This document shows, one piece after another, positions 1-64,000 of a stretch of 64,000 bases of DNA. Made by a program: the position numbers and the translations under genes. The notes beneath the pieces were generated by a model that saw only the letters and a program-made list of their open reading frames with translations, ran no database searches and was not told the origin of the DNA. Source of the stretch: an uncultured Dysosmobacter sp. (GTDB taxonomy: Bacteria > Bacillota > Clostridia > Oscillospirales > Oscillospiraceae); the NCBI GenBank assembly GCA_934565855.1, contig CAKTIO010000001.1, forward strand, positions 310,001 through 374,000. The letters run 5' to 3'. Every line of letters starts with the position of its first letter. Position 1 is the first letter of the stretch.

Positions 1-515
1 GGATGCAGCCGGGAGACGTAATTCTGGCGCTGCCCTCCTCCGGCATTCATTCCAACGGCTACTCGCTGGTCCGCAAGGTCTTTCATGTAGAGCATGCCAA
101 TCTGAACCTCTATTCGGAGGAGCTGGGACAGACGCTGGGAGAAGCGCTGCTCACCCCCACCAGGATCTATGTAAAGCCCGTTCTCGCCGCGCTGAACGCC
201 GCCGAGATCCACGGCATCAGCCATATCACCGGTGGCGGCTTCTATGAAAATGTTCCCCGTGCCGTTCCGGACGGTCTGTGTGCAAGGATCGACCGCGCCG
301 CCATCCAGACGCCCCCCATCTTCCGGATGCTGCAATCCACCGGCGGCATTTCCGACCACGATATGTTCAACACCTATAACATGGGTGTGGGCATGACTGT
401 GATCGTGAAAAAGGAGGGTGCCGACGCCGCTGCCGGTGCGCTCCGGGCAAACGGCTGCGACGCTTATGCCATCGGCGAGATCGTCTCCGGCGGGGAAAAG
501 GTGGTCCTATGCTGA
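1..515 (+). CDS. purM: Phosphoribosylformylglycinamidine cyclo-ligase (AIR synthetase), C-terminal half, cut by window start
   Basis: Cytosolic purine enzyme that closes the imidazole ring: FGAM plus ATP gives AIR. Only about the last 170 of the usual ~340 residues are in the window; the reading frame is open to the left edge. Visible family signatures are LPSSGIHSNGYSLVRKV, the glycine-rich ITGGGFYENVPR stretch and MGVGM near the end, all typical of the PurM C-terminal domain. The stop (513-515) overlaps the purN start (509) by seven bases, so the two genes are probably translationally coupled. The upstream part of the operon (expected purE, purC, purF) lies outside the window. Confidence 0.95.
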   Translation, partial: MQPGDVILALPSSGIHSNGYSLVRKVFHVEHANLNLYSEELGQTLGEALLTPTRIYVKPVLAALNAAEIHGISHITGGGFYENVPRAVPDGLCARIDRAAIQTPPIFRMLQSTGGISDHDMFNTYNMGVGMTVIVKKEGADAAAGALRANGCDAYAIGEIVSGGEKVVLC

Positions 516-1129
516 GCCGTGCGCGCATCGCCGTGCTGGTCTCCGGCGGCGGCACCAATTTGGAGCATCTGCTGCTGGCACAGGAAGCCGGAGCGCTGCC
601 CCACGGAGACATTGTTCTGGTGCTTGCCAGCAATCCGGAAGCCTATGCCCTACAGCGTGCCGCCAATCACGGCGTTCCCGCCTATGCCGTTTCCCGCAGG
701 GGCAGCACACAAGCCGCCTTTGAGGAGAGGCTTTCCGAAAGGCTGCGGGAATTCCGGGTCGATCTGGTAGTCCTTGCGGGATTTCTGTCCATTCTTTCCG
801 AGGACTTTGTCCGCAGCTGGCAGGACCGCATCGTCAACATCCACCCCTCCCTGATCCCCGCCTTCTGCGGAAAGGGCTATTACGGACTGAAGGTCCATGA
901 AGCCGCTCTGGCAAGGGGCGTCAAGGTTACCGGCGCCACTGTCCATCTGGTGAATGAGATCCCAGACGGCGGACGCATCCTGCTGCAAAGGGCAGTGGAG
1001 GTTCTTCCCGGTGACACCCCCGAGCTCCTGCAAAAGCGCGTGATGGAGCAGGCGGAATGGGTCCTGCTGCCCCAAGCTGTGGAGCAGCTCTCCCGTGAAA
1101 TCGTAACAAAGGAGGATTCTGCCCAATGA
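509..1129 (+). CDS. purN: Phosphoribosylglycinamide formyltransferase (GAR transformylase)
   Basis: Transfers a formyl group from 10-formyl-tetrahydrofolate to GAR in purine synthesis. The 206-residue length fits the family. The N-terminus carries the phosphate-binding loop VLVSGGGTNLEHLL. The catalytic Asn-His-Asp set is visible as NIHPSLIPAF (about residue 110) and the Asp of IPDGGRIL (about residue 152). The ATG at 509 overlaps the purM stop, and the purN stop overlaps the next start as ATGA (1126-1129). Both overlaps support co-translation within one purine operon. Confidence 0.96.
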   Translation: MLSRARIAVLVSGGGTNLEHLLLAQEAGALPHGDIVLVLASNPEAYALQRAANHGVPAYAVSRRGSTQAAFEERLSERLREFRVDLVVLAGFLSILSEDFVRSWQDRIVNIHPSLIPAFCGKGYYGLKVHEAALARGVKVTGATVHLVNEIPDGGRILLQRAVEVLPGDTPELLQKRVMEQAEWVLLPQAVEQLSREIVTKEDSAQ

Positions 1130-1866
1130 GCCAGGATCTTTACGCATACTTGAAGAAGGTCTCCTATCCCGGTCGCGGCATTGTGCTGGGAAACGCCGCC
1201 GGAGCCAATGGCAGCACCGCTGTCATTGCCTACTGGATCATGGGGCGCAGCGCCAACTCCAGAAACCGCGTCTTCACCCGGACGGAGGATGGCATCCGCA
1301 CGGAGGCACAGGACCCCGCTAAGCTGGAGGACCCCAGTCTGATCATCTACCACCCCGTCCGGCAGGTGGGGGACCGGCTGATCGTCACCAACGGTGACCA
1401 GACCGACACCATTCAGAAGCAGCTTCTTCAGGGCGGCAGCTTTGCCGATGCTCTCCGGACCCGCACCTTTGAACCGGATGCCCCCAACTGGACGCCCCGC
1501 ATTTCCGGTCTTCTGAACCGGAACGGCAGCTACACCCTGTCCATCCTAAAGGCGTCTGCCAATGCCGTGGTACGCCGCCAGTTCTTTGAGTATCTGCCGG
1601 AGGAGGGACTGGGACATTTCATCAGTACCTATCAGGGCGATGGCACGCCGCTCCCCTCCTTCTCCGGAGAGCCAATGGAGGTTTCCATTGACACCGCAGA
1701 CGCAAGGGTCGTTGCAGACCAGCTGTGGGACGCCCTGAACGAAGAGAATAAGGTCTCTCTGTTCGTCCGCTGTGTGGAGCTGCAAACCGGCTGCTGCGAG
1801 ACCGTTGTGAAAAACAAATACGGCGACTCCTGGGCAGAGTCCGCCGGTTCGCCCATCTGGAATTAA
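1126..1866 (+). CDS. purO: IMP cyclohydrolase, PurO type
   Basis: Predicted to close the second purine ring, FAICAR to IMP, the last step of the pathway. The 246-residue protein contains the PurO-like stretch YPGRGIVLGNAAGANG followed by YWIMGRSANSRNRVF, which resembles the archaeal Ntn-fold IMP cyclohydrolase and not the MGS-like cyclohydrolase domain of bacterial PurH. Context is decisive: the next gene encodes only the AICAR-transformylase half of PurH, so a separate cyclohydrolase is needed and this gene sits exactly in that place. It overlaps purN by four bases. Family assignment rests on motif recognition and context, without a profile search. Confidence 0.88.
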   Translation: MSQDLYAYLKKVSYPGRGIVLGNAAGANGSTAVIAYWIMGRSANSRNRVFTRTEDGIRTEAQDPAKLEDPSLIIYHPVRQVGDRLIVTNGDQTDTIQKQLLQGGSFADALRTRTFEPDAPNWTPRISGLLNRNGSYTLSILKASANAVVRRQFFEYLPEEGLGHFISTYQGDGTPLPSFSGEPMEVSIDTADARVVADQLWDALNEENKVSLFVRCVELQTGCCETVVKNKYGDSWAESAGSPIWN

Positions 1867-1878
1867 GGAGGTCCGGCA

Positions 1879-3057
1879 ATGAAGGAACTGGAACTGAAAT
1901 ACGGCTGCAACCCCAATCAGAAGCCCGCCCGCATCTATATGAAGGACGAATCCGCACTTCCGGTGACCGTTCTGAACGGAAAACCGGGATATATCAATTT
2001 TCTGGATGCCCTGAATTCCTGGCAGCTGGTAAAGGAGCTGAAGGAAGCCACCGGACTTCCCGCCGCCGCCAGCTTCAAGCACGTCTCCCCTGCCGGCGCC
2101 GCCGTAGGGCTGCCTCTCAGCGAAACGGACCGGAAGATCTACTTTGTTGAAGACTCCGCCCCGCTGACACCCATTGCCTGCGCTTATATCCGCGCCCGAG
2201 GCGCTGACCGTCTCTGCTCCTACGGCGACTGGGCAGCTCTGTCCGATGTGTGCGACGCCGCCACCGCCGCCTATTTGAAGGGCGAGGTCTCGGACGGTAT
2301 CATTGCCCCCGGCTACACACCGGAGGCAATGGAGATCCTCAAATCCAAAAAGAAGGGCAACTACAACATCGTTCAAATCGACCCCAACTATACTCCCGCC
2401 GTGCAGGAGCATAAGGACGTTTTCGGCGTAACCTTTGAGCAGGGACGCAATAACTTTGTGATCTCTGAGGATCTGCTGGGTCATATCGTCACCAAAAACC
2501 ACACCCTGCCCCAGCAGGCAAAAACGGACATGATCGTTTCTCTCATTACGCTAAAATACACCCAGTCCAACTCCGTCTGCTATGTAAAGGACGGACAGGC
2601 AATCGGCGTCGGAGCGGGACAGCAGAGCCGCATTCACTGCACCCGCCTTGCCGGACAGAAAGCGGACAACTGGTATCTGCGCCAGCATCCCAAGGTACTG
2701 GGTCTGCAGTTTGTGGATGGCATCCGCCGACCGGACCGGGACAATGCCATCGACATCTATACCTCTGACGAATACGAAGACCTGCTTGCCGACGGCGTCT
2801 GGCAGCAGACCTTCCGTGTAAAGCCGGAGGTACTGACCGCACAGGAAAAAAAGGAATGGATCGCCACCCAGTCCGGTGTGACCGTGGGCAGCGATGCCTT
2901 CTTCCCCTTCGGCGATAATGTGGAGCGCGCCAGAAAGTCCGGTGTGCAGTACATCGTGGAACCGGGCGGTTCCATCCGGGACGACCATGTGATTGAGACC
3001 GCCGACCGCTACGGCATGGCCATGTGCTTCACCGGAATGCGTCTGTTCCACCATTGA
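1879..3057 (+). CDS. purH: AICAR formyltransferase, stand-alone (PurH C-terminal domain only)
   Basis: Transfers formyl from 10-formyl-tetrahydrofolate to AICAR, giving FAICAR. The protein has 392 residues, against ~510-530 for bifunctional PurH, and starts directly in the transformylase domain, with KYGCNPNQKPARIY at the N-terminus. The catalytic Lys-His motif appears as FKHVSPAG (about residue 67). The C-terminal PurH signature GSDAFFPFGDN followed by EPGGSIRDDHVIE is intact. The IMP-cyclohydrolase domain is absent and is supplied by the neighbouring purO. A ribosome-binding site AAGGAGG precedes the ATG, 12 bases after purO ends. Some authors call this split form purV. Confidence 0.93.
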   Translation: MKELELKYGCNPNQKPARIYMKDESALPVTVLNGKPGYINFLDALNSWQLVKELKEATGLPAAASFKHVSPAGAAVGLPLSETDRKIYFVEDSAPLTPIACAYIRARGADRLCSYGDWAALSDVCDAATAAYLKGEVSDGIIAPGYTPEAMEILKSKKKGNYNIVQIDPNYTPAVQEHKDVFGVTFEQGRNNFVISEDLLGHIVTKNHTLPQQAKTDMIVSLITLKYTQSNSVCYVKDGQAIGVGAGQQSRIHCTRLAGQKADNWYLRQHPKVLGLQFVDGIRRPDRDNAIDIYTSDEYEDLLADGVWQQTFRVKPEVLTAQEKKEWIATQSGVTVGSDAFFPFGDNVERARKSGVQYIVEPGGSIRDDHVIETADRYGMAMCFTGMRLFHH

Positions 3058-3097
3058 TTTCATTCCATCAACCCATTGTGTAAACAGGAGGGCAAGT

Positions 3098-4372
3098 ATG
3101 AACATCCTCGTTGTCGGCGGAGGCGGCCGGGAACACGCCATCATCAAAAAGCTGCGGGAGAACCCCCGTGTGACAAATATCTATGCGCTGCCGGGCAACG
3201 GCGGCATTGCTGCCGACGCTGTCTGCGTCCAGATCGCCGCCAAGGATATCGACGGTATCGCGGAGTTTGCCCGCACCCACGCCATTGACTTTGCAGTGGT
3301 AGCGCCGGACGACCCTCTGGCGCTGGGCTGCGTGGACCGTCTTCACGCACTGTCCATCCCCTGCTTTGGTCCCAATGCCGCTGCCGCCCGTATTGAGGCA
3401 AGCAAGGTCTTTTCCAAGAACCTGATGAAGCGCTACGGCATCCCCACCGCCGCCTACGAGGTTTTTCAGGACCCGAAAGCCGCCCTTGCCTATCTGCGCA
3501 CGGCAAGCTATCCCATCGTCATCAAGGCAGACGGTCTGGCACTGGGAAAGGGCGTTCTGATCCCGCAGTCCTACGCTGAGGCGGAGGACGCTGTCCGCGC
3601 CATTATGGAGGACAGGGTATTTGGTGACTCCGGCAACGAGATCGTGGTAGAGGAATTTCTCACCGGTCCTGAGGTATCCGTTCTGGCGTTTACCGATGGC
3701 ACCGCCATCCGTCCCATGATCTCCTCCATGGACCACAAGCGTGCCAAGGACGGGGACCAAGGGCTCAACACCGGCGGAATGGGCACAGTTGCCCCCAATC
3801 CCTATTACACTCCGGAGATCGCCCGGCAGTGCATGGATACGATTTTCCTGCCCACCCTTGCCGCCATGCGGAAGGAAGGCTGCCCCTTCAAGGGCTGCCT
3901 GTATTTTGGTCTGATGCTGACGCCGGATGGTCCCAGGGTCATTGAATACAACTGCCGCTTCGGCGATCCGGAGACACAGGTGGTCCTTCCTCTGCTGAAA
4001 ACGGATCTGCTGACCATCATGCAGGCGGTGGAGGAGGAAACTCTGGACCAGTTGGACATCCAATGGTCTCAGGATGCCGCCGCCTGTGTCATTCTGACAT
4101 CCGGCGGCTATCCGGAGCATTACGAAAAGGGAAAGGAAATCACCATTCCCGCCGCTCTGTCCGCCAACGTTACCGTTTACCACGCAGGCGACCAGCTGTC
4201 CGGCGGAAAGCTGGTGACCTCTGGCGGGCGCGTTTTAGGTGTCACTGCCACCGCAGCCACGCTGGAGCAAGCCCTCCAGGATGCGTACGCCGCTGCCGGC
4301 AGCATCCACTTTGAAAACGCTTATATGCGGCACGATATTGGTCAGCGGGCGCTGGCTGTGCAGAAAGGATGA
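3098..4372 (+). CDS. purD: Phosphoribosylamine-glycine ligase (GAR synthetase)
   Basis: ATP-grasp ligase joining glycine to phosphoribosylamine in the second step of purine synthesis. It has 424 residues from the ATG at 3098, which follows an AGGAGGG Shine-Dalgarno at 3086-3092. The in-frame extension upstream overlaps purH and has no conserved residues, so the shorter start is preferred. The N-terminus MNILVVGGGGREHAII is the PurD signature. ATP-grasp elements include VIKADGLALGKGV and the metal-binding segment EYNCRFGDPETQ. The stop overlaps the next ATG. Confidence 0.96.
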   Translation: MNILVVGGGGREHAIIKKLRENPRVTNIYALPGNGGIAADAVCVQIAAKDIDGIAEFARTHAIDFAVVAPDDPLALGCVDRLHALSIPCFGPNAAAARIEASKVFSKNLMKRYGIPTAAYEVFQDPKAALAYLRTASYPIVIKADGLALGKGVLIPQSYAEAEDAVRAIMEDRVFGDSGNEIVVEEFLTGPEVSVLAFTDGTAIRPMISSMDHKRAKDGDQGLNTGGMGTVAPNPYYTPEIARQCMDTIFLPTLAAMRKEGCPFKGCLYFGLMLTPDGPRVIEYNCRFGDPETQVVLPLLKTDLLTIMQAVEEETLDQLDIQWSQDAAACVILTSGGYPEHYEKGKEITIPAALSANVTVYHAGDQLSGGKLVTSGGRVLGVTATAATLEQALQDAYAAAGSIHFENAYMRHDIGQRALAVQKG

Positions 4373-4377
4373 ACCGT

Positions 4378-7300
4378 ATGGTCCGACGGATCTATGTAGA
4401 AAAAAAGCCTGCGCTCCGGCAGGAGGCGCATGCCCTGCTTCAGGAAATCCAAACGCTTTTGGGCATCCGCGCCCTGACCGGACTGCGGATCGTCAACCGC
4501 TACGATGTGGACGGTCTGGATGAAGAGAGCTTCCGCCGCGCAGCAGCGGCAGTCTTTTCCGAGCCGCAGCTGGACGACACCTCTGACACTCTGCCCGACC
4601 ACAGCGGCGTTGTATTTGCCGTGGAGTACCTGCCCGGGCAGTTCGATCAGCGGGCGGACTCCGCCAGCCAGTGTATCCAGCTTCTGACCGGAGGGGAGCG
4701 CCCCGCCGTCCGCACCGCAAAGGTCTATCTGCTCTCCGGTGACCTGAACGATCAGGGGGTCAGCCAGATCAAGCAGTATGTCATCAACCCGGTGGAAGCG
4801 CGGGAAGCCTCCCTGGAGGAGGTGCGTTCCCTTGCCATGCAGGTGGAGCAGCCCACCGCCCCCGCCGTGGTAGAGGGCTTCACCATGATGGATGACGGTT
4901 CTCTGGAAAAGCTGATCTCCCAATACGGTCTTGCAATGGACCTGGGCGATTTGAAGTGCTGCCGGGCATATTTTGCCGAGGAGGGACGGGACCCCACCAT
5001 CACGGAGATTCGTATTCTGGATACCTACTGGTCCGACCACTGCCGCCACACCACCTTCTCCACGGTGCTGACGGACCTTCAATTTGAGGACCCACAGGCA
5101 CAGCGCGCCTACCAGCGCTATCTGGACATCCGAGAGCAAACCCATGCCGGGAAAAAGCCCATCACACTGATGGACATCGGCACCCGCGGCGCAAAGTATC
5201 TGAAAGCCACCGGAGCACTGACCAATTTGGATGAATCCGAGGAGATCAACGCCTGCACGGTGAAAATCTCTGTGGATGAGAACGGCACGAAAAAGCCCTG
5301 GCTGCTGCTGTTTAAAAACGAGACCCACAACCATCCCACCGAGATCGAGCCCTTTGGCGGAGCCGCCACCTGCATTGGCGGAGCCATCCGGGACCCCCTG
5401 GCTGGACGCGGCTATGTCTATCAGGCAATGCGCGTTACGGGAGCCGCCGATCCCACCGTCCCCATCAGCCAGACCATGACCGGAAAGCTGCCCCAGCGGC
5501 AGATCGTGCAGAAGGCTGCCCAGGGCTACAGCTCCTATGGCAACCAAATTGGTCTTGCCACGGGACTGGTGCAGGAGATCTACCATCCGGGCTATGCCGC
5601 CAAGCGGATGGAAATCGGCGCGGTGGTCGGCGCGGTCCCTGCGGAAAACGTCCGCCGGGAGGTCCCCCAGCCAGGCGATGTGGTCATTCTGCTGGGTGGA
5701 CGCACAGGTCGTGACGGTGTTGGCGGAGCCACCGGCTCCTCCAAGAGCCATGACACCCAGTCCGTTTCCACCTGCTCCGCCGAGGTACAAAAGGGCAATG
5801 CGCCGGAGGAACGCAAGCTTCAGCGGCTGTTCCGTCATGGAGAGGCTGTCCGTCTCATCAAGCGCTGCAACGATTTTGGCGCAGGCGGCGTGTCTGTTGC
5901 CGTAGGCGAGCTGGCGGATTCCCTTGCCATCGACCTCAATGCCGTTACCAAAAAATATGAGGGTCTGGACGCCACCGAACTTGCCATCTCCGAATCTCAG
6001 GAGAGAATGGCGGTGGTCGTGGAGCAAAAGGACGCCGCCCGCTTCATGGAGCTTGCCCACAGCGAAAATCTGGAAGCGACCATTGTCGCCACAGTTACAG
6101 ACACCGGGCGGATGGTCATGACCTGGAACGGGCAGACCGTTGCCGACCTCTCCCGCGCATTTCTGAACACCAACGGCGCATCCCGCAGCGCCCAGGTCGC
6201 TGTGGAAGCACCGCAGCAACCCGCGGTACCTGCTGCCGGCGGGTTCCGGGAAACGCTTCAAAAGCTGGCAGGAGACCTGAACATCTGCTCTCAGCAGGGG
6301 CTGTCCGAACGGTTCGACTCCACCATCGGCGCATCCAGCGTCCTGATGCCCTTCGGTGGAAAATTCCAGAAAACTCCCACACAGGCAATGGTCGCCAAGC
6401 TTCCTGTACTGGGCTGTGAAACCACCACCTGCTCCATCATGGCATGGGGCGGAGATCCTGTTCAGATGGAGGAAAGTCCCTACCGCGGCGCATATCTCGC
6501 CGTGGTGGATTCCATTGCCAAGGTCATTGCCGCCGGCGGCAGCAGAAAAACCTGCTGGCTGAGCTTCCAGGAGTATTTTGAAAAGCTGGGCAGTGATCCC
6601 CACCGCTGGGGAAAGCCCGCCGCCGCTTTGCTGGGCGCTTTCAGCGCACAGCTGGACCTTCAGTGCGCCGCCATCGGCGGAAAGGATTCCATGTCCGGCA
6701 CCTTCAATCAGTTGGACGTGCCGCCCACTCTGGTCTCCTTCGCTGTTTCCACCGGAAGCTCCCGGCATATTTTCTCCAATGAATTCAAAGCAGCAGGGCA
6801 TTCTGTTGTTCTGCTGGCTCCGGAGGTCGATGAAAACGGTTTCCCCGTTACCGAAAGCCTTCTTGCCGTGCTGGACCAGGCGGAAACCGCGCTTTCCTCC
6901 GGAAGAGTCGTCAGCGCTGCCGTGGCAGGCAATGGCGGCATTGCCGCATCGGTGATGAAATCGGCGCTTGGCAACGGTCTCGGCTTCAGCTTTACCAAAA
7001 CAGACGGGCTGTTTGAACGCCATGCCGCCGCCTTTTTGCTGGAGGTCACAGAGGACATCGGCTGCGGAGTATGCATCGGTCAAATCACCAGCGATGGAAT
7101 GCTGACCTGCGGAGCTGAGCAGATCGCTTTGGCAGAGCTGGAAAAGCCCTACAGCCAGCGTTTGGAATCCGTATTTCCCATGCAGGCAAACGCCAGCGGA
7201 GAGACACCCCTGCTGTCCGCTCCCGCTGCTGTGCCTGCCGCGCCCAGGGTCGGCACTGCCCATCCCCGCATTCTGATCCCGGTTTTCCCCGGCACCAACT

Positions 7301-8061
7301 GCGAATATGACAGCGCCCGCGCTGCCGAGCGCGCCGGACTGACGCCAGAGATTCTGGTGCTGAACAATCAGACCGCCGCCGATGTTGCCGATTCCGCCCG
7401 CCGCTTTGTAAAAGCCGCAGCGGACAGCCAGATCCTCTTCCTCCCCGGCGGCTTCTCCGGCGGAGATGAACCGGACGGCTCCGGAAAGTTCATCACCGCC
7501 TTCTTCCGCAATCCCGCGGTAAAGGATGCCACCCATGAGCTGCTGAAAAACCGGGACGGACTGATGCTGGGCATCTGCAATGGCTTCCAGGCGCTGATCA
7601 AGCTGGGTCTGGTCCCCTATGGCGAGATCATCGACACAGATGCCAGCTGCCCCACCCTGACGTATAATGTCATCGGACGCCACCAGTCCAAGATCGTGCA
7701 CACCCGCGTTGCTTCCAACCGCTCTCCCTGGCTGTCCCGCACACAGGTGGGCGAATGCTTCTCCGTTCCCATTTCCCACGGCGAGGGACGCTTCCTCTGC
7801 CCGCCGGAACTGCTGCAAAGACTGGCGGAGAACGGGCAGATCGCCACACAGTACGTCGATCTGGACGGGACCCCCACAATGGATATTGCTTACAACCCCA
7901 ACGGCTCTGTCTGGGCGGTGGAGGGCATCACCTCCCCCGATGGACGGGTGTTCGGCAAGATGGGACACGCCGAGCGCATTGGTCCCGACCTGTACCAGAA
8001 CGTTCCCGGCAGCTACGATATGCACCTGTTTGACGCCGCCGCGGATTATTTCCACATCTGA
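4378..8061 (+). CDS. purL: Phosphoribosylformylglycinamidine synthase, single-chain form
   Basis: Converts FGAR to FGAM with glutamine as ammonia donor. It is a single chain of about 1227 residues that combines functions split among PurS, PurL and PurQ in Bacillus. The ATP/FGAR region carries HNHPTEIEPFGG. The C-terminal glutaminase domain begins near ILIPVFPGTNCEYDSARA, with the nucleophile in LGICNGFQAL and a later SHGEGRF histidine. An ATG at 4369 overlaps the purD stop, but the ATG at 4378 is spaced 8 bases from AAAGGA and begins MVRRIYVEKK, as in the family, so it is preferred. It is probably the last gene of this operon; guaB has its own candidate promoter. Confidence 0.95.
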   Translation: MVRRIYVEKKPALRQEAHALLQEIQTLLGIRALTGLRIVNRYDVDGLDEESFRRAAAAVFSEPQLDDTSDTLPDHSGVVFAVEYLPGQFDQRADSASQCIQLLTGGERPAVRTAKVYLLSGDLNDQGVSQIKQYVINPVEAREASLEEVRSLAMQVEQPTAPAVVEGFTMMDDGSLEKLISQYGLAMDLGDLKCCRAYFAEEGRDPTITEIRILDTYWSDHCRHTTFSTVLTDLQFEDPQAQRAYQRYLDIREQTHAGKKPITLMDIGTRGAKYLKATGALTNLDESEEINACTVKISVDENGTKKPWLLLFKNETHNHPTEIEPFGGAATCIGGAIRDPLAGRGYVYQAMRVTGAADPTVPISQTMTGKLPQRQIVQKAAQGYSSYGNQIGLATGLVQEIYHPGYAAKRMEIGAVVGAVPAENVRREVPQPGDVVILLGGRTGRDGVGGATGSSKSHDTQSVSTCSAEVQKGNAPEERKLQRLFRHGEAVRLIKRCNDFGAGGVSVAVGELADSLAIDLNAVTKKYEGLDATELAISESQERMAVVVEQKDAARFMELAHSENLEATIVATVTDTGRMVMTWNGQTVADLSRAFLNTNGASRSAQVAVEAPQQPAVPAAGGFRETLQKLAGDLNICSQQGLSERFDSTIGASSVLMPFGGKFQKTPTQAMVAKLPVLGCETTTCSIMAWGGDPVQMEESPYRGAYLAVVDSIAKVIAAGGSRKTCWLSFQEYFEKLGSDPHRWGKPAAALLGAFSAQLDLQCAAIGGKDSMSGTFNQLDVPPTLVSFAVSTGSSRHIFSNEFKAAGHSVVLLAPEVDENGFPVTESLLAVLDQAETALSSGRVVSAAVAGNGGIAASVMKSALGNGLGFSFTKTDGLFERHAAAFLLEVTEDIGCGVCIGQITSDGMLTCGAEQIALAELEKPYSQRLESVFPMQANASGETPLLSAPAAVPAAPRVGTAHPRILIPVFPGTNCEYDSARAAERAGLTPEILVLNNQTAADVADSARRFVKAAADSQILFLPGGFSGGDEPDGSGKFITAFFRNPAVKDATHELLKNRDGLMLGICNGFQALIKLGLVPYGEIIDTDASCPTLTYNVIGRHQSKIVHTRVASNRSPWLSRTQVGECFSVPISHGEGRFLCPPELLQRLAENGQIATQYVDLDGTPTMDIAYNPNGSVWAVEGITSPDGRVFGKMGHAERIGPDLYQNVPGSYDMHLFDAAADYFHI

Positions 8062-8076
8062 ACTGCAAATTAGGGA

Positions 8077-8104
8077 TTGCTTTTTGCAGAATTCGTGGTA
8101 TGCT
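8077..8104 (+). promoter_or_regulatory. Candidate guaB promoter
   Basis: TTGCTT at 8077-8082 and TATGCT at 8099-8104 are separated by 16 bases, a reasonable sigma-A-type arrangement about 37 bases before the guaB ATG. The -35 partly overlaps a weak CTGCAAA/TTTGCAG hairpin that could end the purine transcript. Confidence 0.45.
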
Positions 8105-8141
8105 ATTTCAAATACAAAAATTTAAGAACTGAGGTGTCTGC

Positions 8142-9653
8142 ATGGCATATTTTTTTGAAGAACCCTCCCGCACATTCAGCGAATACCTGTTGGTTCCCGG
8201 CTATTCCTCAGAGGACTGCATCCCCTCTCATGTATCTCTGAAAACCCCTGTGGTGAAGTTCAGGAAGGGTGAGGAGTGTCCTCTCTCCATGAACATTCCT
8301 ATGGTCTCTGCCGTCATGCAGGCTGTTTCCGGAGACGAAATGGGCATTGCCCTTGCCCGGGAGGGCGGCATTGCCTTCATCTATGTTTCCCAGCCCATTG
8401 AGCAGCAGGCTGCTATGGTGCGTAAGGTCAAGTCCTACAAGGCGGGCTTTGTCACCAGCGACTCCAACCTCCGCTCCGGCGACACGCTGGCAGACGTTCT
8501 GGCTTTAAAGGAGCGCACAGGTCACTCCACAATGGCGGTCACGGATGATGGTACCGGTACCGGCAGGCTTCTGGGTCTGGTCACCAGCCGGGATTACCGC
8601 GTCAGCCGGATGGATGCCTCCACCCCTGTAGAGTCCTTCATGACACCGATGGACAAGCTGATTTTCGCTCCGGAGGGCATCAGCCTGAAGGAAGCCAATG
8701 ACATGATCTGGGAACACAAGCTCAATGCCCTGCCCATCGTTTCCAAGGACGGGCATCTGGTCGCCTTCGTGTTCCGAAAGGACTATGACACCCACAAATC
8801 CAACCCGCTGGAGCTGCTGGACGGGCAGAAGCGCTATGTGGTGGGCGCGGGCATCAACACCCGCGACTATGAGGAGCGCGTCCCCGCCCTGGTGGAAGCC
8901 GGTGCGGACGTACTGGTGATGGACTCCTCCGAGGGTTATTCTTATTGGCAGAAGCACTGTCTGGAATGGATCCGCGCCAAATACGGCGACACCGTCAAGG
9001 TCGGTGCCGGCAACGTAGTGGATGGCGAGGGCTTCCGCTTCCTGGCGGATGCGGGCGCTGACTTCATTAAGATCGGCATTGGCGGCGGCTCCATCTGCAT
9101 CACCCGGGAAACCAAGGGCATTGGTCGCGGACAAGCCACCGCAGTCATTGATGTCGCCCGGGAACGGGACAAGTATTTTGAAGAGACCGGCGTTTATATC
9201 CCCATCTGCGCGGATGGCGGCATTGTGCAGGACTATCACATCACGCTGGCGTTGGCAATGGGTGCGGACTTCTGCATGCTGGGACGCTATTTCTCCCGCT
9301 TTGACGAAAGCCCCTCTGCCAAGGTCCTCATTGGCGGCAGCTATATGAAGGAATACTGGGGCGAGGGCAGCGCCCGCGCCCGGAACTGGCAGCGCTACGA
9401 CATGGGCGGCGCAGCAAAGCTCAGCTTTGAAGAGGGTGTGGATTCCTACGTCCCCTACGCCGGCGCATTGTCTGATGGAATGGCGACTACGCTGGCAAAG
9501 GTCCGCTCTACCATGTGCAACTGCGGCGCTTTGACCATTCCGGAGCTGCGGGACAAGGCAAAGCTGACTCTGGTCTCCTCCGTTTCCATCGTGGAAGGCG
9601 GCGCACACGATGTGCTGCTGAAGGATACCACCAACGGTGGCAAGCGCAGCTGA
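8142..9653 (+). CDS. guaB: IMP dehydrogenase, Tritrichomonas-like subtype
   Basis: Oxidises IMP to XMP with NAD, the committed step to GMP. It has 503 residues with a TIM barrel interrupted by a CBS-domain pair (about residues 100-220). The active-site loop reads [12 protein letters not shown], with the catalytic cysteine at residue 319; the catalytic-flap motif ARNWQRYD places Arg418 and Tyr419; the IMP/NAD-site Asp is at 261 in VMDSSEG. These numbers coincide with those of the IMPDH of the protozoan Tritrichomonas foetus, also 503 residues. Most bacteria have GPGSICTTR instead. GAGGTG precedes the ATG, and a strong terminator follows. Confidence 0.95.
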
Positions 9654-9695
9654 TATCTGGTAACACGGCACAAAATTTTCTGCGGAAAAATATGG

Positions 9696-9730
9696 AATGA
9701 GTGGGCAAGTATATTGCCCACTCATTTTTC
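9696..9730 (+). terminator. Rho-independent terminator after guaB
   Basis: A perfect 13-bp stem (AATGAGTGGGCAA at 9696-9708 and its complement at 9714-9726) with a 5-base loop is followed by TTTTC. It ends guaB and may also serve the opposite-strand small gene. Confidence 0.85.
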
Positions 9731-9739
9731 AATCGGCTG

Positions 9740-9979
9740 TTATTTTCTCTTCTCCTTGATGTCCTGGTAAAGACCATACCCCAGAAAGGCGATTCCAACC
9801 ACCAAAGCAATGATCGCCGCGATTTTTAATGGACTGCCTACATATGTAAGTCCTGAGGAAAACAAACTATCATTCCACGATAGAACACCGTTCATGAAAA
9901 TCGCTGCTGCCAAATACCTGGTGGACATCAAAATTGCTGAAATCAGACAAAATACCGCACCGATCCCCTTATTATTCAT
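9740..9979 (-). CDS. Small two-helix membrane protein, unknown function
   Basis: A 79-residue product starting at the ATG at 9979, which is preceded on the minus strand by GGAGGCAGAAAA, a good ribosome-binding site. It has two hydrophobic segments, roughly residues 6-30 (GAVFCLISAILMSTRYLAAA) and 52-72 (IAAIIALVVGIAFLGYGLY), separated by a short polar loop, and a basic tail KEKRK that suggests a cytoplasmic C-terminus. I do not recognise the family. It stands alone between guaB and the antiporter operon. Confidence 0.6.
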   Translation of the reverse strand: MNNKGIGAVFCLISAILMSTRYLAAAIFMNGVLSWNDSLFSSGLTYVGSPLKIAAIIALVVGIAFLGYGLYQDIKEKRK

Positions 9980-10025
9980 TTTTCTGCCTCCATCCAGTTT
10001 ATTTATATTATTGGTAAATGATATC

Positions 10026-10064
10026 ACACCCTGATGCAGATTACAAGAATCTGCATCAGGGTGT
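10026..10064. repeat. Perfect 17-bp inverted repeat
   Basis: ACACCCTGATGCAGATT at 10026-10042 pairs perfectly with 10048-10064 around a 5-base loop. Neither strand has a clear U-run after it, so a terminator role is uncertain. It lies between the upstream region of the small membrane gene and the end of the antiporter operon. Confidence 0.6.
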
Positions 10065-10092
10065 CCGTGTTCCATGTATCCCCAAATGATGA

Positions 10093-10139
10093 AAACCCTC
10101 TGTAAAGGAAACAGCATTCCGTTCCTTTACAGAGGGTTT
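10093..10139 (-). terminator. Terminator of the antiporter operon
   Basis: An 18-bp perfect stem (10093-10110 with 10122-10139) has an 11-base loop. On the minus strand it is followed by a short TTTT. It lies just past the last antiporter gene, which ends at 10156. Confidence 0.7.
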
Positions 10140-10155
10140 CTATGTATGATACCTT

Positions 10156-12108
10156 TCAGAAAAGCTCTGACAGCAGATACAGCAGAATTGCCAGAAGTCC
10201 GACACCCGTCAGCAGCAGGTCAAAGGAGAAGGTCTCCGCCACTAGGATCCGGCGCGGCTTTTTGGCATAGGCGCCAAAATTAACCGTCTGCTTCGGCACG
10301 AAAATCCCCGGAGCATTGGTAAACAACAGCTTCTCGCCCAACAGAACCAGCCAGTCGCCCACCGAAGCGGCAGTCCGGGCACACAGCGCACCCAAAAAGC
10401 TCAGACAGCGCAGCGCCGGACGGTAAAGGGAATCCTCCAGATCCAGCCTTTCCGGCCACAGGTTTACATAGCACAAGCCGTCCGCACCTCTGCGGCACAG
10501 CACTGTCCGCACCACGCCGATATAGACAGCCGCGCCGATGCTCAGGGAAATCAGCGCCCCCTTCAGGTTGGTCCAGACAAAGTAATGAACGGCATGCCCC
10601 TCTGCCGCCGCCAGAAAGGCTCCTGCCCAGCGTGCCAAAGGCTCCATCGTCCAGCCGGGGGTCACCCCAAGTACGCCCATCACCAGCGCACCGATGGTCA
10701 GCGAGATCTGTGTAGGACGGGACATATAGTCCTGCACACCCAGCGGATGCTCCGCCGGACGCGCTTCCACAAAGACGCAGACAAACAGCTTGGTCATATA
10801 TGCCGCGGTCAAGCCGCCGGAGATCAAAAACAGCCATTCCACTACCTGGAAGGTCGTGGCTGCCTCTCCCAGATGATTCAGCTCATGGATATACTCCACA
10901 ATACTCTCATGCAGCAGCGTTTTGGAGACATAGCCGGAAAAACCCGGAACACCGGCAATGGACGCGCCGCCCATGAAGAAAATAATTTTCAGCCACGGCT
11001 TGTTTCTGCCCCAGCCCCGGATCTCATTCAGGTCCAGCGAGTGGTGGTTTCCCAGATAAATCACGCCAGCCGCCACAAACAGCAGCAGCTTGATCAGGGA
11101 GTGGTTCAGCATGTGCAGCACGGTACCCCATGCCGCCAGTGCATTTTCCGCGCCCAGATATCCCTGCATGGAAACTCCCAGCAGGATGAAGCCGATCTGT
11201 GACATGGAGGAGCACGCCAGCGTCCGCTTCAAATCAATGGAAAACAACGCCAGCACCGCGCCCAGCACCATTGTGACCGTTCCCAGCAACAACAGCAGCT
11301 GGTTCCAATCAGTGTCCGCCCACAAAAGGTACCGGGACACAACGAGGATGCCGAACACACCGGACTTGGTCAAAATTCCGGACAGCAGCGCGGACGCAGG
11401 CGCAGGCGCCACCGGATGTGCCTTGGGCAGCCAGATGTGCAGCGGGAACATTCCCGCCTTGGCGCCAAAGCCTACCAGACAGCAGACTCCCGCGCCCAGC
11501 AGCATGGGACGTTCCTGGACCGGCAGTTGTTGCACCAGCATCCGCATCTGGTCAAATTGCAATGTGCCGAACATCTGATACAGCAAAAACACACCGACCA
11601 GCAGGATCATGCCGCCGAACACGGCAATCGCCAGATAGGTCTGTCCGGCGCGCAGCGCCTTGGGCGTCTCGGGCCAGACCACCCACACCCAGGAGCTGAA
11701 GGACATGATCTCAAAGAAGACAAACAGCGTAAACAGGTCATCTGCCAGAAACACGCCCATCAGTGCTCCCAGCGTCATCAGCCAGAACAGGTAAAAGCGG
11801 TTGCAGTGCTCTGTTCCCGCGAAGTAAGCCTTACAGGGCAGAGAGGTCTCCATCCACAAAAACGCGGCAATCAGCGCCAGAAGTGTGTGAAAGCTTCCCG
11901 ATGCAAAGCGCAGACCCAGTCCGCACAGCCAGGGAACCGATGCCCTTCCCGGCAGCCACACCAGCAGCATCGCGCACAGCAGCTCTACCGCAGGGATGAT
12001 CCGGATGTAAAGGTCCCGCCACTTCCGGTCCCACTTCCGCAGCGGGTAGACCCAGAAGCAGGTCAGAATGGGAAAGAACACCAGAAATAACAGCAAACCC
12101 TGTCTCAT
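10156..12108 (-). CDS. Antiporter-like (NuoL/MrpA/MrpD family) subunit, 650 aa, fourth of four
   Basis: Polytopic membrane protein of the proton-translocating NADH-quinone oxidoreductase/Mrp family. Hallmarks are a glutamate in FVFFEIMSFSS, the TM7 lysine and following motif GFGAKAGMFPLHIWLPKAH, and the TM8 region HSLIKLLLFVAAG. It is about 150 residues longer than its three paralogues; the extra C-terminal part contains a further hydrophobic helix near the end (LLLTGVGLLAILLYLLSELF), as in NuoL- or MrpA-like subunits. Its ATG overlaps the stop of the preceding subunit as ATGA. It probably forms an ion-conducting channel of a membrane complex; the ion cannot be read from sequence. Confidence 0.9.
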   Translation of the reverse strand: MRQGLLLFLVFFPILTCFWVYPLRKWDRKWRDLYIRIIPAVELLCAMLLVWLPGRASVPWLCGLGLRFASGSFHTLLALIAAFLWMETSLPCKAYFAGTEHCNRFYLFWLMTLGALMGVFLADDLFTLFVFFEIMSFSSWVWVVWPETPKALRAGQTYLAIAVFGGMILLVGVFLLYQMFGTLQFDQMRMLVQQLPVQERPMLLGAGVCCLVGFGAKAGMFPLHIWLPKAHPVAPAPASALLSGILTKSGVFGILVVSRYLLWADTDWNQLLLLLGTVTMVLGAVLALFSIDLKRTLACSSMSQIGFILLGVSMQGYLGAENALAAWGTVLHMLNHSLIKLLLFVAAGVIYLGNHHSLDLNEIRGWGRNKPWLKIIFFMGGASIAGVPGFSGYVSKTLLHESIVEYIHELNHLGEAATTFQVVEWLFLISGGLTAAYMTKLFVCVFVEARPAEHPLGVQDYMSRPTQISLTIGALVMGVLGVTPGWTMEPLARWAGAFLAAAEGHAVHYFVWTNLKGALISLSIGAAVYIGVVRTVLCRRGADGLCYVNLWPERLDLEDSLYRPALRCLSFLGALCARTAASVGDWLVLLGEKLLFTNAPGIFVPKQTVNFGAYAKKPRRILVAETFSFDLLLTGVGLLAILLYLLSELF

Positions 12109-13607
12109 CCCATCCCTCCTAACCGGACTCCCGCAGCCACCATCTGCAAAAACGCGATCAGCCGGGAGGAATTCAGCGCCAACAGCACTCCTGCCGCTGT
12201 CAAAACCACCAGCGGGACCGTCATTCTCTTTCCCGGATCATGGATCCGGCTCAGCGTCTCCGTATCCAGCTCACCCACCGGATAGTACGCCCGCACGATG
12301 ACCGTCATCAGATAAAGCGTTGTCAGCAGCGTGGAGAGGATCAGCGCTGCGATGCCCAGATACGCCAGCGGTATCCCTGTATCCACCGCCGCATAGGCAA
12401 TCATCCATTTTCCGTCAAAGCCGCCCAGCGGGGGCATGCCGATCAGCGCCAACGAGGACACGGTGAAGGCGGCAAACACCACCGGCATCCGGCTTCCCAT
12501 GCCCTCCAGCTCGTATACATACTGCCGCCCGCACTTCACCAAAATCGCGCCGGCACAGGCAAACAGCGTGATCTTAATGACCGCGTGGTAAACCATGTGG
12601 GTCAAAGCGCCGGTCAAGCCAGCAGGCGTCATCAGCGTCAGGGCAAACAGAATATAGCTGAGATTGGAAACCGTGGAAAACGCCAGCCGGCGTTTCAGAT
12701 GCGGCGTCCGCAGCGCCCGGGCGGAACCATAGACAATGGTCACGATGGTCGCCGCCATCACGATGGTCTGTGCAAACGTCCCCCGCAAAAAATTTGCCCC
12801 AAAGCCGTAATAAATCAGGCGCATCACCGCGAAGGCTCCCGCCTTGACCACCGCAACGGCATGCAGCAGCGCGGAAACCGGCGTCGGTGCGACGGAGGCA
12901 TCCGGCAGCCAGCCATAAAAGGGGAAAATTGCCGCCTTGACGCCAAAGCCGAAGAAGGAGCAAACGAATACCCACAGCAGGATATTCCTGGTGCTCTCAG
13001 GAAGGGACGGGTCCAGCACTCCACCATAGGTGAAGTCCACCGTTGTGCCATAGTGCATCAGAAATACCATACCGATAAACGCAAACGCCGCGCCGGAAAG
13101 AGAATACACCAGATATTTTCTTCCCGCATACTGCGCCGTTTCATCCATCTCGTGCATCACCAGCGGCAGCGTCGCCAGTGTCAGCAACTCATAAAACAGG
13201 TAAAGCGACAGGAAATCCTCCGAAAACGCGATGCCCAGCACAATGCCGTAAGCAATCAGCCAGAAGCCGAAAAACCGGTTTTCGTGTCCTTCATGCTCCA
13301 TGTATTCGATGGAATACATCGTGATCAGCGGCCACAGCACTGCCACGATGGAGCCGTATACCATCGATGCACCGTCAATGCGCATGGATATGGACAGCCA
13401 GGTGGAAAAACGCACCAGACGGCATGCCAGCAGGTCTCCACCATAGCGGTAGGTCAGGAAAATGGAGGTCAGCGTCATTGCCGTTGTCACACACACGGCA
13501 GCCATCAGATAAAGGTTACGGGCGCGGGACCGCTCCGGTCTCCATATCAACAGCCCCAATCCGGTCAGCATGGGAAAAATCAGATTGACCGCCAGAAAAA
13601 CCTGCAT
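12105..13607 (-). CDS. Antiporter-like (MrpD/NuoN family) subunit, 500 aa, third of four
   Basis: Membrane protein of the same antiporter family. The core motifs are YLFYELLTLATLPLVMHE (TM5 Glu), GFGVKAAIFPFYGWLPDA (TM7 Lys) and YHAVIKITLFACAG. The histidine of the usual LPxAH motif is replaced here by serine (LPDASVAPTPVSAL), as in several MrpD-like proteins. An AAAGGAGGGA Shine-Dalgarno precedes the ATG at 13607. It follows the second antiporter-like subunit after 39 bases and overlaps the fourth. Confidence 0.9.
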   Translation of the reverse strand: MQVFLAVNLIFPMLTGLGLLIWRPERSRARNLYLMAAVCVTTAMTLTSIFLTYRYGGDLLACRLVRFSTWLSISMRIDGASMVYGSIVAVLWPLITMYSIEYMEHEGHENRFFGFWLIAYGIVLGIAFSEDFLSLYLFYELLTLATLPLVMHEMDETAQYAGRKYLVYSLSGAAFAFIGMVFLMHYGTTVDFTYGGVLDPSLPESTRNILLWVFVCSFFGFGVKAAIFPFYGWLPDASVAPTPVSALLHAVAVVKAGAFAVMRLIYYGFGANFLRGTFAQTIVMAATIVTIVYGSARALRTPHLKRRLAFSTVSNLSYILFALTLMTPAGLTGALTHMVYHAVIKITLFACAGAILVKCGRQYVYELEGMGSRMPVVFAAFTVSSLALIGMPPLGGFDGKWMIAYAAVDTGIPLAYLGIAALILSTLLTTLYLMTVIVRAYYPVGELDTETLSRIHDPGKRMTVPLVVLTAAGVLLALNSSRLIAFLQMVAAGVRLGGMG

Positions 13608-13646
13608 CCCGTTCCCTCCTTTCTTTTTACATCAGTTTTCATGGAT

Positions 13647-15092
13647 TCAAGCAAGCCCTGCCGTGACCAAACGGATCACCGCCGCCAACGGCTCTGGGAA
13701 CAGTCCCAGCAGCACGGAAAGCGCCGCGAAGATCATCATCGGCACCGTCATTTTCAAGCCGACCTCTTTCCGCTCGGCGATGTAGTCGCTGCCAGGGAAG
13801 AAGCCACCGGAAACGATGGGCAGCAGGTATCCCGCTGTCAGCAATGCAGAGGCGATCAGCGCCGCCACACCCCACGCACCTGCCCAGGCGATCCCGCTGG
13901 AGAGTCCCGCGTTTACCAGATACCACTTGGAGACAAAGCCGCTCATGGGCGGAATGCCGATCAGGGACAACGCCGCCAGCGTAAAGCACCACATGGTCAC
14001 CGGCATCCGCTTTCCGATTCCTCTCAGCTGGTCCACTCGGTTGAAATTGGTAGACAGAATGATGGCGCCCGCCGCCAGAAACAGCGTATCCTTTGCCAGT
14101 GCGTGAAACACCACCTGCATCAGTGCGCCCCGCAGCCCCTCTCCGGTCAACAGAAACAGTCCGAACAGCACATAGGACACCTGGGAGACTGTGGAATAGG
14201 CAAGCCGCTTTTTAAACTGCTGCTCCCGCAGCGCCAGCATGGAACCCACAAATACCGTTGCCAGCGCCAGCACCAGCAGCACGCTCTGTGCCCAGGTCCC
14301 CCGCAAAAAGTCCACGCCAAACAGGTAGTAGGTCACCCGGATGATCGCCAGAACACCGCCCTTGGTGATCACACCGGACAGCACCGCGGATGCGGGCGCA
14401 GGCGCCACCGGATGCGCGGTGGGCAGCCATGCCTGCATGGGCATCATGCCTGCCTTTGCACCAAAGCCCACCACCATAACGAACCACACCAGCACCAGCA
14501 TGGAGCCGTGCCATTCCGCCCGGGTAAGATCCAGCGTTCCCCCAGGTCTGAAATTCGGCAGCGCCGTATAATAGGAGAGGAAGAAATATCCCGCCAGCGC
14601 CATACCCGCGCCAAAGACAGAGTATCCCAGATACTTGAAGCCTGCCCGGCGCGCCGCTGGAACAGCGTTGTGCAGCACCAGCGGCATGGTGATCAGGGAC
14701 ATCATTTCAAAAAACATATACATGGTAATGAAGTTGTGCGCCTGCGCCAGCCCCATCAAAATTCCCAGAGTTATGGTGTAAATCCCCTCAAACTGCCGCT
14801 CTCCGCCGGTATGGCGCAGATAGGGCAGGGAGAACACCGACACTGGAATCCAGATGCAGACTGTCAGCACCATGAAAAACTTTGCCAGTCCGTCGTTGCG
14901 CAGGCACAGGCGGAGACTGCCCTCAATGGTCATCAAATCCACGGTTTGCTCCGGGGAGACACAGACCCCCAGCACACACAGCGCCGTCAGGGCGAACAGC
15001 GTCAGCATCCACCGGTTTCGGACCTGTTCATTTGTTTGCCGGAAGACAAATATGCCTCCTATGATCGGCAGCAGAATCGGCAGCAACAGCAA
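13647..15092 (-). CDS. Antiporter-like (MrpD/NuoM family) subunit, 481 aa, second of four
   Basis: Integral membrane antiporter subunit. Motifs are YMFFEMMSLITMPLVLHN, GFGAKAGMMPMQAWLPTAH and FHALAKDTLFLAAGAI. No in-frame ATG is suitably placed; the best start is a TTG at 15092, seven bases after GAGGTG on the minus strand, giving an N-terminus LLLPILLPIIGGIFVF that fits the first helix. The four large subunits are mutually related and probably arose by duplication, as in complex I and Mrp. Confidence 0.88.
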   Translation of the reverse strand: MLLLPILLPIIGGIFVFRQTNEQVRNRWMLTLFALTALCVLGVCVSPEQTVDLMTIEGSLRLCLRNDGLAKFFMVLTVCIWIPVSVFSLPYLRHTGGERQFEGIYTITLGILMGLAQAHNFITMYMFFEMMSLITMPLVLHNAVPAARRAGFKYLGYSVFGAGMALAGYFFLSYYTALPNFRPGGTLDLTRAEWHGSMLVLVWFVMVVGFGAKAGMMPMQAWLPTAHPVAPAPASAVLSGVITKGGVLAIIRVTYYLFGVDFLRGTWAQSVLLVLALATVFVGSMLALREQQFKKRLAYSTVSQVSYVLFGLFLLTGEGLRGALMQVVFHALAKDTLFLAAGAIILSTNFNRVDQLRGIGKRMPVTMWCFTLAALSLIGIPPMSGFVSKWYLVNAGLSSGIAWAGAWGVAALIASALLTAGYLLPIVSGGFFPGSDYIAERKEVGLKMTVPMMIFAALSVLLGLFPEPLAAVIRLVTAGLA

Positions 15093-15120
15093 TATTACGC
15101 ACCTCGTTGATCAATTTTGT

Positions 15121-16635
15121 TTACATGAGCAAAAGTCCCGCGCTGATGACATTGACGATGGGATGATAGAAAATTCCCAAAATCAGCACCGCCGCGATCA
15201 GAATGACCGCTGCTGTTGTAAAGCGCCAGTCCTTCTGCTGCTCTTCCTCCGTTGCCGTGGCAAGGATCCGTTCCTGAAGCTCCTGCGGTGTTGCCGACCA
15301 GATCGCCAGCAGCGCCGGAATGTAGTACAGGGCGTTCAGCACCGTGGACAGCGCAATGGCAAGCAGCACCAGCACCATCCGGCTGCTGTCCAGCGAGGCA
15401 TTTGCAAAGTACAGCTTTGAAACAAAGCCGCCGAACAGCGGAATGCCGATCATGGACAGCGCGCCCACTGTAAAGCCCACGCCCGCTACAATATCCCGGT
15501 AGGCACTGCCCTTCAGGTTCCGCAGCGCCCTGCGGTGTCCCGTTACCGCACTGAGCCTGCCCGCGCAGACAAACAGCAGCGGCTTGCAGCACGCATGGAC
15601 CAGCATATGGAAGCAGGACGCCAGCATTCCCGCATCAGTCCCCAAGCCGAAGCCCATGAAAATATATCCGATCTGTGCCACAGAGGAGTAGGCAAGCATC
15701 CGCTTGATGTGATGCTCCCGAATGGCGGAAATAGAGCCCAGGATCATTCCCAGGATGCCTGTCGCCAGGAACACATCCACAATTCCGGTTTCTCTCAGCA
15801 GCGGAATGGTAAACACCCGCACGATCAGTGTGATCAGCAGCGCGATATAGCCCTTCAGCACCAGACCCGAGAGGATGGCAGAGGAGGCTGTGGTCGCGCC
15901 GCCATGAGCGTCCGGAAGCCACTGGTGGAAGGGGAACATTGCCGACTTTACGCCCAATCCCGCCGCCATCAGACCAATGGAAACCGTCAGCGTCACAGGA
16001 TAGCCGCCGGACATGCTCAGACGCAGCACCGCGCTGGACAGCGCCGGCATCATCAGATAGCCTGTAATGCTGATCAGCAGCGTCAGTCCGATCAAAAACA
16101 GTCCGGAACCCAGCAGGCTCATAAACAGATACCGGATGGTGGCGATCAGGTTGGGACCCGTGTCCTTCGCCATGACCATTGCACAGGCGGCAATGGTGCT
16201 GATCTCAATAAACACATAGCCTGTAAAAATATCGTTGGTATAGGTCAGCGCCAGCAGGGATGCCAGCGTCAGGTCCACCATCGTAAAATACATCGGCTGC
16301 TTCTGCGGCAGAATGTCATGGAACAGGTCCCGGGAGCCGCCCAGAAGGGACAGTGCCATCACGCCGCCGAACACCAGCGACAGCAGCCCCTGCCAGGGAC
16401 CCACCTTAATGGCGTTTCCGATCAACGCCGGAAACCGTCCCATTGTGTAGATATAGCTGGTATCGCGGACCACGCTGTCATACAGCACCGCCGCGGAAAG
16501 CACCGCCACCACCGTGGAGACCGACAGGCTCATCCGGTAGGCAGTCCGACCGTCCCGGACCACGGCGCTGAGAATACCGGAGATGATTGCAAGGAAAATA
16601 CAGAAGAAAGGGAAGTTTTCCACAAATGACCGCAT
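15121..16635 (-). CDS. mrpD: Mrp antiporter subunit D-like (MbhH-like), first of four
   Basis: A 504-residue polytopic membrane protein. Key segments are YVFIEISTIAACAMV (TM5 Glu), GLGVKSAMFPFHQWLPDAH (TM7 Lys) and VHACCKPLLFVCAG. AGGAGG lies seven bases before the ATG at 16635; a GTG three bases earlier is possible. The start overlaps the mrpC stop, the position MrpD/MbhH occupies in canonical operons. Predicted to exchange cations for protons as part of the complex encoded by this operon. Confidence 0.92.
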   Translation of the reverse strand: MRSFVENFPFFCIFLAIISGILSAVVRDGRTAYRMSLSVSTVVAVLSAAVLYDSVVRDTSYIYTMGRFPALIGNAIKVGPWQGLLSLVFGGVMALSLLGGSRDLFHDILPQKQPMYFTMVDLTLASLLALTYTNDIFTGYVFIEISTIAACAMVMAKDTGPNLIATIRYLFMSLLGSGLFLIGLTLLISITGYLMMPALSSAVLRLSMSGGYPVTLTVSIGLMAAGLGVKSAMFPFHQWLPDAHGGATTASSAILSGLVLKGYIALLITLIVRVFTIPLLRETGIVDVFLATGILGMILGSISAIREHHIKRMLAYSSVAQIGYIFMGFGLGTDAGMLASCFHMLVHACCKPLLFVCAGRLSAVTGHRRALRNLKGSAYRDIVAGVGFTVGALSMIGIPLFGGFVSKLYFANASLDSSRMVLVLLAIALSTVLNALYYIPALLAIWSATPQELQERILATATEEEQQKDWRFTTAAVILIAAVLILGIFYHPIVNVISAGLLLM

Positions 16636-17009
16636 CACTCGTCCTCCTTCTTTTCCTTTTCCAAAAGCTCATCCAGCTCGATGGTGCCATACCGGTGGTA
16701 GATTCGCTGGATCAGCGCAAGGGAAAACGCCGTAATGCTGACAGACACCACGATTCCCGTCAGCACCAGACCGCTGGGAATGGGATTGATATACGCGGAG
16801 GCAGAGGCCGTTCCCTCTCCAACGATGGGCGCGGAATGTCCCTCGATGTATCCCAGAGACGCCAGCAGCAAAAATACGGCGGAGTCCATAATATTGAAGC
16901 CCACCACCTTTTTCAGCAGGTTTTTCTGTGTCAGCACATTAAAAAAGCCCGTGCCGAACAGAATCACCGCTGTGATGGCAAACCGGTTTTGAAGGATCTC
17001 CTGCAGCAT
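16635..17009 (-). CDS. mrpC: Mrp antiporter subunit C (NuoK-like)
   Basis: About 124 residues with three hydrophobic helices. It is NuoK-like: GFNIMDSAVFLLLASLGY in the middle, and IPSGLVLTGIVVSVSITAFSL carrying the conserved last-helix pattern. The ATG at 17009 is spaced nine bases from GAGGGGA; a GTG at 17018 is an alternative but sits almost on the Shine-Dalgarno. The C-terminus is highly charged (EKEKKEDE). It lies between mrpB and mrpD as in Mrp and Mbh operons. Confidence 0.9.
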   Translation of the reverse strand: MLQEILQNRFAITAVILFGTGFFNVLTQKNLLKKVVGFNIMDSAVFLLLASLGYIEGHSAPIVGEGTASASAYINPIPSGLVLTGIVVSVSITAFSLALIQRIYHRYGTIELDELLEKEKKEDE

Positions 17010-17057
17010 CTCTCTCACTCCCCTCAGGATGGTTTTTTCCTTTCTGACGCCGGGTCT

Positions 17058-17951
17058 TCAAATTTCACCCCGGTCAAACAGCGCATAAAAGCCGTACATC
17101 GTACACGCCACCACCAAGCCCACGGCAAAGTCAATGGGCATGCTCAGATGAACCGAGCTTTCCAACTGGTTAGCGCCCATAAAGATATAATAGCCGTACA
17201 AAAGGGCATACAGCAGCAATCCAAAGGTGCGGACCGCAGCGTAGACCCGGGCATTGAAAAAGCGCCGCAGCTCCGTCTGTCCAAAGGACGCAGTAAACAG
17301 AATCAGACCGCAGCCCAAAATGGTGCCTCCGGAAAAGCCGCCGCCCGGCGATACCTCGCCGTTCACCAGTACATAAATGGCAAACAGGAATAAAAACGGG
17401 ATCAGCAGACGGGATGCCTGCCGTAAAATCACGTCACTATGGTTCCGCTCAATCAGATCCTCCTGCCGCAGCCTTTGCAGGTCCCGTTCATCCACATTCT
17501 TTTCGTCCCGCTGAAGCAGGATCATCACACTGGTCACCGCCAGAAACAGCACACAGCTTTCACCCAGCGTATCAAAGCCGCGGTAGGACAAAATCATGCC
17601 TGTCACAGCGTTGGTGGCACCGGTCTCTTCTCTTGTATTCTCCAGATAATGCTCCGCGACCTCGTTATGAATGGGGTTTTCCGCATCGCCAAAGTCCGGC
17701 ATTCCCAGCACAGCTGTCAGCAGCACGGCAATCAGCAGCACACTGATGACCGCCGCGCCGATGGGATACCAGTTCAGGAACCGGCGCAGGCGGTGCTTTT
17801 CCCGCTTTTCATGCTCCTCCTCCGAGGTCTGCGCCCGGGGTCCCCGCCGCTTTTCCATGATGAACAGCGTCTGGTCCTTGGGTTCCTTTTCACCGTTGAC
17901 CCAGGTGATGAACTGCGCCATGCGCGTTTTCTTTTCGTCCGCCTTACTCAT
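17058..17951 (-). CDS. mrpB: MbhE-like plus MrpB fusion subunit
   Basis: A 297-residue membrane protein in two parts. After a charged, probably cytoplasmic N-terminus, residues about 60-150 resemble MbhE or the end of MrpA, with the signature YRGFDTLGE. The C-terminal half is a MnhB/MrpB domain with VNGEVSPGGGFSGGTIL. Archaeal Mbh operons encode these as separate MbhE and MbhF; here they are one chain. The start overlaps the end of the DUF4040 gene by eight bases. The long charged N-terminal stretch (KKTR to KREKHRLRR) is unusual for MrpB. Confidence 0.88.
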   Translation of the reverse strand: MSKADEKKTRMAQFITWVNGEKEPKDQTLFIMEKRRGPRAQTSEEEHEKREKHRLRRFLNWYPIGAAVISVLLIAVLLTAVLGMPDFGDAENPIHNEVAEHYLENTREETGATNAVTGMILSYRGFDTLGESCVLFLAVTSVMILLQRDEKNVDERDLQRLRQEDLIERNHSDVILRQASRLLIPFLFLFAIYVLVNGEVSPGGGFSGGTILGCGLILFTASFGQTELRRFFNARVYAAVRTFGLLLYALLYGYYIFMGANQLESSVHLSMPIDFAVGLVVACTMYGFYALFDRGEI

Positions 17952-18195
17952 CCTTCGTTCCCTTCAGCGCATGGATCTTTTTCAGTGTCAGGAAAAACAG
18001 GATGCTGCTGACGCCCGCGCCGACAGCCGCCTCCGTGATCGCCAGGTCCGGGCTTTGCAGCAGGCTCCACAGCACTGCCATCATCACGGAAAACGCCATA
18101 TAAACGATCACCGTGGACAGCAAGCGTTTGCAAAGCGGCGCCGCCACTGCCGTTACGATCAGTCCCAGCAGCAGGATATATTCCAAAACACTCAT
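17944..18195 (-). CDS. DUF4040/MbhD-like antiporter subunit
   Basis: An 83-residue, three-helix membrane protein. VIVYMAFSVMMAVLWSLL and the following SPDLAITEAAVGAGVSS are the DUF4040 (MbhD, MrpA C-terminal) signature. The ATG at 18195 follows GGAGGAGAAGCG. In Mrp systems this segment is part of the long MrpA subunit; in Mbh-type systems it is a separate gene between the G/MbhC and MbhE genes, exactly as here. Confidence 0.88.
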   Translation of the reverse strand: MSVLEYILLLGLIVTAVAAPLCKRLLSTVIVYMAFSVMMAVLWSLLQSPDLAITEAAVGAGVSSILFFLTLKKIHALKGTKDE

Positions 18196-18515
18196 CGCTT
18201 CTCCTCCCGGCACTCATTTTGGAGCTTCTGCACCGTCATGACCTCCATGTCCGCGATCAAATGGCTGGACACAGGACTGGTCAGCCACAGGAACAAGAAA
18301 ATCAGCAGCGTCTTTGCCGCCGGCAGGGACCAGCCGTGCAGCAGAATCAGCCCGATCAGAATGCAGAAAATTCCCAGCGCGTCTCCCACAGCCGCCGCGT
18401 GCATCCGGTTCAGCACATAGTCAAAGCGGTACAGTCCCAGAACAGCGGTGAAAAACACAAACAATCCAAACAGCAGCAGGGCAAGCCCTACTACCGACAC
18501 CACATCAGCGATCAT
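18192..18515 (-). CDS. mrpG: Mrp antiporter subunit G
   Basis: A 107-residue, three-helix membrane protein. LGLYRFDYVLNRMHAAAVGD is the MrpG/MnhG/MbhC core and the LTSPVSSHLIA segment is also characteristic. The ATG at 18515 overlaps the mrpF stop and follows GGAGGGAG. No function separable from the complex is known. Confidence 0.93.
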   Translation of the reverse strand: MIADVVSVVGLALLLFGLFVFFTAVLGLYRFDYVLNRMHAAAVGDALGIFCILIGLILLHGWSLPAAKTLLIFLFLWLTSPVSSHLIADMEVMTVQKLQNECREEKR

Positions 18516-18834
18516 TCTGTTCTCCCTCCGTCCTCTTCTGTACCCTCCGGCTCTGCTGCTTGCGCAGCTGGCGCACTGTGACCAGCCTGTGCAGCACCAC
18601 CACCGTTAAAAAGCTCAGCAGTGCGTAGATCAGCGCCACGTCCGTCAGATAGTCCTCATGGTAATATACCGACAAAATGCAGATGATCGCCACCACCATC
18701 GTGTTGATCACGTTCACGGCAATGACCCGGTCCGTATACCGGGGTCCCAGAATCGCCCGGACCAGCGCCGCGAAAACCAGAAGTGCCAGCGCCACCGCCG
18801 CACCCATCAAAATCGTTTGCCGAATGGATTCCAC
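18505..18834 (-). CDS. mrpF: Mrp antiporter subunit F
   Basis: A 109-residue, three-helix protein; LGPRYTDRVIAVNVINTMVV is the MrpF/MbhB signature, and the adjoining DVALIYALLSFL helix is typical. It starts at a GTG (18834) after AGGAG, three bases past the mrpE stop, and overlaps mrpG. The C-terminus is basic and cytoplasmic. Confidence 0.93.
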   Translation of the reverse strand: MESIRQTILMGAAVALALLVFAALVRAILGPRYTDRVIAVNVINTMVVAIICILSVYYHEDYLTDVALIYALLSFLTVVVLHRLVTVRQLRKQQSRRVQKRTEGEQNDR

Positions 18835-18837
18835 GGC

Positions 18838-19359
18838 TCACTTCTCCTTTTTTGTTCTTTCCTGTCCAGCAGACCCGGCGTACCTGCGCTCTGCCCGGTC
18901 CATCTCGTTCAGCCTGCGGGCAAATTCACTGTCTTCAATACCCTCCGCCAGAGAGCGGTCCAGCGTGTGGACGCAGAAGCGTCCCTTCTCCGCTGCCACT
19001 GTAATGGTACCCGCCGTCAGAGTGATGGAATTTGCCAGCACAGACTGTGCCACCTCACCCTTCACATCTGTCTGAAACCAGATCAGCCGCGGCTCCATCC
19101 GGCGGTCCCGGCTGTAGATCAGCCGCATCACGACCCAGCCCGCCTTCAGCATCTCCACCAGAAGATACCACAGATAGGAGAGCAGGCTGCCCAGCCGCCG
19201 CAGTGCGCGCCGGTCCTGCCCCATGCGGTAACCCAGCAAACGGGTACAGAAATAATAGACTGCTGCGGACGCCGCAGCGCCGCTGAGACAGGTCTCCACC
19301 GTCACACTGCCGGACAGCAATATCCACAGCAGGAAAAACAAGATCAGCACATTGCCCAC
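18838..19359 (-). CDS. mrpE: Mrp antiporter subunit E
   Basis: About 173 residues, first gene of the operon. It has two or three N-terminal helices, then ANSITLTAGTITVAAE and HTLDRSLAEG, the MnhE/MrpE signatures. The chosen start is a GTG at 19359, seven bases after GAGAGG; a GTG at 19350 is possible. The frame remains open upstream to 19623, but that stretch contains the promoter and structured leader and lacks membrane character, so it is excluded. Confidence 0.9.
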   Translation of the reverse strand: MGNVLILFFLLWILLSGSVTVETCLSGAAASAAVYYFCTRLLGYRMGQDRRALRRLGSLLSYLWYLLVEMLKAGWVVMRLIYSRDRRMEPRLIWFQTDVKGEVAQSVLANSITLTAGTITVAAEKGRFCVHTLDRSLAEGIEDSEFARRLNEMDRAERRYAGSAGQERTKKEK

Positions 19360-19384
19360 TCCCTTTCCTCTCAAATCAACGCTC

Positions 19385-19525
19385 AAAAAAGGACGCCAGA
19401 TACCTGACCGCTGTCCGCCTTTTCGCTGACAGTTCTTCCCACGATCCTGGTATCGGCGTCCTTGCCTTAGTTGACCGGCAGGAAGCACCTGCCGGAAAAG
19501 TTGATAAATCGCGCAAAAAACGAAC
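19385..19525 (-). ncRNA. Structured 5' leader of the antiporter operon; possible riboswitch with integrated terminator
   Basis: Between the predicted transcript start (~19525) and mrpE, the minus strand holds a hairpin with arms 19475-19482 and 19488-19495 (CCGGCAGG family). A larger stem follows, 19449-19461 with 19391-19404 (13 pairs, one bulge), enclosing 44 bases that include a CTGTC/GACAG helix. That closing stem is followed at once by six T residues (19390-19385), the form of an intrinsic terminator. Such a leader could attenuate the operon in response to an ion or other ligand. I cannot match it to a named class; a Na+-responsive RNA is a hypothesis only, prompted by the genes downstream. 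Confidence 0.6.
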
Positions 19526-19531
19526 ATTTTT

Positions 19532-19560
19532 ATTTTACAGATTCGTGAAAAGTTTGTCAA
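19532..19560 (-). promoter_or_regulatory. Promoter of the antiporter operon
   Basis: On the minus strand TTGACA (19560-19555) and TAAAAT (19537-19532) are separated by exactly 17 bases, a near-consensus sigma-A promoter about 170 bases before mrpE. Confidence 0.85.
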
Positions 19561-19716
19561 CTGTGGGAGACATTTCTTTCCCCATATCAGCGAAAAAATC
19601 TTCCACAAAATCTGTCTGCCCACATTATGGAATCTGCACGAAGGGAACCGTTTCTTTTGCCCACGCTTCTATTTCTTCTCAACCTGAATAGTCTGGTTTT
19701 AAAGGAGGAATGCCCT

Positions 19717-20997
19717 GTGACGATTCATGTTGTCAAGCCCGGAGAAACGGTTTACGGCATTGCGGAAGCCTACGGCGTGGACCCGGTCCGCCTTGCCGCG
19801 GAAAACGAGGTCCCCGCCAACGGTGCGCTGGCTGTGGGACAAACATTGGTCCTGCGGTTTCCCCGCACCGTTCACGCCGTTGCCGCCGGAGAGACGCTGT
19901 ACTCGATTGCCGCAGCCTATGGCATCACCGTCCGCCAGCTCTGGCAGAACAACTGGACGCTGCAGGGGCGGAGCGAGCTGACCCCTGGGCAGGTCCTGGT
20001 CATTTCCTATCAGGGCGAAAAGCTGGGAACGGCTGCCTTTAACGGCTATGCCTATCCTTTTATTGCTCCCGGTCTTCTGTCGGCACAGGTTCCCTACCTT
20101 TCCTATCTGACGCCCTTTACCTACGGCATAACCACTCAGGGAACGCTCCTCCCCCTGGAGGACGACCGGCTGCTCTCCACAGCGCGCAGCCATGGAACCC
20201 GCCCGGTAATGCACCTGTCCACCTACACGGAGGAGGACCGCTTTGACGCCCAGCGGGCAGCGCTGGTGTTGACCGATACCTCTGCGCAGGACGCGCTCCT
20301 TGCCGATATCCGGCGCACCCTGCGGCTGCGAGGCTACGCCGGACTGGACGTGGATTTCGAGTTTCTCCCTGCAGAGCTGGCGGACGACTATGCGGCGTTT
20401 CTGAGCCGGTGCCGCCGCATTCTCTCCGCCGACGGTTATTTCGTCTGGGCAGCGTTGGCGCCGAAAACCTCCGCCAACCAGCCAGGGCTGCTGTATGAGG
20501 GGCATTCCTACAGTGCCATTGGCGCAGCTGTGGACGCCGTACTGCTGATGACCTACGAATGGGGCTACACCTATGGTCCGCCGATGGCTGTGGCGCCGCT
20601 GCCTAACGTCCGCGCCGTGCTGGATTACGCCGTTACAGAGATCCCGTCCGAAAAAATCTATCTGGGTGTTCCCAACTACGGCTACAACTGGACGCTTCCC
20701 TTCCAGCAGGGAACCTCCAAGGCGGATTCCATTTCCTGTCAGGAAGCCATTTCATTAGCTATCCGCTATGGCGCGGAGATTCAGTATGACCAGACGGCGC
20801 AAAGCCCCTACTTTTTCTATACAGATTCCATTGGACGCCGCCACGAGGTCTGGTTTGAGGACGCTCGTTCTCTCCGGGCAAAGCTCTCTCTGATTTCAGA
20901 ATACGGTTTTGCCGGGGCTGGATTCTGGAACATTATGCGTCCCTTCTCTCAGACCTGGCTGACACTCTCCTCTCTCTATGACATCTCCGCGACATAA
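19717..20997 (+). CDS. sleL: LysM-GH18 spore cortex-lytic glycosidase (SleL/YaaH-like)
   Basis: About 426 residues, the usual size of SleL/YaaH. Two N-terminal LysM modules (HVVKPGETVYGIAEAYG and HAVAAGETLYSIAAAYG) bind peptidoglycan. A GH18 barrel follows, with the catalytic DxDxE motif in YAGLDVDFEF and the later MTYEWGY strand. In Bacillus this family acts on spore cortex during germination; that role is inferred here. The start is a GTG at 19717, eight bases after AAAGGAGG. An in-frame ATG at 19627 would add a hydrophobic N-terminus but lacks a good ribosome-binding site. Divergent from the antiporter operon. Confidence 0.87.
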   Translation: MTIHVVKPGETVYGIAEAYGVDPVRLAAENEVPANGALAVGQTLVLRFPRTVHAVAAGETLYSIAAAYGITVRQLWQNNWTLQGRSELTPGQVLVISYQGEKLGTAAFNGYAYPFIAPGLLSAQVPYLSYLTPFTYGITTQGTLLPLEDDRLLSTARSHGTRPVMHLSTYTEEDRFDAQRAALVLTDTSAQDALLADIRRTLRLRGYAGLDVDFEFLPAELADDYAAFLSRCRRILSADGYFVWAALAPKTSANQPGLLYEGHSYSAIGAAVDAVLLMTYEWGYTYGPPMAVAPLPNVRAVLDYAVTEIPSEKIYLGVPNYGYNWTLPFQQGTSKADSISCQEAISLAIRYGAEIQYDQTAQSPYFFYTDSIGRRHEVWFEDARSLRAKLSLISEYGFAGAGFWNIMRPFSQTWLTLSSLYDISAT

Positions 20998-21030
20998 CAT
21001 GCAGGCGTGGCTGCTGATTTAGGCAGAAAA

Positions 21031-21079
21031 ACAGGAACAGGACCGCTCGTGGGAGCGGTCCTGTTCCTGTATGATTTTT
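21031..21079 (+). terminator. Terminator after the LysM-GH18 gene
   Basis: An 18-bp perfect stem (21031-21048 with 21053-21070) with a 4-base loop is followed by ATGATTTTTA. Confidence 0.85.
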
Positions 21080-21341
21080 AAAGAGAAAGGAGAGGGAAAA
21101 TGTATGTCCACAAGCATCTCTGCTTGTTGTACTCATCATACGCAGAGGGGTCGAAAAAGTCAATATGCCGCGGCAAACCTTCATATTTTATTTACAAATC
21201 CAGCGTTTTCCCGCCTTTTTGTTCATAAACCGTTCAAATTCTCTCTTTTTTCGCTTTGTCATTCTTTTGTTCTTATTTTTTCACTTTCCTCTGGTACAAT
21301 AGTATTATTCATTGAATTCACCATAGAAAGGACGCTTTCCC
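21080..21341. other. Non-coding stretch before the deacetylase-like lipoprotein
   Basis: AT-rich relative to its neighbours. A TACAAT (21295-21300) is a candidate -10 for the lipoprotein gene, without a convincing -35. Short frames near 21100 follow a GGAGAGGG but have no recognisable product. Nothing else is seen. Confidence 0.4.
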
Positions 21342-22601
21342 ATGAGACATTTCACTTCGCTTGCCCTGTCTCTTTTCCTGCTGCTGTCTTTGGCTGCCTG
21401 CGGCAGCTCCGCTTCCTCGGGTTCTGCCAGCGCCGGTTCCAGCCAAAGCGCTTCCTCCGGCAGCGCGGCTTCCTCCGAACCAGCGCCGGACCCCAATTCT
21501 CCCACCGCCTATTCCGGCGACGAGGATGCCCAGCCTTTTGACCAGTCCTCTGTCAGTTGGGTGGACTGGACCGGCACGGTAGAGCATCTGTTCTTCCACC
21601 CGGTGGTCGCCTATCCGGAGCTTGCCTTTGACGGTGACAACATGTCCGATGGCATTGACGATTGGATGGTCACTGTGGATGAATACCAGAAGATCCTAAA
21701 CAGCATTTACGAAAAGGGCTATGTACTGGTCGATATCAACCAGGTCTGGGATGAATCCACAGACGCCAGTGGAAACCCCGTCATGGTCCGCAGCCAGCTG
21801 AAGGTACCCGAGGGCAAAAAGCCCCTGATCCTCTCCTTTGATGATGTGAATTACTACCCCTATATGCTGCAGGACGGCTTCACCTACAAGCTGATCGTCG
21901 GCGACAACGGGCAGGTATGGAGCTATGGCAAGGACCCGCAGGGCAACGACGTCTACTCTCAGGATCTGGACGCCATCACCATTCTGGATAAATTCTGCCG
22001 CGCCCATCCGGACTTCACTCCCTACGGCGCCCGGGGCTGCCTGTCCCTGACCGGCTATGCCGGCATTCTGGGCTACCGCACCATGACGGAAAAGGAGGAC
22101 CAGTCCCCGGAGCATGAGGCAAACCGGCAGAAGGAGATCCAGGCGGTAAAGCCCGTGATCGCCGCCCTGAAGGACGAGGGCTGGACCTTCGGCAGCCATA
22201 CCTGGGGCCACATCAACCTCAGCAAAAAATCTCTGGAAACGGTGCAGACCGACACGCAGAAATGGCTGGATGAGGTTGGCAGCCTGGTGGGTCCCACCAC
22301 CATCCTTTTCTATCCCCATGGCGCCCGCCCGGACGGAGACGATGTTCACAGCACCGGTCCCATCTTCCGCTATCTGCAATCCCAGGGGTTCCGGGTCTTC
22401 TGCTCGGTGGGCATCAGTTCTTACAGTCAGATCAAATCGGACATCTGCGCCGTTATCTGCGACCGGCTGCATCCGGATGGGACCACCCTGCGCAGCTCCA
22501 AGGTTTTTGAGCGCTACGGGCAGTTCTACGATGCCCGGGATATCATTGATCTGGACGTCCGCCCCCAGCGGGAGGTCGGCTGGGCAGCTGACGGTCAGTA
22601 A
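21342..22601 (+). CDS. Lipoprotein with polysaccharide-deacetylase (NodB-like) domain
   Basis: A 419-residue exported lipoprotein. The signal peptide ends in a lipobox LAAC with the lipidated cysteine at residue 20. A Ser/Ala/Pro-rich linker follows to about residue 55, then a carbohydrate-deacetylase-like domain. Recognisable NodB elements are LILSFDD (about residues 165-172) and the metal-binding FGSHTWGH (about 285). The first motif reads SFDDVNYY instead of the usual TFDDGP, so activity or substrate may differ. Likely anchored outside the membrane and acting on cell-wall or other glycan. The start is at 21342 after AAAGGACG. Confidence 0.75.
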   Translation: MRHFTSLALSLFLLLSLAACGSSASSGSASAGSSQSASSGSAASSEPAPDPNSPTAYSGDEDAQPFDQSSVSWVDWTGTVEHLFFHPVVAYPELAFDGDNMSDGIDDWMVTVDEYQKILNSIYEKGYVLVDINQVWDESTDASGNPVMVRSQLKVPEGKKPLILSFDDVNYYPYMLQDGFTYKLIVGDNGQVWSYGKDPQGNDVYSQDLDAITILDKFCRAHPDFTPYGARGCLSLTGYAGILGYRTMTEKEDQSPEHEANRQKEIQAVKPVIAALKDEGWTFGSHTWGHINLSKKSLETVQTDTQKWLDEVGSLVGPTTILFYPHGARPDGDDVHSTGPIFRYLQSQGFRVFCSVGISSYSQIKSDICAVICDRLHPDGTTLRSSKVFERYGQFYDARDIIDLDVRPQREVGWAADGQ

Positions 22602-22619
22602 TAATCGGGAGGGATTTAT

Positions 22620-23024
22620 ATGCAGTTAGATGAACTGAAGGTCTTGGCAGTCTCCATGCTGGACCGCGCCTATTGCCCCTATTCTCATTTTCCGGTGGGG
22701 GCTGCTCTGGAGTGCAGCGATGGCAGTGTATTTACCGGCTGCAACGTGGAAAACGCCGTTTATCCCTCTGGTCTGTGTGCCGAACGGAACGCCATGTTCC
22801 ACGCCGTTGCCGAAGGACACCGGGATTTTGTCCGTATTGTCATTGCCGGGCGCAGCGAGGACTACTGCGTTCCCTGCGGAAGCTGTTTGCAGGTCATGCA
22901 GGAATTTGCCCCGGAGCTGACCGTCATCTGCCTGAATGGAAAGGGTGATGCCAAAGCCTTTGCTCTGCGGGAACTGCTTCCCTACGGCTTTGACCACCGG
23001 TGGCTGGAGCATGGAACGGACTGA
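22620..23024 (+). CDS. cdd: Cytidine deaminase
   Basis: Hydrolyses cytidine and deoxycytidine to uridine and deoxyuridine in pyrimidine salvage. The 134 residues match the small homotetrameric bacterial form. Zinc-binding and proton-shuttle motifs are intact: CAERNA (Cys and catalytic Glu) and PCGSC (two Cys). Substrate-binding GCNVENA precedes them. GGGAGGG precedes the ATG. The end overlaps a small gene by 14 bases. Confidence 0.97.
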   Translation: MQLDELKVLAVSMLDRAYCPYSHFPVGAALECSDGSVFTGCNVENAVYPSGLCAERNAMFHAVAEGHRDFVRIVIAGRSEDYCVPCGSCLQVMQEFAPELTVICLNGKGDAKAFALRELLPYGFDHRWLEHGTD

Positions 23025-23262
23025 AGCACTACTCGCCCAACTGCGCCGGACGGAAATGGACGCGGTCCTTCTCCGCGTCGCCGAGGCAGATTACGGCTGT
23101 GAGGAACGGGCAGAGGATGCACCGGAGCGTGTCTGGGTCCTGCTGCTGACCCGGGATGGACAGGAGCGTTCCCTGGAGCTGGACGCCGCCATTCTGGATG
23201 CACACCGCCTGTCCGAGGGAAGCTGCTTCCACCTGCGGGAGCTGCTTCCGGAGCAGGTATAA
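23011..23262 (+). CDS. Hypothetical 83-residue protein coupled to cdd
   Basis: Begins inside the last codons of cdd (ATG 23011, preceded by TGGAGC) and ends just before a strong terminator, so it is co-transcribed with cdd. It is acidic and mostly charged, with no membrane segment: an N-terminal helix-like MERTEALLAQLRR is followed by WVLLLTRDGQE and a predicted helix-rich tail. I do not recognise a family. Confidence 0.6.
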   Translation: MERTEALLAQLRRTEMDAVLLRVAEADYGCEERAEDAPERVWVLLLTRDGQERSLELDAAILDAHRLSEGSCFHLRELLPEQV

Positions 23263-23274
23263 CAAAAATGATAT

Positions 23275-23304
23275 GACCGCCGGTTATGATTCCGGCGGTC
23301 GTTT
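23275..23304. terminator. Terminator between convergent genes
   Basis: A perfect 9-bp stem GACCGCCGG (23275-23283 with 23292-23300) is followed by GTTTTC on the plus strand and by ATATCATTTTTG on the minus strand. It may act in both directions. Confidence 0.75.
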
Positions 23305-23309
23305 TCTGT

Positions 23310-23843
23310 TCAGGGGATGCCATAGGAAAGCGTTGTCGGGTCCTGCCAGAGGGGCAGGCGGACCGGGCGATAGGTACACCAGATGAACAGAAACAGCAGC
23401 AGCCACAGGCACAGCAAGCCCGCCGCCTGCTGCCATCCGGCAGGCCAGCGCCGCTGCCGCCGCCAGCGGCTGCTCAGCCAGAACACCGCCGCGTCCGCCG
23501 CATAAAACAGCGCGATATCCACCCACATGAACCTCCGCCCCAGCACGCCGGTATAGGTATAGTAGACCGTTGGGATCAGCAGCAATCCAGCCAGCAGCGC
23601 CGCCCCGCGGACCGCCAGAATATTCGGATGCTCTCTGCTTTGAAAGCATACCTCCGCCGCCGTAAAGAAGAATACCGGAACTGCCAGCAGCTTCATATGC
23701 TCCCAGACAGATTCATTTACCGCAGAAAATGCCGCTGCCACCGTTGCCTTTCCGCTCCATTCATACAGCCAGTGCAGCAGTGTTCCCACTGCCGCCGTCC
23801 AGAGAAACCCTGCCAGCTCCCAGCCGAACCGCCTTTGCTTCAT
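23310..23843 (-). CDS. Multipass membrane protein, DUF6512-like
   Basis: A 177-residue membrane protein with about five hydrophobic segments. NESVWEHMKLLAVPVFFFT resembles the core of the DUF6512 family of small Clostridia membrane proteins; that assignment is from memory of the motif. A basic cytoplasmic loop RWRRQRRWPAGWQQ precedes the last helix. The function is unknown. It is convergent with the cdd gene pair and lies upstream of the MATE gene on the same strand but separated from it. Confidence 0.6.
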   Translation of the reverse strand: MKQRRFGWELAGFLWTAAVGTLLHWLYEWSGKATVAAAFSAVNESVWEHMKLLAVPVFFFTAAEVCFQSREHPNILAVRGAALLAGLLLIPTVYYTYTGVLGRRFMWVDIALFYAADAAVFWLSSRWRRQRRWPAGWQQAAGLLCLWLLLFLFIWCTYRPVRLPLWQDPTTLSYGIP

Positions 23844-23929
23844 CGCTCTCCAACCTCCCCTTTCTCATCCATTCCGGGTTATTGTATGCAGCTTTTCCCT
23901 CCCTTAGCCGCCCAATGGGTAAAGAGTGT

Positions 23930-25288
23930 TCAAAGCAGGTCTCTTTCCAGCTGTTCCCTGTGCGTCAGCGGTCGGACCCGCAGCCAGCCCAGCCAAACCA
24001 GCAAAGCCGTTACGATCCAGAAAAGAGGAAACGCCAGGAAGAGAACGTCCAGCGAACGGAAGCTCTGGAAAACCGTGAAGATCCACGTCACCCGAAAAAC
24101 ACAGGTCCCCAGTACCGTTAAGGCGGCAGGCAGGGCAGCATGTCCGCTGCCCCGCATCACCCCGGCAGGGACCTCATACATACCGCACAGCGGCTCCAAT
24201 GCCAGAATGATCCGGATGCGCTGGCAGGCTGCCGCAGCCGCTGCCGGGTCCGTGGTAAAGCACCCAGCCGCTACATGGCGCCACACTGTCAGGGGGACGG
24301 TAAACAGCGCGCTGCCCAGCGCGGAGAGCAGCAGACACAGCTTCAGCGTGTCCACGCACCGCTTCCAGTTCCCGGCAGCGGCATTCTGACTGGTAAAGGT
24401 CGCCGCAGTCTGTCCGAACGCCGTGACAATGTAATAGGCAAAGTATTCAAGGTTCATGCCAATGGTGCTTCCCGCTATGGCGGCATTGCCAAAGCTGTTG
24501 ACGGCTGCCTGTACAAACACGTTCGCCAGGCAGAAAACCGCCCCCTGAATGGCGGCAGGAATCCCCACCGCCAGCAGCTGCCGCACATATTTCCAGTGCA
24601 GGCAAAGCACCTTTACCGAAAGGTGGTACGCCCCCGTTTCCTTCCATAGCCAGTAAAGCACCATTCCGGCGGAAAGTCCCGTGGCAAGGTCTGTGGCGAT
24701 GGCGACCCCATAAACGCCCAGCCGCAGCACGATCACGAAAAAGAGGTTCAGCACCACATTCACCACTCCAGAAGCTGCCAGCGCCCAAAAGGGACGCCGG
24801 CTGTCTCCCCCGGCACGGAGGATGGCGGAGCCGAAATCATACAACAGAAGACACGGGTAGCCCGCCAGATAAATCTGAAGGTATCCGGACGCTCTTCCCA
24901 GCAGCTCCTCCGGCGTTTGAATGGCGGACAGCACCGGTCTGGCTGCGAAGACTCCAAGCAGCCCGCCTCCAATGCCAAGAACCAGTGACAGCAGAACTGC
25001 CGTATGCAGCGCACCGGACAGCTGGTCCCCTCTCCCCTGCCCCGCCAGCTTCGCCAGCAGCACATTGGCTCCCGATGCCAGCCCAGCGGACAGCGTGACC
25101 AGCAGCGCCACGATCTCCACATTGGCTCCCACCGCCGCCAGTGCGCCACTGTCCGCAAACCGTCCCGCCACCGCCGTATCTGCGGCGTGAAACAGCTGCT
25201 GCAGCATTCCGCTGACCGCAATGGGACAGGTAAACCGCACAATGGACCCCAGCAGCGGTCCGTGCAGAAAATCAACAGAACGATCCAT
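23930..25288 (-). CDS. MATE family efflux transporter
   Basis: A 452-residue transporter with about 12 hydrophobic segments. The N-terminus MDRSVDFLHGPLLGSIVRF and the AVGANVEIVALLVTLSAGLA segment are typical of DinF/NorM-type MATE proteins, which expel cationic compounds or metabolites in exchange for Na+ or H+. The substrate cannot be read from sequence. It is divergent from a LysR regulator with a palindrome between them, so local control is likely. Confidence 0.9.
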   Translation of the reverse strand: MDRSVDFLHGPLLGSIVRFTCPIAVSGMLQQLFHAADTAVAGRFADSGALAAVGANVEIVALLVTLSAGLASGANVLLAKLAGQGRGDQLSGALHTAVLLSLVLGIGGGLLGVFAARPVLSAIQTPEELLGRASGYLQIYLAGYPCLLLYDFGSAILRAGGDSRRPFWALAASGVVNVVLNLFFVIVLRLGVYGVAIATDLATGLSAGMVLYWLWKETGAYHLSVKVLCLHWKYVRQLLAVGIPAAIQGAVFCLANVFVQAAVNSFGNAAIAGSTIGMNLEYFAYYIVTAFGQTAATFTSQNAAAGNWKRCVDTLKLCLLLSALGSALFTVPLTVWRHVAAGCFTTDPAAAAAACQRIRIILALEPLCGMYEVPAGVMRGSGHAALPAALTVLGTCVFRVTWIFTVFQSFRSLDVLFLAFPLFWIVTALLVWLGWLRVRPLTHREQLERDLL

Positions 25289-25320
25289 GTTCCTCCCCCT
25301 CTCTCAAAAATCCTTGCCAT

Positions 25321-25364
25321 ATTATAGCGCAGGCATTATGATGGTAAAATTGAATAAATTCAAT
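25321..25364 (-). promoter_or_regulatory. MATE promoter with adjacent palindromic operator
   Basis: On the minus strand TTTACC (25348-25343) and TATAAT (25326-25321) are 16 bases apart. Directly upstream of the -35 lies ATTGAAT-AA-ATTCAAT (25349-25364), an inverted repeat of the T-N11-A type bound by LysR regulators. This position suits an activator. Confidence 0.6.
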
Positions 25365-25398
25365 AACTAATATCGAAATATAGAATATAGGTGGAGAG

Positions 25399-26268
25399 AT
25401 GGACTACAACATTCAAAAATACATTGCCTTTGTGCAAACCGCGGAAAGCGGCAGCTTTACAAAAGCCGCTGCCCAACTGAGCTACGCCCAGTCCTCTGTC
25501 AGCAAAATGGTCCAGGACCTGGAACGGGAGTGGAAGCTTCCTCTGCTGGAACGCACCCACAGTGGAGTTCGACTGACCTCCAGTGGTCGGGAGCTTCTGC
25601 CCTACGCGCAGGCGCTGATTGCCGACCACAGGCGGCTGCTGTCCCATGTTGGCGAGTTGAACGGGCTGCAAACGGGAAGCATCCGCATCGCCACCTTTGC
25701 CAGCGTGGCGATTCACTGGCTGCCGGAGCTTTTCGCAAAATTCCAACGGGACTATCCGGGAATCGAATATGAAATGCTGCTGGGCGATTACGATGAGATC
25801 GAAGCATGGCTCCGAAGCGGCAGGGTGGATATCGGCTTTTTGAGCCTGCCGGCTCCCAGCGGGCTGGATGCCGTTTTCCTGCAGAATGACGCCTATCTGG
25901 TCGTTTTCCCGGAGGGACATCCCTTTGCGCAGGAGACCGCCATCGACATCCACGCGCTGGAGGGACAGTCCTTTCTGCTGCTGGAGCATGGCGGCAGGAC
26001 GGAGGTCACCCGGCTGCTGGAAACCCACCGCGTCCACCCGGACATCCGCTTCACAACCTGGGAGGACTTTGCCATCATGTCGATGGTGGAAAAGGGATTG
26101 GGCGTCAGCATCCTGCCGGAGATCATTTTACAGCGCATTCCCTACCGCATTCTTTCCCGCCCGCTGAAGCAGCCCTTTTACCGAAAAATCGGACTGGCAT
26201 TGAAGGACCGGGACACACTTTCTCCCGCCGCCAGAAAATTCCTGACCTATCTGCCCATTCCGGAGTAA
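25399..26268 (+). CDS. LysR family transcriptional regulator
   Basis: A 289-residue regulator with the N-terminal winged helix-turn-helix SFTKAAAQLSYAQSSVSKMV (about residues 17-36) and a C-terminal periplasmic-binding-like effector domain starting near GSIRIATFASVA. It is divergent from the MATE transporter, the classic arrangement for a LysR regulator and its target. GGTGGAGAG precedes the ATG. The effector is unknown. Confidence 0.93.
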   Translation: MDYNIQKYIAFVQTAESGSFTKAAAQLSYAQSSVSKMVQDLEREWKLPLLERTHSGVRLTSSGRELLPYAQALIADHRRLLSHVGELNGLQTGSIRIATFASVAIHWLPELFAKFQRDYPGIEYEMLLGDYDEIEAWLRSGRVDIGFLSLPAPSGLDAVFLQNDAYLVVFPEGHPFAQETAIDIHALEGQSFLLLEHGGRTEVTRLLETHRVHPDIRFTTWEDFAIMSMVEKGLGVSILPEIILQRIPYRILSRPLKQPFYRKIGLALKDRDTLSPAARKFLTYLPIPE

Positions 26269-26295
26269 GCCCCTTTTTCCATACGGACAGCATAA

Positions 26296-26328
26296 AAGGA
26301 CCACCCCCCTTTCACAGGGGCGGTCCTT
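26296..26328. terminator. Terminator between lysR and cls
   Basis: AAGGACC-A-CCCC pairs with GGGG-C-GGTCCTT (26296 to 26328) around CTTTCACA. It lies between convergent genes, so it may serve both. Confidence 0.65.
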
Positions 26329-26350
26329 CATCCATTTTATGAACGGCACT

Positions 26351-27904
26351 TTACATCAGCGGGGCAAAGATCCGCAGAACAGCCAGCAGCAGCGGGTGGC
26401 GGTTGCACTCCCTGCGGTAGATCTCCGGCGTGATCTCCCGGCATTTCTCCAGCGTTTCCAGAAAATCCTTTTTCACATCCATCACTGCCGGAACATCGCA
26501 CATCCACGCCGCGCATTCAAAATGGTGGCACAGGCTCCGGTAGTCCAGATTGATACTTCCCACCACCGCACAGCGGTCGTCTGCGACAAATTCCTTGGCA
26601 TGGATAAAGCCCGGAGTATACTCGTAGATCTTCACACCCGCCGCCATCAGGACGCCGTAATACGAGCGGCTCAGGGTATACACCAGCTTTTTATCCGGAA
26701 TGCCCGGCATGATGATGCGCACATCCACACCGCTTTTCGCCGCCGTGGTCAGCGCCGTGATCATCACATTGTCGATGATAAGATACGGCGTGGTAATGTA
26801 TACATAGTCTCTGGCATGGTTCAGGATGTTGCGGTAAACTGTCTCACCCACATACTCCCGGTCCAACGGGATGTCGTTATACGGCTGGACAAAGCCGCCG
26901 GAGCTGCTCCGGACGGTGGGCGCGAACTGCGCCGGGTCCTCCCGCTGGCGCCGCTCGAAATCCCACAGTGCCAGGAACATGGCGGTCAGGCTCCACACCG
27001 CGTCTCCCCGCAGGCGGACCGCTGTGTCCTTCCAGTAGCCGAACCGCTCCACCGCGTTGATATACTCATCCGCCAGATTCACTCCGCCGGTAAAGCCGAC
27101 GTTTCCGTCCACCACGCAGATCTTCCGGTGGTCCCGGTTATTGAAACGGGAGGAGAAGATATTGGTAAAGCGGTTGAACGTCAAACAGCGGATGCCTGCC
27201 CGCTCCAGCTGGGCGGCATAGTCACTGGGCAGTCTGCCGATGCAGCCGATGTCATCGTAGATGACGCGGACATCCACCCCGGCACGGACCTTTTCCTTTA
27301 AAATATCCAAAATAGAATCCCACATCGCACCGGGAGCAATGATGAAATACTCCAAAAAGATGAACCTCTCCGCCTTTTTCAGCTCCTCCAGCATTGCCCG
27401 CCAGAACGTCTCGCCCTCAGAGTAAAAGGTCACATCCGTATGGTCATACGCCGGAGCCGCCGCCCGGTTCCGCAGGTAACAGCACTCCGTCCGGTACTCT
27501 GGCGGCACCCTTTCCGTCACGCCGGGACGGATCCTTGCCGCGTCCAGATAGCACTGCGCGATTTCCACGCCCCGGCGGCGCTCTCCTCTGGAAAAGCGGA
27601 CCCGCCCAAACATCAGATAGGTCAGCCCGCCCAGAATCGGCAGTGTCAGATTCAGGATGATCCACGGCAGCTTGTAGGTGGGATTGCTGTCCTCCCGGAT
27701 GATATACAGCACCACGAACAGGCTTAAAATCTCACAGGCACCGTAAAAAAAGTTGAACTGCTTCCGGAACAGGACAAACACGCCTGCCAGCAGGGCAATT
27801 TGCAGCAGCAGGGACACTCCCAGCATGGTGATGCGCACAGCAGCGCTGGTGTGCTGCTTTGCCCGACTCTGTGCTGCCTCCGCAGCTTGCTTCATCCGGC
27901 TCAC
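26351..27904 (-). CDS. cls: Cardiolipin synthase
   Basis: Membrane phospholipase-D-family enzyme that condenses phosphatidylglycerol into cardiolipin. It has 517 residues, with an N-terminal region of two or three helices, then two HKD catalytic motifs: NNRDHRKICVVDGNVGFTGG and the second in FIHAKEFVADD with GSINLDYRSL. GGVNLADEY and EYTPGFIHAKE are family hallmarks. The chosen start is at 27904; the basic N-terminus is expected to face the cytoplasm. It is preceded by the terminator of the DUF4349 gene, so it is probably transcribed alone. Confidence 0.94.
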   Translation of the reverse strand: MSRMKQAAEAAQSRAKQHTSAAVRITMLGVSLLLQIALLAGVFVLFRKQFNFFYGACEILSLFVVLYIIREDSNPTYKLPWIILNLTLPILGGLTYLMFGRVRFSRGERRRGVEIAQCYLDAARIRPGVTERVPPEYRTECCYLRNRAAAPAYDHTDVTFYSEGETFWRAMLEELKKAERFIFLEYFIIAPGAMWDSILDILKEKVRAGVDVRVIYDDIGCIGRLPSDYAAQLERAGIRCLTFNRFTNIFSSRFNNRDHRKICVVDGNVGFTGGVNLADEYINAVERFGYWKDTAVRLRGDAVWSLTAMFLALWDFERRQREDPAQFAPTVRSSSGGFVQPYNDIPLDREYVGETVYRNILNHARDYVYITTPYLIIDNVMITALTTAAKSGVDVRIIMPGIPDKKLVYTLSRSYYGVLMAAGVKIYEYTPGFIHAKEFVADDRCAVVGSINLDYRSLCHHFECAAWMCDVPAVMDVKKDFLETLEKCREITPEIYRRECNRHPLLLAVLRIFAPLM

Positions 27905-27963
27905 AGGCAGTCTCCTCTCCGACGGTCATCCCTCTGCAAACGTGTCATTGGCGGAACCCTCCT

Positions 27964-28000
27964 AAAAAAGATGGGGAAGCGGTCACTCCCCTTCCCCATC
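27964..28000 (-). terminator. Terminator after the DUF4349 lipoprotein gene
   Basis: On the minus strand the 10-bp stem GATGGGGAAG/CTTCCCCATC (28000-27991 with 27979-27970) is followed by TTTTTT. Confidence 0.85.
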
Positions 28001-28006
28001 AGTTTA

Positions 28007-28927
28007 TCACATGGAATCCGTTTTGTCACCGTTCTCCTGAGAAACGGTTTTCTCCGCCCGGGACAAGGCGCGCCGCCGTTTCCGCCGGAAAAGGGTCACC
28101 GCGCCCGCCGCGGCTCCCGCGACGATCAGCAGCCACACCCAAGCGTATGCCAGACTGACCAGAAGCTCCTCACAGAAGCCGGCAAACGCCTTCCAGCCGG
28201 AGGAAAACGCCCCCGCAATCCGGCTGCCGAAGCCCGTGGCAGGCTCCTCTGTATTGGAGAGCCGGTAGACTTCCTCCAAATTTAGCTGCACGGTGGAATC
28301 CGCCACCAGATCGTCATAATGCTTCAGCTCTCCTGTCAGCGACTCGATCTCCCGCTCTGTATCCGAGATCGCCGACTCAATGGTGATGATATCCTCCATC
28401 CGCTCTGCCTGCGCCAGCAGGGCTTGCAGCCGCTCCAGCTTGGTCTGCTGTGTTTTCAGCCGCCCCTCCGTATCATAATAATACTCGCTGACATCCTCGC
28501 AGGAGGAATTTTTCCAAGTGACATGGCACAGCTGCCCCACCTGGTTCAAAAAGGGCTGGAAATTTTCCGCAGGGACGCGCACAGTAAAGCTTCCATACCG
28601 GTATCCGTTGCCGTAATCACCCACGCTGCTGGAGGAAAAATAGCCGCCGCAGGACGCCACCAGCTTTTCCAGACTTTGCAGTGCGCTGTCAAAGCCCGTG
28701 GTCTCCATGTTGACCTCTGCCGAGTAGATCCGTTTTTCCGTTGATTTTTTTACATTGTCCGGTATCTCCGGGGAATCCGCCGCGCCGCCATACTCCGCGG
28801 TCACCCCGGAGGCTTCGGTGTCATTGGCGGACGCCGCGCTTCTCCCGGACGCTCCACACCCACAAAGGAATGCCGCACAAAGCAGCGCCGTCAGGATCCA
28901 TACGTTCCATCTTCTCTGTTTCATCAT
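28007..28927 (-). CDS. DUF4349 lipoprotein
   Basis: A 306-residue envelope protein. The signal peptide ends in a lipobox-like LCGC. The central region, from KRIYSAEVNMETTGFDSALQ to RVPAENFQPFLNQVG, is the DUF4349 pattern, followed by a predicted coiled coil (LKTQQTKLERLQALLAQAER). A C-terminal transmembrane helix (WVWLLIVAGAAAGAVTLF) is followed by a basic tail. Two adjacent ATGs (28927, 28924) follow GGGAGG and are equally acceptable. The function is unknown; the topology suggests both ends are membrane-attached with an extracytoplasmic domain between. Confidence 0.82.
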   Translation of the reverse strand: MMKQRRWNVWILTALLCAAFLCGCGASGRSAASANDTEASGVTAEYGGAADSPEIPDNVKKSTEKRIYSAEVNMETTGFDSALQSLEKLVASCGGYFSSSSVGDYGNGYRYGSFTVRVPAENFQPFLNQVGQLCHVTWKNSSCEDVSEYYYDTEGRLKTQQTKLERLQALLAQAERMEDIITIESAISDTEREIESLTGELKHYDDLVADSTVQLNLEEVYRLSNTEEPATGFGSRIAGAFSSGWKAFAGFCEELLVSLAYAWVWLLIVAGAAAGAVTLFRRKRRRALSRAEKTVSQENGDKTDSM

Positions 28928-29051
28928 CCAAGCCTCCCGTCATTTTTTGTCATGCAGGTCTTCTTTTCTTTAGACGTTTCCACAGGAAAAAGGTTCCAGA
29001 GCTTTCTGATTCTGCGAAGCACAGCCAATATGTTTTTCACGGAAATATGTT

Positions 29052-29855
29052 TTACAGCAGGATGCTGTCCAGATCCTCCGGGATCAGCAGGTTTCCGGAG
29101 TAATATCTCTGCCCCTCCTGCCGGTACAGCTCCTGCCGCCGGGCAAGGTTCCGGTCCTCTGTATGGTAAAGCAGCAGATTGGGAATCTGCATCCTCTGGG
29201 CAAGCCTGCAGGCATCCGCCACAGTGGAATGGTGCTTCTCATAGGGATGGAAAAGCTCCGCCTGCGATTCCAGACAGAACGCCTCATGCAGCAGCCACTG
29301 GCTGCCCTGCACTTCTGGAGCGTTTCCCTGATAGAACGGCTCGTCTCCGCAGCAGGCAAGCTTTTCTCCCGGTCGGATATCCAGCGTGAATCCAAACTGC
29401 TTCGCCTTGGTGGAGCAGATGTCAAAGAACTGCATCCGGTGGTGCCCCAGTACGGTCCTTTCCTCTCCGTCCTCCACCGGCACGATTTTCAGCCGGTCTC
29501 CTAAAAAGGCGGTCTCCTGCTGCGAGAGCATCATCCGGGGCACGGTGTTCAGCAGTTCCGCCAGCTCTGCATGGCAGTAGATCACCGCCTCCCCCTCGTA
29601 GCTTCCCCGCTTCATATTCTGGCAGATCATGCGGATCATCCAGAATATCCCCATTACATGATCCATATGCGCGTGGGTCACAAAAATTTCCCGAATTTCC
29701 TTCCAGTCGATGCCTGTCGCCTTCAGCTGGTGCAGCAGCGTGTTTCCTCCGCCGCCATCCACCAGCAAAAACCGTTCACCCTCCTGCAAAACGAAGCAGG
29801 TGTTATAGCACTCTGTCACTACGGCATTTCCAGTGCCAAGCATGGTCAGCTTCAT
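29052..29855 (-). CDS. Metallo-beta-lactamase-fold hydrolase
   Basis: A 267-residue cytosolic MBL-fold protein starting MKLTMLGTGNA at 29855, preceded by GGAGGCGGCGG. The metal-binding motif THAHMDH (about residue 60) and later histidines, including LLHEAFC and EKHHST, fit a dinuclear-zinc hydrolase of the RNase Z-like branch. The tRNase Z exosite is not evident, so RNase Z itself is not claimed. It is divergent from the hydroxy-acid dehydrogenase gene. Confidence 0.8.
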   Translation of the reverse strand: MKLTMLGTGNAVVTECYNTCFVLQEGERFLLVDGGGGNTLLHQLKATGIDWKEIREIFVTHAHMDHVMGIFWMIRMICQNMKRGSYEGEAVIYCHAELAELLNTVPRMMLSQQETAFLGDRLKIVPVEDGEERTVLGHHRMQFFDICSTKAKQFGFTLDIRPGEKLACCGDEPFYQGNAPEVQGSQWLLHEAFCLESQAELFHPYEKHHSTVADACRLAQRMQIPNLLLYHTEDRNLARRQELYRQEGQRYYSGNLLIPEDLDSILL

Positions 29856-29954
29856 CTCACCGCCGCCTCCCGTTCTGTTTTTTTCAGCATACCATATTTT
29901 CCCGCCTTCTGCCAATTCTTTCTTGGTCCGTCTGCCAAAATCCGGGATTCTCTG

Positions 29955-29983
29955 TTGCCTTTTGCCGGGATTCGCACTAAAAT
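29955..29983 (+). promoter_or_regulatory. Promoter of the FMN-dependent hydroxy-acid gene
   Basis: TTGCCT (29955-29960) and TAAAAT (29978-29983) with a 17-base spacer lie 57 bases before the ATG. Confidence 0.65.
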
Positions 29984-30040
29984 AAACAGCACCGAAGAAA
30001 AAGCATCTGACATTCAGAAGACACAGGGAGGAATTTCATC

Positions 30041-31060
30041 ATGACTTATCAGGACGTTCTGGAGAATGCCCGCAAATGTATGGGACCTTACTGCAAGGCG
30101 TGTCCCACCTGCAACGGTCAAGCCTGCAAAAACACCATGCCCGGTCCCGGTGCAAAGGGCATTGGCACTGGATTTATCCGCAACTACCAGAAATGGCAGG
30201 AGCTGTGCGTAAACATGGACACCATCTGTGAAAATGTGCCGGTGGACACTGCCTTTGAGCTGTTCGGGCAGAAATTTGTCCTGCCGGTTTTTGCCGCCCC
30301 CGTGGGCGCCATGCAGCTGCACTATGGCGACAAATACGATGACCTTGCCTATAACGACCTGCTGGTCTCCGCCTGCGCCAAGGCAGGCATTGCCGCCTTT
30401 ACCGGAGATGGTACCAATCCCGCCGTGGTGGAGGCTGCCGTCCAGGCGATCTCCAAAAACCACGGACACGGCGTTCCCACCATCAAGCCCTGGGATGTCA
30501 ACACCCTTCAGAAGAAACTGGAGCTGGCAAAATCCGCCGATCCCTTCGCCATTGCGATGGACATTGATGCGGCTGGACTGCCCTTCCTGAAGAATCTGAC
30601 CCCGCCCGCCGGAAGCAAGACGGTGGACGAGCTGCGGGAAATCGCCCGGCTTGCCGGAAAGCCCTTCATTCTCAAGGGTATTATGACCGTTGCAGGCGCC
30701 AAAAAGGCGCTGGAAGCCGGAGCCGCCGGCATCGTAGTCTCCAACCATGGCGGACGGGTGCTGGACCAGTGTCCCGCCACAGCGGAGGTCCTGCCCGCCA
30801 TTGCCGACGCCGTGGGCGGCAAGATGACCATTCTGGTGGATGGCGGCATCCGCACCGGCATGGACGTGTTCAAAGCGCTGGCATTGGGCGCGGATGGCGT
30901 ACTCATTGCCCGTCCCTTTGTTACAATGGTTTACGGCGGCGGAGAAGAGGGTGTTCAGGCTTATGTGGACAAGCTGAAGGCAGAGCTTTCCGACACGATG
31001 GCAATGTGCGGCGCTCACCGGCTCAGCGAGATCCGCCGGGATATGATTTTCGGATACTGA
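30041..31060 (+). CDS. FMN-dependent alpha-hydroxy-acid dehydrogenase with N-terminal cysteine cluster
   Basis: A 339-residue TIM-barrel flavoprotein of the lactate oxidase/glycolate oxidase family. FMN and substrate elements are visible: SNHGGRVLDQ (catalytic His), VDGGIRTGMDVFKALALGAD and IARPF. Unusually, residues 13-29 hold five cysteines (CMGPYCKACPTCNGQAC), a pattern that could bind an Fe-S cluster or zinc. In an anaerobe the electron acceptor is unlikely to be oxygen, so dehydrogenase is a safer name than oxidase. GGGAGGAA precedes the ATG. The substrate is unknown. Confidence 0.85.
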   Translation: MTYQDVLENARKCMGPYCKACPTCNGQACKNTMPGPGAKGIGTGFIRNYQKWQELCVNMDTICENVPVDTAFELFGQKFVLPVFAAPVGAMQLHYGDKYDDLAYNDLLVSACAKAGIAAFTGDGTNPAVVEAAVQAISKNHGHGVPTIKPWDVNTLQKKLELAKSADPFAIAMDIDAAGLPFLKNLTPPAGSKTVDELREIARLAGKPFILKGIMTVAGAKKALEAGAAGIVVSNHGGRVLDQCPATAEVLPAIADAVGGKMTILVDGGIRTGMDVFKALALGADGVLIARPFVTMVYGGGEEGVQAYVDKLKAELSDTMAMCGAHRLSEIRRDMIFGY

Positions 31061-31103
31061 GCGCGTTTCCGGGCCCTATCTCCGCATTACCGAAAAAGCA
31101 GAT

Positions 31104-31138
31104 GGCGCGGTGCAGAAAAATTCTGCACCGCGCCGTTT
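31104..31138. terminator. Terminator after the hydroxy-acid gene
   Basis: A 14-bp perfect stem (31104-31117 with 31121-31134) is followed by GTTTTC. It lies between convergent genes. Confidence 0.85.
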
Positions 31139-31147
31139 TCATACATT

Positions 31148-31507
31148 TTATCTCCTCTGGGCAACCTGGCTGATGTCAGACAGAATCTGTTCGTACAGCG
31201 TGTCCAGCCGTTCCAGTATTTCCGCCGTGGTAAGATCTCTGCCGTCCCGCAGGGCTTCCGTGATCTCCGCGCTGACGGAATGCAGATCCGCCAGCCCCAG
31301 GCTCAGACAAACGCCCCGCAGCGTATGCGCCGCCTGAAACGCCTGCCGCACATTCTTCTCCTTCAAAAAGCGGTGAATGGCGGCATAATTCCCGTCCTCG
31401 GGAAACTGCTGCAAGAACTCCCGCACGATCTGTTCTGAATACAACCGCTGCAGGACCTCCTGCGCATCTCCGCCGTGCCGCCGGTAAAATTCTGTCAAAG
31501 TCAGCAT
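31148..31507 (-). CDS. Orphan HPt phosphotransfer protein
   Basis: A 119-residue, all-helical protein with the histidine phosphotransfer signature AAHTLRGVCLSLGL; the predicted phosphorylated residue is His61. HPt proteins pass phosphoryl groups between receiver domains in multistep phosphorelays. No histidine kinase or response regulator lies nearby, so partners are unknown. The ATG at 31507 follows GGAGGAGACCGAT on the minus strand. Confidence 0.83.
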   Translation of the reverse strand: MLTLTEFYRRHGGDAQEVLQRLYSEQIVREFLQQFPEDGNYAAIHRFLKEKNVRQAFQAAHTLRGVCLSLGLADLHSVSAEITEALRDGRDLTTAEILERLDTLYEQILSDISQVAQRR

Positions 31508-31593
31508 ATCGGTCTCCTCCGCTCTGTTCTTCTGATATCATCATACCGCAGGAGACGCGCTTTTGCAACAGGTTTTCCCTGTTTTTTCCATTT

Positions 31594-32418
31594 TTATAGG
31601 AGTCTGCGAAACACATGGATTCGGAAGGCGATCTGCGTTGTCAGCGTATCCAGCGTGTTCAGCCGCTCCGCTCCCTCCTTCGGCGTCTTCCAATAGTAGG
31701 GCGTCATCTGAAAGAGGTTTCTGATATCCTCCCGGCAGGTCAGGGTGATCTCTTCATCCACGGGAACGATCTCCTCATAGGCAAAGCCCGGGTAGGGCGT
31801 CTCCTTCTCCTCGTTCAGGTAGGGCTTTTCATAGAGGACCTGCTTCAGCTGCCACAGGTGCCTTGCCGCCGGAACCACATAGAAAAAGCAGCCGCCGGGC
31901 TTCAGCACCCGCTGAAATTCCTCCAGTGCCAGTGGGGAAAAGCAGTTCAGCAGCAGGTCCACCTGTCCATCCGCCACCGGAAGGTGATAGCTGGACGCCA
32001 CGGCAAACTCGATTTCCCGGTCACGCTTTGCCGCGGAACGGAGGATGGCTTTGGAAATATCGATTCCCGCAACGGCGGGATGCTTTCCGGCAGCCAGCAG
32101 CGCCTGCCGCACGCCGGAGGTATAATAGCCCTCTCCGCAGCCGGTATCCAGCACCCTCGGTGCGTTCCCGGTCTTCCGCACCGCCAGCGCACACAGGGCG
32201 TCCAGCAGCGGACGGTAATACTCTTTGGACAGAAACGCCCTGCGGGCAGCTGCCATGCCCCGGTCATCTCCCGGGGACAGGCTGTGCTTCTGATTGGGCG
32301 GCAGCAGATAGGTATATCCCTCTCTGGCAATGTCATAGCTGTGTCCCGCAGGACAGCGGTAGGTCTTTTCCTCCCGCCGCAGGGACCCCCGGCAGACAGG
32401 GCAGCGAAACAGGCTCAT
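31594..32418 (-). CDS. rlmA: RlmA-type 23S rRNA (guanine-N1) methyltransferase
   Basis: A 274-residue SAM-dependent methyltransferase. An N-terminal zinc finger (Cys6, Cys9, Cys22, His26) is followed by the Rossmann motif VLDTGCGEGYY and a substrate region with LLNCFSPLA and RVLKPGG. This order is that of RlmA/TlrB, which modify G745 or G748 of 23S rRNA; TlrB-type enzymes contribute to tylosin resistance. Which base is used here cannot be told. The start overlaps the end of the MATE gene by four bases, so the two are co-translated. Confidence 0.87.
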   Translation of the reverse strand: MSLFRCPVCRGSLRREEKTYRCPAGHSYDIAREGYTYLLPPNQKHSLSPGDDRGMAAARRAFLSKEYYRPLLDALCALAVRKTGNAPRVLDTGCGEGYYTSGVRQALLAAGKHPAVAGIDISKAILRSAAKRDREIEFAVASSYHLPVADGQVDLLLNCFSPLALEEFQRVLKPGGCFFYVVPAARHLWQLKQVLYEKPYLNEEKETPYPGFAYEEIVPVDEEITLTCREDIRNLFQMTPYYWKTPKEGAERLNTLDTLTTQIAFRIHVFRRLL

Positions 32419-33809
32419 ACAGGCTCCTCCGAACGAATGGTAATGTCATTGATCCACTTCCTGCTGCACAGCCGGAAAATGCTGGGAACGATCTTACACA
32501 GGCTCTCCGACTGGATGCTCAGACAGATCAGCGGGATTGGAGCGTTCAGCACCAGCGCCGTCAGCGCTGTCAGCGGAATGGCAATGAGCCACAGCGGGAA
32601 CAGATCCAGCACCGCCGCCATTCTGGCGTCTCCTCCTGCCCGCAGCAGTCCGGTGATGTTGGTAATGTCAAACGCCCGCAGCGGCATGACCAGCAGATAG
32701 ATCATGCACATGGTAGTGGCGATACCTGTCGCCTGGGGCGTCAGCTTGAACAGCGGATACAGGTGTGGAATGAACACCAACGGCAGCAGCACCGCCAGAC
32801 AAATAGCAATGACCACGCCCACTGCGGTGGATACCGTCAGCAGACAGCAGCCCAGGGAGTAGACGTCCTCCCGCTCCGCTCCTTCGCCGATGCGCTTTCC
32901 CACCAGCACCGCCGTGGCGCCTGCCAGACCGAAGCAGGTCACCGTGGAAAATTTGTCAATGTTGCCCATGATGGCATACGCCGCCAGCATATCCGTGGAG
33001 ATCGTCATGTGTCCCATAATGACCGTCATCATGCTGGTCCCCAGCCCCCACATGGTCTCGTTGGCAATGACCGGGCTGGCATAGGTCAGGGAGCTTTTCA
33101 GCATCTGCATTCCGGGACGAAGCAGCGCCCGGGGCATCAACGGGATGCGGCGGTTCCGCAGCGCGTAAAGCAGAACGATGGCAAATTCCACAATGCGGGA
33201 GGTCAGCGTTGCCACCGCCGCGCCTGTGACCTCCAGCCGCGGTGCGCCGAAATGCCCGAAGATCAGGCAGTAATTCAGAAAGGTGTTCAGCAGCATGGAC
33301 ACGCCGAACACCATCATGCCCAGCTTTGGGTTCTCCGTGCTGCGCTGCATTCCCACATAAACGGAGCTCATGGCGTTAAATACATAGGAAATGCCCACCA
33401 GCCGGAGATAGGGCGCTCCGATCCCGATCAGGGTCGTATTATCCGTGACAATGGACATCACTCCGGTGGAGTGGAAAAACAGCACCGCCGCCATCAGGAC
33501 GGCGATGGCTGTGCCGGAGTACAGCGCAATGCCCATACACCGGTTGATGGACTCCACATCGCCCTTTCCCCAATACTGGCTGACCAGCACGGTCAGTCCG
33601 CTCATTAAACCGAAAATAATGACCTGGATCAGAAAAATAGGTGTGTTGGCTGCCGTGACTGCCGACAGCTGGTGGTTTCCCAGCAGTCCCACCATAAAGG
33701 TATCCACAAAGCCCAGCGATGTAGTGATAAGATTCTGCAAAATCAGCGGCAGCGCCAAGCCCCACAGGTGCTTATAAAATCCGGGTCTTCGGCGTAAATG
33801 TTTCAGCAT
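32415..33809 (-). CDS. MATE family efflux transporter (second copy)
   Basis: A 464-residue multidrug-and-toxin-extrusion protein. The N-terminal helix pair contains LPLILQNLITTSLGFVDTFM; LGNHQLSAVTAANTP and YWGKGDVESINR are family-typical loop segments. It differs clearly from the MATE protein at 23930. It is translationally coupled to the rlmA-like methyltransferase downstream. The substrate is unknown. Confidence 0.92.
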   Translation of the reverse strand: MLKHLRRRPGFYKHLWGLALPLILQNLITTSLGFVDTFMVGLLGNHQLSAVTAANTPIFLIQVIIFGLMSGLTVLVSQYWGKGDVESINRCMGIALYSGTAIAVLMAAVLFFHSTGVMSIVTDNTTLIGIGAPYLRLVGISYVFNAMSSVYVGMQRSTENPKLGMMVFGVSMLLNTFLNYCLIFGHFGAPRLEVTGAAVATLTSRIVEFAIVLLYALRNRRIPLMPRALLRPGMQMLKSSLTYASPVIANETMWGLGTSMMTVIMGHMTISTDMLAAYAIMGNIDKFSTVTCFGLAGATAVLVGKRIGEGAEREDVYSLGCCLLTVSTAVGVVIAICLAVLLPLVFIPHLYPLFKLTPQATGIATTMCMIYLLVMPLRAFDITNITGLLRAGGDARMAAVLDLFPLWLIAIPLTALTALVLNAPIPLICLSIQSESLCKIVPSIFRLCSRKWINDITIRSEEPV

Positions 33810-33859
33810 ATAGAGATCCTTTCCTCCTCTGTTTTTCAGCGAAAGCCCCGCCGTTTTTC

Positions 33860-34993
33860 TCAGAGCATGGGGAAGCGGGTGTCATGATGCTCCCGCAGCG
33901 CCGCAGCGCAGGCGTCGATCTCCGCCTCCGTCGTCTCCGGACCAAAGCTCAGGCGGATCACACCGGAAGCCGTTTTCTTCGGCAGCTTCAGTGCCGCCAC
34001 CACATGGCTGGGCTTGCCCTGATGGCATGCGGAGCCAGCGGAAATGCAGATTCCCTTGGCGCTCAGGTCGCTGACAATGTTCTGGCTGGGATAGCCATTC
34101 ATGGAAACCGCTAAAATATGGGGCGCCGCCCCCTGTGCGGCAACCGTCAGATCCGGGATCTGGGAAAGCTTCTGGACAGCGTAAGCCTTGATCTGCGCCA
34201 TGTGCGCCAGCTTTTCCTCAAGCCGCTCCCGCCGCAGCTCCACCGCCCTTGCAAAGCCGGCAATCTGCGCCGTTGCCTCTGTGCCGGAGCGCAGTCCCCG
34301 CTCCTGTCCGCCGCCTGCCAGCAGGGGCTTCGGGCTGCGCAGCCGGTCTCCGATATACAGCGCGCCGATGCCCTTGGGTCCACCGATCTTATGGGCGGAG
34401 ACAGAGATCATATCCGCTCCCAGCGTCTCCGCGGCAAACGGGGTCTTTAAAAAGCCCTGCACGGCATCTGTGTGCAGCAGGGTCCTGGGATTGCGCTGCC
34501 GCAGCTGCTTTGCGATCTCCGCCACCGGAAACACACAGCCTGTCTCATTGTTCACCATCATGACAGACACCAGCGCCGTGTCCGGGCGCACTGCTGCCAG
34601 CACCTGCTCCGCAGTCAGGTTTCCGTCTCTGCCGGGAGTGACGTAGGTGACCTCATATCCCTGCTGCGCCAGCCAGCGGCACGGCTCTAACACGGCGTTA
34701 TGCTCCACCGCCGTGGTCACAATATGCTTTCCCAGGTGCCGGTTCTGCCAGCACGCCGCCGTGACCGCCCAGTTATCACTCTCCGTTCCGCAGGAGGTAA
34801 AATACAGCTGCTCCGCTCCGCAGCCCAGCGCATCCGCCACGGTCTGCCGCCAGCCGGCTACCTGCCGTTTTGCCTCCAAGCCCATTGCATACTGCGAGCT
34901 GGGGTTTCCATACTGCCCTGTCAGTACCTCATACATGGCGTCCGCCACCTCTTTGGGTACGGGTGTGGTGGCGGCATGGTCCAGATAAATCAT
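33860..34993 (-). CDS. Cysteine desulfurase family protein (NifS/IscS-like)
   Basis: A 377-residue fold-type-I PLP enzyme. MIYLDHAATTPVP is the NifS N-terminus; the PLP lysine lies in SVSAHKIGGPKG; the persulfide cysteine is in SAGSACHQGK. It removes sulfur from cysteine for Fe-S clusters or thiolated tRNA. No iscU or thiI/mnmA is adjacent, so the sulfur acceptor is unknown. The divergent neighbour mtaB is an Fe-S, sulfur-inserting tRNA enzyme, which makes sulfur supply for tRNA thiolation an attractive guess. Confidence 0.92.
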   Translation of the reverse strand: MIYLDHAATTPVPKEVADAMYEVLTGQYGNPSSQYAMGLEAKRQVAGWRQTVADALGCGAEQLYFTSCGTESDNWAVTAACWQNRHLGKHIVTTAVEHNAVLEPCRWLAQQGYEVTYVTPGRDGNLTAEQVLAAVRPDTALVSVMMVNNETGCVFPVAEIAKQLRQRNPRTLLHTDAVQGFLKTPFAAETLGADMISVSAHKIGGPKGIGALYIGDRLRSPKPLLAGGGQERGLRSGTEATAQIAGFARAVELRRERLEEKLAHMAQIKAYAVQKLSQIPDLTVAAQGAAPHILAVSMNGYPSQNIVSDLSAKGICISAGSACHQGKPSHVVAALKLPKKTASGVIRLSFGPETTEAEIDACAAALREHHDTRFPML

Positions 34994-35014
34994 AAAAGCT
35001 CCTTTCGCCGGGGG

Positions 35015-35043
35015 TTGCCCAACGGATAAAATACAGGTATAAT
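35015..35043 (+). promoter_or_regulatory. mtaB promoter
   Basis: TTGCCC (35015-35020) and TATAAT (35038-35043) with a 17-base spacer. The predicted leader to the mtaB ATG (35206) is about 155 bases and contains AATGTGA near 35080 and its complement TCACATT near 35146, plus a GGCAGC-CGGA-GCTGCC hairpin between them. Confidence 0.6.
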
Positions 35044-35205
35044 AGCACCATCAGCCGACAGGAACGCGGCAGCCATGCCAATGTGAAAAAACACACCGGC
35101 AGCCGGAGCTGCCCCCATTCACTGGTCGGATCAGGTCATTCATATGTCACATTACCCGTAACTTCTTATTATATGGGAAGCTGGGAGAAATAGCAAGGAG
35201 AACCC

Positions 35206-36504
35206 ATGAAAGTTGCCATTTATACCTTGGGGTGCAAGGTCAATCAATATGAGACACAGGCAATGGAGCAGGAACTGCGCCGCCGGGGACACACGGTGGT
35301 GGACTTTTCCGACAGTGCCGACGCCTATGTGGTCAACAGCTGCTCTGTCACCGCCGTCAGCGACCAGAAGTCCCGTCAGATGATCCACCGCATTCAGAAA
35401 ACCCGTCCCCAAGCGGCAGTCGCCATCTGCGGGTGCTATTCGCAGACGCATCTGGAGGACGTGCGGAAGCTGAATGTCGATCTCATCGGCGGCACCGCCG
35501 GGCGGATGGAGTTTTTGGACCTGCTGGAATCCGCTGTGGCAGACAAGTGCGGCACCCTGGAGGCTGTGGACGAATCCCTCAAGCGCCGCCAGTTTGAGGT
35601 GCTGCCCGCTGGGGGCTTGTCCACCCGGACCCGCGCCATGCTGAAGGTAGAGGATGGCTGCGTCAACTTCTGCACCTACTGCATCATTCCCTATGCCCGC
35701 GGTCCCGTGCGGTCGGAGCCGCTGGAGGACGCCGTGGCACAGACCCGCCAGCTGGCGCAGGAGGGCTACCGGGAAATCGTCATCACCGGCATCGAGATCT
35801 CCTCCTGGGGACACGATCTGAAAAACGGACTCAGTGTTATTGACCTGATTGAAGCGGTCTGCCATGCCGCGCCACAGGTGCGCTTCCGTCTGGGTTCTCT
35901 GGAGCCGCGCACCATCACCGAGGACTTCTGCCGCCGGGCGGTGCAGCTGCCCAACCTCTGCCCCCAGTTCCACCTGTCCATGCAGTCCGGGTGCGATGCC
36001 ACATTGAAGCGGATGAACCGCAAATACGACACCGCCCGGTTTCTGGAATCCGTCCGGCTACTGAACCGCTACTTCCACCGTCCCGCTGTTACCACCGACC
36101 TCATCACCGGCTTTCCCGGCGAGACAGAGGAGGAATTCTCCCAGACGCTGGCATTTCTGGAAGCATGCGCCTTCGCGCAGATGCATGTGTTCCCCTACTC
36201 CATCCGCCCCGGCACGCCTGCCGCAAAAATGGAGCAGATTCCCAAAGCTGTCAAAGAGGAGCGCGCCCGCCGCGCCGCCGCTGTTGCCGCCCAGTTGCAC
36301 CGGAGCTATCTGCAGGGCTGCACCGGCAGCGTCTATCCCGTGCTGTTTGAGCAGCCCCGGGAGGGATTGTTTTCCGGTCACGCCCCCAACTATATGGAGG
36401 TTCTGGTGCCGGGCGAGGGACTGCACAACGAGGTCCGTCAGGTCCGTATCACCGGAAACAACGGAGACGCCCTGCTGGGCGAGCTGGTGGAGGATGCCAC
36501 ATGA
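35206..36504 (+). CDS. mtaB: tRNA t6A37 methylthiotransferase MtaB
   Basis: Radical-SAM enzyme that adds a methylthio group to N6-threonylcarbamoyladenosine-37 in tRNA. It has 432 residues in the MiaB/MtaB order: an N-terminal UPF0004 domain starting MKVAIYTLGCKVNQYE, with three cluster-binding cysteines (Cys10, NSCSVT, CGCYSQ); the radical-SAM motif CVNFCTYC; and a C-terminal TRAM-like domain. The YTLGCKVNQYE start is that of MtaB as opposed to MiaB. CAAGGAGAA precedes the ATG. It overlaps the next gene as ATGA. Confidence 0.93.
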   Translation: MKVAIYTLGCKVNQYETQAMEQELRRRGHTVVDFSDSADAYVVNSCSVTAVSDQKSRQMIHRIQKTRPQAAVAICGCYSQTHLEDVRKLNVDLIGGTAGRMEFLDLLESAVADKCGTLEAVDESLKRRQFEVLPAGGLSTRTRAMLKVEDGCVNFCTYCIIPYARGPVRSEPLEDAVAQTRQLAQEGYREIVITGIEISSWGHDLKNGLSVIDLIEAVCHAAPQVRFRLGSLEPRTITEDFCRRAVQLPNLCPQFHLSMQSGCDATLKRMNRKYDTARFLESVRLLNRYFHRPAVTTDLITGFPGETEEEFSQTLAFLEACAFAQMHVFPYSIRPGTPAAKMEQIPKAVKEERARRAAAVAAQLHRSYLQGCTGSVYPVLFEQPREGLFSGHAPNYMEVLVPGEGLHNEVRQVRITGNNGDALLGELVEDAT

Positions 36505-37079
36505 AAAGTCACTTTTTTGCATTCATTTCCCGGATGCGCTTCATCCAGCGCTGGGCGCTGATGCGCAACACCGCACCGGAAAACGTGCAGGAGCACAGTC
36601 ATCAGGTGGCGGTGCTGGCACACGCCCTTGCCGTCATCCGGAACGAAAAATTCGGCGGTCATGTGGACCCCGGCGCCGTTGCCGTAGCGGCGCTGTACCA
36701 CGATGCCTCGGAGATCCTGACCGGAGACCTTCCCACTCCCATCAAATACTTCAACCCCTCCATCCAGAAGGCATACAAGGAAGTGGAGGCAACGGCGAAC
36801 GGCAGGCTGCTGTCCCTGCTGCCGGAGGAGTTCCGTCCCATTTATGCCCCCATTCTGGACGAAGGCGGCACGGAGGAGATCCGGACACTGGTAAAAGCCG
36901 CCGACAAGCTCTCCGCCTATATCAAATGCATAGAGGAGGGCAAGGCGGGCAATCTGGAATTCCGGGAAGCCGCCAGCCAAACCCGGCAGGCGCTGGAGGC
37001 TTACGCCCTGCCGGAGGTAGCCTATTTCATGGACACCTTTCTGGGAAGCTTTTCCCTGTCGCTGGACCAGCTGAAGTGA
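36501..37079 (+). CDS. yfbR: YfbR-like HD-domain 5'-deoxynucleotidase
   Basis: A 192-residue HD-family phosphohydrolase. The metal ligands are in VQEHSHQVAVLA and YHDASEILTGD; the conserved IKAADKLSAYIKC-like segment near the end (here LVKAADKLSAYIKC) and RWALMRNT at the start match YfbR, which dephosphorylates deoxynucleoside 5'-monophosphates. It is coupled to mtaB by a four-base overlap and followed by a strong terminator. Confidence 0.88.
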   Translation: MKSHFFAFISRMRFIQRWALMRNTAPENVQEHSHQVAVLAHALAVIRNEKFGGHVDPGAVAVAALYHDASEILTGDLPTPIKYFNPSIQKAYKEVEATANGRLLSLLPEEFRPIYAPILDEGGTEEIRTLVKAADKLSAYIKCIEEGKAGNLEFREAASQTRQALEAYALPEVAYFMDTFLGSFSLSLDQLK

Positions 37080-37086
37080 TACCATC

Positions 37087-37120
37087 AGCCCTGCCGGAAA
37101 CGGTTTTCCGGCAGGGCTTT
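37087..37120 (+). terminator. Terminator after yfbR
   Basis: A 14-bp stem AGCCCTGCCGGAAA (37087-37100 with 37105-37118) is followed by TT. It lies only about 30 bases before recG. Confidence 0.75.
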
Positions 37121-37151
37121 GCTCATTTTAGACACAAGGGAGATGACCTGT

Positions 37152-39200
37152 ATGGCAGACCTGATGACCAACGTGCGGTACCTCCGCGGCGTGGGCGAGC
37201 AGAAGGCAAGGGCTTTGGAACGGCTGAATATCCACACACTTCAGGACCTGATCGCCTACTTTCCCCGGCGGTATGAGGACCGATCGGCAGTCCGGCGGAT
37301 CGCGGATCTGGAGCCGGATGAGACCGCCTGCGTCTGCGCCATGATCGCCGCCGAACCCACTGTATCCCACATCCGGAGGGGCATGGACCTGGTTAAGGTC
37401 CGCGCCGTGGACGAGTCCGGAACGCTGGACCTGACCTTCTTCAACCAGACCTGGCTGCGGTCCAGCCTGAGGGTCGGTGAAAGCTACCTGTTTTATGGAA
37501 AGGCGGAGGGCAGCCAGCTGCGGCGGCAGATGGCGTCTCCCATTGTGGAGCCGGAGGGACGCCGGGAGCAGACCGGGCGCATCGTTCCCATCTATCCGCT
37601 GACAGCAGGACTGAGTCAGCTGTTTTTCTCCCGCGCCATCCGGCAGGGACTGGACGCCTGCGGCGGTCTTCTGCCGGAGCTGCTGCCGGATTCCCTGCGG
37701 CAGCGGCACGCCCTCTGCAGCAGCAGCTACGCCTATGAGAATATCCACTTTCCCCAGTCGCCCGAGGCGCTGGAGCTTGCCCGGCGGCGTCTCGCCTTTG
37801 AGGAGCTGTTCTTCTTTACCATCGGCTTGAAGAACCTGCGCCGCTGCCGGGAGGTGGTCCATGTGCCGCCCTGCCGCCCGGTGGAGATGGCCCCATTTTA
37901 CAGCAGCCTGCCCTTTTCCCTTACCCGCGCGCAGCGCCGCAGCATTGACGATGCACTGCGGGATATGCGCTCCGGCGTTCCCATGACCCGGCTGTGCCAA
38001 GGTGATGTCGGCTCCGGTAAAACCATGGTCGCCGCCGCCTGCATCTACTTTATGGTCCAAAACGGCAGGCAGGCGGCACTGATGGCTCCCACAGAGATTC
38101 TGGCACAGCAGCACTACCACACACTGGCACCCCTGATGGAGCGGCTGGGTATCCGCTGTTGCCTTTTGACCGGCTCATCCTCCACCCGCAGTAAGCGGGA
38201 AAGCTGCGCCCAGCTGGCAGATGGCTCTGTTCAGCTTGCCATCGGGACCCATGCGCTGATCTCCTCCGGCGTGAGCTATGCCGATCTGGGGCTGGTCATC
38301 ACAGACGAACAGCACCGCTTCGGCGTGGCGCAAAGGGCGGCGCTGTCTGCCAAGGGACACTCGCCCCATATGCTGGTCATGTCCGCTACGCCCATTCCCC
38401 GGACGCTTGCGCTGATCCTCTACGGAGATCTGGATGTATCCATCATTGACGAGCTGCCGCCGGGACGCCAGCCGGTAGAGACCTACGCCGTATCCAGCAG
38501 CTACCACCAGCGGCTGTATCGCTTTCTGCGCAAGCAGGTGCAGGAGGGACGCCAGGCATACATTGTCTGCCCAATGGTGGAAAGCAGCGACAGTCTGCCG
38601 GACGAGCGGAAGGCGGTTACGGAATACGCCCGCCAGCTTCAGGAAGGACCGCTGTCCGACCTTCGCATCGCCAGTGTTCACGGAAAGATGAAGCCCCGTG
38701 AAAAGGACGCCGTAATGTCGGCATTCGCCGCCGGAAATACGGATATTCTGGTCTCCACCACCGTCATTGAGGTCGGTGTGGACGTTCCCAACGCCACTGT
38801 CATGGTCATTGAAAACGCCGAGCGGTTCGGTCTTTCCCAGCTGCACCAGCTGCGGGGGCGGGTGGGACGCGGACAGCACCGCTCCTATTGTGTGCTGGTA
38901 TCGGACAACGGAAGCGAGGAGACCCGGGCGCGGCTGCGAGTCATGGTCCGCACCACCAACGGCTTCCAAATTGCAGAGGAGGACCTCCGCCTGCGGGGTC
39001 CCGGTGACTTTTTCGGGCAGCGCCAGCATGGTCTTCCCGGATTGAAAATCGCGGATCTGGGCTGCGACACCCGGCTGCTGCAGGAAGCACAGACCGCCGC
39101 GGAGGAGCTGCTGGCACAGGACCCGGAGCTGAAAACCTGTCCGGAGATCGCCAGCCGGGTCCAGACACTTTTTGAGGAAAACGCCCAGCTGCTGAACTGA
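37152..39200 (+). CDS. recG: ATP-dependent DNA helicase RecG
   Basis: Superfamily 2 helicase that remodels stalled forks and Holliday junctions. It has about 682 residues: an N-terminal wedge/OB domain (NVRYLRGVGEQKA, YFPRRYED), then the helicase core with Walker A GDVGSGKT, DEQHRFGV in place of DEAH, MSATPIPRTLAL, and VIEVGVDVPNA with the motif VI HQLRGRVGRG. The ATG at 37152 is spaced nine bases from GGGAG; an in-frame ATG at 37143 sits on the Shine-Dalgarno itself. Confidence 0.96.
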   Translation: MADLMTNVRYLRGVGEQKARALERLNIHTLQDLIAYFPRRYEDRSAVRRIADLEPDETACVCAMIAAEPTVSHIRRGMDLVKVRAVDESGTLDLTFFNQTWLRSSLRVGESYLFYGKAEGSQLRRQMASPIVEPEGRREQTGRIVPIYPLTAGLSQLFFSRAIRQGLDACGGLLPELLPDSLRQRHALCSSSYAYENIHFPQSPEALELARRRLAFEELFFFTIGLKNLRRCREVVHVPPCRPVEMAPFYSSLPFSLTRAQRRSIDDALRDMRSGVPMTRLCQGDVGSGKTMVAAACIYFMVQNGRQAALMAPTEILAQQHYHTLAPLMERLGIRCCLLTGSSSTRSKRESCAQLADGSVQLAIGTHALISSGVSYADLGLVITDEQHRFGVAQRAALSAKGHSPHMLVMSATPIPRTLALILYGDLDVSIIDELPPGRQPVETYAVSSSYHQRLYRFLRKQVQEGRQAYIVCPMVESSDSLPDERKAVTEYARQLQEGPLSDLRIASVHGKMKPREKDAVMSAFAAGNTDILVSTTVIEVGVDVPNATVMVIENAERFGLSQLHQLRGRVGRGQHRSYCVLVSDNGSEETRARLRVMVRTTNGFQIAEEDLRLRGPGDFFGQRQHGLPGLKIADLGCDTRLLQEAQTAAEELLAQDPELKTCPEIASRVQTLFEENAQLLN

Positions 39201-39202
39201 TC

Positions 39203-39724
39203 CTATCCGCCGAAAAACAGACGGACCGTCCAGGCGGACGCGGCAAAGCCCACCAGATCCGCAGTCAGTGCGGCGGGAATGGTGTAGCGGCTTCTCCGGA
39301 TGCCAGCCGCGCCGTAATATACCGCCACGGTATAAAAGGTCGTCTCCGTGCTGCCCAGCATCACCGCCGCGGTTCTGCCGATGGAGCTGTCCGCCCCATA
39401 GGTCTGGATCAGCTCACTCCCCACCGCCAGCGCCCCATTTCCGGAGACCGGACGGATCAGCATCAGCGGCGTCAGCTCCTCGGGAATCCCCAACCTCTCC
39501 AAGACCGGGGCGCAAAGTCCCGTCAGCATTTCCAGCGCGCCGGAGGCGCGGAACATCGCCACTGCTGTCAGCAGTCCCACCAACGCCGGCAGGATGCGCA
39601 GCAGTACGGAAAGCCCCTCTCCCGCCCCGGCGGTCAGCGCGGCGTAAACATCCACCCGGCGGAACAGTCCCCAGCCTGCCACACCCACCAAAAGCAGCGG
39701 CACCACCAACTCGGAAGCATTCAT
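39203..39724 (-). CDS. spmB: Spore maturation protein B
   Basis: A 173-residue membrane protein of the nucleoside-recognition/Gate family, required for full spore core dehydration in Bacillus. IRPVSGNGALAVGSELI and GSTETTFYTVAVYYGAAG are SpmB signatures. The preferred start is the ATG at 39724, which overlaps the spmA stop as ATGA and is eight bases from GGGGG; an ATG at 39730 is possible. It is convergent with recG, only two bases apart. Confidence 0.93.
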   Translation of the reverse strand: MNASELVVPLLLVGVAGWGLFRRVDVYAALTAGAGEGLSVLLRILPALVGLLTAVAMFRASGALEMLTGLCAPVLERLGIPEELTPLMLIRPVSGNGALAVGSELIQTYGADSSIGRTAAVMLGSTETTFYTVAVYYGAAGIRRSRYTIPAALTADLVGFAASAWTVRLFFGG

Positions 39725-40302
39725 TTCCATCGCCCCCATCTGGAAAACAGGGCTGCCGCCGTCAAGCCCGCCGTGACGGAAAGCGCCGACGTCAGCCACA
39801 CCGCCGGCAGAATGTCAAAGGGCGCCGCCGCGCCAGCAGCGGCTCGTACACCGCCCACTGTGGCAGGCAGCAGCTGGATGGACGCGGTGTTCAGCACCAC
39901 AAGGCGGCACAGCTCATCCGATGCAATCCCGCCACAGCCCCGCGCCATCCGGGTCGCCGCCTGGATCCCCAGCGGCGTTGCCGCATTCCCCAGCCCCAGC
40001 AGATTGGCAGAGACATTGGCGGACACTGCCTCCATCGTCTCCCGGTCCCGGCAGGCGTTAGGCAGCAGACGGCGGAGCAGGGGACGGAAGCACCGCGCCA
40101 GCGCATCGGACAGTCCGCTGCGCCTCATCACCTCCATCACCCCGCTCCACAGGCACAGGATCCCCGCGATGGACAGGCACAGGGTAACCGCACCTCCAGC
40201 CCCCTCCAGCGCCGCGTTGGACACCTCCGCCAGCCGCCCGTTCCAAAGCCCCGCCAGCAGGGAAAGCCCCACCATACCGGTCCAGACGATTGCCATTTCC
40301 AT
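39721..40302 (-). CDS. spmA: Spore maturation protein A
   Basis: A 193-residue membrane protein. ANVSANLLGLGNAATPLG and NTASIQLLPATVGGVRAA are typical of SpmA, the partner of SpmB. GGAGGGG precedes the ATG. The pair forms a two-gene operon. Its presence is direct evidence that the host carries late sporulation genes. Confidence 0.93.
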   Translation of the reverse strand: MEMAIVWTGMVGLSLLAGLWNGRLAEVSNAALEGAGGAVTLCLSIAGILCLWSGVMEVMRRSGLSDALARCFRPLLRRLLPNACRDRETMEAVSANVSANLLGLGNAATPLGIQAATRMARGCGGIASDELCRLVVLNTASIQLLPATVGGVRAAAGAAAPFDILPAVWLTSALSVTAGLTAAALFSRWGRWK

Positions 40303-40360
40303 ACTGCCCCTCCGATCTGTTTACAAGATGTTAATGATTTGCAAATTTTTTTATGTCCAG

Positions 40361-40390
40361 TTGACGAAAACTGACGGAATGTGGTATGTT
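40361..40390 (+). promoter_or_regulatory. abrB promoter
   Basis: TTGACG (40361-40366) and TATGTT (40385-40390) with an 18-base spacer. The leader to the ATG at 40451 is about 55 bases and has GGAAAGGAG as ribosome-binding site. Confidence 0.65.
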
Positions 40391-40450
40391 ATTTAAGGTT
40401 GTGAAAAGTATGACCATTGACGCTTCCCGAGTGGAAAGGAGAATCGCTGG

Positions 40451-40693
40451 ATGAAATCGACAGGGATCGTGAGAAAAGTTGACGAATTAGGACGGATCGT
40501 TCTTCCGATTGAAATGCGTCGTACCCTGGATATTGCAGAAAAGGATGCACTGGAAATTTATGTTGAGGGCTCTTCTGTCATTCTGAAAAAATACAAACCC
40601 AGCTGCATTTTCTGCGACAGCAGCAAGGATATTACCAATTTCAAGGGAAAAAACGTTTGTCCCAAGTGCCTGAAGGAGCTGAAAGCGCTGTAA
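40451..40693 (+). CDS. abrB: AbrB-family transition-state regulator with C-terminal CxxC pairs
   Basis: An 80-residue DNA-binding protein. The N-terminal swapped-hairpin domain is nearly identical to Bacillus AbrB: MKSTGIVRKVDELGRIVLPI, then EKDALEIYVEG and ILKKYKP. The C-terminus differs: it replaces the Bacillus multimerisation region with two CxxC pairs (CIFC and CPKC) that look like a small zinc ribbon. AbrB proteins repress stationary-phase and sporulation genes. It sits divergently beside spmA. Confidence 0.92.
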   Translation: MKSTGIVRKVDELGRIVLPIEMRRTLDIAEKDALEIYVEGSSVILKKYKPSCIFCDSSKDITNFKGKNVCPKCLKELKAL

Positions 40694-40721
40694 CGGCACA
40701 CTGTCAACGAAACGATAAGAT

Positions 40722-40753
40722 AAAAAAGAGACGCCGCTTGGCGTCTCTTTTTT
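40722..40753. terminator. Bidirectional terminator between abrB and selD
   Basis: A perfect 14-bp stem (40722-40735 with 40740-40753) with A6 on one side and T6 on the other can terminate both convergent genes. Confidence 0.9.
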
Positions 40754-40766
40754 CTGCCTGATTTTC

Positions 40767-41807
40767 TTATTTCAGGAAGATCCGCTTTCCGCCCCGGTAC
40801 TCCGCCACTTTGCCGATCCGCTGTGCGGAGGGAACCGCAGCCTTCAAATCCCGGTACAGCGCGTCCGCATCCTCCGGCGCCGCCGCAATCAGCAGACCGC
40901 CGGAGGTCTGCGGGTCGAACAGCAGGTCCTGTCTGGCAAGCTCTACGCTGCCCACGTCCACTCCCGGCTCCGCAAAGGTGCGGTTGCGGTACATTCCGGC
41001 GGGCAGCAGTCCCATGCCCGCCAGCTCCACGGCTTCCGGAATCAGGTCGATCGCATCCACCTCTACCGCGACCTCCACGCCGCTGCCCTGCGCCATCTCA
41101 TACAGGTGTCCCAGCAGTCCAAAGCCCGTCACATCCGTGCAGGCATGGACCTGGTGCCGCACCATTACATCCCGTGCGCTTTTATTCAGCGTGGTCATCA
41201 GGTGCTCCGCCAGCTGCTGTCCCTCCGGGGACAGCATTTCCGCCTTTGCGGCTGTGGTCAGCACGCCGATCCCCACCGGCTTGGTGAGAAACAGCACGTC
41301 TCCGGGCTTTGCTCCGGAGTTGGTCAGCATTTTCCCGGGATGCACGAATCCCGTCACCGCCAACCCATACTTCGGCTCATCGTCCAAAATGCTGTGCCCC
41401 CCGGTGATAAGTGCGCCCGCCTCGTAAACCTTGTCATATCCGCCCCGCAGCAGCTGATGCACCGCCTCCTTCGGCATGGACTCCGGAACCGCCATAATGT
41501 TCAGGCACAGCTTCGGCTCTCCGCCCATTGCGTATACATCGCTGAGGGCGTTGGTGGCTGCGATCTGTCCAAACAGATACGGATCGTCCGCAATGGGCGG
41601 AAAAAAGTCCACCGTCTGCACCAGCGCCAGCTCCGGCGAGATCTGGTAGACTGATGCGTCGTCGCTCTTGTCAAAGCCCACCAGCAGATTGGGGTCCCGG
41701 TGGACCCGGATGCCCTCCAGCAGCTGTGCCAGAACGCCTGCCCCCACCTTTGCACCGCAACCCGCGCACTTCGCCAGCTTGGTCAGCTTGATGCTCTGTT
41801 CCTCCAT
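40767..41807 (-). CDS. selD: Selenide, water dikinase (selenophosphate synthetase)
   Basis: Makes selenophosphate from selenide and ATP, for selenocysteine or selenouridine. It has about 346 residues. The active-site loop reads CAGCGAK, so the nucleophile position is an ordinary cysteine, with the essential lysine two residues after the GCG. VQTVDFFPP, GGEPKLCLNIMAVP and DVTGFGLLGH are family motifs. The ATG at 41807 is 11 bases from AGGAGG; a TTG at 41816 is too close to it. No selA, selB or selU is in the window. Confidence 0.95.
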   Translation of the reverse strand: MEEQSIKLTKLAKCAGCGAKVGAGVLAQLLEGIRVHRDPNLLVGFDKSDDASVYQISPELALVQTVDFFPPIADDPYLFGQIAATNALSDVYAMGGEPKLCLNIMAVPESMPKEAVHQLLRGGYDKVYEAGALITGGHSILDDEPKYGLAVTGFVHPGKMLTNSGAKPGDVLFLTKPVGIGVLTTAAKAEMLSPEGQQLAEHLMTTLNKSARDVMVRHQVHACTDVTGFGLLGHLYEMAQGSGVEVAVEVDAIDLIPEAVELAGMGLLPAGMYRNRTFAEPGVDVGSVELARQDLLFDPQTSGGLLIAAAPEDADALYRDLKAAVPSAQRIGKVAEYRGGKRIFLK

Positions 41808-41856
41808 ATCCTGCAAGACCTCCTTGTCATTATTTCTGCTTTTCAGCCCCGTCCGG

Positions 41857-42816
41857 TCACAGCGGTCCCTCCGCTGAGCTCCGCAGGGACAGCTCCTGAA
41901 AAATTCCCCGCTCCAGCCGCTGGTATTCCGCCGGATGCGATACCCGTCTCATTTTCTTCGCGTACTTCTCTCCCCCGTCAAACAGGTGGATGAGATAATA
42001 CCACAGCTCCTTCATCCGCTGCGCCGCCGGTCCCTCCGCCCCATACAGCGCGCAATATGCCGCGTAGAGCGTTTCCGTGAAGCGCTCCAGCTCCTCCCGG
42101 GATGCTGCTACTCCGCCCCGCAGCTTTCTGGGCAGTGCCGGGTCCGCGATCAATCCCCGTCCCAGCATCAGCGTCTCCACCTGCGGGAAGCGGGTGCGAA
42201 GTCCCGTCACATCCTCCACCGTCACCAGATCTCCGTTGTAGCACAGCGGCAGCCGGATCTCCGGCAGAATGGCGGCAAAGGCATCCATCCGTACCGGAAG
42301 CTTGTAAAAGTCCTTCTGCACCCGGGGATGTACCGTCAGCTCCGCAATGGGATACTGCTGATAAACTGTCAGGATACGTTCAAACTCTCCCGGGTCCCGC
42401 ACACCCAGCCGGGTCTTTACACTGATGGGAACGGGCGGCGTTCCGGCAAAAGCCGCGTCAAAGAAACGCGCCAATCCCTCCGGGTCCGCCAGAAATCCCG
42501 CACCCTTTCCCTTTGCCGTAACGGTTCCGGAGGGACAGCCCAGATTCAGGTTGACCTCCCGGTAGCCCATCTCCGCCAAAGCCTCTGCCGCCCAGAGAAG
42601 GTCCTCCGCTCTTTTGGTCATGACCTGCGGAACCACGGAGATGCCCGTGTTCCGCTCCGGAAGCAGATCCTTTTTCTCCCGCTCCGTCAGGATATGCTCC
42701 GCCGCAGGAGAAATAAACGGCGTATAATAGCGGTCGATCCCGCCGAAAAGCGCCGCATGGGTCCTGCGGTATACGCAGGTGGTGATCCCCTGCAGCGGGG
42801 CTGCGTACAGCTTCAT
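41857..42816 (-). CDS. dus: tRNA-dihydrouridine synthase
   Basis: A 319-residue FMN enzyme that reduces uridine in tRNA. MKLYAAPLQGITTCVYR is the Dus N-terminus; the catalytic cysteine lies in NLGCPSGTVTAKGKGAG; later motifs are TVHPRVQKDFYK and CYNGDLVT. The true ATG at 42816 overlaps the stop of the WYL regulator as ATGA; a longer in-frame reading across that gene is not real. It belongs to the short single-Dus type of Clostridia; the DusA/B/C subgroup is not assigned. Confidence 0.9.
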   Translation of the reverse strand: MKLYAAPLQGITTCVYRRTHAALFGGIDRYYTPFISPAAEHILTEREKKDLLPERNTGISVVPQVMTKRAEDLLWAAEALAEMGYREVNLNLGCPSGTVTAKGKGAGFLADPEGLARFFDAAFAGTPPVPISVKTRLGVRDPGEFERILTVYQQYPIAELTVHPRVQKDFYKLPVRMDAFAAILPEIRLPLCYNGDLVTVEDVTGLRTRFPQVETLMLGRGLIADPALPRKLRGGVAASREELERFTETLYAAYCALYGAEGPAAQRMKELWYYLIHLFDGGEKYAKKMRRVSHPAEYQRLERGIFQELSLRSSAEGPL

Positions 42817-43829
42817 GCTCTCTGTTCCTTTCCGTGTTCCGCTCCGGTCTGCCGGTAAAGCCCTGCCAGCGCCGCTGCATCCTCGCCCAGCTGCCGCCGC
42901 AGGGATTCCGGACGCAGCACCTCGCAGCCGGAGGGACCGTATTGCAGGGCAAAAAAGCGGACGTTCTGCGGGGTACTCATGATCCGCACCTCTACCGCGC
43001 CGCCCTCCACCTGCCGCATCTGCGCCTGCTTTCCAAATGTGTCCCGCACATAGCCTGCCAGCGTCTCCGGCAGGCGCAGCACGATCAGCTCCGGCGCTCC
43101 GCTGAACATCATGCTGTGGCTGGCGGCATACTCCGCCAGATGAAAGCCGTGCCGGTATCCCGGCAGCCTTCGGACATCCTCCGCCGGCTCCGCCAGCAGC
43201 GCCGCGTCCGTCAGCCGATCGATGCGGTAATGCCGCAGCATCTGCTCGCCCGCCTTGCAGCAAACCAGATAATACTGTCCATTCGTACAGATGATGCCAT
43301 AGGGTGAGACCCGGTGCAGCTCGCCTGTTCTTTGCAGCGTTCCGTCCGGCTGTACCAGATTCCGGTAAAAGGAAGTCTGACGGACCTGCTCAATGGCATC
43401 CTCAAAAATTTCGATGTTCCGGAGAAACTCCACGTTCTCCTGGTGGATCCACTCGTCTGCCATGTGAACATGCTGGACTCTTTTGGAAAAGGACTCTCCG
43501 CCCAGCTCCATCAGCTTCCCGATGAGATACTTCGCGTCCACCGGTGGAAGATACTTGGACGCCATCACGCCGTCGATCAGCACCCGCAGCTCCGTCTCGT
43601 CAAACAGCCGCACCGCATAGGAGCCCTTCTGCGTCCGCTCCACATATCCCATGGCTTCCAGTGCGCTGACCGCTGCCGCCACGGTGTTCCGCGCCAGACG
43701 GACCCGCTCGTCCTGCTGGATCCTTGCAATGATCTGAAGATTAGACAGCGGTTTTTCCTCGCTGGCATAGCGCTCCAGCGTCCGCAGCACCTGCAGCGGC
43801 ACAATGCGGTTGCTTCCCATAGATGACAT
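42813..43829 (-). CDS. WYL-domain transcriptional regulator
   Basis: About 338 residues. The N-terminal winged helix region (VLRTLERYASEEKPLSNLQI ... RNTVAAAVSALEAMGYVER) is followed by a WYL-type ligand-sensing region, with YGIICTNGQYYLVCC and RHYRIDRLT, and a C-terminal WCX-like extension. Such regulators sense nucleic acid or nucleotide ligands in several systems. Here the gene is translationally coupled to a dihydrouridine synthase, an unusual pairing. The start is at 43829, after GGAGAGCCGGAG. Confidence 0.85.
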   Translation of the reverse strand: MSSMGSNRIVPLQVLRTLERYASEEKPLSNLQIIARIQQDERVRLARNTVAAAVSALEAMGYVERTQKGSYAVRLFDETELRVLIDGVMASKYLPPVDAKYLIGKLMELGGESFSKRVQHVHMADEWIHQENVEFLRNIEIFEDAIEQVRQTSFYRNLVQPDGTLQRTGELHRVSPYGIICTNGQYYLVCCKAGEQMLRHYRIDRLTDAALLAEPAEDVRRLPGYRHGFHLAEYAASHSMMFSGAPELIVLRLPETLAGYVRDTFGKQAQMRQVEGGAVEVRIMSTPQNVRFFALQYGPSGCEVLRPESLRRQLGEDAAALAGLYRQTGAEHGKEQRA

Positions 43830-43940
43830 CTCCGGCTCTCCTCTCTTTCTCACAGCCCCGCCCATTGCTTTTTCCGCAAATTTGGCGTAAAGTACAGCTA
43901 TCCGGTCATAACCGCTTATCAGGATGTGAGGTTTGATTTC

Positions 43941-44240
43941 ATGTTAGAGTATTTTTCCCGGCTGACACCCAACTGGCTGCACCGCGCCTTTGTCTACACC
44001 GGCTCCGTAGGTCCCTTTCAGAAGGACTTCCGCTTCCGCCTGGCACAGGACGAGAAAAACCATCTGGTCCACGCCGCCGTTTATTCCAAGGTCTGCTTTG
44101 AACTGGCGGACGACATCGTTCAGCAGGACTTTCCCTGGGACGAGCCGGGCATTGAGGCGCTGAAGCAGTGGCTTCAGGAGCACTATGAAGCCTTTGCCGC
44201 CGCCAACGGTCTTCCGCTGGAGGAGGGAGCACAGTCATGA
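43941..44240 (+). CDS. Hypothetical 99-residue protein coupled to a phosphodiesterase
   Basis: Starts at the ATG at 43941 (GAGG nine bases upstream; a GTG at 43926 is an alternative) and overlaps the following metallophosphoesterase as ATGA. It is soluble, mixed alpha/beta by eye, with a central YSKVCFELADDIVQQDFPWD and an acidic C-terminal helix. It has no recognised family or catalytic motif. The four-base overlap argues that it is a real gene. Confidence 0.65.
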   Translation: MLEYFSRLTPNWLHRAFVYTGSVGPFQKDFRFRLAQDEKNHLVHAAVYSKVCFELADDIVQQDFPWDEPGIEALKQWLQEHYEAFAAANGLPLEEGAQS

Positions 44241-44710
44241 GGATACTGGTGCTTTCGGATTCCCACGGCAATGTGGAAAACATGGTCCGCGCGGTGGAGC
44301 TGGTCCAGCCCAACGCCATTTTCCATCTGGGCGACGGATGGCAGGACGCGCAAAGGCTTGCCGCCCAGTTCCCGCAGCTCCCTTTGAATCAGGTTCCCGG
44401 CAACTGCGACTTCCGCCCGGAGGAGCCTTCGGAGCGGCTGGTCCTTCTGGAAAATTTCCGGATTCTTCTGTGCCATGGGCATACCTACGGGGTCAAGCAG
44501 TCTCTGATTTCCGCCGGATACGCCGCCGAGGAACAGCAGCTGGACCTGTTCCTGTTCGGTCACACTCACCGTCCCTTCTGCGATATCCGGGGGAAGACCA
44601 CCTTCCTGAATCCCGGCAGCATCGGCAGCCGGATATCGCCCTCCTACGGGGTACTGACCCTGCAGGATGGGCAGCTGCGCACCTCGCTGCATACGCTGCC
44701 GCCCCTCTGA
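44237..44710 (+). CDS. YfcE/MJ0936-type metallophosphoesterase
   Basis: A 157-residue calcineurin-like phosphodiesterase. The five metal-binding blocks are present: SDSHGN, HLGDGW, PGNCD, CHGHTYG and FGHTHRP. This small subfamily hydrolyses phosphodiesters with Mn2+ or Ni2+; the physiological substrate is uncertain. It is coupled to the upstream small gene and ended by a terminator. Confidence 0.92.
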   Translation: MRILVLSDSHGNVENMVRAVELVQPNAIFHLGDGWQDAQRLAAQFPQLPLNQVPGNCDFRPEEPSERLVLLENFRILLCHGHTYGVKQSLISAGYAAEEQQLDLFLFGHTHRPFCDIRGKTTFLNPGSIGSRISPSYGVLTLQDGQLRTSLHTLPPL

Positions 44711-44755
44711 CCGGCGGCGCAGCAGCCTTTCCGGTCCCTCCTTAAAATTTCCCTG

Positions 44756-44784
44756 CACAGCGCCTGTAGGCGCTGTGTTTTTTT
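44756..44784 (+). terminator. Terminator after the phosphodiesterase gene
   Basis: A 9-bp stem CACAGCGCC/GGCGCTGTG (44756-44764 with 44769-44777) with a TGTA loop is followed by seven T. It reaches the stop codon of the convergent GTPase gene. Confidence 0.9.
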
Positions 44785-47449
44785 ACTCCGGCTTTCTTTT
44801 CCGAAGCTGCGCCGCCTCCATCGCCGCCTGCACCTGACGGTTTTTCCCGCCGCGGCTGTTGTTCCGGTGTACGATGGCGGCGATCTGCCCCTCCACGCTC
44901 TCCACCTCCTCATGAAACGCCGACGCCGGGATTCGCAGCGCGCCATGCCCCAGAATGATCAACTGCTCCGCACCATCCGAGGTTGCCACCCGCACCCGGT
45001 TGTCCCGTCCCAGCTCATAGGTTGCCTTTTCAATATAGGCATCCGCTGTCTGCGATTCCTTCGTATAGACCACAGTGATATTGCCGTAGCGGGACACCTC
45101 CCCGGTCTGGTGCGGCACCTTGTAGGCGTCAAACACCAGAATGACGTGGTTTTTCCGAAAGCCCTGATAATTGCTCAGCAGGTCCATCAGCAGCTTTCTC
45201 GCCGCGTCCAGATTGTCCCGCGCCACGTCCTTCAGCTCATCCCAGGCGTAAATGATGTTATAGCCATCCACCAGCAAATATTCCGGTCCCGCCGGCTGGG
45301 GAGCTGCCGCCCGCTTCCGCTCCGTCTCCTGACGGCGCTGCTGTGCCTGTGGGTCAAAGCCCCGCCGCTGCCGCACCGGACCATAGGTCCGTTCAAAAAT
45401 CGCACGCAGCTCCTGATCCTCCTCAAAGGTCCCCGCTGTCCGGGCAGAACGGCTGGCGCTTCGCGGCTCTGTCCGCTCAGGCTGCGGCTCCTCCGTGCCG
45501 CCGCGCCCACTGGAAACATGCGCGTGCTGCACCACCTCATACCAGGGCACCAGATATCCGCCCCCGTGGGCGCAGAACACGGAATCCGCCGGGTTTTCGG
45601 CATCCCGCTCCGCATCGTAGCCAATGGCGGCGATCACCTCCTCCGCGTTGTGGCACGGCTCATACCCCCTCAGCGTGCAGAGCATCCGTCCCCGTCCCCG
45701 GGTGTATGCCGCCAGCTCCGCGGCGTAGGTCCGCAGCTCCACCACCGGAACGCTGCCGGTCAGCACAGCCTCCTCTCCGTTCAGCTCCGGCGGCTGCAGC
45801 CTACCCGCCTTCATTTGCAGATCGGACATGGCTCTGCCGACACAGTCGGCGGGCAGCTCCAGCCGGACGTCGTACCACGGCTCCAGCAGAACGCTCTCCG
45901 CCTGCATCAGTCCCTGCCGCACCGCCCGGTAGGTCGCCTGGCGGAAATCTCCGCCCTCTGTATGCTTGATATGCGCCCTGCCCGTCAGCAGTGTGATGCG
46001 CAGGTCTGTCACCGGTGAACCCGTCAGCACTCCGGGAAAATCCCGCTCCTGCAGATGCGTGAAAATCAGCCGCTGCCAGCTGCGGTCCAGCTGGTCCTCC
46101 GGGCAGGCGGATTCCAGCTGCAAGCCGCTGCCCTGCTCGCCCGGCTCCAGCAGCAGATGCACCTCGGCATAATGGCGCAGCGGCTCAAAATGCCCGATGC
46201 CCTCCACCGTGCTGGCGATGGTCTCCTTGTAGACAATGCTGCCCTCTCCAAAGGCGACCTGCCAGCCAAAGCGCTCCGCGATCACCCGCTGCAAAACCTC
46301 CAGCTGGATCTCACCCATCAGTTGCACCCGGATCTGCCGGGTACCCTCGTCCCATACCAGATGCAGCTGCGGGTCCTCTTCCTCCAGCTGGGTCAGCTTT
46401 CCCATTGCCGCGTGAGGATCGCAGCCCTCCGGAAGCAGCAGCTGATAGGACAGCACCGGTTCCAGCACCGGGGCTTCTGAAGCGCTCTCCGCACCCAAGC
46501 CCTCACCGGGACAGGTCCTGCTCAACCCCGTTACCGCACAGACCATTCCAGCCGGAACCTCGTCCACTGTCTGAAACTTCACCCCGGAATACAGCCGCAG
46601 CTGGTCCGCCTTTTCCTCCCAGACCTGCTCCGGCGGCAGTCCCTTCTTCCGGTTGCTGAGCAGCGCCTTGACCTTCAGGCTTCCGCCTGTGACCTTCAGA
46701 TAGGTCAGCCGCGCCCCCTGCGGGTCTCGGGCAATCTTATAAACCTTTGCGCCGAACTCCGCCGGATACTGCGGAGCCAGTGTATACTCCTCCAGCCCCC
46801 GCAGAAACGCGTCGATACCGTCCAGCTTCAAGGCGGAGCCAAACCACACCGGAAAAATCTTCCGCTGCGCGGCTGCCCCGGCGATCCTCTGCCGGGAAAC
46901 CCTTCCCTGCTCCAGATACTCCGCCAGCGCCTCCTCACTACCGGTGGCAACACTCTCCAAAAACTCTTCCGACGTCTGATCTGTAAAGTCAATACAGCTG
47001 TCATCCAGCCGGGTCTTCAGCTCTGTCATCAGCGTCTCCCGGTCCGCGCCTGCCAGGTCCATTTTGTTGACAAACACCAGCACCGGCACCTGATAGCGCC
47101 GCAGCAGCTGCCACACGGTCCGGGTGTGCGCCTGCACACCGTCCGTCCCACTAACCACCAGGACTGCATAGTCCAGTACCTGCAGTGTCCGCTCCATCTC
47201 CGCGGAAAAATCCATATGTCCCGGCGTATCCACCAGCTGGATCTCTGTTTCCGGCAGCAGCAGCCGCGCCTGCTTGGCAAAGATGGTGATGCCCCGCTCC
47301 CGCTCCAATGTGTCCGTATCCAAAAAGGCGTCCTGATGGTCCACCCGTCCCAGCTTCCGCAGGCAGCCGCCGCGGTACAGCAATGCCTCGGACAGGGTGG
47401 TTTTTCCCGCATCCACATGGGCGAGAATTCCCATGACCAGTCGTTTCAT
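44783..47449 (-). CDS. TetM/EF-G-like ribosomal GTPase fused to a Rae1/YacP NYN endonuclease
   Basis: An 888-residue two-part protein. Residues 1-~645 are a ribosome-protection-type GTPase: G1 AHVDAGKTT (10-18), switch RGITIFAKQA, G3 DTPGHMDF, G4 NKMDLAG, then domains II-V with HIKHTEGGDFRQATYRAVRQG and DSVFCAHGGGYLVPW. A charged, proline-rich linker (~646-722) leads to residues 723-~880, a NYN nuclease matching B. subtilis Rae1/YacP: LLVDGYNIIYAW, VVYTKESQTADAYIEK and ATSDGAEQ. Rae1 cleaves mRNA in the ribosomal A site. The loop that in TetM strips tetracycline (YSPVS type) is replaced, so a resistance role is doubtful. The ATG at 47449 follows GGAG. Confidence 0.9.
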   Translation of the reverse strand: MKRLVMGILAHVDAGKTTLSEALLYRGGCLRKLGRVDHQDAFLDTDTLERERGITIFAKQARLLLPETEIQLVDTPGHMDFSAEMERTLQVLDYAVLVVSGTDGVQAHTRTVWQLLRRYQVPVLVFVNKMDLAGADRETLMTELKTRLDDSCIDFTDQTSEEFLESVATGSEEALAEYLEQGRVSRQRIAGAAAQRKIFPVWFGSALKLDGIDAFLRGLEEYTLAPQYPAEFGAKVYKIARDPQGARLTYLKVTGGSLKVKALLSNRKKGLPPEQVWEEKADQLRLYSGVKFQTVDEVPAGMVCAVTGLSRTCPGEGLGAESASEAPVLEPVLSYQLLLPEGCDPHAAMGKLTQLEEEDPQLHLVWDEGTRQIRVQLMGEIQLEVLQRVIAERFGWQVAFGEGSIVYKETIASTVEGIGHFEPLRHYAEVHLLLEPGEQGSGLQLESACPEDQLDRSWQRLIFTHLQERDFPGVLTGSPVTDLRITLLTGRAHIKHTEGGDFRQATYRAVRQGLMQAESVLLEPWYDVRLELPADCVGRAMSDLQMKAGRLQPPELNGEEAVLTGSVPVVELRTYAAELAAYTRGRGRMLCTLRGYEPCHNAEEVIAAIGYDAERDAENPADSVFCAHGGGYLVPWYEVVQHAHVSSGRGGTEEPQPERTEPRSASRSARTAGTFEEDQELRAIFERTYGPVRQRRGFDPQAQQRRQETERKRAAAPQPAGPEYLLVDGYNIIYAWDELKDVARDNLDAARKLLMDLLSNYQGFRKNHVILVFDAYKVPHQTGEVSRYGNITVVYTKESQTADAYIEKATYELGRDNRVRVATSDGAEQLIILGHGALRIPASAFHEEVESVEGQIAAIVHRNNSRGGKNRQVQAAMEAAQLRKRKPE

Positions 47450-47508
47450 GATAACTCCTTGCAATTTATTTCGACAGTATTCCTGTTTGTAATCCATTTT
47501 TTATTTTT

Positions 47509-47537
47509 ATTGTACCATGCTTCCCCTTTCCGCGCAA
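47509..47537 (-). promoter_or_regulatory. Promoter of the GTPase-Rae1 fusion gene
   Basis: On the minus strand TTGCGC (47537-47532) and TACAAT (47514-47509) have a 17-base spacer. The predicted transcript begins near 47502, leaving a leader of about 50 bases. An in-frame ATG at 47497 lies only a few bases inside it. Confidence 0.65.
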
Positions 47538-47629
47538 CCACAGTCCCCTTCGGATTGCAAAAGTCCGCCATTCGCGGTAAGATAACAGCAATACCGCCGG
47601 AGGCTTTCCGGCTGACAGGAAGTGTACAC

Positions 47630-48352
47630 ATGCAAGCTGTTTCCAACCATGTTTTCTACCTCCCCCACTCTACAGAGACCGACCGCCCCGCCCTGGGCTA
47701 TGTCCACGGCGCCCATGCGGCGTTGATGGTGGACGCCGGAAACTCTCCCGCCCACGTCCGGCAGTTTTTAGGGGACCTGCACCGGCAGAAGCTCCCCCTG
47801 CCGGATTATACCGTTCTCACCCACCGTCATTGGGACCACTGCTTCGGGCTGTCCGCTCTGAACACGCTGGCGATCGCCGGAGAGAAGACCGCCCAGGCGC
47901 TGAAGCGCGCTTCCGAAATCGTCTGGAGCCGGGAGACCCTTGCCGCCTATCTGGAAGCAGATGAGATCCGGGAGTTTTCCGAGCAGCACATCCTTTTGGA
48001 ATATCCGCAGCTCTCCGATATCCACATCCGGGTGCCGGAGGTCCGCTTTTCCGGCAGGCTGGAAATTGATCTGGGCGGGTGCCGCTGCCAGCTTCTGGAG
48101 ATTCCCAGCCCCCACAGCAACGACAGCGTAGCCGTTTACATTCCGGAGGACCGGGTCCTCTTTTTGGGAGACGCTGGCTGTGAAGCCTGCGCCCACGGTA
48201 CATGGACCGACCAGCCGGAGCTTCTGGAAGCAACGCTGCACACGTTGGAGACTCTGGATTTCACAGTCTGCATCACCGGACACGACCTGCCCCACACCCG
48301 GGAGCGGCTGTTTACCTGGTTCCACACCCGGCTGCAAGCCGTCGGACGGTAA
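47630..48352 (+). CDS. Metallo-beta-lactamase-fold hydrolase
   Basis: A 240-residue MBL-fold protein. The metal motif is THRHWDH (HxHxDH spacing), with later FLGDAGCE and TGHDLPHT supplying further ligands. LMVDAGNSPAHVRQFL is typical of the glyoxalase II-like branch. The ATG at 47630 is eight bases from AGGAAG; the longer in-frame reading to the left covers the opposite-strand GTPase and its promoter and is rejected. Substrate unknown. Confidence 0.82.
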   Translation: MQAVSNHVFYLPHSTETDRPALGYVHGAHAALMVDAGNSPAHVRQFLGDLHRQKLPLPDYTVLTHRHWDHCFGLSALNTLAIAGEKTAQALKRASEIVWSRETLAAYLEADEIREFSEQHILLEYPQLSDIHIRVPEVRFSGRLEIDLGGCRCQLLEIPSPHSNDSVAVYIPEDRVLFLGDAGCEACAHGTWTDQPELLEATLHTLETLDFTVCITGHDLPHTRERLFTWFHTRLQAVGR

Positions 48353-48364
48353 AACTGGAACGAT

Positions 48365-48401
48365 CAAGGGTCCCCGGCGTTTTTCACGCCGGGGACCCTT
48401 G
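48365..48401. terminator. Terminator between the MBL gene and malic enzyme
   Basis: A perfect 16-bp GC-rich stem (48365-48380 with 48386-48401) with a TTTTC loop lies between convergent genes. U-runs are weak, so efficiency is uncertain. Confidence 0.7.
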
Positions 48402-48416
48402 TCCTTTCCTGAAATA

Positions 48417-49589
48417 TCAGATTCTTGCCACGCCGCTCTTCCGCGCAGCCTCTGCCACGGCTGCGGCAACCGCTTCCCGCACCCGGGGATCAAATGCCGC
48501 CGGAAGAATATAATCGCTGTTCAGCTCCTGCTCACCCACGCAGCCTGCCAGCGCATACGCCGCGGCGATCTTCATCTCGTCGTTGATGTCGCTGGCGCGC
48601 ACATCCAGCGCGCCCCGGAAAATGCCGGGAAACGCCAGCACGTTGTTCACCTGGTTGGGGTAATCGCTGCGCCCGGTGGCAACCACCGCCGCACCGCCCG
48701 CCTTGGCTTCATCCGGGAAGATCTCCGGCGTGGGGTTGGCACAGGCAAAGATGATGGGGTCCTTTGCCATAGACGCTACCATTTCCCGGGTCAGGGTGCC
48801 GGGGGCGGAAACGCCGATGAACACATCCGCGCCGCGGATGACCTCCGCCAGCTTGCCGGATTTCTTCTCCCGGTTGGTCAGACGGGCGATCTCCTCCTTG
48901 ACGGGATTCATTCCCGGGCGTCCCTCATAGATGGCGCCGGTCCGGTCCGTCATAATGACCTCTCCCACGCCCACAGACAGCAGCAACCGGATAATGGCAA
49001 TGCCCGCCGCGCCGGCTCCGCTGGTCACGACCCGGATATTTTTCAGCTCCTTGCCTACCAGCTTCAGCGCATTCAGCAAACCTGCCAGCGTGATGACCGC
49101 CGTGCCGTGCTGGTCGTCATGGAAAATGGGGATATCACAGCGCTCCTTCAGCTTCTGCTCAATCTCAAAGCAGCGGGGCGCGGAGATATCCTCCAGATTC
49201 ACTCCGCCAAAAGAGCCTGCCAGCAGCGCCACCGTATTGACGATATCGTCCACATTTTTACTGCGTACGCACAGGGGAATGGCATCCACACCGCCGAACG
49301 CCTTGAAGAGAACGCATTTTCCCTCCATCACGGGCATGCCAGCCTCCGGACCGATATCGCCCAGTCCCAGCACGGCGGTTCCGTCCGTCACCACTGCCAC
49401 GGTGTTCCAGCGCCGGGTCAGCTCATAGCTCTTATTCACGTCCTTCTGGATCTCCAGACAGGGCTGCGCCACGCCCGGCGTATACGCCAGAGACAGCGCG
49501 TCCTTGTTATTGACCTCCGCCCGGGGGGTCACTTCGATTTTTCCCTTCCACTGATAGTGCAGTTTCAGCGATTCCGCCGCGTAGTCCAT
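48417..49589 (-). CDS. NAD(P)-dependent malic enzyme
   Basis: Oxidative decarboxylation of malate to pyruvate. It has about 390 residues, the short bacterial form without a phosphotransacetylase extension. Motifs are LAYTPGVAQPC at the N-terminus, VVTDGTAVLGLGDIGPEAG, metal-binding FHDDQHGTA and the nucleotide-binding TSGAGAAGIAI. The ATG at 49589 is spaced seven bases from AGGAG; the ATG at 49595 is too close. It has its own strong promoter. NAD versus NADP preference cannot be read reliably. Confidence 0.94.
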   Translation of the reverse strand: MDYAAESLKLHYQWKGKIEVTPRAEVNNKDALSLAYTPGVAQPCLEIQKDVNKSYELTRRWNTVAVVTDGTAVLGLGDIGPEAGMPVMEGKCVLFKAFGGVDAIPLCVRSKNVDDIVNTVALLAGSFGGVNLEDISAPRCFEIEQKLKERCDIPIFHDDQHGTAVITLAGLLNALKLVGKELKNIRVVTSGAGAAGIAIIRLLLSVGVGEVIMTDRTGAIYEGRPGMNPVKEEIARLTNREKKSGKLAEVIRGADVFIGVSAPGTLTREMVASMAKDPIIFACANPTPEIFPDEAKAGGAAVVATGRSDYPNQVNNVLAFPGIFRGALDVRASDINDEMKIAAAYALAGCVGEQELNSDYILPAAFDPRVREAVAAAVAEAARKSGVARI

Positions 49590-49669
49590 GTTCATTCTCC
49601 TTTTGGTAAGTTCACCGCGCCCGCAGAGGACCACCGCCTCCGGCACAGGCGGCGCAGATTGATAGTTGT

Positions 49670-49698
49670 ATTTTATCCTCTGCCCGGCGGATTGTCAA
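49670..49698 (-). promoter_or_regulatory. Malic enzyme promoter
   Basis: On the minus strand TTGACA (49698-49693) and TAAAAT (49675-49670) with a 17-base spacer, a near-consensus sigma-A promoter with an ~75-base leader. Confidence 0.8.
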
Positions 49699-49765
49699 CG
49701 CACAGCCTGCCGGGCAGGCTCCCGTTTTCTGGAAGCACGTCCGGCTGCCCCGTCCGAAAAACCGA

Positions 49766-49794
49766 TTGAAAAATCCGGTGTTCTGTGCTATATT
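49766..49794 (+). promoter_or_regulatory. Promoter of the hypothetical gene and nuclease pair
   Basis: TTGAAA (49766-49771) and TATATT (49789-49794) with a 17-base spacer lie 45 bases before the ATG at 49840. Confidence 0.7.
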
Positions 49795-49839
49795 GGACCA
49801 CGTTGTAAGCGCGTCTCCGGACGCATGGAGGGTTTTATT

Positions 49840-50253
49840 ATGATTGTTGCAGTTTGTGTGGACGACCGGAACGGCATGCTGTTCCACCACCGCCGCCAGA
49901 GTCAGGACCGGCTTCAGCGGGCAGACCTGATGGAAGTCTGCGGAGCGCACCGCCTTTGGATGCACCCGGACTCCGCCCGGCTTTTCTCCGATGCCGAGGG
50001 ACGGATCGCCGTATCTGACCGGTTTCTGGAGCTTGCCGGAGAAGAGGATTACTGCTTTGTGGAAAGCCAGAGCCTGGAGCCGTGGGTCGAAAGGATCCAG
50101 CAGCTGATCCTGTACCGCTGGAACCGGGTCTACCCCGCGGACTTCCACCTGACACCCCTGCCGGAGGAAATGGGCTTCTCCCTGCTGTGCAGCACGGAGT
50201 TTGCCGGTTTTTCCCACCCGGTCATCACCAAAGAGATCTATGAGCGGAGATAA
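49840..50253 (+). CDS. Conserved-looking hypothetical protein, 137 residues
   Basis: Soluble protein starting MIVAVCVDDRNGMLFHHRRQ at 49840, eight bases after GGAGG. Further landmarks are DAEGRIAVSDRFLELAGEED, a Trp-rich helix (EPWVERIQQLILYRWNRVYP) and a hydrophobic C-terminal third. I do not recognise a named domain. It is followed after six bases by a secreted nuclease gene, so the two form an operon. The product has no signal peptide and is probably cytosolic. Confidence 0.75.
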   Translation: MIVAVCVDDRNGMLFHHRRQSQDRLQRADLMEVCGAHRLWMHPDSARLFSDAEGRIAVSDRFLELAGEEDYCFVESQSLEPWVERIQQLILYRWNRVYPADFHLTPLPEEMGFSLLCSTEFAGFSHPVITKEIYERR

Positions 50254-50259
50254 TCACCT

Positions 50260-51147
50260 ATGAAATCGATCAAGCATTGCCTGTTTACTCCCGTCCTGTC
50301 CGTTGTGCTGCTGCTCAGCTGCCTGCTGTCCGGCTGCGCGGAAACAGCCGTTGGCATCAGCAGCGCCCCTGTTCAGCTGGACGACATTCCCGCTTACTCC
50401 GGCTCTCCCTATGTGGAGATCAACGGCAATCAGCCGTTTTTTGAGGATGCCGACCTGACGGACGAAGCCTTTGAGACCTACAGTGAGCTGGATAGCCTGG
50501 GGCGCTGCGGCGTTGCCTATGCCAACATCTGCACAGAGCTGATGCCCACGGAGCCGCGCGGCAGCATCGGGCAGGTGAAGCCCACCGGCTGGCAGACCGC
50601 AAAATATGACTTTGTGGACGGAAAGTATCTTTACAACCGCTGCCACCTCATCGGATTCCAGCTGGCGGGAGAAAACGCCAATGAGCGGAACCTTATCACC
50701 GGGACCCGCTATCTGAACGTGGACGGGATGCTCCCCTTTGAAAACATGGTGGCGGACTACGTTAAGGAAACGGACAACCATGTGCTTTACCGCGTCACAC
50801 CCATTTTCGAGGGAGACAACCTGGTGGCAAACGGCGTTTTGATGGAGGCGCTGTCCGTAGAGGACGACGGCGGCGATATCTCCTTTAATGTGTACTGCTA
50901 CAACGTGCAGCCCGGTGTCACCATCGACTACGCCACAGGAGACAATGTGCTCTCTACCGATGCCGCTTCGCCGGATACTGCTCAAAGCGGCGGCACGGAG
51001 GTGGAGATCCGCGGCAACTCCCGGTCCAAAATCTACCACTGCCCGGGACAGGCGGCATATGACGACATGGCTGCCTCCAAGAATCTGGTGATCTTCCACT
51101 CCGAGCAGGAAGCGCAGGCTGCCGGATACCGGCGTGCGCAGCGCTGA
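50260..51147 (+). CDS. Secreted DNA/RNA non-specific endonuclease, lipoprotein
   Basis: A 295-residue exported nuclease. The signal peptide ends in a lipobox LLSGC near residue 26. The beta-beta-alpha-metal core is visible: the DRGH-like motif is NRCHLIGFQLAGENANERN, followed by LITGTRYLNVDGM, as in EndA/DNA-entry nucleases. The catalytic DRGH has become NRCH, common in this Clostridia branch. The last ~50 residues (SKIYHCPGQAAYDDM ... SEQEAQAAGYRRA) resemble the small metal-binding tail of ComEC and thermonuclease-like proteins. Possible roles are DNA uptake or nutrient scavenging. Confidence 0.85.
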   Translation: MKSIKHCLFTPVLSVVLLLSCLLSGCAETAVGISSAPVQLDDIPAYSGSPYVEINGNQPFFEDADLTDEAFETYSELDSLGRCGVAYANICTELMPTEPRGSIGQVKPTGWQTAKYDFVDGKYLYNRCHLIGFQLAGENANERNLITGTRYLNVDGMLPFENMVADYVKETDNHVLYRVTPIFEGDNLVANGVLMEALSVEDDGGDISFNVYCYNVQPGVTIDYATGDNVLSTDAASPDTAQSGGTEVEIRGNSRSKIYHCPGQAAYDDMAASKNLVIFHSEQEAQAAGYRRAQR

Positions 51148-51161
51148 CGGTCTTTTTCCAC

Positions 51162-51205
51162 AAAAAACAGCAGGAAACGCAAAAACGCGCTTCCTGCTGT
51201 TTTTT
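51162..51205. terminator. Terminator after the nuclease gene
   Basis: A 15-bp perfect stem (51162-51176 with 51191-51205) with A6 and T6 flanks suits both convergent genes. Confidence 0.88.
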
Positions 51206-51208
51206 CTC

Positions 51209-52582
51209 TTATTTTTTTCCACTGTGCGGAACAGCTTCGGGGAGAACGTGGAGAACATGGATTCCGTAATACCGGAAAATCTCCACTGCCTCCGCCGTGA
51301 TCCGCTCTCCGCTGACCACAACAGGAACCGCCGGAGGACAGCCTACAGAGGGGTCCGCCAGCACCCGTCCCTCCGCCTGCTCCGCGGGAATGCACTCCGC
51401 CTGCCGCCGCATTGCCTGCCGGGGCGTGCAGACCTGCTCCGGCGGAGCCATCCGCAGGTCCGGTCGCGGAATCGGTACGCTTCGCGGATTTCTCCCTAAA
51501 ATTTTCTCCAGCTGCCGCAAATCCTCCTCCGTGTTTTCCGGCGTAACCATCAGCACCAGTGCATCGGGATCCGCATACTCCCACTCAATGCCGCCCTGGT
51601 GCAGCCGCCGGGAAAGCTCCGGTCCCAGCCAGCCGCTTTCCTTTGTCAGCAGCGTCAGCTTCAACGGGTCGCTCTCTGCCACGCGCCATCCATTTTTCTC
51701 CAGCCGCCGCTTCAGCGCGGTCAGTCCCTCCGCGCTCTGCCGCAGCCTTTCCGGATAGTCCTCCGCCAAACGGCGGTTTGCCAGATCCAGCGACTGCAAA
51801 ATCAGGTAGGACGGACTGGTAGAGCCAAACAGGGACAGCGCCCGCTTTCCGTTTTCCGCAAAGCAGGCAGGCGCTGTCCGGGAAACATGGAGATACGCCC
51901 CGCCGGTAAGCACCGGCAGCGTTTTATGAGCGGAATCACAGCACAGGTCCGCCCCCTGCTCCATCGGATGTCTGCCGCCGGACAGAAATTTCTGATATGC
52001 GCCGTGGGCATCGTCTACCAGCAGCGGCACGCCAAAGGCATGGGCTGTTTCTGCCAGCGCGCGGATGTCCAGCTCTCCGCCCAGATAATCCGGCGAGGTG
52101 ACATAGACCGCCGCCGGCGGAAAGGGCAGCCCCCGCAGCGTTTCCTCCAGCTGCTGTGGGGAGACCGCGCAGCGGCACAGGGAAAGCTCTCCCTCCGCCT
52201 GCCACAGCCAGACCACATCAAAATCCAGCAGCGCCGCCGTCAGCAGAAACACCTTATGGGCATTCCGGGCAGCCACCACCACCGGGCGGCGCCCCTCCGG
52301 AGTCTCCGCCCGCAGCAGCGCCAGATACAGCATGGCGCGGATACACTGGGAGGAACCCTCCGTGGAGTAAAGGGTCGCCGCGGTCCCAAACAGCGCCGCC
52401 GCGTTTTTTTCACTGCGGGCAATGATGCCCTCTGCCTCGTACAGGGCATCCGCACCGGTGATCTCCGTGATATCCAGCGCCTCGCAGCCCAGGGGACCGC
52501 GTCCCTTGTGTCCCGGCATGTGCAGGCGGACTGTTCCGCTTTCCCGGTAAGTATTGACAAAATCCGCTATGGGCGTCTCCAT
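51209..52582 (-). CDS. Orn/Lys/Arg decarboxylase family PLP enzyme
   Basis: A 457-residue fold-type-I PLP enzyme of the short (SpeA/YaaO-like) basic amino-acid decarboxylase group. RLHMPGHKGR is the N-terminal signature; VDDAHGAYQKF binds PLP; the Schiff-base lysine is in DSAHKTLPVLTGG; FGSTSPSYL follows. The exact substrate (lysine, ornithine or arginine) is undetermined. It is 19 bases downstream of the SCIFF maturase on the same strand, so some read-through is likely, but no functional link is evident. Confidence 0.9.
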   Translation of the reverse strand: METPIADFVNTYRESGTVRLHMPGHKGRGPLGCEALDITEITGADALYEAEGIIARSEKNAAALFGTAATLYSTEGSSQCIRAMLYLALLRAETPEGRRPVVVAARNAHKVFLLTAALLDFDVVWLWQAEGELSLCRCAVSPQQLEETLRGLPFPPAAVYVTSPDYLGGELDIRALAETAHAFGVPLLVDDAHGAYQKFLSGGRHPMEQGADLCCDSAHKTLPVLTGGAYLHVSRTAPACFAENGKRALSLFGSTSPSYLILQSLDLANRRLAEDYPERLRQSAEGLTALKRRLEKNGWRVAESDPLKLTLLTKESGWLGPELSRRLHQGGIEWEYADPDALVLMVTPENTEEDLRQLEKILGRNPRSVPIPRPDLRMAPPEQVCTPRQAMRRQAECIPAEQAEGRVLADPSVGCPPAVPVVVSGERITAEAVEIFRYYGIHVLHVLPEAVPHSGKK

Positions 52583-52601
52583 CCCGCACCTCCCGCCGGT
52601 C

Positions 52602-53981
52602 TTACCTGCTGAACCTCTCCGCCACCTGGATCATGATGGCACACTCCATTCTCTTCCGGAACAGCTCGCAGCCGTATTCATATGTCCCCTGAATGCTTCC
52701 CGTGGCATGGTAGGCATTGGCGGCGCAACCGCCGGAGCAGTACAGCTTCGCCCAGCAGTCCGCGCACTCCGGACGGGTATAGGCGTTGCAGCTGCGGAAC
52801 TCGCTCTGGATGGGTTCATTCTGCACACCGTCCCAGATATTTCCCAGCTTAAACCTTTCGTCTCCCACAAACTGATGGCAGGGGTACAGGTCTCCCCAAG
52901 GCGTTACCGCCATGTACTCCGTTCCGGAGCCGCAGCCGGAAATACGCTTATAGATACAGGGACCTCCAGTGAGGTCGATCATATAGTGGTAGAAGGTAAA
53001 GGGTCTTCCCTCCTTCTTCCGCTGGAGCATCAGCTTTGCCAGCTGCTCATACTGCTCCATTACAATGGGCAGGTCCTCCTGAGTCAGGGCGGCGGGGTCC
53101 TCCGGCGCGCAGACCACCGGCTCCATGCTCAATTCCGTAAAGCCCAGGTCCAGCATGGTCTGAATGTCCTTCAAAAAGTCCGGATTGGCGTGAGTGAAGG
53201 TACCTCGCATGTAATAGTTCTGATTGCCCCGCGCCTTGACCAGCTTCTGGAACTTCGGCACAATGCGGTCCCAGCTGCCGTTTCCGGCATAGTCCACCCG
53301 GCAGCGGTCATGGATCTCCTTTCTTCCGTCCAGAGACAGCACCACGTTGCTCATCTCCCGGTTTGCAAAGTCGATCACATCATCGTCAATGAGCATGCCG
53401 TTGGTGGTCAGCGTAAACCGGAAGTTTTTGTTGGCGGCTTTTTCCACGCTTCTGGCGTATGCCACCAGCTGCTTCACCACATCCCAGTTCATCAGCGGCT
53501 CGCCGCCGAAGAAATCCACCTCCAGGTTCCGGCGGGTGCCGGAATGCTCGATCAGGAAGTCCAGCGCCTGCTTTCCCACCTCAAAGCTCATCACCGCGCG
53601 GTCGCCGTTATATTTGCCCTGGCTGGCAAAGCAGTAGGCACAGTTCAGGTTGCAGGTGTGCGCCACATGCAGGCACAACGCCTTGATCACGCCGCCGCTG
53701 CGCTCCTTGAACGTGTCCGCCAGCGGGGCGAAGGTATCGGGCGTAAACAGCTTGCCCGCCTGCTTCAGGGCTTCCACATCCTGAATGCACTGACGGAGCT
53801 CCTCCTCATTCACATCCGGACGGTCTCCGTATTTCTCCAGCATGGCGGCGATGATCTCCTCCGCGCTGTGCTGCGGGAACATTCCAATGATGTCATACGC
53901 CACCTCGTCCACCGCATGGATCGAGCCGGAGCAGGTATCCAGCACGATATTCCAGCCGTTCAGCTGATATTGATGTACCAT
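52602..53981 (-). CDS. scfB: SCIFF peptide maturase, radical SAM/SPASM
   Basis: About 459 residues. It forms thioether cross-links in the small SCIFF precursor encoded just upstream. An N-terminal RiPP-recognition-like segment (VHQYQLNGWNIVLDTCSGSI) is followed by the radical-SAM motif CNLNCAYC, FFGGEPLMNWD, and a C-terminal SPASM region with many cysteines, including CADCWAKLYCSGGC. The ATG at 53981 follows GGAGG; a longer frame runs into the intergenic terminator and is rejected. This gene pair is nearly universal in Clostridia. Confidence 0.96.
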   Translation of the reverse strand: MVHQYQLNGWNIVLDTCSGSIHAVDEVAYDIIGMFPQHSAEEIIAAMLEKYGDRPDVNEEELRQCIQDVEALKQAGKLFTPDTFAPLADTFKERSGGVIKALCLHVAHTCNLNCAYCFASQGKYNGDRAVMSFEVGKQALDFLIEHSGTRRNLEVDFFGGEPLMNWDVVKQLVAYARSVEKAANKNFRFTLTTNGMLIDDDVIDFANREMSNVVLSLDGRKEIHDRCRVDYAGNGSWDRIVPKFQKLVKARGNQNYYMRGTFTHANPDFLKDIQTMLDLGFTELSMEPVVCAPEDPAALTQEDLPIVMEQYEQLAKLMLQRKKEGRPFTFYHYMIDLTGGPCIYKRISGCGSGTEYMAVTPWGDLYPCHQFVGDERFKLGNIWDGVQNEPIQSEFRSCNAYTRPECADCWAKLYCSGGCAANAYHATGSIQGTYEYGCELFRKRMECAIMIQVAERFSR

Positions 53982-54003
53982 AAATCCTCCATATACCCAT
54001 AAA

Positions 54004-54028
54004 AAATGCCGCCGATACGGCGGCATTT
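54004..54028 (-). terminator. Internal terminator between scfA and scfB
   Basis: On the minus strand an 11-bp stem AAATGCCGCCG/CGGCGGCATTT (54028-54018 with 54014-54004) is followed by a run of T. It sits between precursor and maturase genes, so it may limit maturase expression relative to precursor. Confidence 0.85.
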
Positions 54029-54042
54029 CTTATCAGCTTTTC

Positions 54043-54189
54043 TTACTTATTTGCGCTCTCGCACTTCTGATTTGCAATGCCGCAGCTGGTCTTGCAGGCA
54101 GACTGGCAGGAGGTCTGGCACTCGCCGCAGCCGCCGTTCTTTGCGCTCTCGCACAGATTGCGCGTCTCAAGAGTCTCAATTCTATTCAT
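54043..54189 (-). CDS. scfA: SCIFF ribosomal peptide precursor
   Basis: A 48-residue cysteine-rich peptide starting MNRIETLETRNL at 54189. The core CGECQTSCQSACKTSC is the SCIFF hallmark. It has seven cysteines (13, 21, 24, 28, 32, 36, 43) where the family name implies six. Residue 37, which is threonine and the reported thioether acceptor in Clostridium thermocellum CteA, is glycine here. It is transcribed from a near-consensus promoter and followed by a terminator, then scfB. The mature product is a ranthipeptide-type RiPP of uncertain role. Confidence 0.95.
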   Translation of the reverse strand: MNRIETLETRNLCESAKNGGCGECQTSCQSACKTSCGIANQKCESANK

Positions 54190-54258
54190 GATGCAAGTCT
54201 CCATTTCTGCTTGCTCTTCTCGCACTCCGGCGGCAGCAAGCTGATGATATCGGGTGAA

Positions 54259-54287
54259 ACTATATCACATTTGATGTAAATTGTCAA
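54259..54287 (-). promoter_or_regulatory. scfA promoter
   Basis: On the minus strand TTGACA (54287-54282) and TATAGT (54264-54259) with a 17-base spacer, a strong sigma-A-type promoter about 60 bases before the SCIFF gene. Confidence 0.85.
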
Positions 54288-54326
54288 GAAATCCGCCCAT
54301 TTCCTTTTCCCGTGCCGCCGCGTTTT

Positions 54327-54920
54327 TCAAAAAAGGATCTTCTCCGGCGGGATCCGGTCCTTCTCTGTCACCGGGCGAAGCACCCGGCAGGGCGCACCCG
54401 CCGCGACGACCCCCGCAGGAATATCCCGTGTGACCACGCTTCCGGCGCCAATGACAGCCCCCGCGCCGATGGTCACCCCACCGCAGACGGTGGCATTGGC
54501 GCCGATCCAGACATTCTCCTCCAGCGTAATGGGGGCGGAGGTGCCGATCCCCTGTCCGCGCTGCTCCGGGTCTACGGAATGCCCGGAGCAAGACAGACAG
54601 ACCCCCGGCGCAATAAAGGCTCCCGCACCGATGTGGACCGGGGATGTATCCAGAATCACACAGTTGTAATTGATCACCGCCAGCCCATGCGTGTGGATGT
54701 TAAAGCCGTAATCGCAGTGAAAATCCGGCTCGATCCCGGTCATGGGGTGGCAGGTACCCAGCAGATCTTGCAAAAGCTCCCGGCGCCTTTCCTGCTGGTC
54801 CGGGGCAGTCCGGTTATATTCCCAGCAAAGCTGCCTGGCACGGCGCTGCGCCTCCGTGGGAATGTTTTCATATCCGCTGGCATATGCCGCAGACCGCTTC
54901 ATGATCTCCAATACATTCAT
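54327..54920 (-). CDS. Sugar O-acetyltransferase (maltose/galactoside acetyltransferase type)
   Basis: A 197-residue left-handed beta-helix acetyltransferase of the Maa/LacA/NodL type, using acetyl-CoA. The N-terminal helical cap has ASGYENIPTEAQRRAR; the hexapeptide repeats include NVWIGANATVCGGVTIGAGA and AVIGAGSVVTRDIPAG; the catalytic His is in CSGHSVDPEQR. The acceptor sugar is unknown. It is upstream of scfA but separated by the scfA promoter. Confidence 0.92.
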   Translation of the reverse strand: MNVLEIMKRSAAYASGYENIPTEAQRRARQLCWEYNRTAPDQQERRRELLQDLLGTCHPMTGIEPDFHCDYGFNIHTHGLAVINYNCVILDTSPVHIGAGAFIAPGVCLSCSGHSVDPEQRGQGIGTSAPITLEENVWIGANATVCGGVTIGAGAVIGAGSVVTRDIPAGVVAAGAPCRVLRPVTEKDRIPPEKILF

Positions 54921-54948
54921 ATACTGCTCCTTATCATAGGAAAATCGT

Positions 54949-54975
54949 CCTCCGCTTCCCGCGCGGAGGTATTTT
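54949..54975 (+). terminator. Orphan terminator-like hairpin
   Basis: CCTCCGC (54949-54955) pairs with GCGGAGG (54963-54969) and is followed by TATTTTT. No plus-strand gene lies just before it. It may insulate the fatty-acid operon from upstream antisense transcription. Confidence 0.4.
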
Positions 54976-55063
54976 TATGATTTTATCATGCCGGAAAACC
55001 GGATGCAAAGCATTTCCGCGCCGCGGCTGCCTATGAAAAAATAGCGGGACCGAAAAATTTTAC

Positions 55064-55134
55064 TTGACATTTGGCGTTGGTATGGTATTATCTGCTTAAA
55101 TAATTTTACTTAAAATATTTTAATTAAAATTATT
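55064..55134 (+). promoter_or_regulatory. Fatty-acid operon promoter and candidate operator
   Basis: TTGACA (55064-55069) and TATTAT (55086-55091), 16 bases apart, form the promoter. Just downstream are two overlapping perfect 14-bp palindromes, TTAAAATATTTTAA (55110-55123) and ATTTTAATTAAAAT (55117-55130). They lie inside a wider inverted repeat (55099-55108 with 55125-55134). The site covers the predicted start of transcription, the usual position for a fatty-acid repressor such as FapR or FabT; neither gene is in the window. Confidence 0.7.
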
Positions 55135-55161
55135 TCACTATTATCGCTAAGGAGAATCACC

Positions 55162-55389
55162 ATGACCTTTGAAGAAGTAAGAGATATTATTGTTGACACC
55201 CTCGCCTGCGAACCGGAAGAGGTCAAGCCCGAGACCAATCTGGCAGAGGACCTTGCCGCCGACTCCCTCGCCATTGTGGAGCTGACGATGGCGCTGGAGG
55301 AGAAGACCGGGACCTCCATCGCAGAGGAGGACGCGGCAAAGCTGAAAACCGTCAATGACATTCTGAATTACCTGTCCTCCCACAAGTAA
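55162..55389 (+). CDS. acpP: Acyl carrier protein
   Basis: A 75-residue acidic carrier protein. The phosphopantetheine serine is in the LAADSLAIVEL motif. It is first gene of the fatty-acid operon, directly behind the promoter and operator, with AAGGAGAA before the ATG. A hairpin after it probably raises its transcript level above that of the enzymes downstream. Confidence 0.95.
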   Translation: MTFEEVRDIIVDTLACEPEEVKPETNLAEDLAADSLAIVELTMALEEKTGTSIAEEDAAKLKTVNDILNYLSSHK

Positions 55390-55396
55390 TCTGAGC

Positions 55397-55433
55397 CCCG
55401 CCGGATATGCTCCGGCGGGTCCGTTTCTCTTTT
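55397..55433 (+). terminator. Leaky terminator between acpP and accB
   Basis: A perfect 8-bp stem CCCGCCGG/CCGGCGGG (55397-55404 with 55412-55419) is followed by a T/C-rich TCCGTTTCTCTTTT. Since the operon continues, it is likely a partial terminator or an mRNA-stabilising hairpin. Confidence 0.6.
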
Positions 55434-55450
55434 CAGGAAAGGATCACCAA

Positions 55451-55870
55451 ATGACCAACCAAGAAATATCTGAACTGATCGCTCTGTTTGACCGCAGCAC
55501 GGCTCTGTCCATGAAGGTATCCGGCGGCGGCTTTTCCCTGGAGCTGGACCGGCATGGAGACGCCTCCCGTCCCGCGCCCTCCGCGCCTGCCGGTGCGGCG
55601 CCGGCTGCTGAACAGCCTGCCGTTCCCACCGGAGCGTTTATCAAGGCGCCGCTGGTGGGTACCTTCTACGCCGCCGCGTCTCCCGACCAGCCGCCCTACG
55701 TCCGCGCCGGAGACCGGGTGAACAAGGGGCAGACCGTCTGTCTGATCGAAGCCATGAAAATGATGAGCGAGGTCACAGCCCCCTGCGACTGCATCATCGA
55801 AGAGGTTCTGGCGGAAAACGGCGGACTGCTGGCGTTCGACGCCCCCATTTTCCGTTACCGGGAGGTCTGA
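55451..55870 (+). CDS. accB: Biotin carboxyl carrier protein of acetyl-CoA carboxylase
   Basis: A 139-residue carrier subunit. The N-terminal helix-rich part is followed by an Ala/Pro-rich linker (about residues 37-60) and the biotinyl domain. The biotinylated lysine is in the IEAMKMMSEV motif, and the thumb-like segment GTFYAAASPDQPPYV is also present. AGGAAAGGA precedes the ATG. It precedes accC by two bases. Confidence 0.95.
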   Translation: MTNQEISELIALFDRSTALSMKVSGGGFSLELDRHGDASRPAPSAPAGAAPAAEQPAVPTGAFIKAPLVGTFYAAASPDQPPYVRAGDRVNKGQTVCLIEAMKMMSEVTAPCDCIIEEVLAENGGLLAFDAPIFRYREV

Positions 55871-55872
55871 GT

Positions 55873-57258
55873 ATGTTCAAGCGGATCCTCATCGCCAACC
55901 GGGGAGAGATTGCCCTGCGCATTCTGCGGGCATGCCGGGAGCTGGACATTGAAACCGTGGCAGCCTACTCCACCGCGGATGCGGACGCCCTGCACGTCCA
56001 GCTGGCGACCCGGAGCGTGTGCATCGGTCCCTCCCGGGCGGCGGACAGCTATCTCAATCAGGATGCCCTGCTGACGGTGGCAAAAGCCACCGGCTGTGAC
56101 GCTGTTCATCCCGGCTATGGCTTTTTATCGGAAAATGCGGAATTTGCTGACCGCTGCGCCCAGGCGGGTCTGGTTTTCATCGGTCCCTCCGGCGACACCA
56201 TCCGTGCAGCCGGAAGCAAAGCCACTGCCTGCGCCAAAATGCGGCAGGCACAGGTCCCCACCGTTCCCGGCTCGGACGGCGCTGTTCCCGATGTGGAAAC
56301 CGCGCTGCGCATTGCCGAAGAGGTAGGCTACCCCGTTCTTTTGAAAGCCAGCGCAGGCGGGGGCGGACGAGGCATCCGCCGCTGCGATGATCCGGCAGCC
56401 CTGCCAGCCGCCTTTGCGGAGGCACAGGCAGAGGCGGTCGCCTGCTTCGGAAACGGGGAGATGTATCTGGAAAAGTGCATTCTGAATCCCAGGCACATTG
56501 AATTTCAGATTCTGGCGGACACACAGGGACACACCATTCACCTGTTTGACCGTGACTGCTCGGTTCAGCGGCGCAACCAGAAGCTGATTGAAGAAGCTCC
56601 CGCCCGCTGTCTGACACCCGGTCTCCGGGCGGAAATGGGCGCGGCAGCTGTCCGCGCCGCCCAGGCAGTGGGATATACCAACGCCGGAACAGTGGAGTTT
56701 CTTTTAGATGAAAGCAACCGCTTCTATTTTATGGAGATCAATACCCGCATTCAGGTGGAGCACGGCGTCACGGAGATGATCACCGGCATTGATCTGGTGC
56801 GGGAGCAGCTGCGCATAGCCGCGGGACTGCCGCTGCCCTGCCGGCAGGAGGACGTTGCCATTCACGGACACGCCATTGAATGCCGCATCAACGCGGAGGA
56901 CCCCCACGCCGGCTTCCGCCCCTGCCCCGGACGGGCGGAATTCGTCCACTTTCCCGGCGGATGCGGCGTGCGGGTGGATTCCTGCCTTTACACCGGCTAT
57001 ACCCTGCCGCCCTTTTATGACTCCCTTGCCGCAAAGCTGCTGGTTCACGCTCCCACCCGGCTGGAAGCCATCCGCCGGATGCGGCGCGCCCTGGAGGAGC
57101 TGATGATCGAAGGCTTCCCCACCACCGCACAGCTGGCGCATTTGGTGCTGTACCAGCCGGACTACATCCGCGGCGCCTGCACCACCGCCTTTCTGGAAGA
57201 GCATTTGCAGGAGCTGGTGGACCTGGACCGCCGCGCCGATCAAGAGGAGGACCGCTGA
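55873..57258 (+). CDS. accC: Biotin carboxylase subunit of acetyl-CoA carboxylase
   Basis: Carboxylates the biotin of AccB using ATP and bicarbonate. It has 461 residues. MFKRILIANRGEIALRI is the signature start; the ATP-grasp glycine loop is KASAGGGGRGIR; catalytic motifs include EKCILNPRHIEFQI and FMEINTRIQVEHGVTE. In the last motif the usual P of VEHPVTE is G. The stop overlaps the accD start (TGATG). Confidence 0.96.
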   Translation: MFKRILIANRGEIALRILRACRELDIETVAAYSTADADALHVQLATRSVCIGPSRAADSYLNQDALLTVAKATGCDAVHPGYGFLSENAEFADRCAQAGLVFIGPSGDTIRAAGSKATACAKMRQAQVPTVPGSDGAVPDVETALRIAEEVGYPVLLKASAGGGGRGIRRCDDPAALPAAFAEAQAEAVACFGNGEMYLEKCILNPRHIEFQILADTQGHTIHLFDRDCSVQRRNQKLIEEAPARCLTPGLRAEMGAAAVRAAQAVGYTNAGTVEFLLDESNRFYFMEINTRIQVEHGVTEMITGIDLVREQLRIAAGLPLPCRQEDVAIHGHAIECRINAEDPHAGFRPCPGRAEFVHFPGGCGVRVDSCLYTGYTLPPFYDSLAAKLLVHAPTRLEAIRRMRRALEELMIEGFPTTAQLAHLVLYQPDYIRGACTTAFLEEHLQELVDLDRRADQEEDR

Positions 57259-58120
57259 TGGAATCTGTATTTGCCCGCCGCCGCCAGCGTCTGCTGGCAA
57301 TGAAGGCAATGCGGGACGGACACACCCACGGGACCGTTCACGGCAGCGAGGAGCAAACCTGCCCGCAGTGCAGAAAGACCGTCACCGGGGCGGAGCTGTC
57401 CCGCTCTCTGTATGTCTGCCCCCATTGCAGCCACCATTTTCCCATTGGGGCGTACTACCGTCTCAGCACCATTTTAGACTCCGGGTCCTTCCGGGAGCTG
57501 AACCCCCGGCTCTGCTCCGGCGACCCGCTGCAATTTCCCGGCTACCGGGAAAAGCTCTCTGCCGCGCTGCGGAAAACCGGTCTAACCGAAGCGGTGGTCA
57601 CTGCTGCCGGCAGCATTGACGGTCACCGGGTCGTGACCGCCGTGATGGACAGCCGCTTTCTCATGGGCAGCATGAGCGCCGCCGTAGGGGAAAAGATCAC
57701 CCTTGCCATCGAGTCCGCCATAAAGTGGAGGCTGCCGCTTATCATCTTCTGCGCCAGCGGCGGCGCACGGATGCAGGAGGGCATTTTCTCTCTGATGCAG
57801 ATGGCAAAAACCAGCGCCGCGCTGGCACAGCTGGACTCCAAGGGGCTTCTTTACCTCTCCGTACTGACGGACCCCACCACCGGCGGCGTAACCGCCAGCT
57901 TTGCCTCTCTAGGCGACATCGTGCTTGCCGAACCCAATGCGCTCATCGGCTTTGCCGGTCCCCGGGTCATTGAGCAGACCATCGGGCAGTCTCTGCCGGA
58001 GGGCTTCCAGCGCTCGGAGTATTTGCAGGAGCATGGATTTGTAGACAGCATCGTGGACCGCCGGGACCTGCGGACAGTGCTCAGCCGCCTGCTGGCGTTG
58101 CACAGCAAGGGAGGACGCGC

Positions 58121-58124
<4 letters not shown>
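57258..58124 (+). CDS. accD: Acetyl-CoA carboxylase carboxyltransferase subunit beta
   Basis: A 288-residue beta subunit. The N-terminal zinc ribbon is intact, with pairs CPQC and CPHC. The carboxyltransferase crotonase-like core shows ASGGARMQEGI and LTDPTTGGVTASFA. It acts with AccA to move carboxyl from biotin to acetyl-CoA, giving malonyl-CoA. Overlaps at both ends couple it to accC and accA. Confidence 0.96.
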
Positions 58125-58941
<817 letters not shown>

Positions 58942-58945
<4 letters not shown>

Positions 58946-59889
58946 ACGGAATCAAGATCAAGGGGACCGGTCGCGCCGTCCCCGCCCATATCGTGACCAA
59001 CACGGACCTGACCCGCCGGGTGGATACCGACGAGGAGTGGATCCGCTCCCGCACCGGGATCGAACGCCGCCGCCACATCACCACGGAATCCCATCTGGAG
59101 CTGTGCTGCGCCGCTGCCCGGCAGGCGCTGGACCACGCTGGGATCTCCCCGCAGGAGGTCGGTGCCTGCATCGTGGCGACCCTGACTGCCGACGACCTGG
59201 TCCCCTCTGCCGCCTGCGCGGTGCAGCGGGAGCTGGGTCTGCCAGATGACAGCATTTGCTTTGACCTGAACGCCGCCTGCACCGGCTTTCTCTTCGCCAT
59301 GCACACAATGGAGTGCCTGCTGAACGCCTCTCCCAGAAAATACGGTCTGGTCATCGGCGCGGAGTGCCTCAGCCGCATCATCAACTGGGAGGACCGCTCC
59401 ACCTGTATTCTCTTTGGAGATGGCGCAGGCGCCGCCGTGCTGGAGAGCGCTCCCGAATATCCCAGCCTTTACGCAGTCACCGGCTGCCACGGAAACGACA
59501 CCCTGCTTCATGTGGGCGGCGTGGGACCCGGAAAACGCTCTCAGCTGTCCATGCAGGGCGCCGCTGTATTCAAATTCGCGGTGGAAGCTGTTCCCTACTG
59601 CATGGACCAGGTCCTGCAAAGGGCTGGAAAAACCATTGCCGACGTGGACTTTTTCGTTTTCCACCAGGCAAACGCCCGCATCATTGACCGCGTGGTGCGA
59701 AAGTACCGGATCCCGGCGGAAAAATACTACAAAAACATCAGCGAATACGGCAACACCTCTGCCGCCAGCATTCCTCTGGTCCTCAGCGAGCTGTGGGACC
59801 TTGGAAAGGTCCGCTCCGGCAGCCGCGTTCTCATCGTCGGCTTTGGCGGCGGTCTGACGTGGGGCGGCGCGCTTGCCGAATTTGCCTGA
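58942..59889 (+). CDS. fabH: 3-oxoacyl-ACP synthase III
   Basis: Starts fatty-acid synthesis by condensing an acyl-CoA primer with malonyl-ACP. It has 315 residues, thiolase fold. The Cys-His-Asn triad is visible as NAACTGF, FHQANAR and EYGNTSAAS; the final GFGGGLTWGGAL is the FabH C-terminal signature. Primer preference (acetyl or branched) cannot be told. It is coupled to accA by an ATGA overlap. Confidence 0.96.
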
Positions 59890-59905
59890 CACAGGAGGGT
59901 ATGCA

Positions 59906-60838
59906 ATGAAGCTCAATGAACTGCTGGGAACCGAGTTTCCCATTATTCAGGGCGGCATGGCGAACATCGCCACCGGCGAGTTTGCCGCCGCCGTTGCCAA
60001 TGCCGGCGCGCTGGGCATGATCGCCACCGGCGGCTGGGACGGAGACCGCCTTCGGCAGGAGATCCGTCGGGCAAAGGACCTGACGGACAAGCCCTTCGGC
60101 GTGAACATCATGCTGATGAGTCCCTATGTGGAGGACATTGCCCGCATTGTGGTGGAGGAGGGCGTCCGCTTTGTCACCACCGGTGCAGGCAACCCCGGCA
60201 AATATCTGCCCGCGTGGAAGGACGCCGGCATCAAGGTCATGCCCGTGGTCGCTGCGGGCATTCTTGCCCAGCGGCTCTCCCGCTATGATGTGGACGCCTT
60301 CATTGCCGAGGGCTGCGAATCCGGCGGACACATCGGCGAGATGAATACGATGGCGCTGGTCCCGCAGGTGGTGGACGCCGTGAGCCAGCCGGTCATCGCT
60401 GCCGGCGGCATTGCGGACGGACGGCAGGTCGCCGCCGCCTTTGCCCTGGGTGCCTGCGGCATTCAAATCGGCACTTGCCTGCTGGTCAGCGAGGAATGCC
60501 CCATTCACGAGAACTACAAAAAGGCGCTGCTGGCGGCAAAGGACAGCGACACGATGGTCACCGGACGCTCCAGCGGTGCGCCGGTGCGGGTCCTGAAAAA
60601 CAAAATGGCGCGGAAATATCTGAAGATGGAGCGGGAAAACCTGCCTCTGGAGCAGTTGGAAAAGCTGACGCTGGGGTCCCTCCGCCGCGCCGTGCTGGAA
60701 GGGGATGTGGACGGCGGCAGCCTGATGGCTGGACAGGTCGCCGGAATGCTGCATGAGATCCGTCCTCTGCGCCAGATTTTTGAGGACCTGATGAAGGGCT
60801 GCCAGACCCGTCTGGATGAAATGGTGGCAGAGCGATGA
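59906..60838 (+). CDS. fabK: Enoyl-ACP reductase II, FMN-dependent
   Basis: Reduces the trans-2-enoyl-ACP double bond in each elongation cycle. It has 310 residues with an FMN-binding TIM barrel of the nitronate-monooxygenase superfamily. PIIQGGMANIATGEFA is the FabK start; GCESGGHIGEM holds the catalytic histidine; AAGGIADGRQVAAAFALGA binds FMN phosphate. The ATG at 59906 follows AGGAGGG. This class replaces FabI and is insensitive to triclosan in characterised species. Confidence 0.94.
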   Translation: MKLNELLGTEFPIIQGGMANIATGEFAAAVANAGALGMIATGGWDGDRLRQEIRRAKDLTDKPFGVNIMLMSPYVEDIARIVVEEGVRFVTTGAGNPGKYLPAWKDAGIKVMPVVAAGILAQRLSRYDVDAFIAEGCESGGHIGEMNTMALVPQVVDAVSQPVIAAGGIADGRQVAAAFALGACGIQIGTCLLVSEECPIHENYKKALLAAKDSDTMVTGRSSGAPVRVLKNKMARKYLKMERENLPLEQLEKLTLGSLRRAVLEGDVDGGSLMAGQVAGMLHEIRPLRQIFEDLMKGCQTRLDEMVAER

Positions 60839-61773
60839 AACTTGGATTTTTATATGCCGGACAGGGGGCGCAGCACCCCGGAATGGGCGCGGACCTTTAT
60901 GACGCCTACCCTGCCTTCCGCGCCGTGCTGGACAGCGCGGACGTGGACTTTGACCTGAAAGCCACCTGCTTTTCCGACCCGGAGAGCGTGCTGAACCAGA
61001 CCCGGTACACCCAGCCCTGCATGGTGGCGTTTGCCGCCGGACTGACCGCAGTGCTGGCGCAGCAGGGCATTATCCCGGCAGTCACTGCCGGACTGTCTCT
61101 GGGAGAATACTCCGCCCTTCACGCTGCCGGAGTGCTGGACGCAAAAACGGTGATCGCTACCGCCGCCTTCCGTGGCAAGGTCATGGAACAGGCGGCGCAG
61201 GGAATCGACTGCGCCATGATCGCCGTGCTGGGGTTGGACCGGGAAGCCGTGCAGTCCGTCTGCGGGGAGGCGTCCCCCCTAGGCGTGGTGGAAGCCTGTA
61301 ATTTCAACTGTCCCGGACAAATCGTCATCTCCGGAGAAGCCGCCGCAGTCAAGCGTGCCGCCGAGCTTGCCAAGGAGCGAGGTGCCAAGCGCTGCCTGCC
61401 CCTGAAGGTCAGCGGTCCCTTCCACACCTCTCTGCTGCGTCCCGCAGGAGACGCCCTGCGGGAGTATTTTCAGGGCATTTCCTTCGGTACACCCGCCATT
61501 CCGGTGCTGTTCAACTGTCTGGGGCGGGAGATGTCCCCCACCGACACCATTCCGGCACTGCTGGAGCGGCAGGTGCAGAGCGGGGTTTATCTGGAGGACT
61601 GCATCCGCCGCATGGGCGGGCTGGGCGTAGACGCCATCGTGGAGATCGGTCCCGGAAAGGCTCTGACCGGCTTCGTCCGGAAAACGCTGCCGGGTCTGCC
61701 CTGCTTCCCTGTGGAGACCGCGGCGGACGTGGCTGCCCTGCCGGAAAGGCTGAAAGGAGTAGAGAGCGAATGA
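60835..61773 (+). CDS. fabD: Malonyl-CoA-ACP transacylase
   Basis: Loads malonyl onto ACP. It has 312 residues. The start LGFLYAGQGAQHPGMG is the MCAT signature; the nucleophilic serine is in GLSLGEYSAL and the catalytic histidine in SGPFHTSLL. It overlaps both fabK and fabG as ATGA, so translation is coupled along this stretch. Confidence 0.96.
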   Translation: MKLGFLYAGQGAQHPGMGADLYDAYPAFRAVLDSADVDFDLKATCFSDPESVLNQTRYTQPCMVAFAAGLTAVLAQQGIIPAVTAGLSLGEYSALHAAGVLDAKTVIATAAFRGKVMEQAAQGIDCAMIAVLGLDREAVQSVCGEASPLGVVEACNFNCPGQIVISGEAAAVKRAAELAKERGAKRCLPLKVSGPFHTSLLRPAGDALREYFQGISFGTPAIPVLFNCLGREMSPTDTIPALLERQVQSGVYLEDCIRRMGGLGVDAIVEIGPGKALTGFVRKTLPGLPCFPVETAADVAALPERLKGVESE

Positions 61774-62513
61774 ATTTTACCGGAAGAACCGCCGTGATCA
61801 CCGGCGGAAGCCGCGGCATTGGACGCGCCATCTGTCTGAAGCTTGCCTCCGGAGGCGCAAGCATTGTATTCTCCTACGCCGGAAACACCGCCGCCGCAGA
61901 GGAGACCGCCGCAGCCGTGCGGCAGTTGGGCGCTCCGTGCGTCTCCGTTCAGGGCGACGTAGCTGACGAAGCCGCCGTGAAGGTCCTGACGGATACCGCC
62001 CTCCGGGAATACGGCAGGCTGGATATTCTGGTGAACAACGCTGGCATTACCCGGGACGGACTGCTGCTGATGATGAAGCCAACGGACTTTGACGCCGTGA
62101 TCAGCACCAACCTGCTGGGTGCCTTTCTCACCATGAAGGCTGCCAGCCGGATCATGATGAAGCAGCGCTACGGCAGAATCGTCAATCTCTCCTCCGTGGT
62201 GGGCGTTCACGGCAATGCCGGACAGGTCAACTACGCTGCCAGCAAGGCGGGACTTATCGGCATGACCAAGTCCCTTGCCAAGGAGCTTGCCTCCCGCGGG
62301 GTGACCGCCAACGCGGTGGCTCCGGGATTCATTGAGACCGATATGACCGCCGCCATGCCGGAAAGCGCCAAAGCGGCTCTTCTGGGCAGCATCCCCATGT
62401 CGCGTCTGGGCAAGCCGGAGGATGTGGCAAACGCCGTTGCCTTTCTCGCCAGCGAAGAGACCGGATACATCACCGGACAGGTGCTGGGCATTGACGGCGG
62501 CATGGGCATGTGA
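61770..62513 (+). CDS. fabG: 3-oxoacyl-ACP reductase
   Basis: NADPH-dependent ketoreduction step of the elongation cycle. It has 247 residues, short-chain dehydrogenase fold. The cofactor loop is TGGSRGIGRA, with NNAGITRDGLLLMM, the catalytic serine in NLSSVVG, and YxxxK in NYAASKAG. The C-terminal GQVLGIDGGMGM is typical of FabG. Confidence 0.96.
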   Translation: MNFTGRTAVITGGSRGIGRAICLKLASGGASIVFSYAGNTAAAEETAAAVRQLGAPCVSVQGDVADEAAVKVLTDTALREYGRLDILVNNAGITRDGLLLMMKPTDFDAVISTNLLGAFLTMKAASRIMMKQRYGRIVNLSSVVGVHGNAGQVNYAASKAGLIGMTKSLAKELASRGVTANAVAPGFIETDMTAAMPESAKAALLGSIPMSRLGKPEDVANAVAFLASEETGYITGQVLGIDGGMGM

Positions 62514-62544
62514 GCAATTTAAAATCGATTTGGAGTAAATGCTT

Positions 62545-63789
62545 ATGGATAGAAGACGAGTAGTTATCACCGGCATCGGCGCCATCACTCCCGTGGGTCA
62601 CACCGCCGGAGAGACCTGGGCAGCCATCCGGAACGGTGTCTGCGGCATCGCCCCCATCACCGCCTATGACACCGCAGGGCAAAAGGTCAAGCTTGCCGCT
62701 GAGGTCAAGGACTTCCATGTGGAAGACTGGATCGACAAGCGGGAAGCCAAGCGGATGGAGCGCTTCACGCAGTTCGCTGTCATCGCCGCCAGAGAGGCTC
62801 TGGCGGACAGCCGTCTGGATACGGCACAGGTGGAGCTGGACCGCTGCGGCGTCAGCATCTCCAGCGGGATCGGCTCCCTGGCTGGCACGGAAGCCGAGCA
62901 TGAACGGGGAACCGCCCGCGGCTTTGACAAGGTCTCTCCCTTTTACATTCCCTCCTGCATCTGCAATATGGCGGCGGGGCAGGTCGCCATTGACGTGGGC
63001 TTCCGCGGTCAGTGTACCTGCCCGGTGACCGCCTGCGCAGGCGGCACCTATGCTGTGGGCGACGCCTTCCACTATATACGGGATGGCTATGCAGAGGTCA
63101 TGCTCTGCGGCGGGACGGAGGCCTCTGTCATCCCCCTCGCTGTGGGCGGCTTCACCTCCATGAAGGCGCTGTCCACCACGGAGGACCCCGCCCGCGCCTC
63201 GATCCCCTTTGACGCGGAGCGCAGCGGCTTTGTCATGGGCGAGGGAGCCGGCGTGCTGATGCTGGAGGAGCTGGAGCATGCCCGGGCGCGGAACGCTAAA
63301 GTCTATGCGGAGATCGTTGGCTATGGAGCCACCTGCGACGCCTACCACATCACCGCCCCCCGTCCCGATGGCAGCGGCGGCGCCAAGGCGATGGCAGCGG
63401 CACTGAAGGATGGCGGCGCTGCACCGGAGGACGTGGGCTATATCAACGCCCACGGAACCTCTACCCACCTGAACGACGCCGGAGAGACCGCCGCCATCAA
63501 AGCAGTTTTCGGTGAACACGCCCGCCAGCTGGCGGTCAGCTCCACCAAGTCCATGACCGGACACATGCTGGGCGCTGCCGGATCCGTGGAGGCGATCTTC
63601 TCCGCGCTGGCGCTGCGGGACAGCTTCCTGCCCCCCACCATCCACTACGCCGTGCCGGATCCGGAGTGCGACCTGGACTGCGTTCCCAATGAGGGGCGCG
63701 CCGCCAGTATCCGCTACGCCCTGTCCAATTCTCTGGGCTTTGGCGGGCACAACGGCAGCCTTCTGCTGAAAAAATGGGAGGAGACCTGA
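62545..63789 (+). CDS. fabF: 3-oxoacyl-ACP synthase II
   Basis: Elongating condensing enzyme. It has about 414 residues. The start [16 protein letters not shown] is typical; the nucleophilic cysteine is in [11 protein letters not shown], with the two active-site histidines in [11 protein letters not shown] and [12 protein letters not shown]. The preferred start is the ATG at 62545, nine bases after GGAG; the ATG at 62539 is only three bases from it. Confidence 0.95.
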
Positions 63790-63790
63790 T

Positions 63791-64000
63791 ATGCAGCTGA
63801 ATTCCAATGAGATTGCGGAGATCCTGCCACACCGCTATCCAATGGCGCTGGTGGACCGGATCACAGATGGCGAGCCGGGAGAGTGGGCAAAGGGCATCAA
63901 GTGCGTCAGCGCGGGTGAGCTGATGTTCTGCGGGCACTTTCCCCAGGAGCATGTTATGCCCGGCGTACTCATCATTGAGGCTATGGCGCAGGTAGGCGCC
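63791..64000 (+). CDS. fabZ: 3-hydroxyacyl-ACP dehydratase, N-terminal part, cut by window end
   Basis: Dehydration step of the elongation cycle. The first 70 of about 140 residues are visible, starting one base after fabF ends. The hot-dog-fold motifs [14 protein letters not shown] and [12 protein letters not shown], with the following IEAMAQ, include the catalytic His and Glu. The frame is open at the right edge. Confidence 0.95.

Follow-up and report, generated by a model that had tools for sequence, protein, structure and literature searches.

The joining of a Tet-like translational GTPase to a YacP-type nuclease has been in print since 2015, when Atkinson (PMC4342817), in the passages of that paper drawn on here, described a YacP-like NYN RNase domain on Tet proteins of ten Clostridiales species and proposed that the RNase activity may serve resistance. 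The protein analysed here, encoded in a 64,000-nucleotide stretch of Dysosmobacter DNA (hereafter the window), answers to that description, being a Tet-like translational GTPase with a YacP-NYN domain whose kin are Clostridia, and its architecture, already given in those passages, is therefore not new. The same passages treat neither a replacement of free yacP nor a loop signature, a linker helix or the origin of the fusion, and no other description of the fusion was recognised among the papers listed by literature searches, as judged by titles, the beginnings of abstracts and term counts. What the present work adds is the survey of fused and standalone forms, the replacement of yacP, a tree compatible with a single fusion, and the anatomy of the loop, the nuclease and the linker.

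On the nuclease side, the closest described system is Rae1/YacP of Bacillus subtilis, with which the NYN domain of the window protein shares the motifs LLVDGYN, VFDA, TAD and TSD, and which is an A-site mRNA nuclease according to the parts of two papers used here (PMC6613710, PMC12320835). Standalone Rae1/YacP relatives are proteins of about 170 aa with a conserved C-terminal tail, usually encoded in an rlmB-sigH cluster, whereas the nuclease of the fusion is joined to a GTPase, is encoded elsewhere in the genome and has a tail that varies across the fused clade. On the GTPase side, Tet(M) and Tet(O) are EF-G-like translational GTPases as the fusion is, with a loop III of equal length in the alignment, but they differ from it in loop III, in the loop I region and at the C-terminal end; among the matches listed, plasmid tet rows covering at least 92% of the query were 27-31% identical. 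EF-G shares its fold with the fusion, and H493 of the fusion aligns with the EF-G loop histidine; the EF-G loop HDVDSSEMAF is nevertheless replaced, and the EF-G family model TIGR00484 scored 290.5 against a cut-off of 659.4.

One reading frame with two domains

The gene occupies a single, uninterrupted open frame on the minus strand (44783..47497), which comes to 904 aa when counted from its first ATG. The start at 47449, yielding 888 aa, appears likelier than the one at 47497, because AAGGAG stands 5 nt ahead of it, compared with an ATG at 47497 that lies close behind TACAAT (47514..47509, found by eye). The resulting protein is laid out as an EF-G/TetM-type translational GTPase (residues 1-645), a linker of 77 aa and a YacP/Rae1 NYN nuclease (residues 723-888); the features along it are collected in Table 1. 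The open frame and the Pfam domains thus confirm the first-pass annotation, which had read one 888-residue frame joining a translational GTPase to a Rae1-type NYN domain through some 75 residues, and the motifs that it had named (LLVDGYN, TADAYIEK, ATSDGAEQ and HIKHTEGGDF) are all present in the frame.

Table 1. Features of the fusion gene and its product, with positions in the window.
Feature	Residues	Position	Strand	Basis
Whole fusion gene, 888 aa + stop		44783..47449	-	open frame, Pfam domains, homologues
AAGGAG, ribosome-binding site of the start at 47449		47455..47460	-	read from sequence
GTPase (G) domain; AHVDAGKT, DTPGH (H78), NKMD, GSAL	1-222	46784..47449	-	Pfam GTP_EFTU 4-222
EF-G domain II	233-312	46514..46753	-	EF-G_D2 weak, below Pfam cut-off
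EF-G domain III	351-401	46247..46399	-	Pfam EFG_III
EF-G domain IV	404-517	45899..46240	-	Pfam EFG_IV
Domain IV tip loop III, GRAHIKHTEGGDFR; family signature	490-503	45941..45982	-	alignment
EF-G domain V	520-601	45647..45892	-	Pfam EFG_C
Family C-terminal extension	602-645	45515..45646	-	alignment of representative rows; folded in model
Linker, 77 aa, mostly disordered	646-722	45284..45514	-	pLDDT < 50 at 651-675 and 684-717
Conserved helix in linker, FEEDQELRAIFERT	675-688	45386..45427	-	model (low confidence) and motif
NYN_YacP/Rae1-type nuclease and tail; D728, D774, D803, D825	723-888	44786..45283	-	Pfam, Rae1 structures

A frameshift or assembly join at the linker, which the same annotation had allowed for, left no sign and was ruled out as the source of the fusion: the frame is open throughout, the 90%-identity cluster of the window protein holds 5 sequences on 3 contigs, and PF00009 and PF05991 were both present in every one of the best 120 of 7985 scored homologues (window protein included), whose identity, apart from the window protein itself, was 64-72%. 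An AlphaFold2 model calculated from a 44-row alignment (mean pLDDT 85.7, pTM 0.67) predicts most of the GTPase and NYN domains well. When the model was submitted to Foldseek, the best 50 matches were EF-G/EF-2-type structures, headed by 8p2g (E 4e-55), and no NYN structure was among these 50.

Upstream of the fusion gene, no promoter-like site was found by the scan's own rule, and neither reading of the sequence nor the scan led us to recognise an attenuator or leader. Terminator-like sites in the scan numbered 5 (2.0 on average after shuffling), one of them a 5-pair stem at 47599-47586, ahead of the fusion gene. A strong terminator-like hairpin with a T run lies at 44755-44778 on the plus strand, between the ends of the fusion gene and of a metallophosphoesterase gene. 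Elsewhere in the window, at 4342-8061, two open frames of more than 1200 codons occupy the same stretch on opposite strands, one of them presumably a composition effect.

The GTPase half and tetracycline resistance

The GTPase half has the P-loop, switch motifs, DTPGH histidine and NKxD of translational GTPases of the EF2 family; GTP_EFTU scored 171.8 bits, and H78, N128, K129 and D131 were conserved in all 53 fused and all 28 unfused rows of the alignment. Among the representative rows, the unfused clostridial relatives shown end at or shortly after the family extension near residue 645. The tip loop of domain IV, for which we use the name loop III transferred from TetM through the alignment, follows a consensus of approximately H-x-K-H-T-x-G-G-D-F-R in fused and unfused rows alike. 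Four of its residues (H496, T497, D501 and F502) were found in 81/81 rows, 53 fused and 28 unfused, and the others were close to invariant, with H493 in 51/53 and K495, G499, G500 and R503 in 50/53 of the fused rows and all five in 28/28 of the unfused ones. Since the loop is common to fused and unfused relatives, it marks the GTPase family and not the fusion.

These features bear on the proposal of Atkinson (2015), under which the protein would protect ribosomes from tetracycline and the NYN domain would contribute an RNase-based form of resistance. The family does group with Tet-type GTPases, tet(M) included, and apart from EF-G; tet_protect is its best NCBIfam match, and at least five listed fusion homologues carry TetM/TetW/TetO/TetS family names in the database. 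The tet_protect score, however, falls short of the curated cut-off (395.7 compared with 775 bits), loop III reads YYSPVSTPADFR in tet(M) (L208) compared with AHIKHTEGGDFR in the window protein, and the C-terminal end of TetM is replaced. Loop III and the C-terminal helix are important for ribosomal protection in TetM-type proteins, according to the part of PMC4750697 used here, and in the alignment the window protein has neither of them in its TetM form. The genomic setting speaks on both sides: no neighbour is common to more than 6/53 fused loci, the window has no Rfam match between 40000 and 52000, and at least five genomes have the gene on a contig of 2.9-3.9 Mb, whereas a fusion-length relative of 55% identity lies on a 518-kb plasmid-labelled record of Monoglobus.

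On the family score, loop III and the C-terminal end, we regard tetracycline resistance as quite improbable. The first-pass annotation had taken the replaced loop as an argument against simple tetracycline resistance, and this stands insofar as the loop argues against protection; it does not stand as a mark of the fusion, given that unfused relatives have the same loop. As to database names, the fusions P0014, P0061, P0070, P0094 and P0115 are entered as TetM/TetW/TetO/TetS family tetracycline resistance proteins, and the gene at 5001-7589 of L210, on a Monoglobus pectinilyticus record labelled plasmid 12, is annotated as a translation factor GTPase family protein.

Distribution, ancestry and the separate yacP gene

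A Lawsonibacter genome served to define the class, from which we took 393 genomes to search for PF05991. The YacP domain was found in 250/393 genomes, of which 128 were classed as fused, 112 as standalone and 10 as unclear, by open-frame length (780 aa or more for fused, 150-240 aa for standalone) with cut-offs chosen after the two peaks had been seen; one genome counted as fused at 789 aa (G101) has an NYN match that is only partial. A YacP match was absent from 143/393 genomes, for which, as for the whole sample, completeness is not stated, and the function may therefore be dispensable. With 128 fused genomes among the 393 searched, rarity of the fusion is ruled out; its presence in related genomes is established, and the idea of a rare or unreported fusion has to be given up for one that is widespread in the class and, as seen above, long in print.

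Five genomes gave more than one YacP match, with the second below the cut-off in three, and 79 fused genomes, together with the unclear G092, had one GTPase match each at E 1e-80 or better, that of G092 being in two pieces. Carriers by the open frame at the locus include Lawsonibacter, Merdimonas, Mogibacterium, Pseudobutyrivibrio and Lachnospiraceae AC2029, and Ruminococcus flavefaciens Y1 and Kallipyga massiliensis are carriers by frame length and by a cut open frame with both halves. In Bacilli, sampled as the class of a Halalkalibacter genome, 194/200 genomes matched and no fused YacP was present among the 150 rows listed, 149 of which had frames of up to 269 aa and one (G542) a frame of 430 aa. 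Of the 112 standalone genomes, 65 were tested for the unfused GTPase, and 19 of these have it beside a free YacP; it was also present where no YacP matched, in 3 of the 15 such genomes tested and in 2 Bifidobacterium genomes, which indicates that the GTPase can work without the nuclease; in 2 of 24 matching genomes (G406 and G160) the GTPase matches were Tet-like. YacP-like NYN domains were also seen in 12 phage-filed records (6 Listeria, 3 unnamed, 2 Staphylococcus and 1 Enterococcus), and the 10 of these 12 that were listed (H31-H40) are unannotated and may be host fragments.

The phylogeny of the GTPase half was inferred from 88 rows by a quick method with SH-aLRT support only. In the resulting tree, 53/53 fused rows and 3 unfused actinobacterial rows define one clade (support 100). 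The other 25 unfused rows, which come from Neobacillus, Intestinibacter and genomes of the same class, stand beside it (support 90), with three Tet-like and four EF-G rows outside. This first tree was without tet(M); when it was redone with tet(M) and tet(O/W/32/O), the 81 family rows still formed one group and the 3 unfused rows lay inside the fused set. Three rows cut at contig ends (L011, L019 and L020) and L083 were excluded from the GTPase trees. Trees and counts also leave out 20 fused frames truncated where a short locus ended, several of them second views of included genes. The NYN tree is weak: left free, it needs 3 changes and places two standalone YacPs (L191 and L201) among the fused rows, and a tree with the fused NYN domains as one clade had a better likelihood than the free tree and was not rejected (p-AU 0.586). 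In the class of Bifidobacterium avesanii, G015 itself was the only one of 148 genomes to reach E 1e-120, so that those Bifidobacterium copies look transferred. The sequence relationships fit one fusion event, after which the gene would have passed to Actinobacteria and lost its nuclease part there, although gain and loss are not told apart by counting changes.

One locus shows the two halves apart. In a draft genome named Acetivibrio straminisolvens (G030; L083, 2-2022), the GTPase and NYN halves are in two frames with a 4-base overlap; the row was kept apart as 'split' in the NYN tree, where it clusters with fused rows such as L149, and draft error, decay or contamination is possible.

A separate yacP was nearly always absent where the fusion was present, in agreement with the co-occurrence of fusion and yacP loss that the first-pass annotation had raised: a single genome of the 250 YacP-positive ones (G314) has the fusion and an intact standalone copy. 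The standalone gene usually lies in the order cysS-mrnC-rlmB-yacP-sigH on one strand, and its neighbours at 20 loci were rlmB (17), mrnC (17) and cysS (16) upstream and sigH (16) downstream. The name rlmB was confirmed by its family model (278 bits against a cut-off of 160), and cysS (302.9 against 340, in a gene cut by a contig end) and SigH (204.5 against 208) are the best family-model names, each just below its cut-off. The gene between cysS and rlmB, which had no NCBIfam match at 1e-10, we take to be mrnC from its sequence and from gene order.

sigH was found in 27 of the 30 fused genomes examined. The rlmB-sigH junction could be read in 15 of the 27 sigH loci, which extend to at most 3.6 kb each, the other 12 showing no rlmB; in these 15 genomes, tblastn at E 1e-3 revealed no yacP in 13, a remnant in one and an intact gene in one. 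The fusion locus itself is not in the rlmB-sigH cluster, its neighbours in the window being other genes, and within the few kb around the fused genes the largest cluster of shared neighbours covered 6/53 loci, on which basis an operon link of the fusion genes to their neighbours was rejected. In G400, where a standalone yacP survives in fragments alongside the fusion, a decayed yacP still lies between rlmB and sigH (L213, 794-1083), and in G314 (L221 and L164) an intact standalone yacP is found at the old rlmB-sigH place (L221), with the fusion also present.

Nuclease, linker and a possible role on the ribosome

Pfam NYN_YacP matched residues 725-883 with 164.9 bits against a cut-off of 24.6, and the Rae1 structures 5mq9 and 5mq8 matched the NYN domain over 142 aa (E 8e-26 and 9e-26). 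The aspartates D728, D774, D803 and D825, which from the fold family we assume to be the NYN active site, are invariant in 53/53 fused and 35/35 standalone rows (L083 and L103 being excluded from these counts), so the acidic residues on which the nuclease assignment had been made to depend are intact. Other features differ between the two forms, in comparisons whose rows share kinship and are not independent events: the frequency of R839 is 1.00 in standalone YacP and 0.47 in fused NYN domains, that of E828 is 0.97 and 0.55, a tail of less than 20 aa is found in 19/53 fused compared with 0/35 standalone rows, the tail pattern is retained in 9/53 compared with 27/35, and the fused core is more acidic (median -5 compared with 0). 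The window protein keeps R839, E828 and a basic tail of 28 aa. Such relaxation is as expected if recruitment had moved to the GTPase, and could instead reflect drift or another target.

The linker spans 65-199 aa in the 53 fused rows (median 75). A strict motif for its helix, composed after inspecting the sequences, is found in 48/53 linkers, compared with a shuffled mean of 0.2/53, and the remaining 5 are one-change variants. The likeness of this helix to the C-terminal helix of TetM is too weak to claim.

On balance we lean towards the reading that the protein is a ribosome factor of gut Clostridia that replaced free Rae1, with the GTPase bringing the nuclease to ribosomes. Recruitment by the GTPase is what we infer; a swap upon GTP hydrolysis, with domain IV moving out and NYN into the A site, is more speculative. 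With a conserved domain IV tip peculiar to its family, the GTPase half would bind paused ribosomes at the factor site, and the nuclease would be held near the ribosome by the flexible linker, whose conserved helix may be an anchor point, either to the ribosome or to the GTPase. GTP hydrolysis would make domain IV exit the A site, the NYN domain would then enter and cut the A-site codon, and the truncated complex would be cleared afterwards by ribosome rescue. We put forward more tentatively, and with some doubt, a fuller version of this factor as a GTP-clocked mRNA cleavage device that would take the place of a free A-site nuclease in a large part of the class Clostridia, and in which the GTPase selects paused ribosomes and times the cut and the linker helix is the ribosome anchor. 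Among the observations that count against the favoured reading are the unfused GTPase in genomes with no YacP match, the retention of both forms in G314 and the position of L191 and L201 among the fused rows in the free NYN tree.

Domain IV and Rae1 are both expected to need the A site and would have to alternate there or work on separate ribosomes, and this clash is the main weak point of the mechanism. There would be no clash if the GTPase acted on one stalled ribosome and the tethered NYN domain cut mRNA at another place, such as the mRNA entry channel or the A site of a trailing ribosome after a collision; by contour length a linker of 65-199 aa would probably be long enough for this arrangement, to which we assign a low probability.

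The halves may also be independent, with the fusion only fixing their ratio and the NYN domain processing rRNA or tRNA, as was once proposed for YacP (cited in the part of PMC4342817 used here). An unfused GTPase exists in genomes without YacP, and the linker is mostly disordered in the model, both of which agree with independence. So do the usual yacP neighbours mrnC and rlmB, which act on rRNA. The linker-helix motif is nevertheless present, in its strict or one-change form, in 53/53 rows; among the rows examined, the joined form was lost only in the actinobacterial rows and in the frame-broken draft L083; and the papers cited above have Rae1 cutting mRNA in the A site. We consider independent halves unlikely, and favour the ribosome factor that replaced free Rae1.

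That the fusion in most cases takes the place of a separate nuclease gene makes its role testable. The favoured reading also suggests that family members labelled as tetracycline resistance proteins may have housekeeping functions, a point of relevance to counts of resistance genes. If the proposed ribosome factor is real, it would show how ribosome-coupled mRNA decay starts across a large set of gut bacteria, and it would provide a natural system for finding out how Rae1 is recruited more generally.
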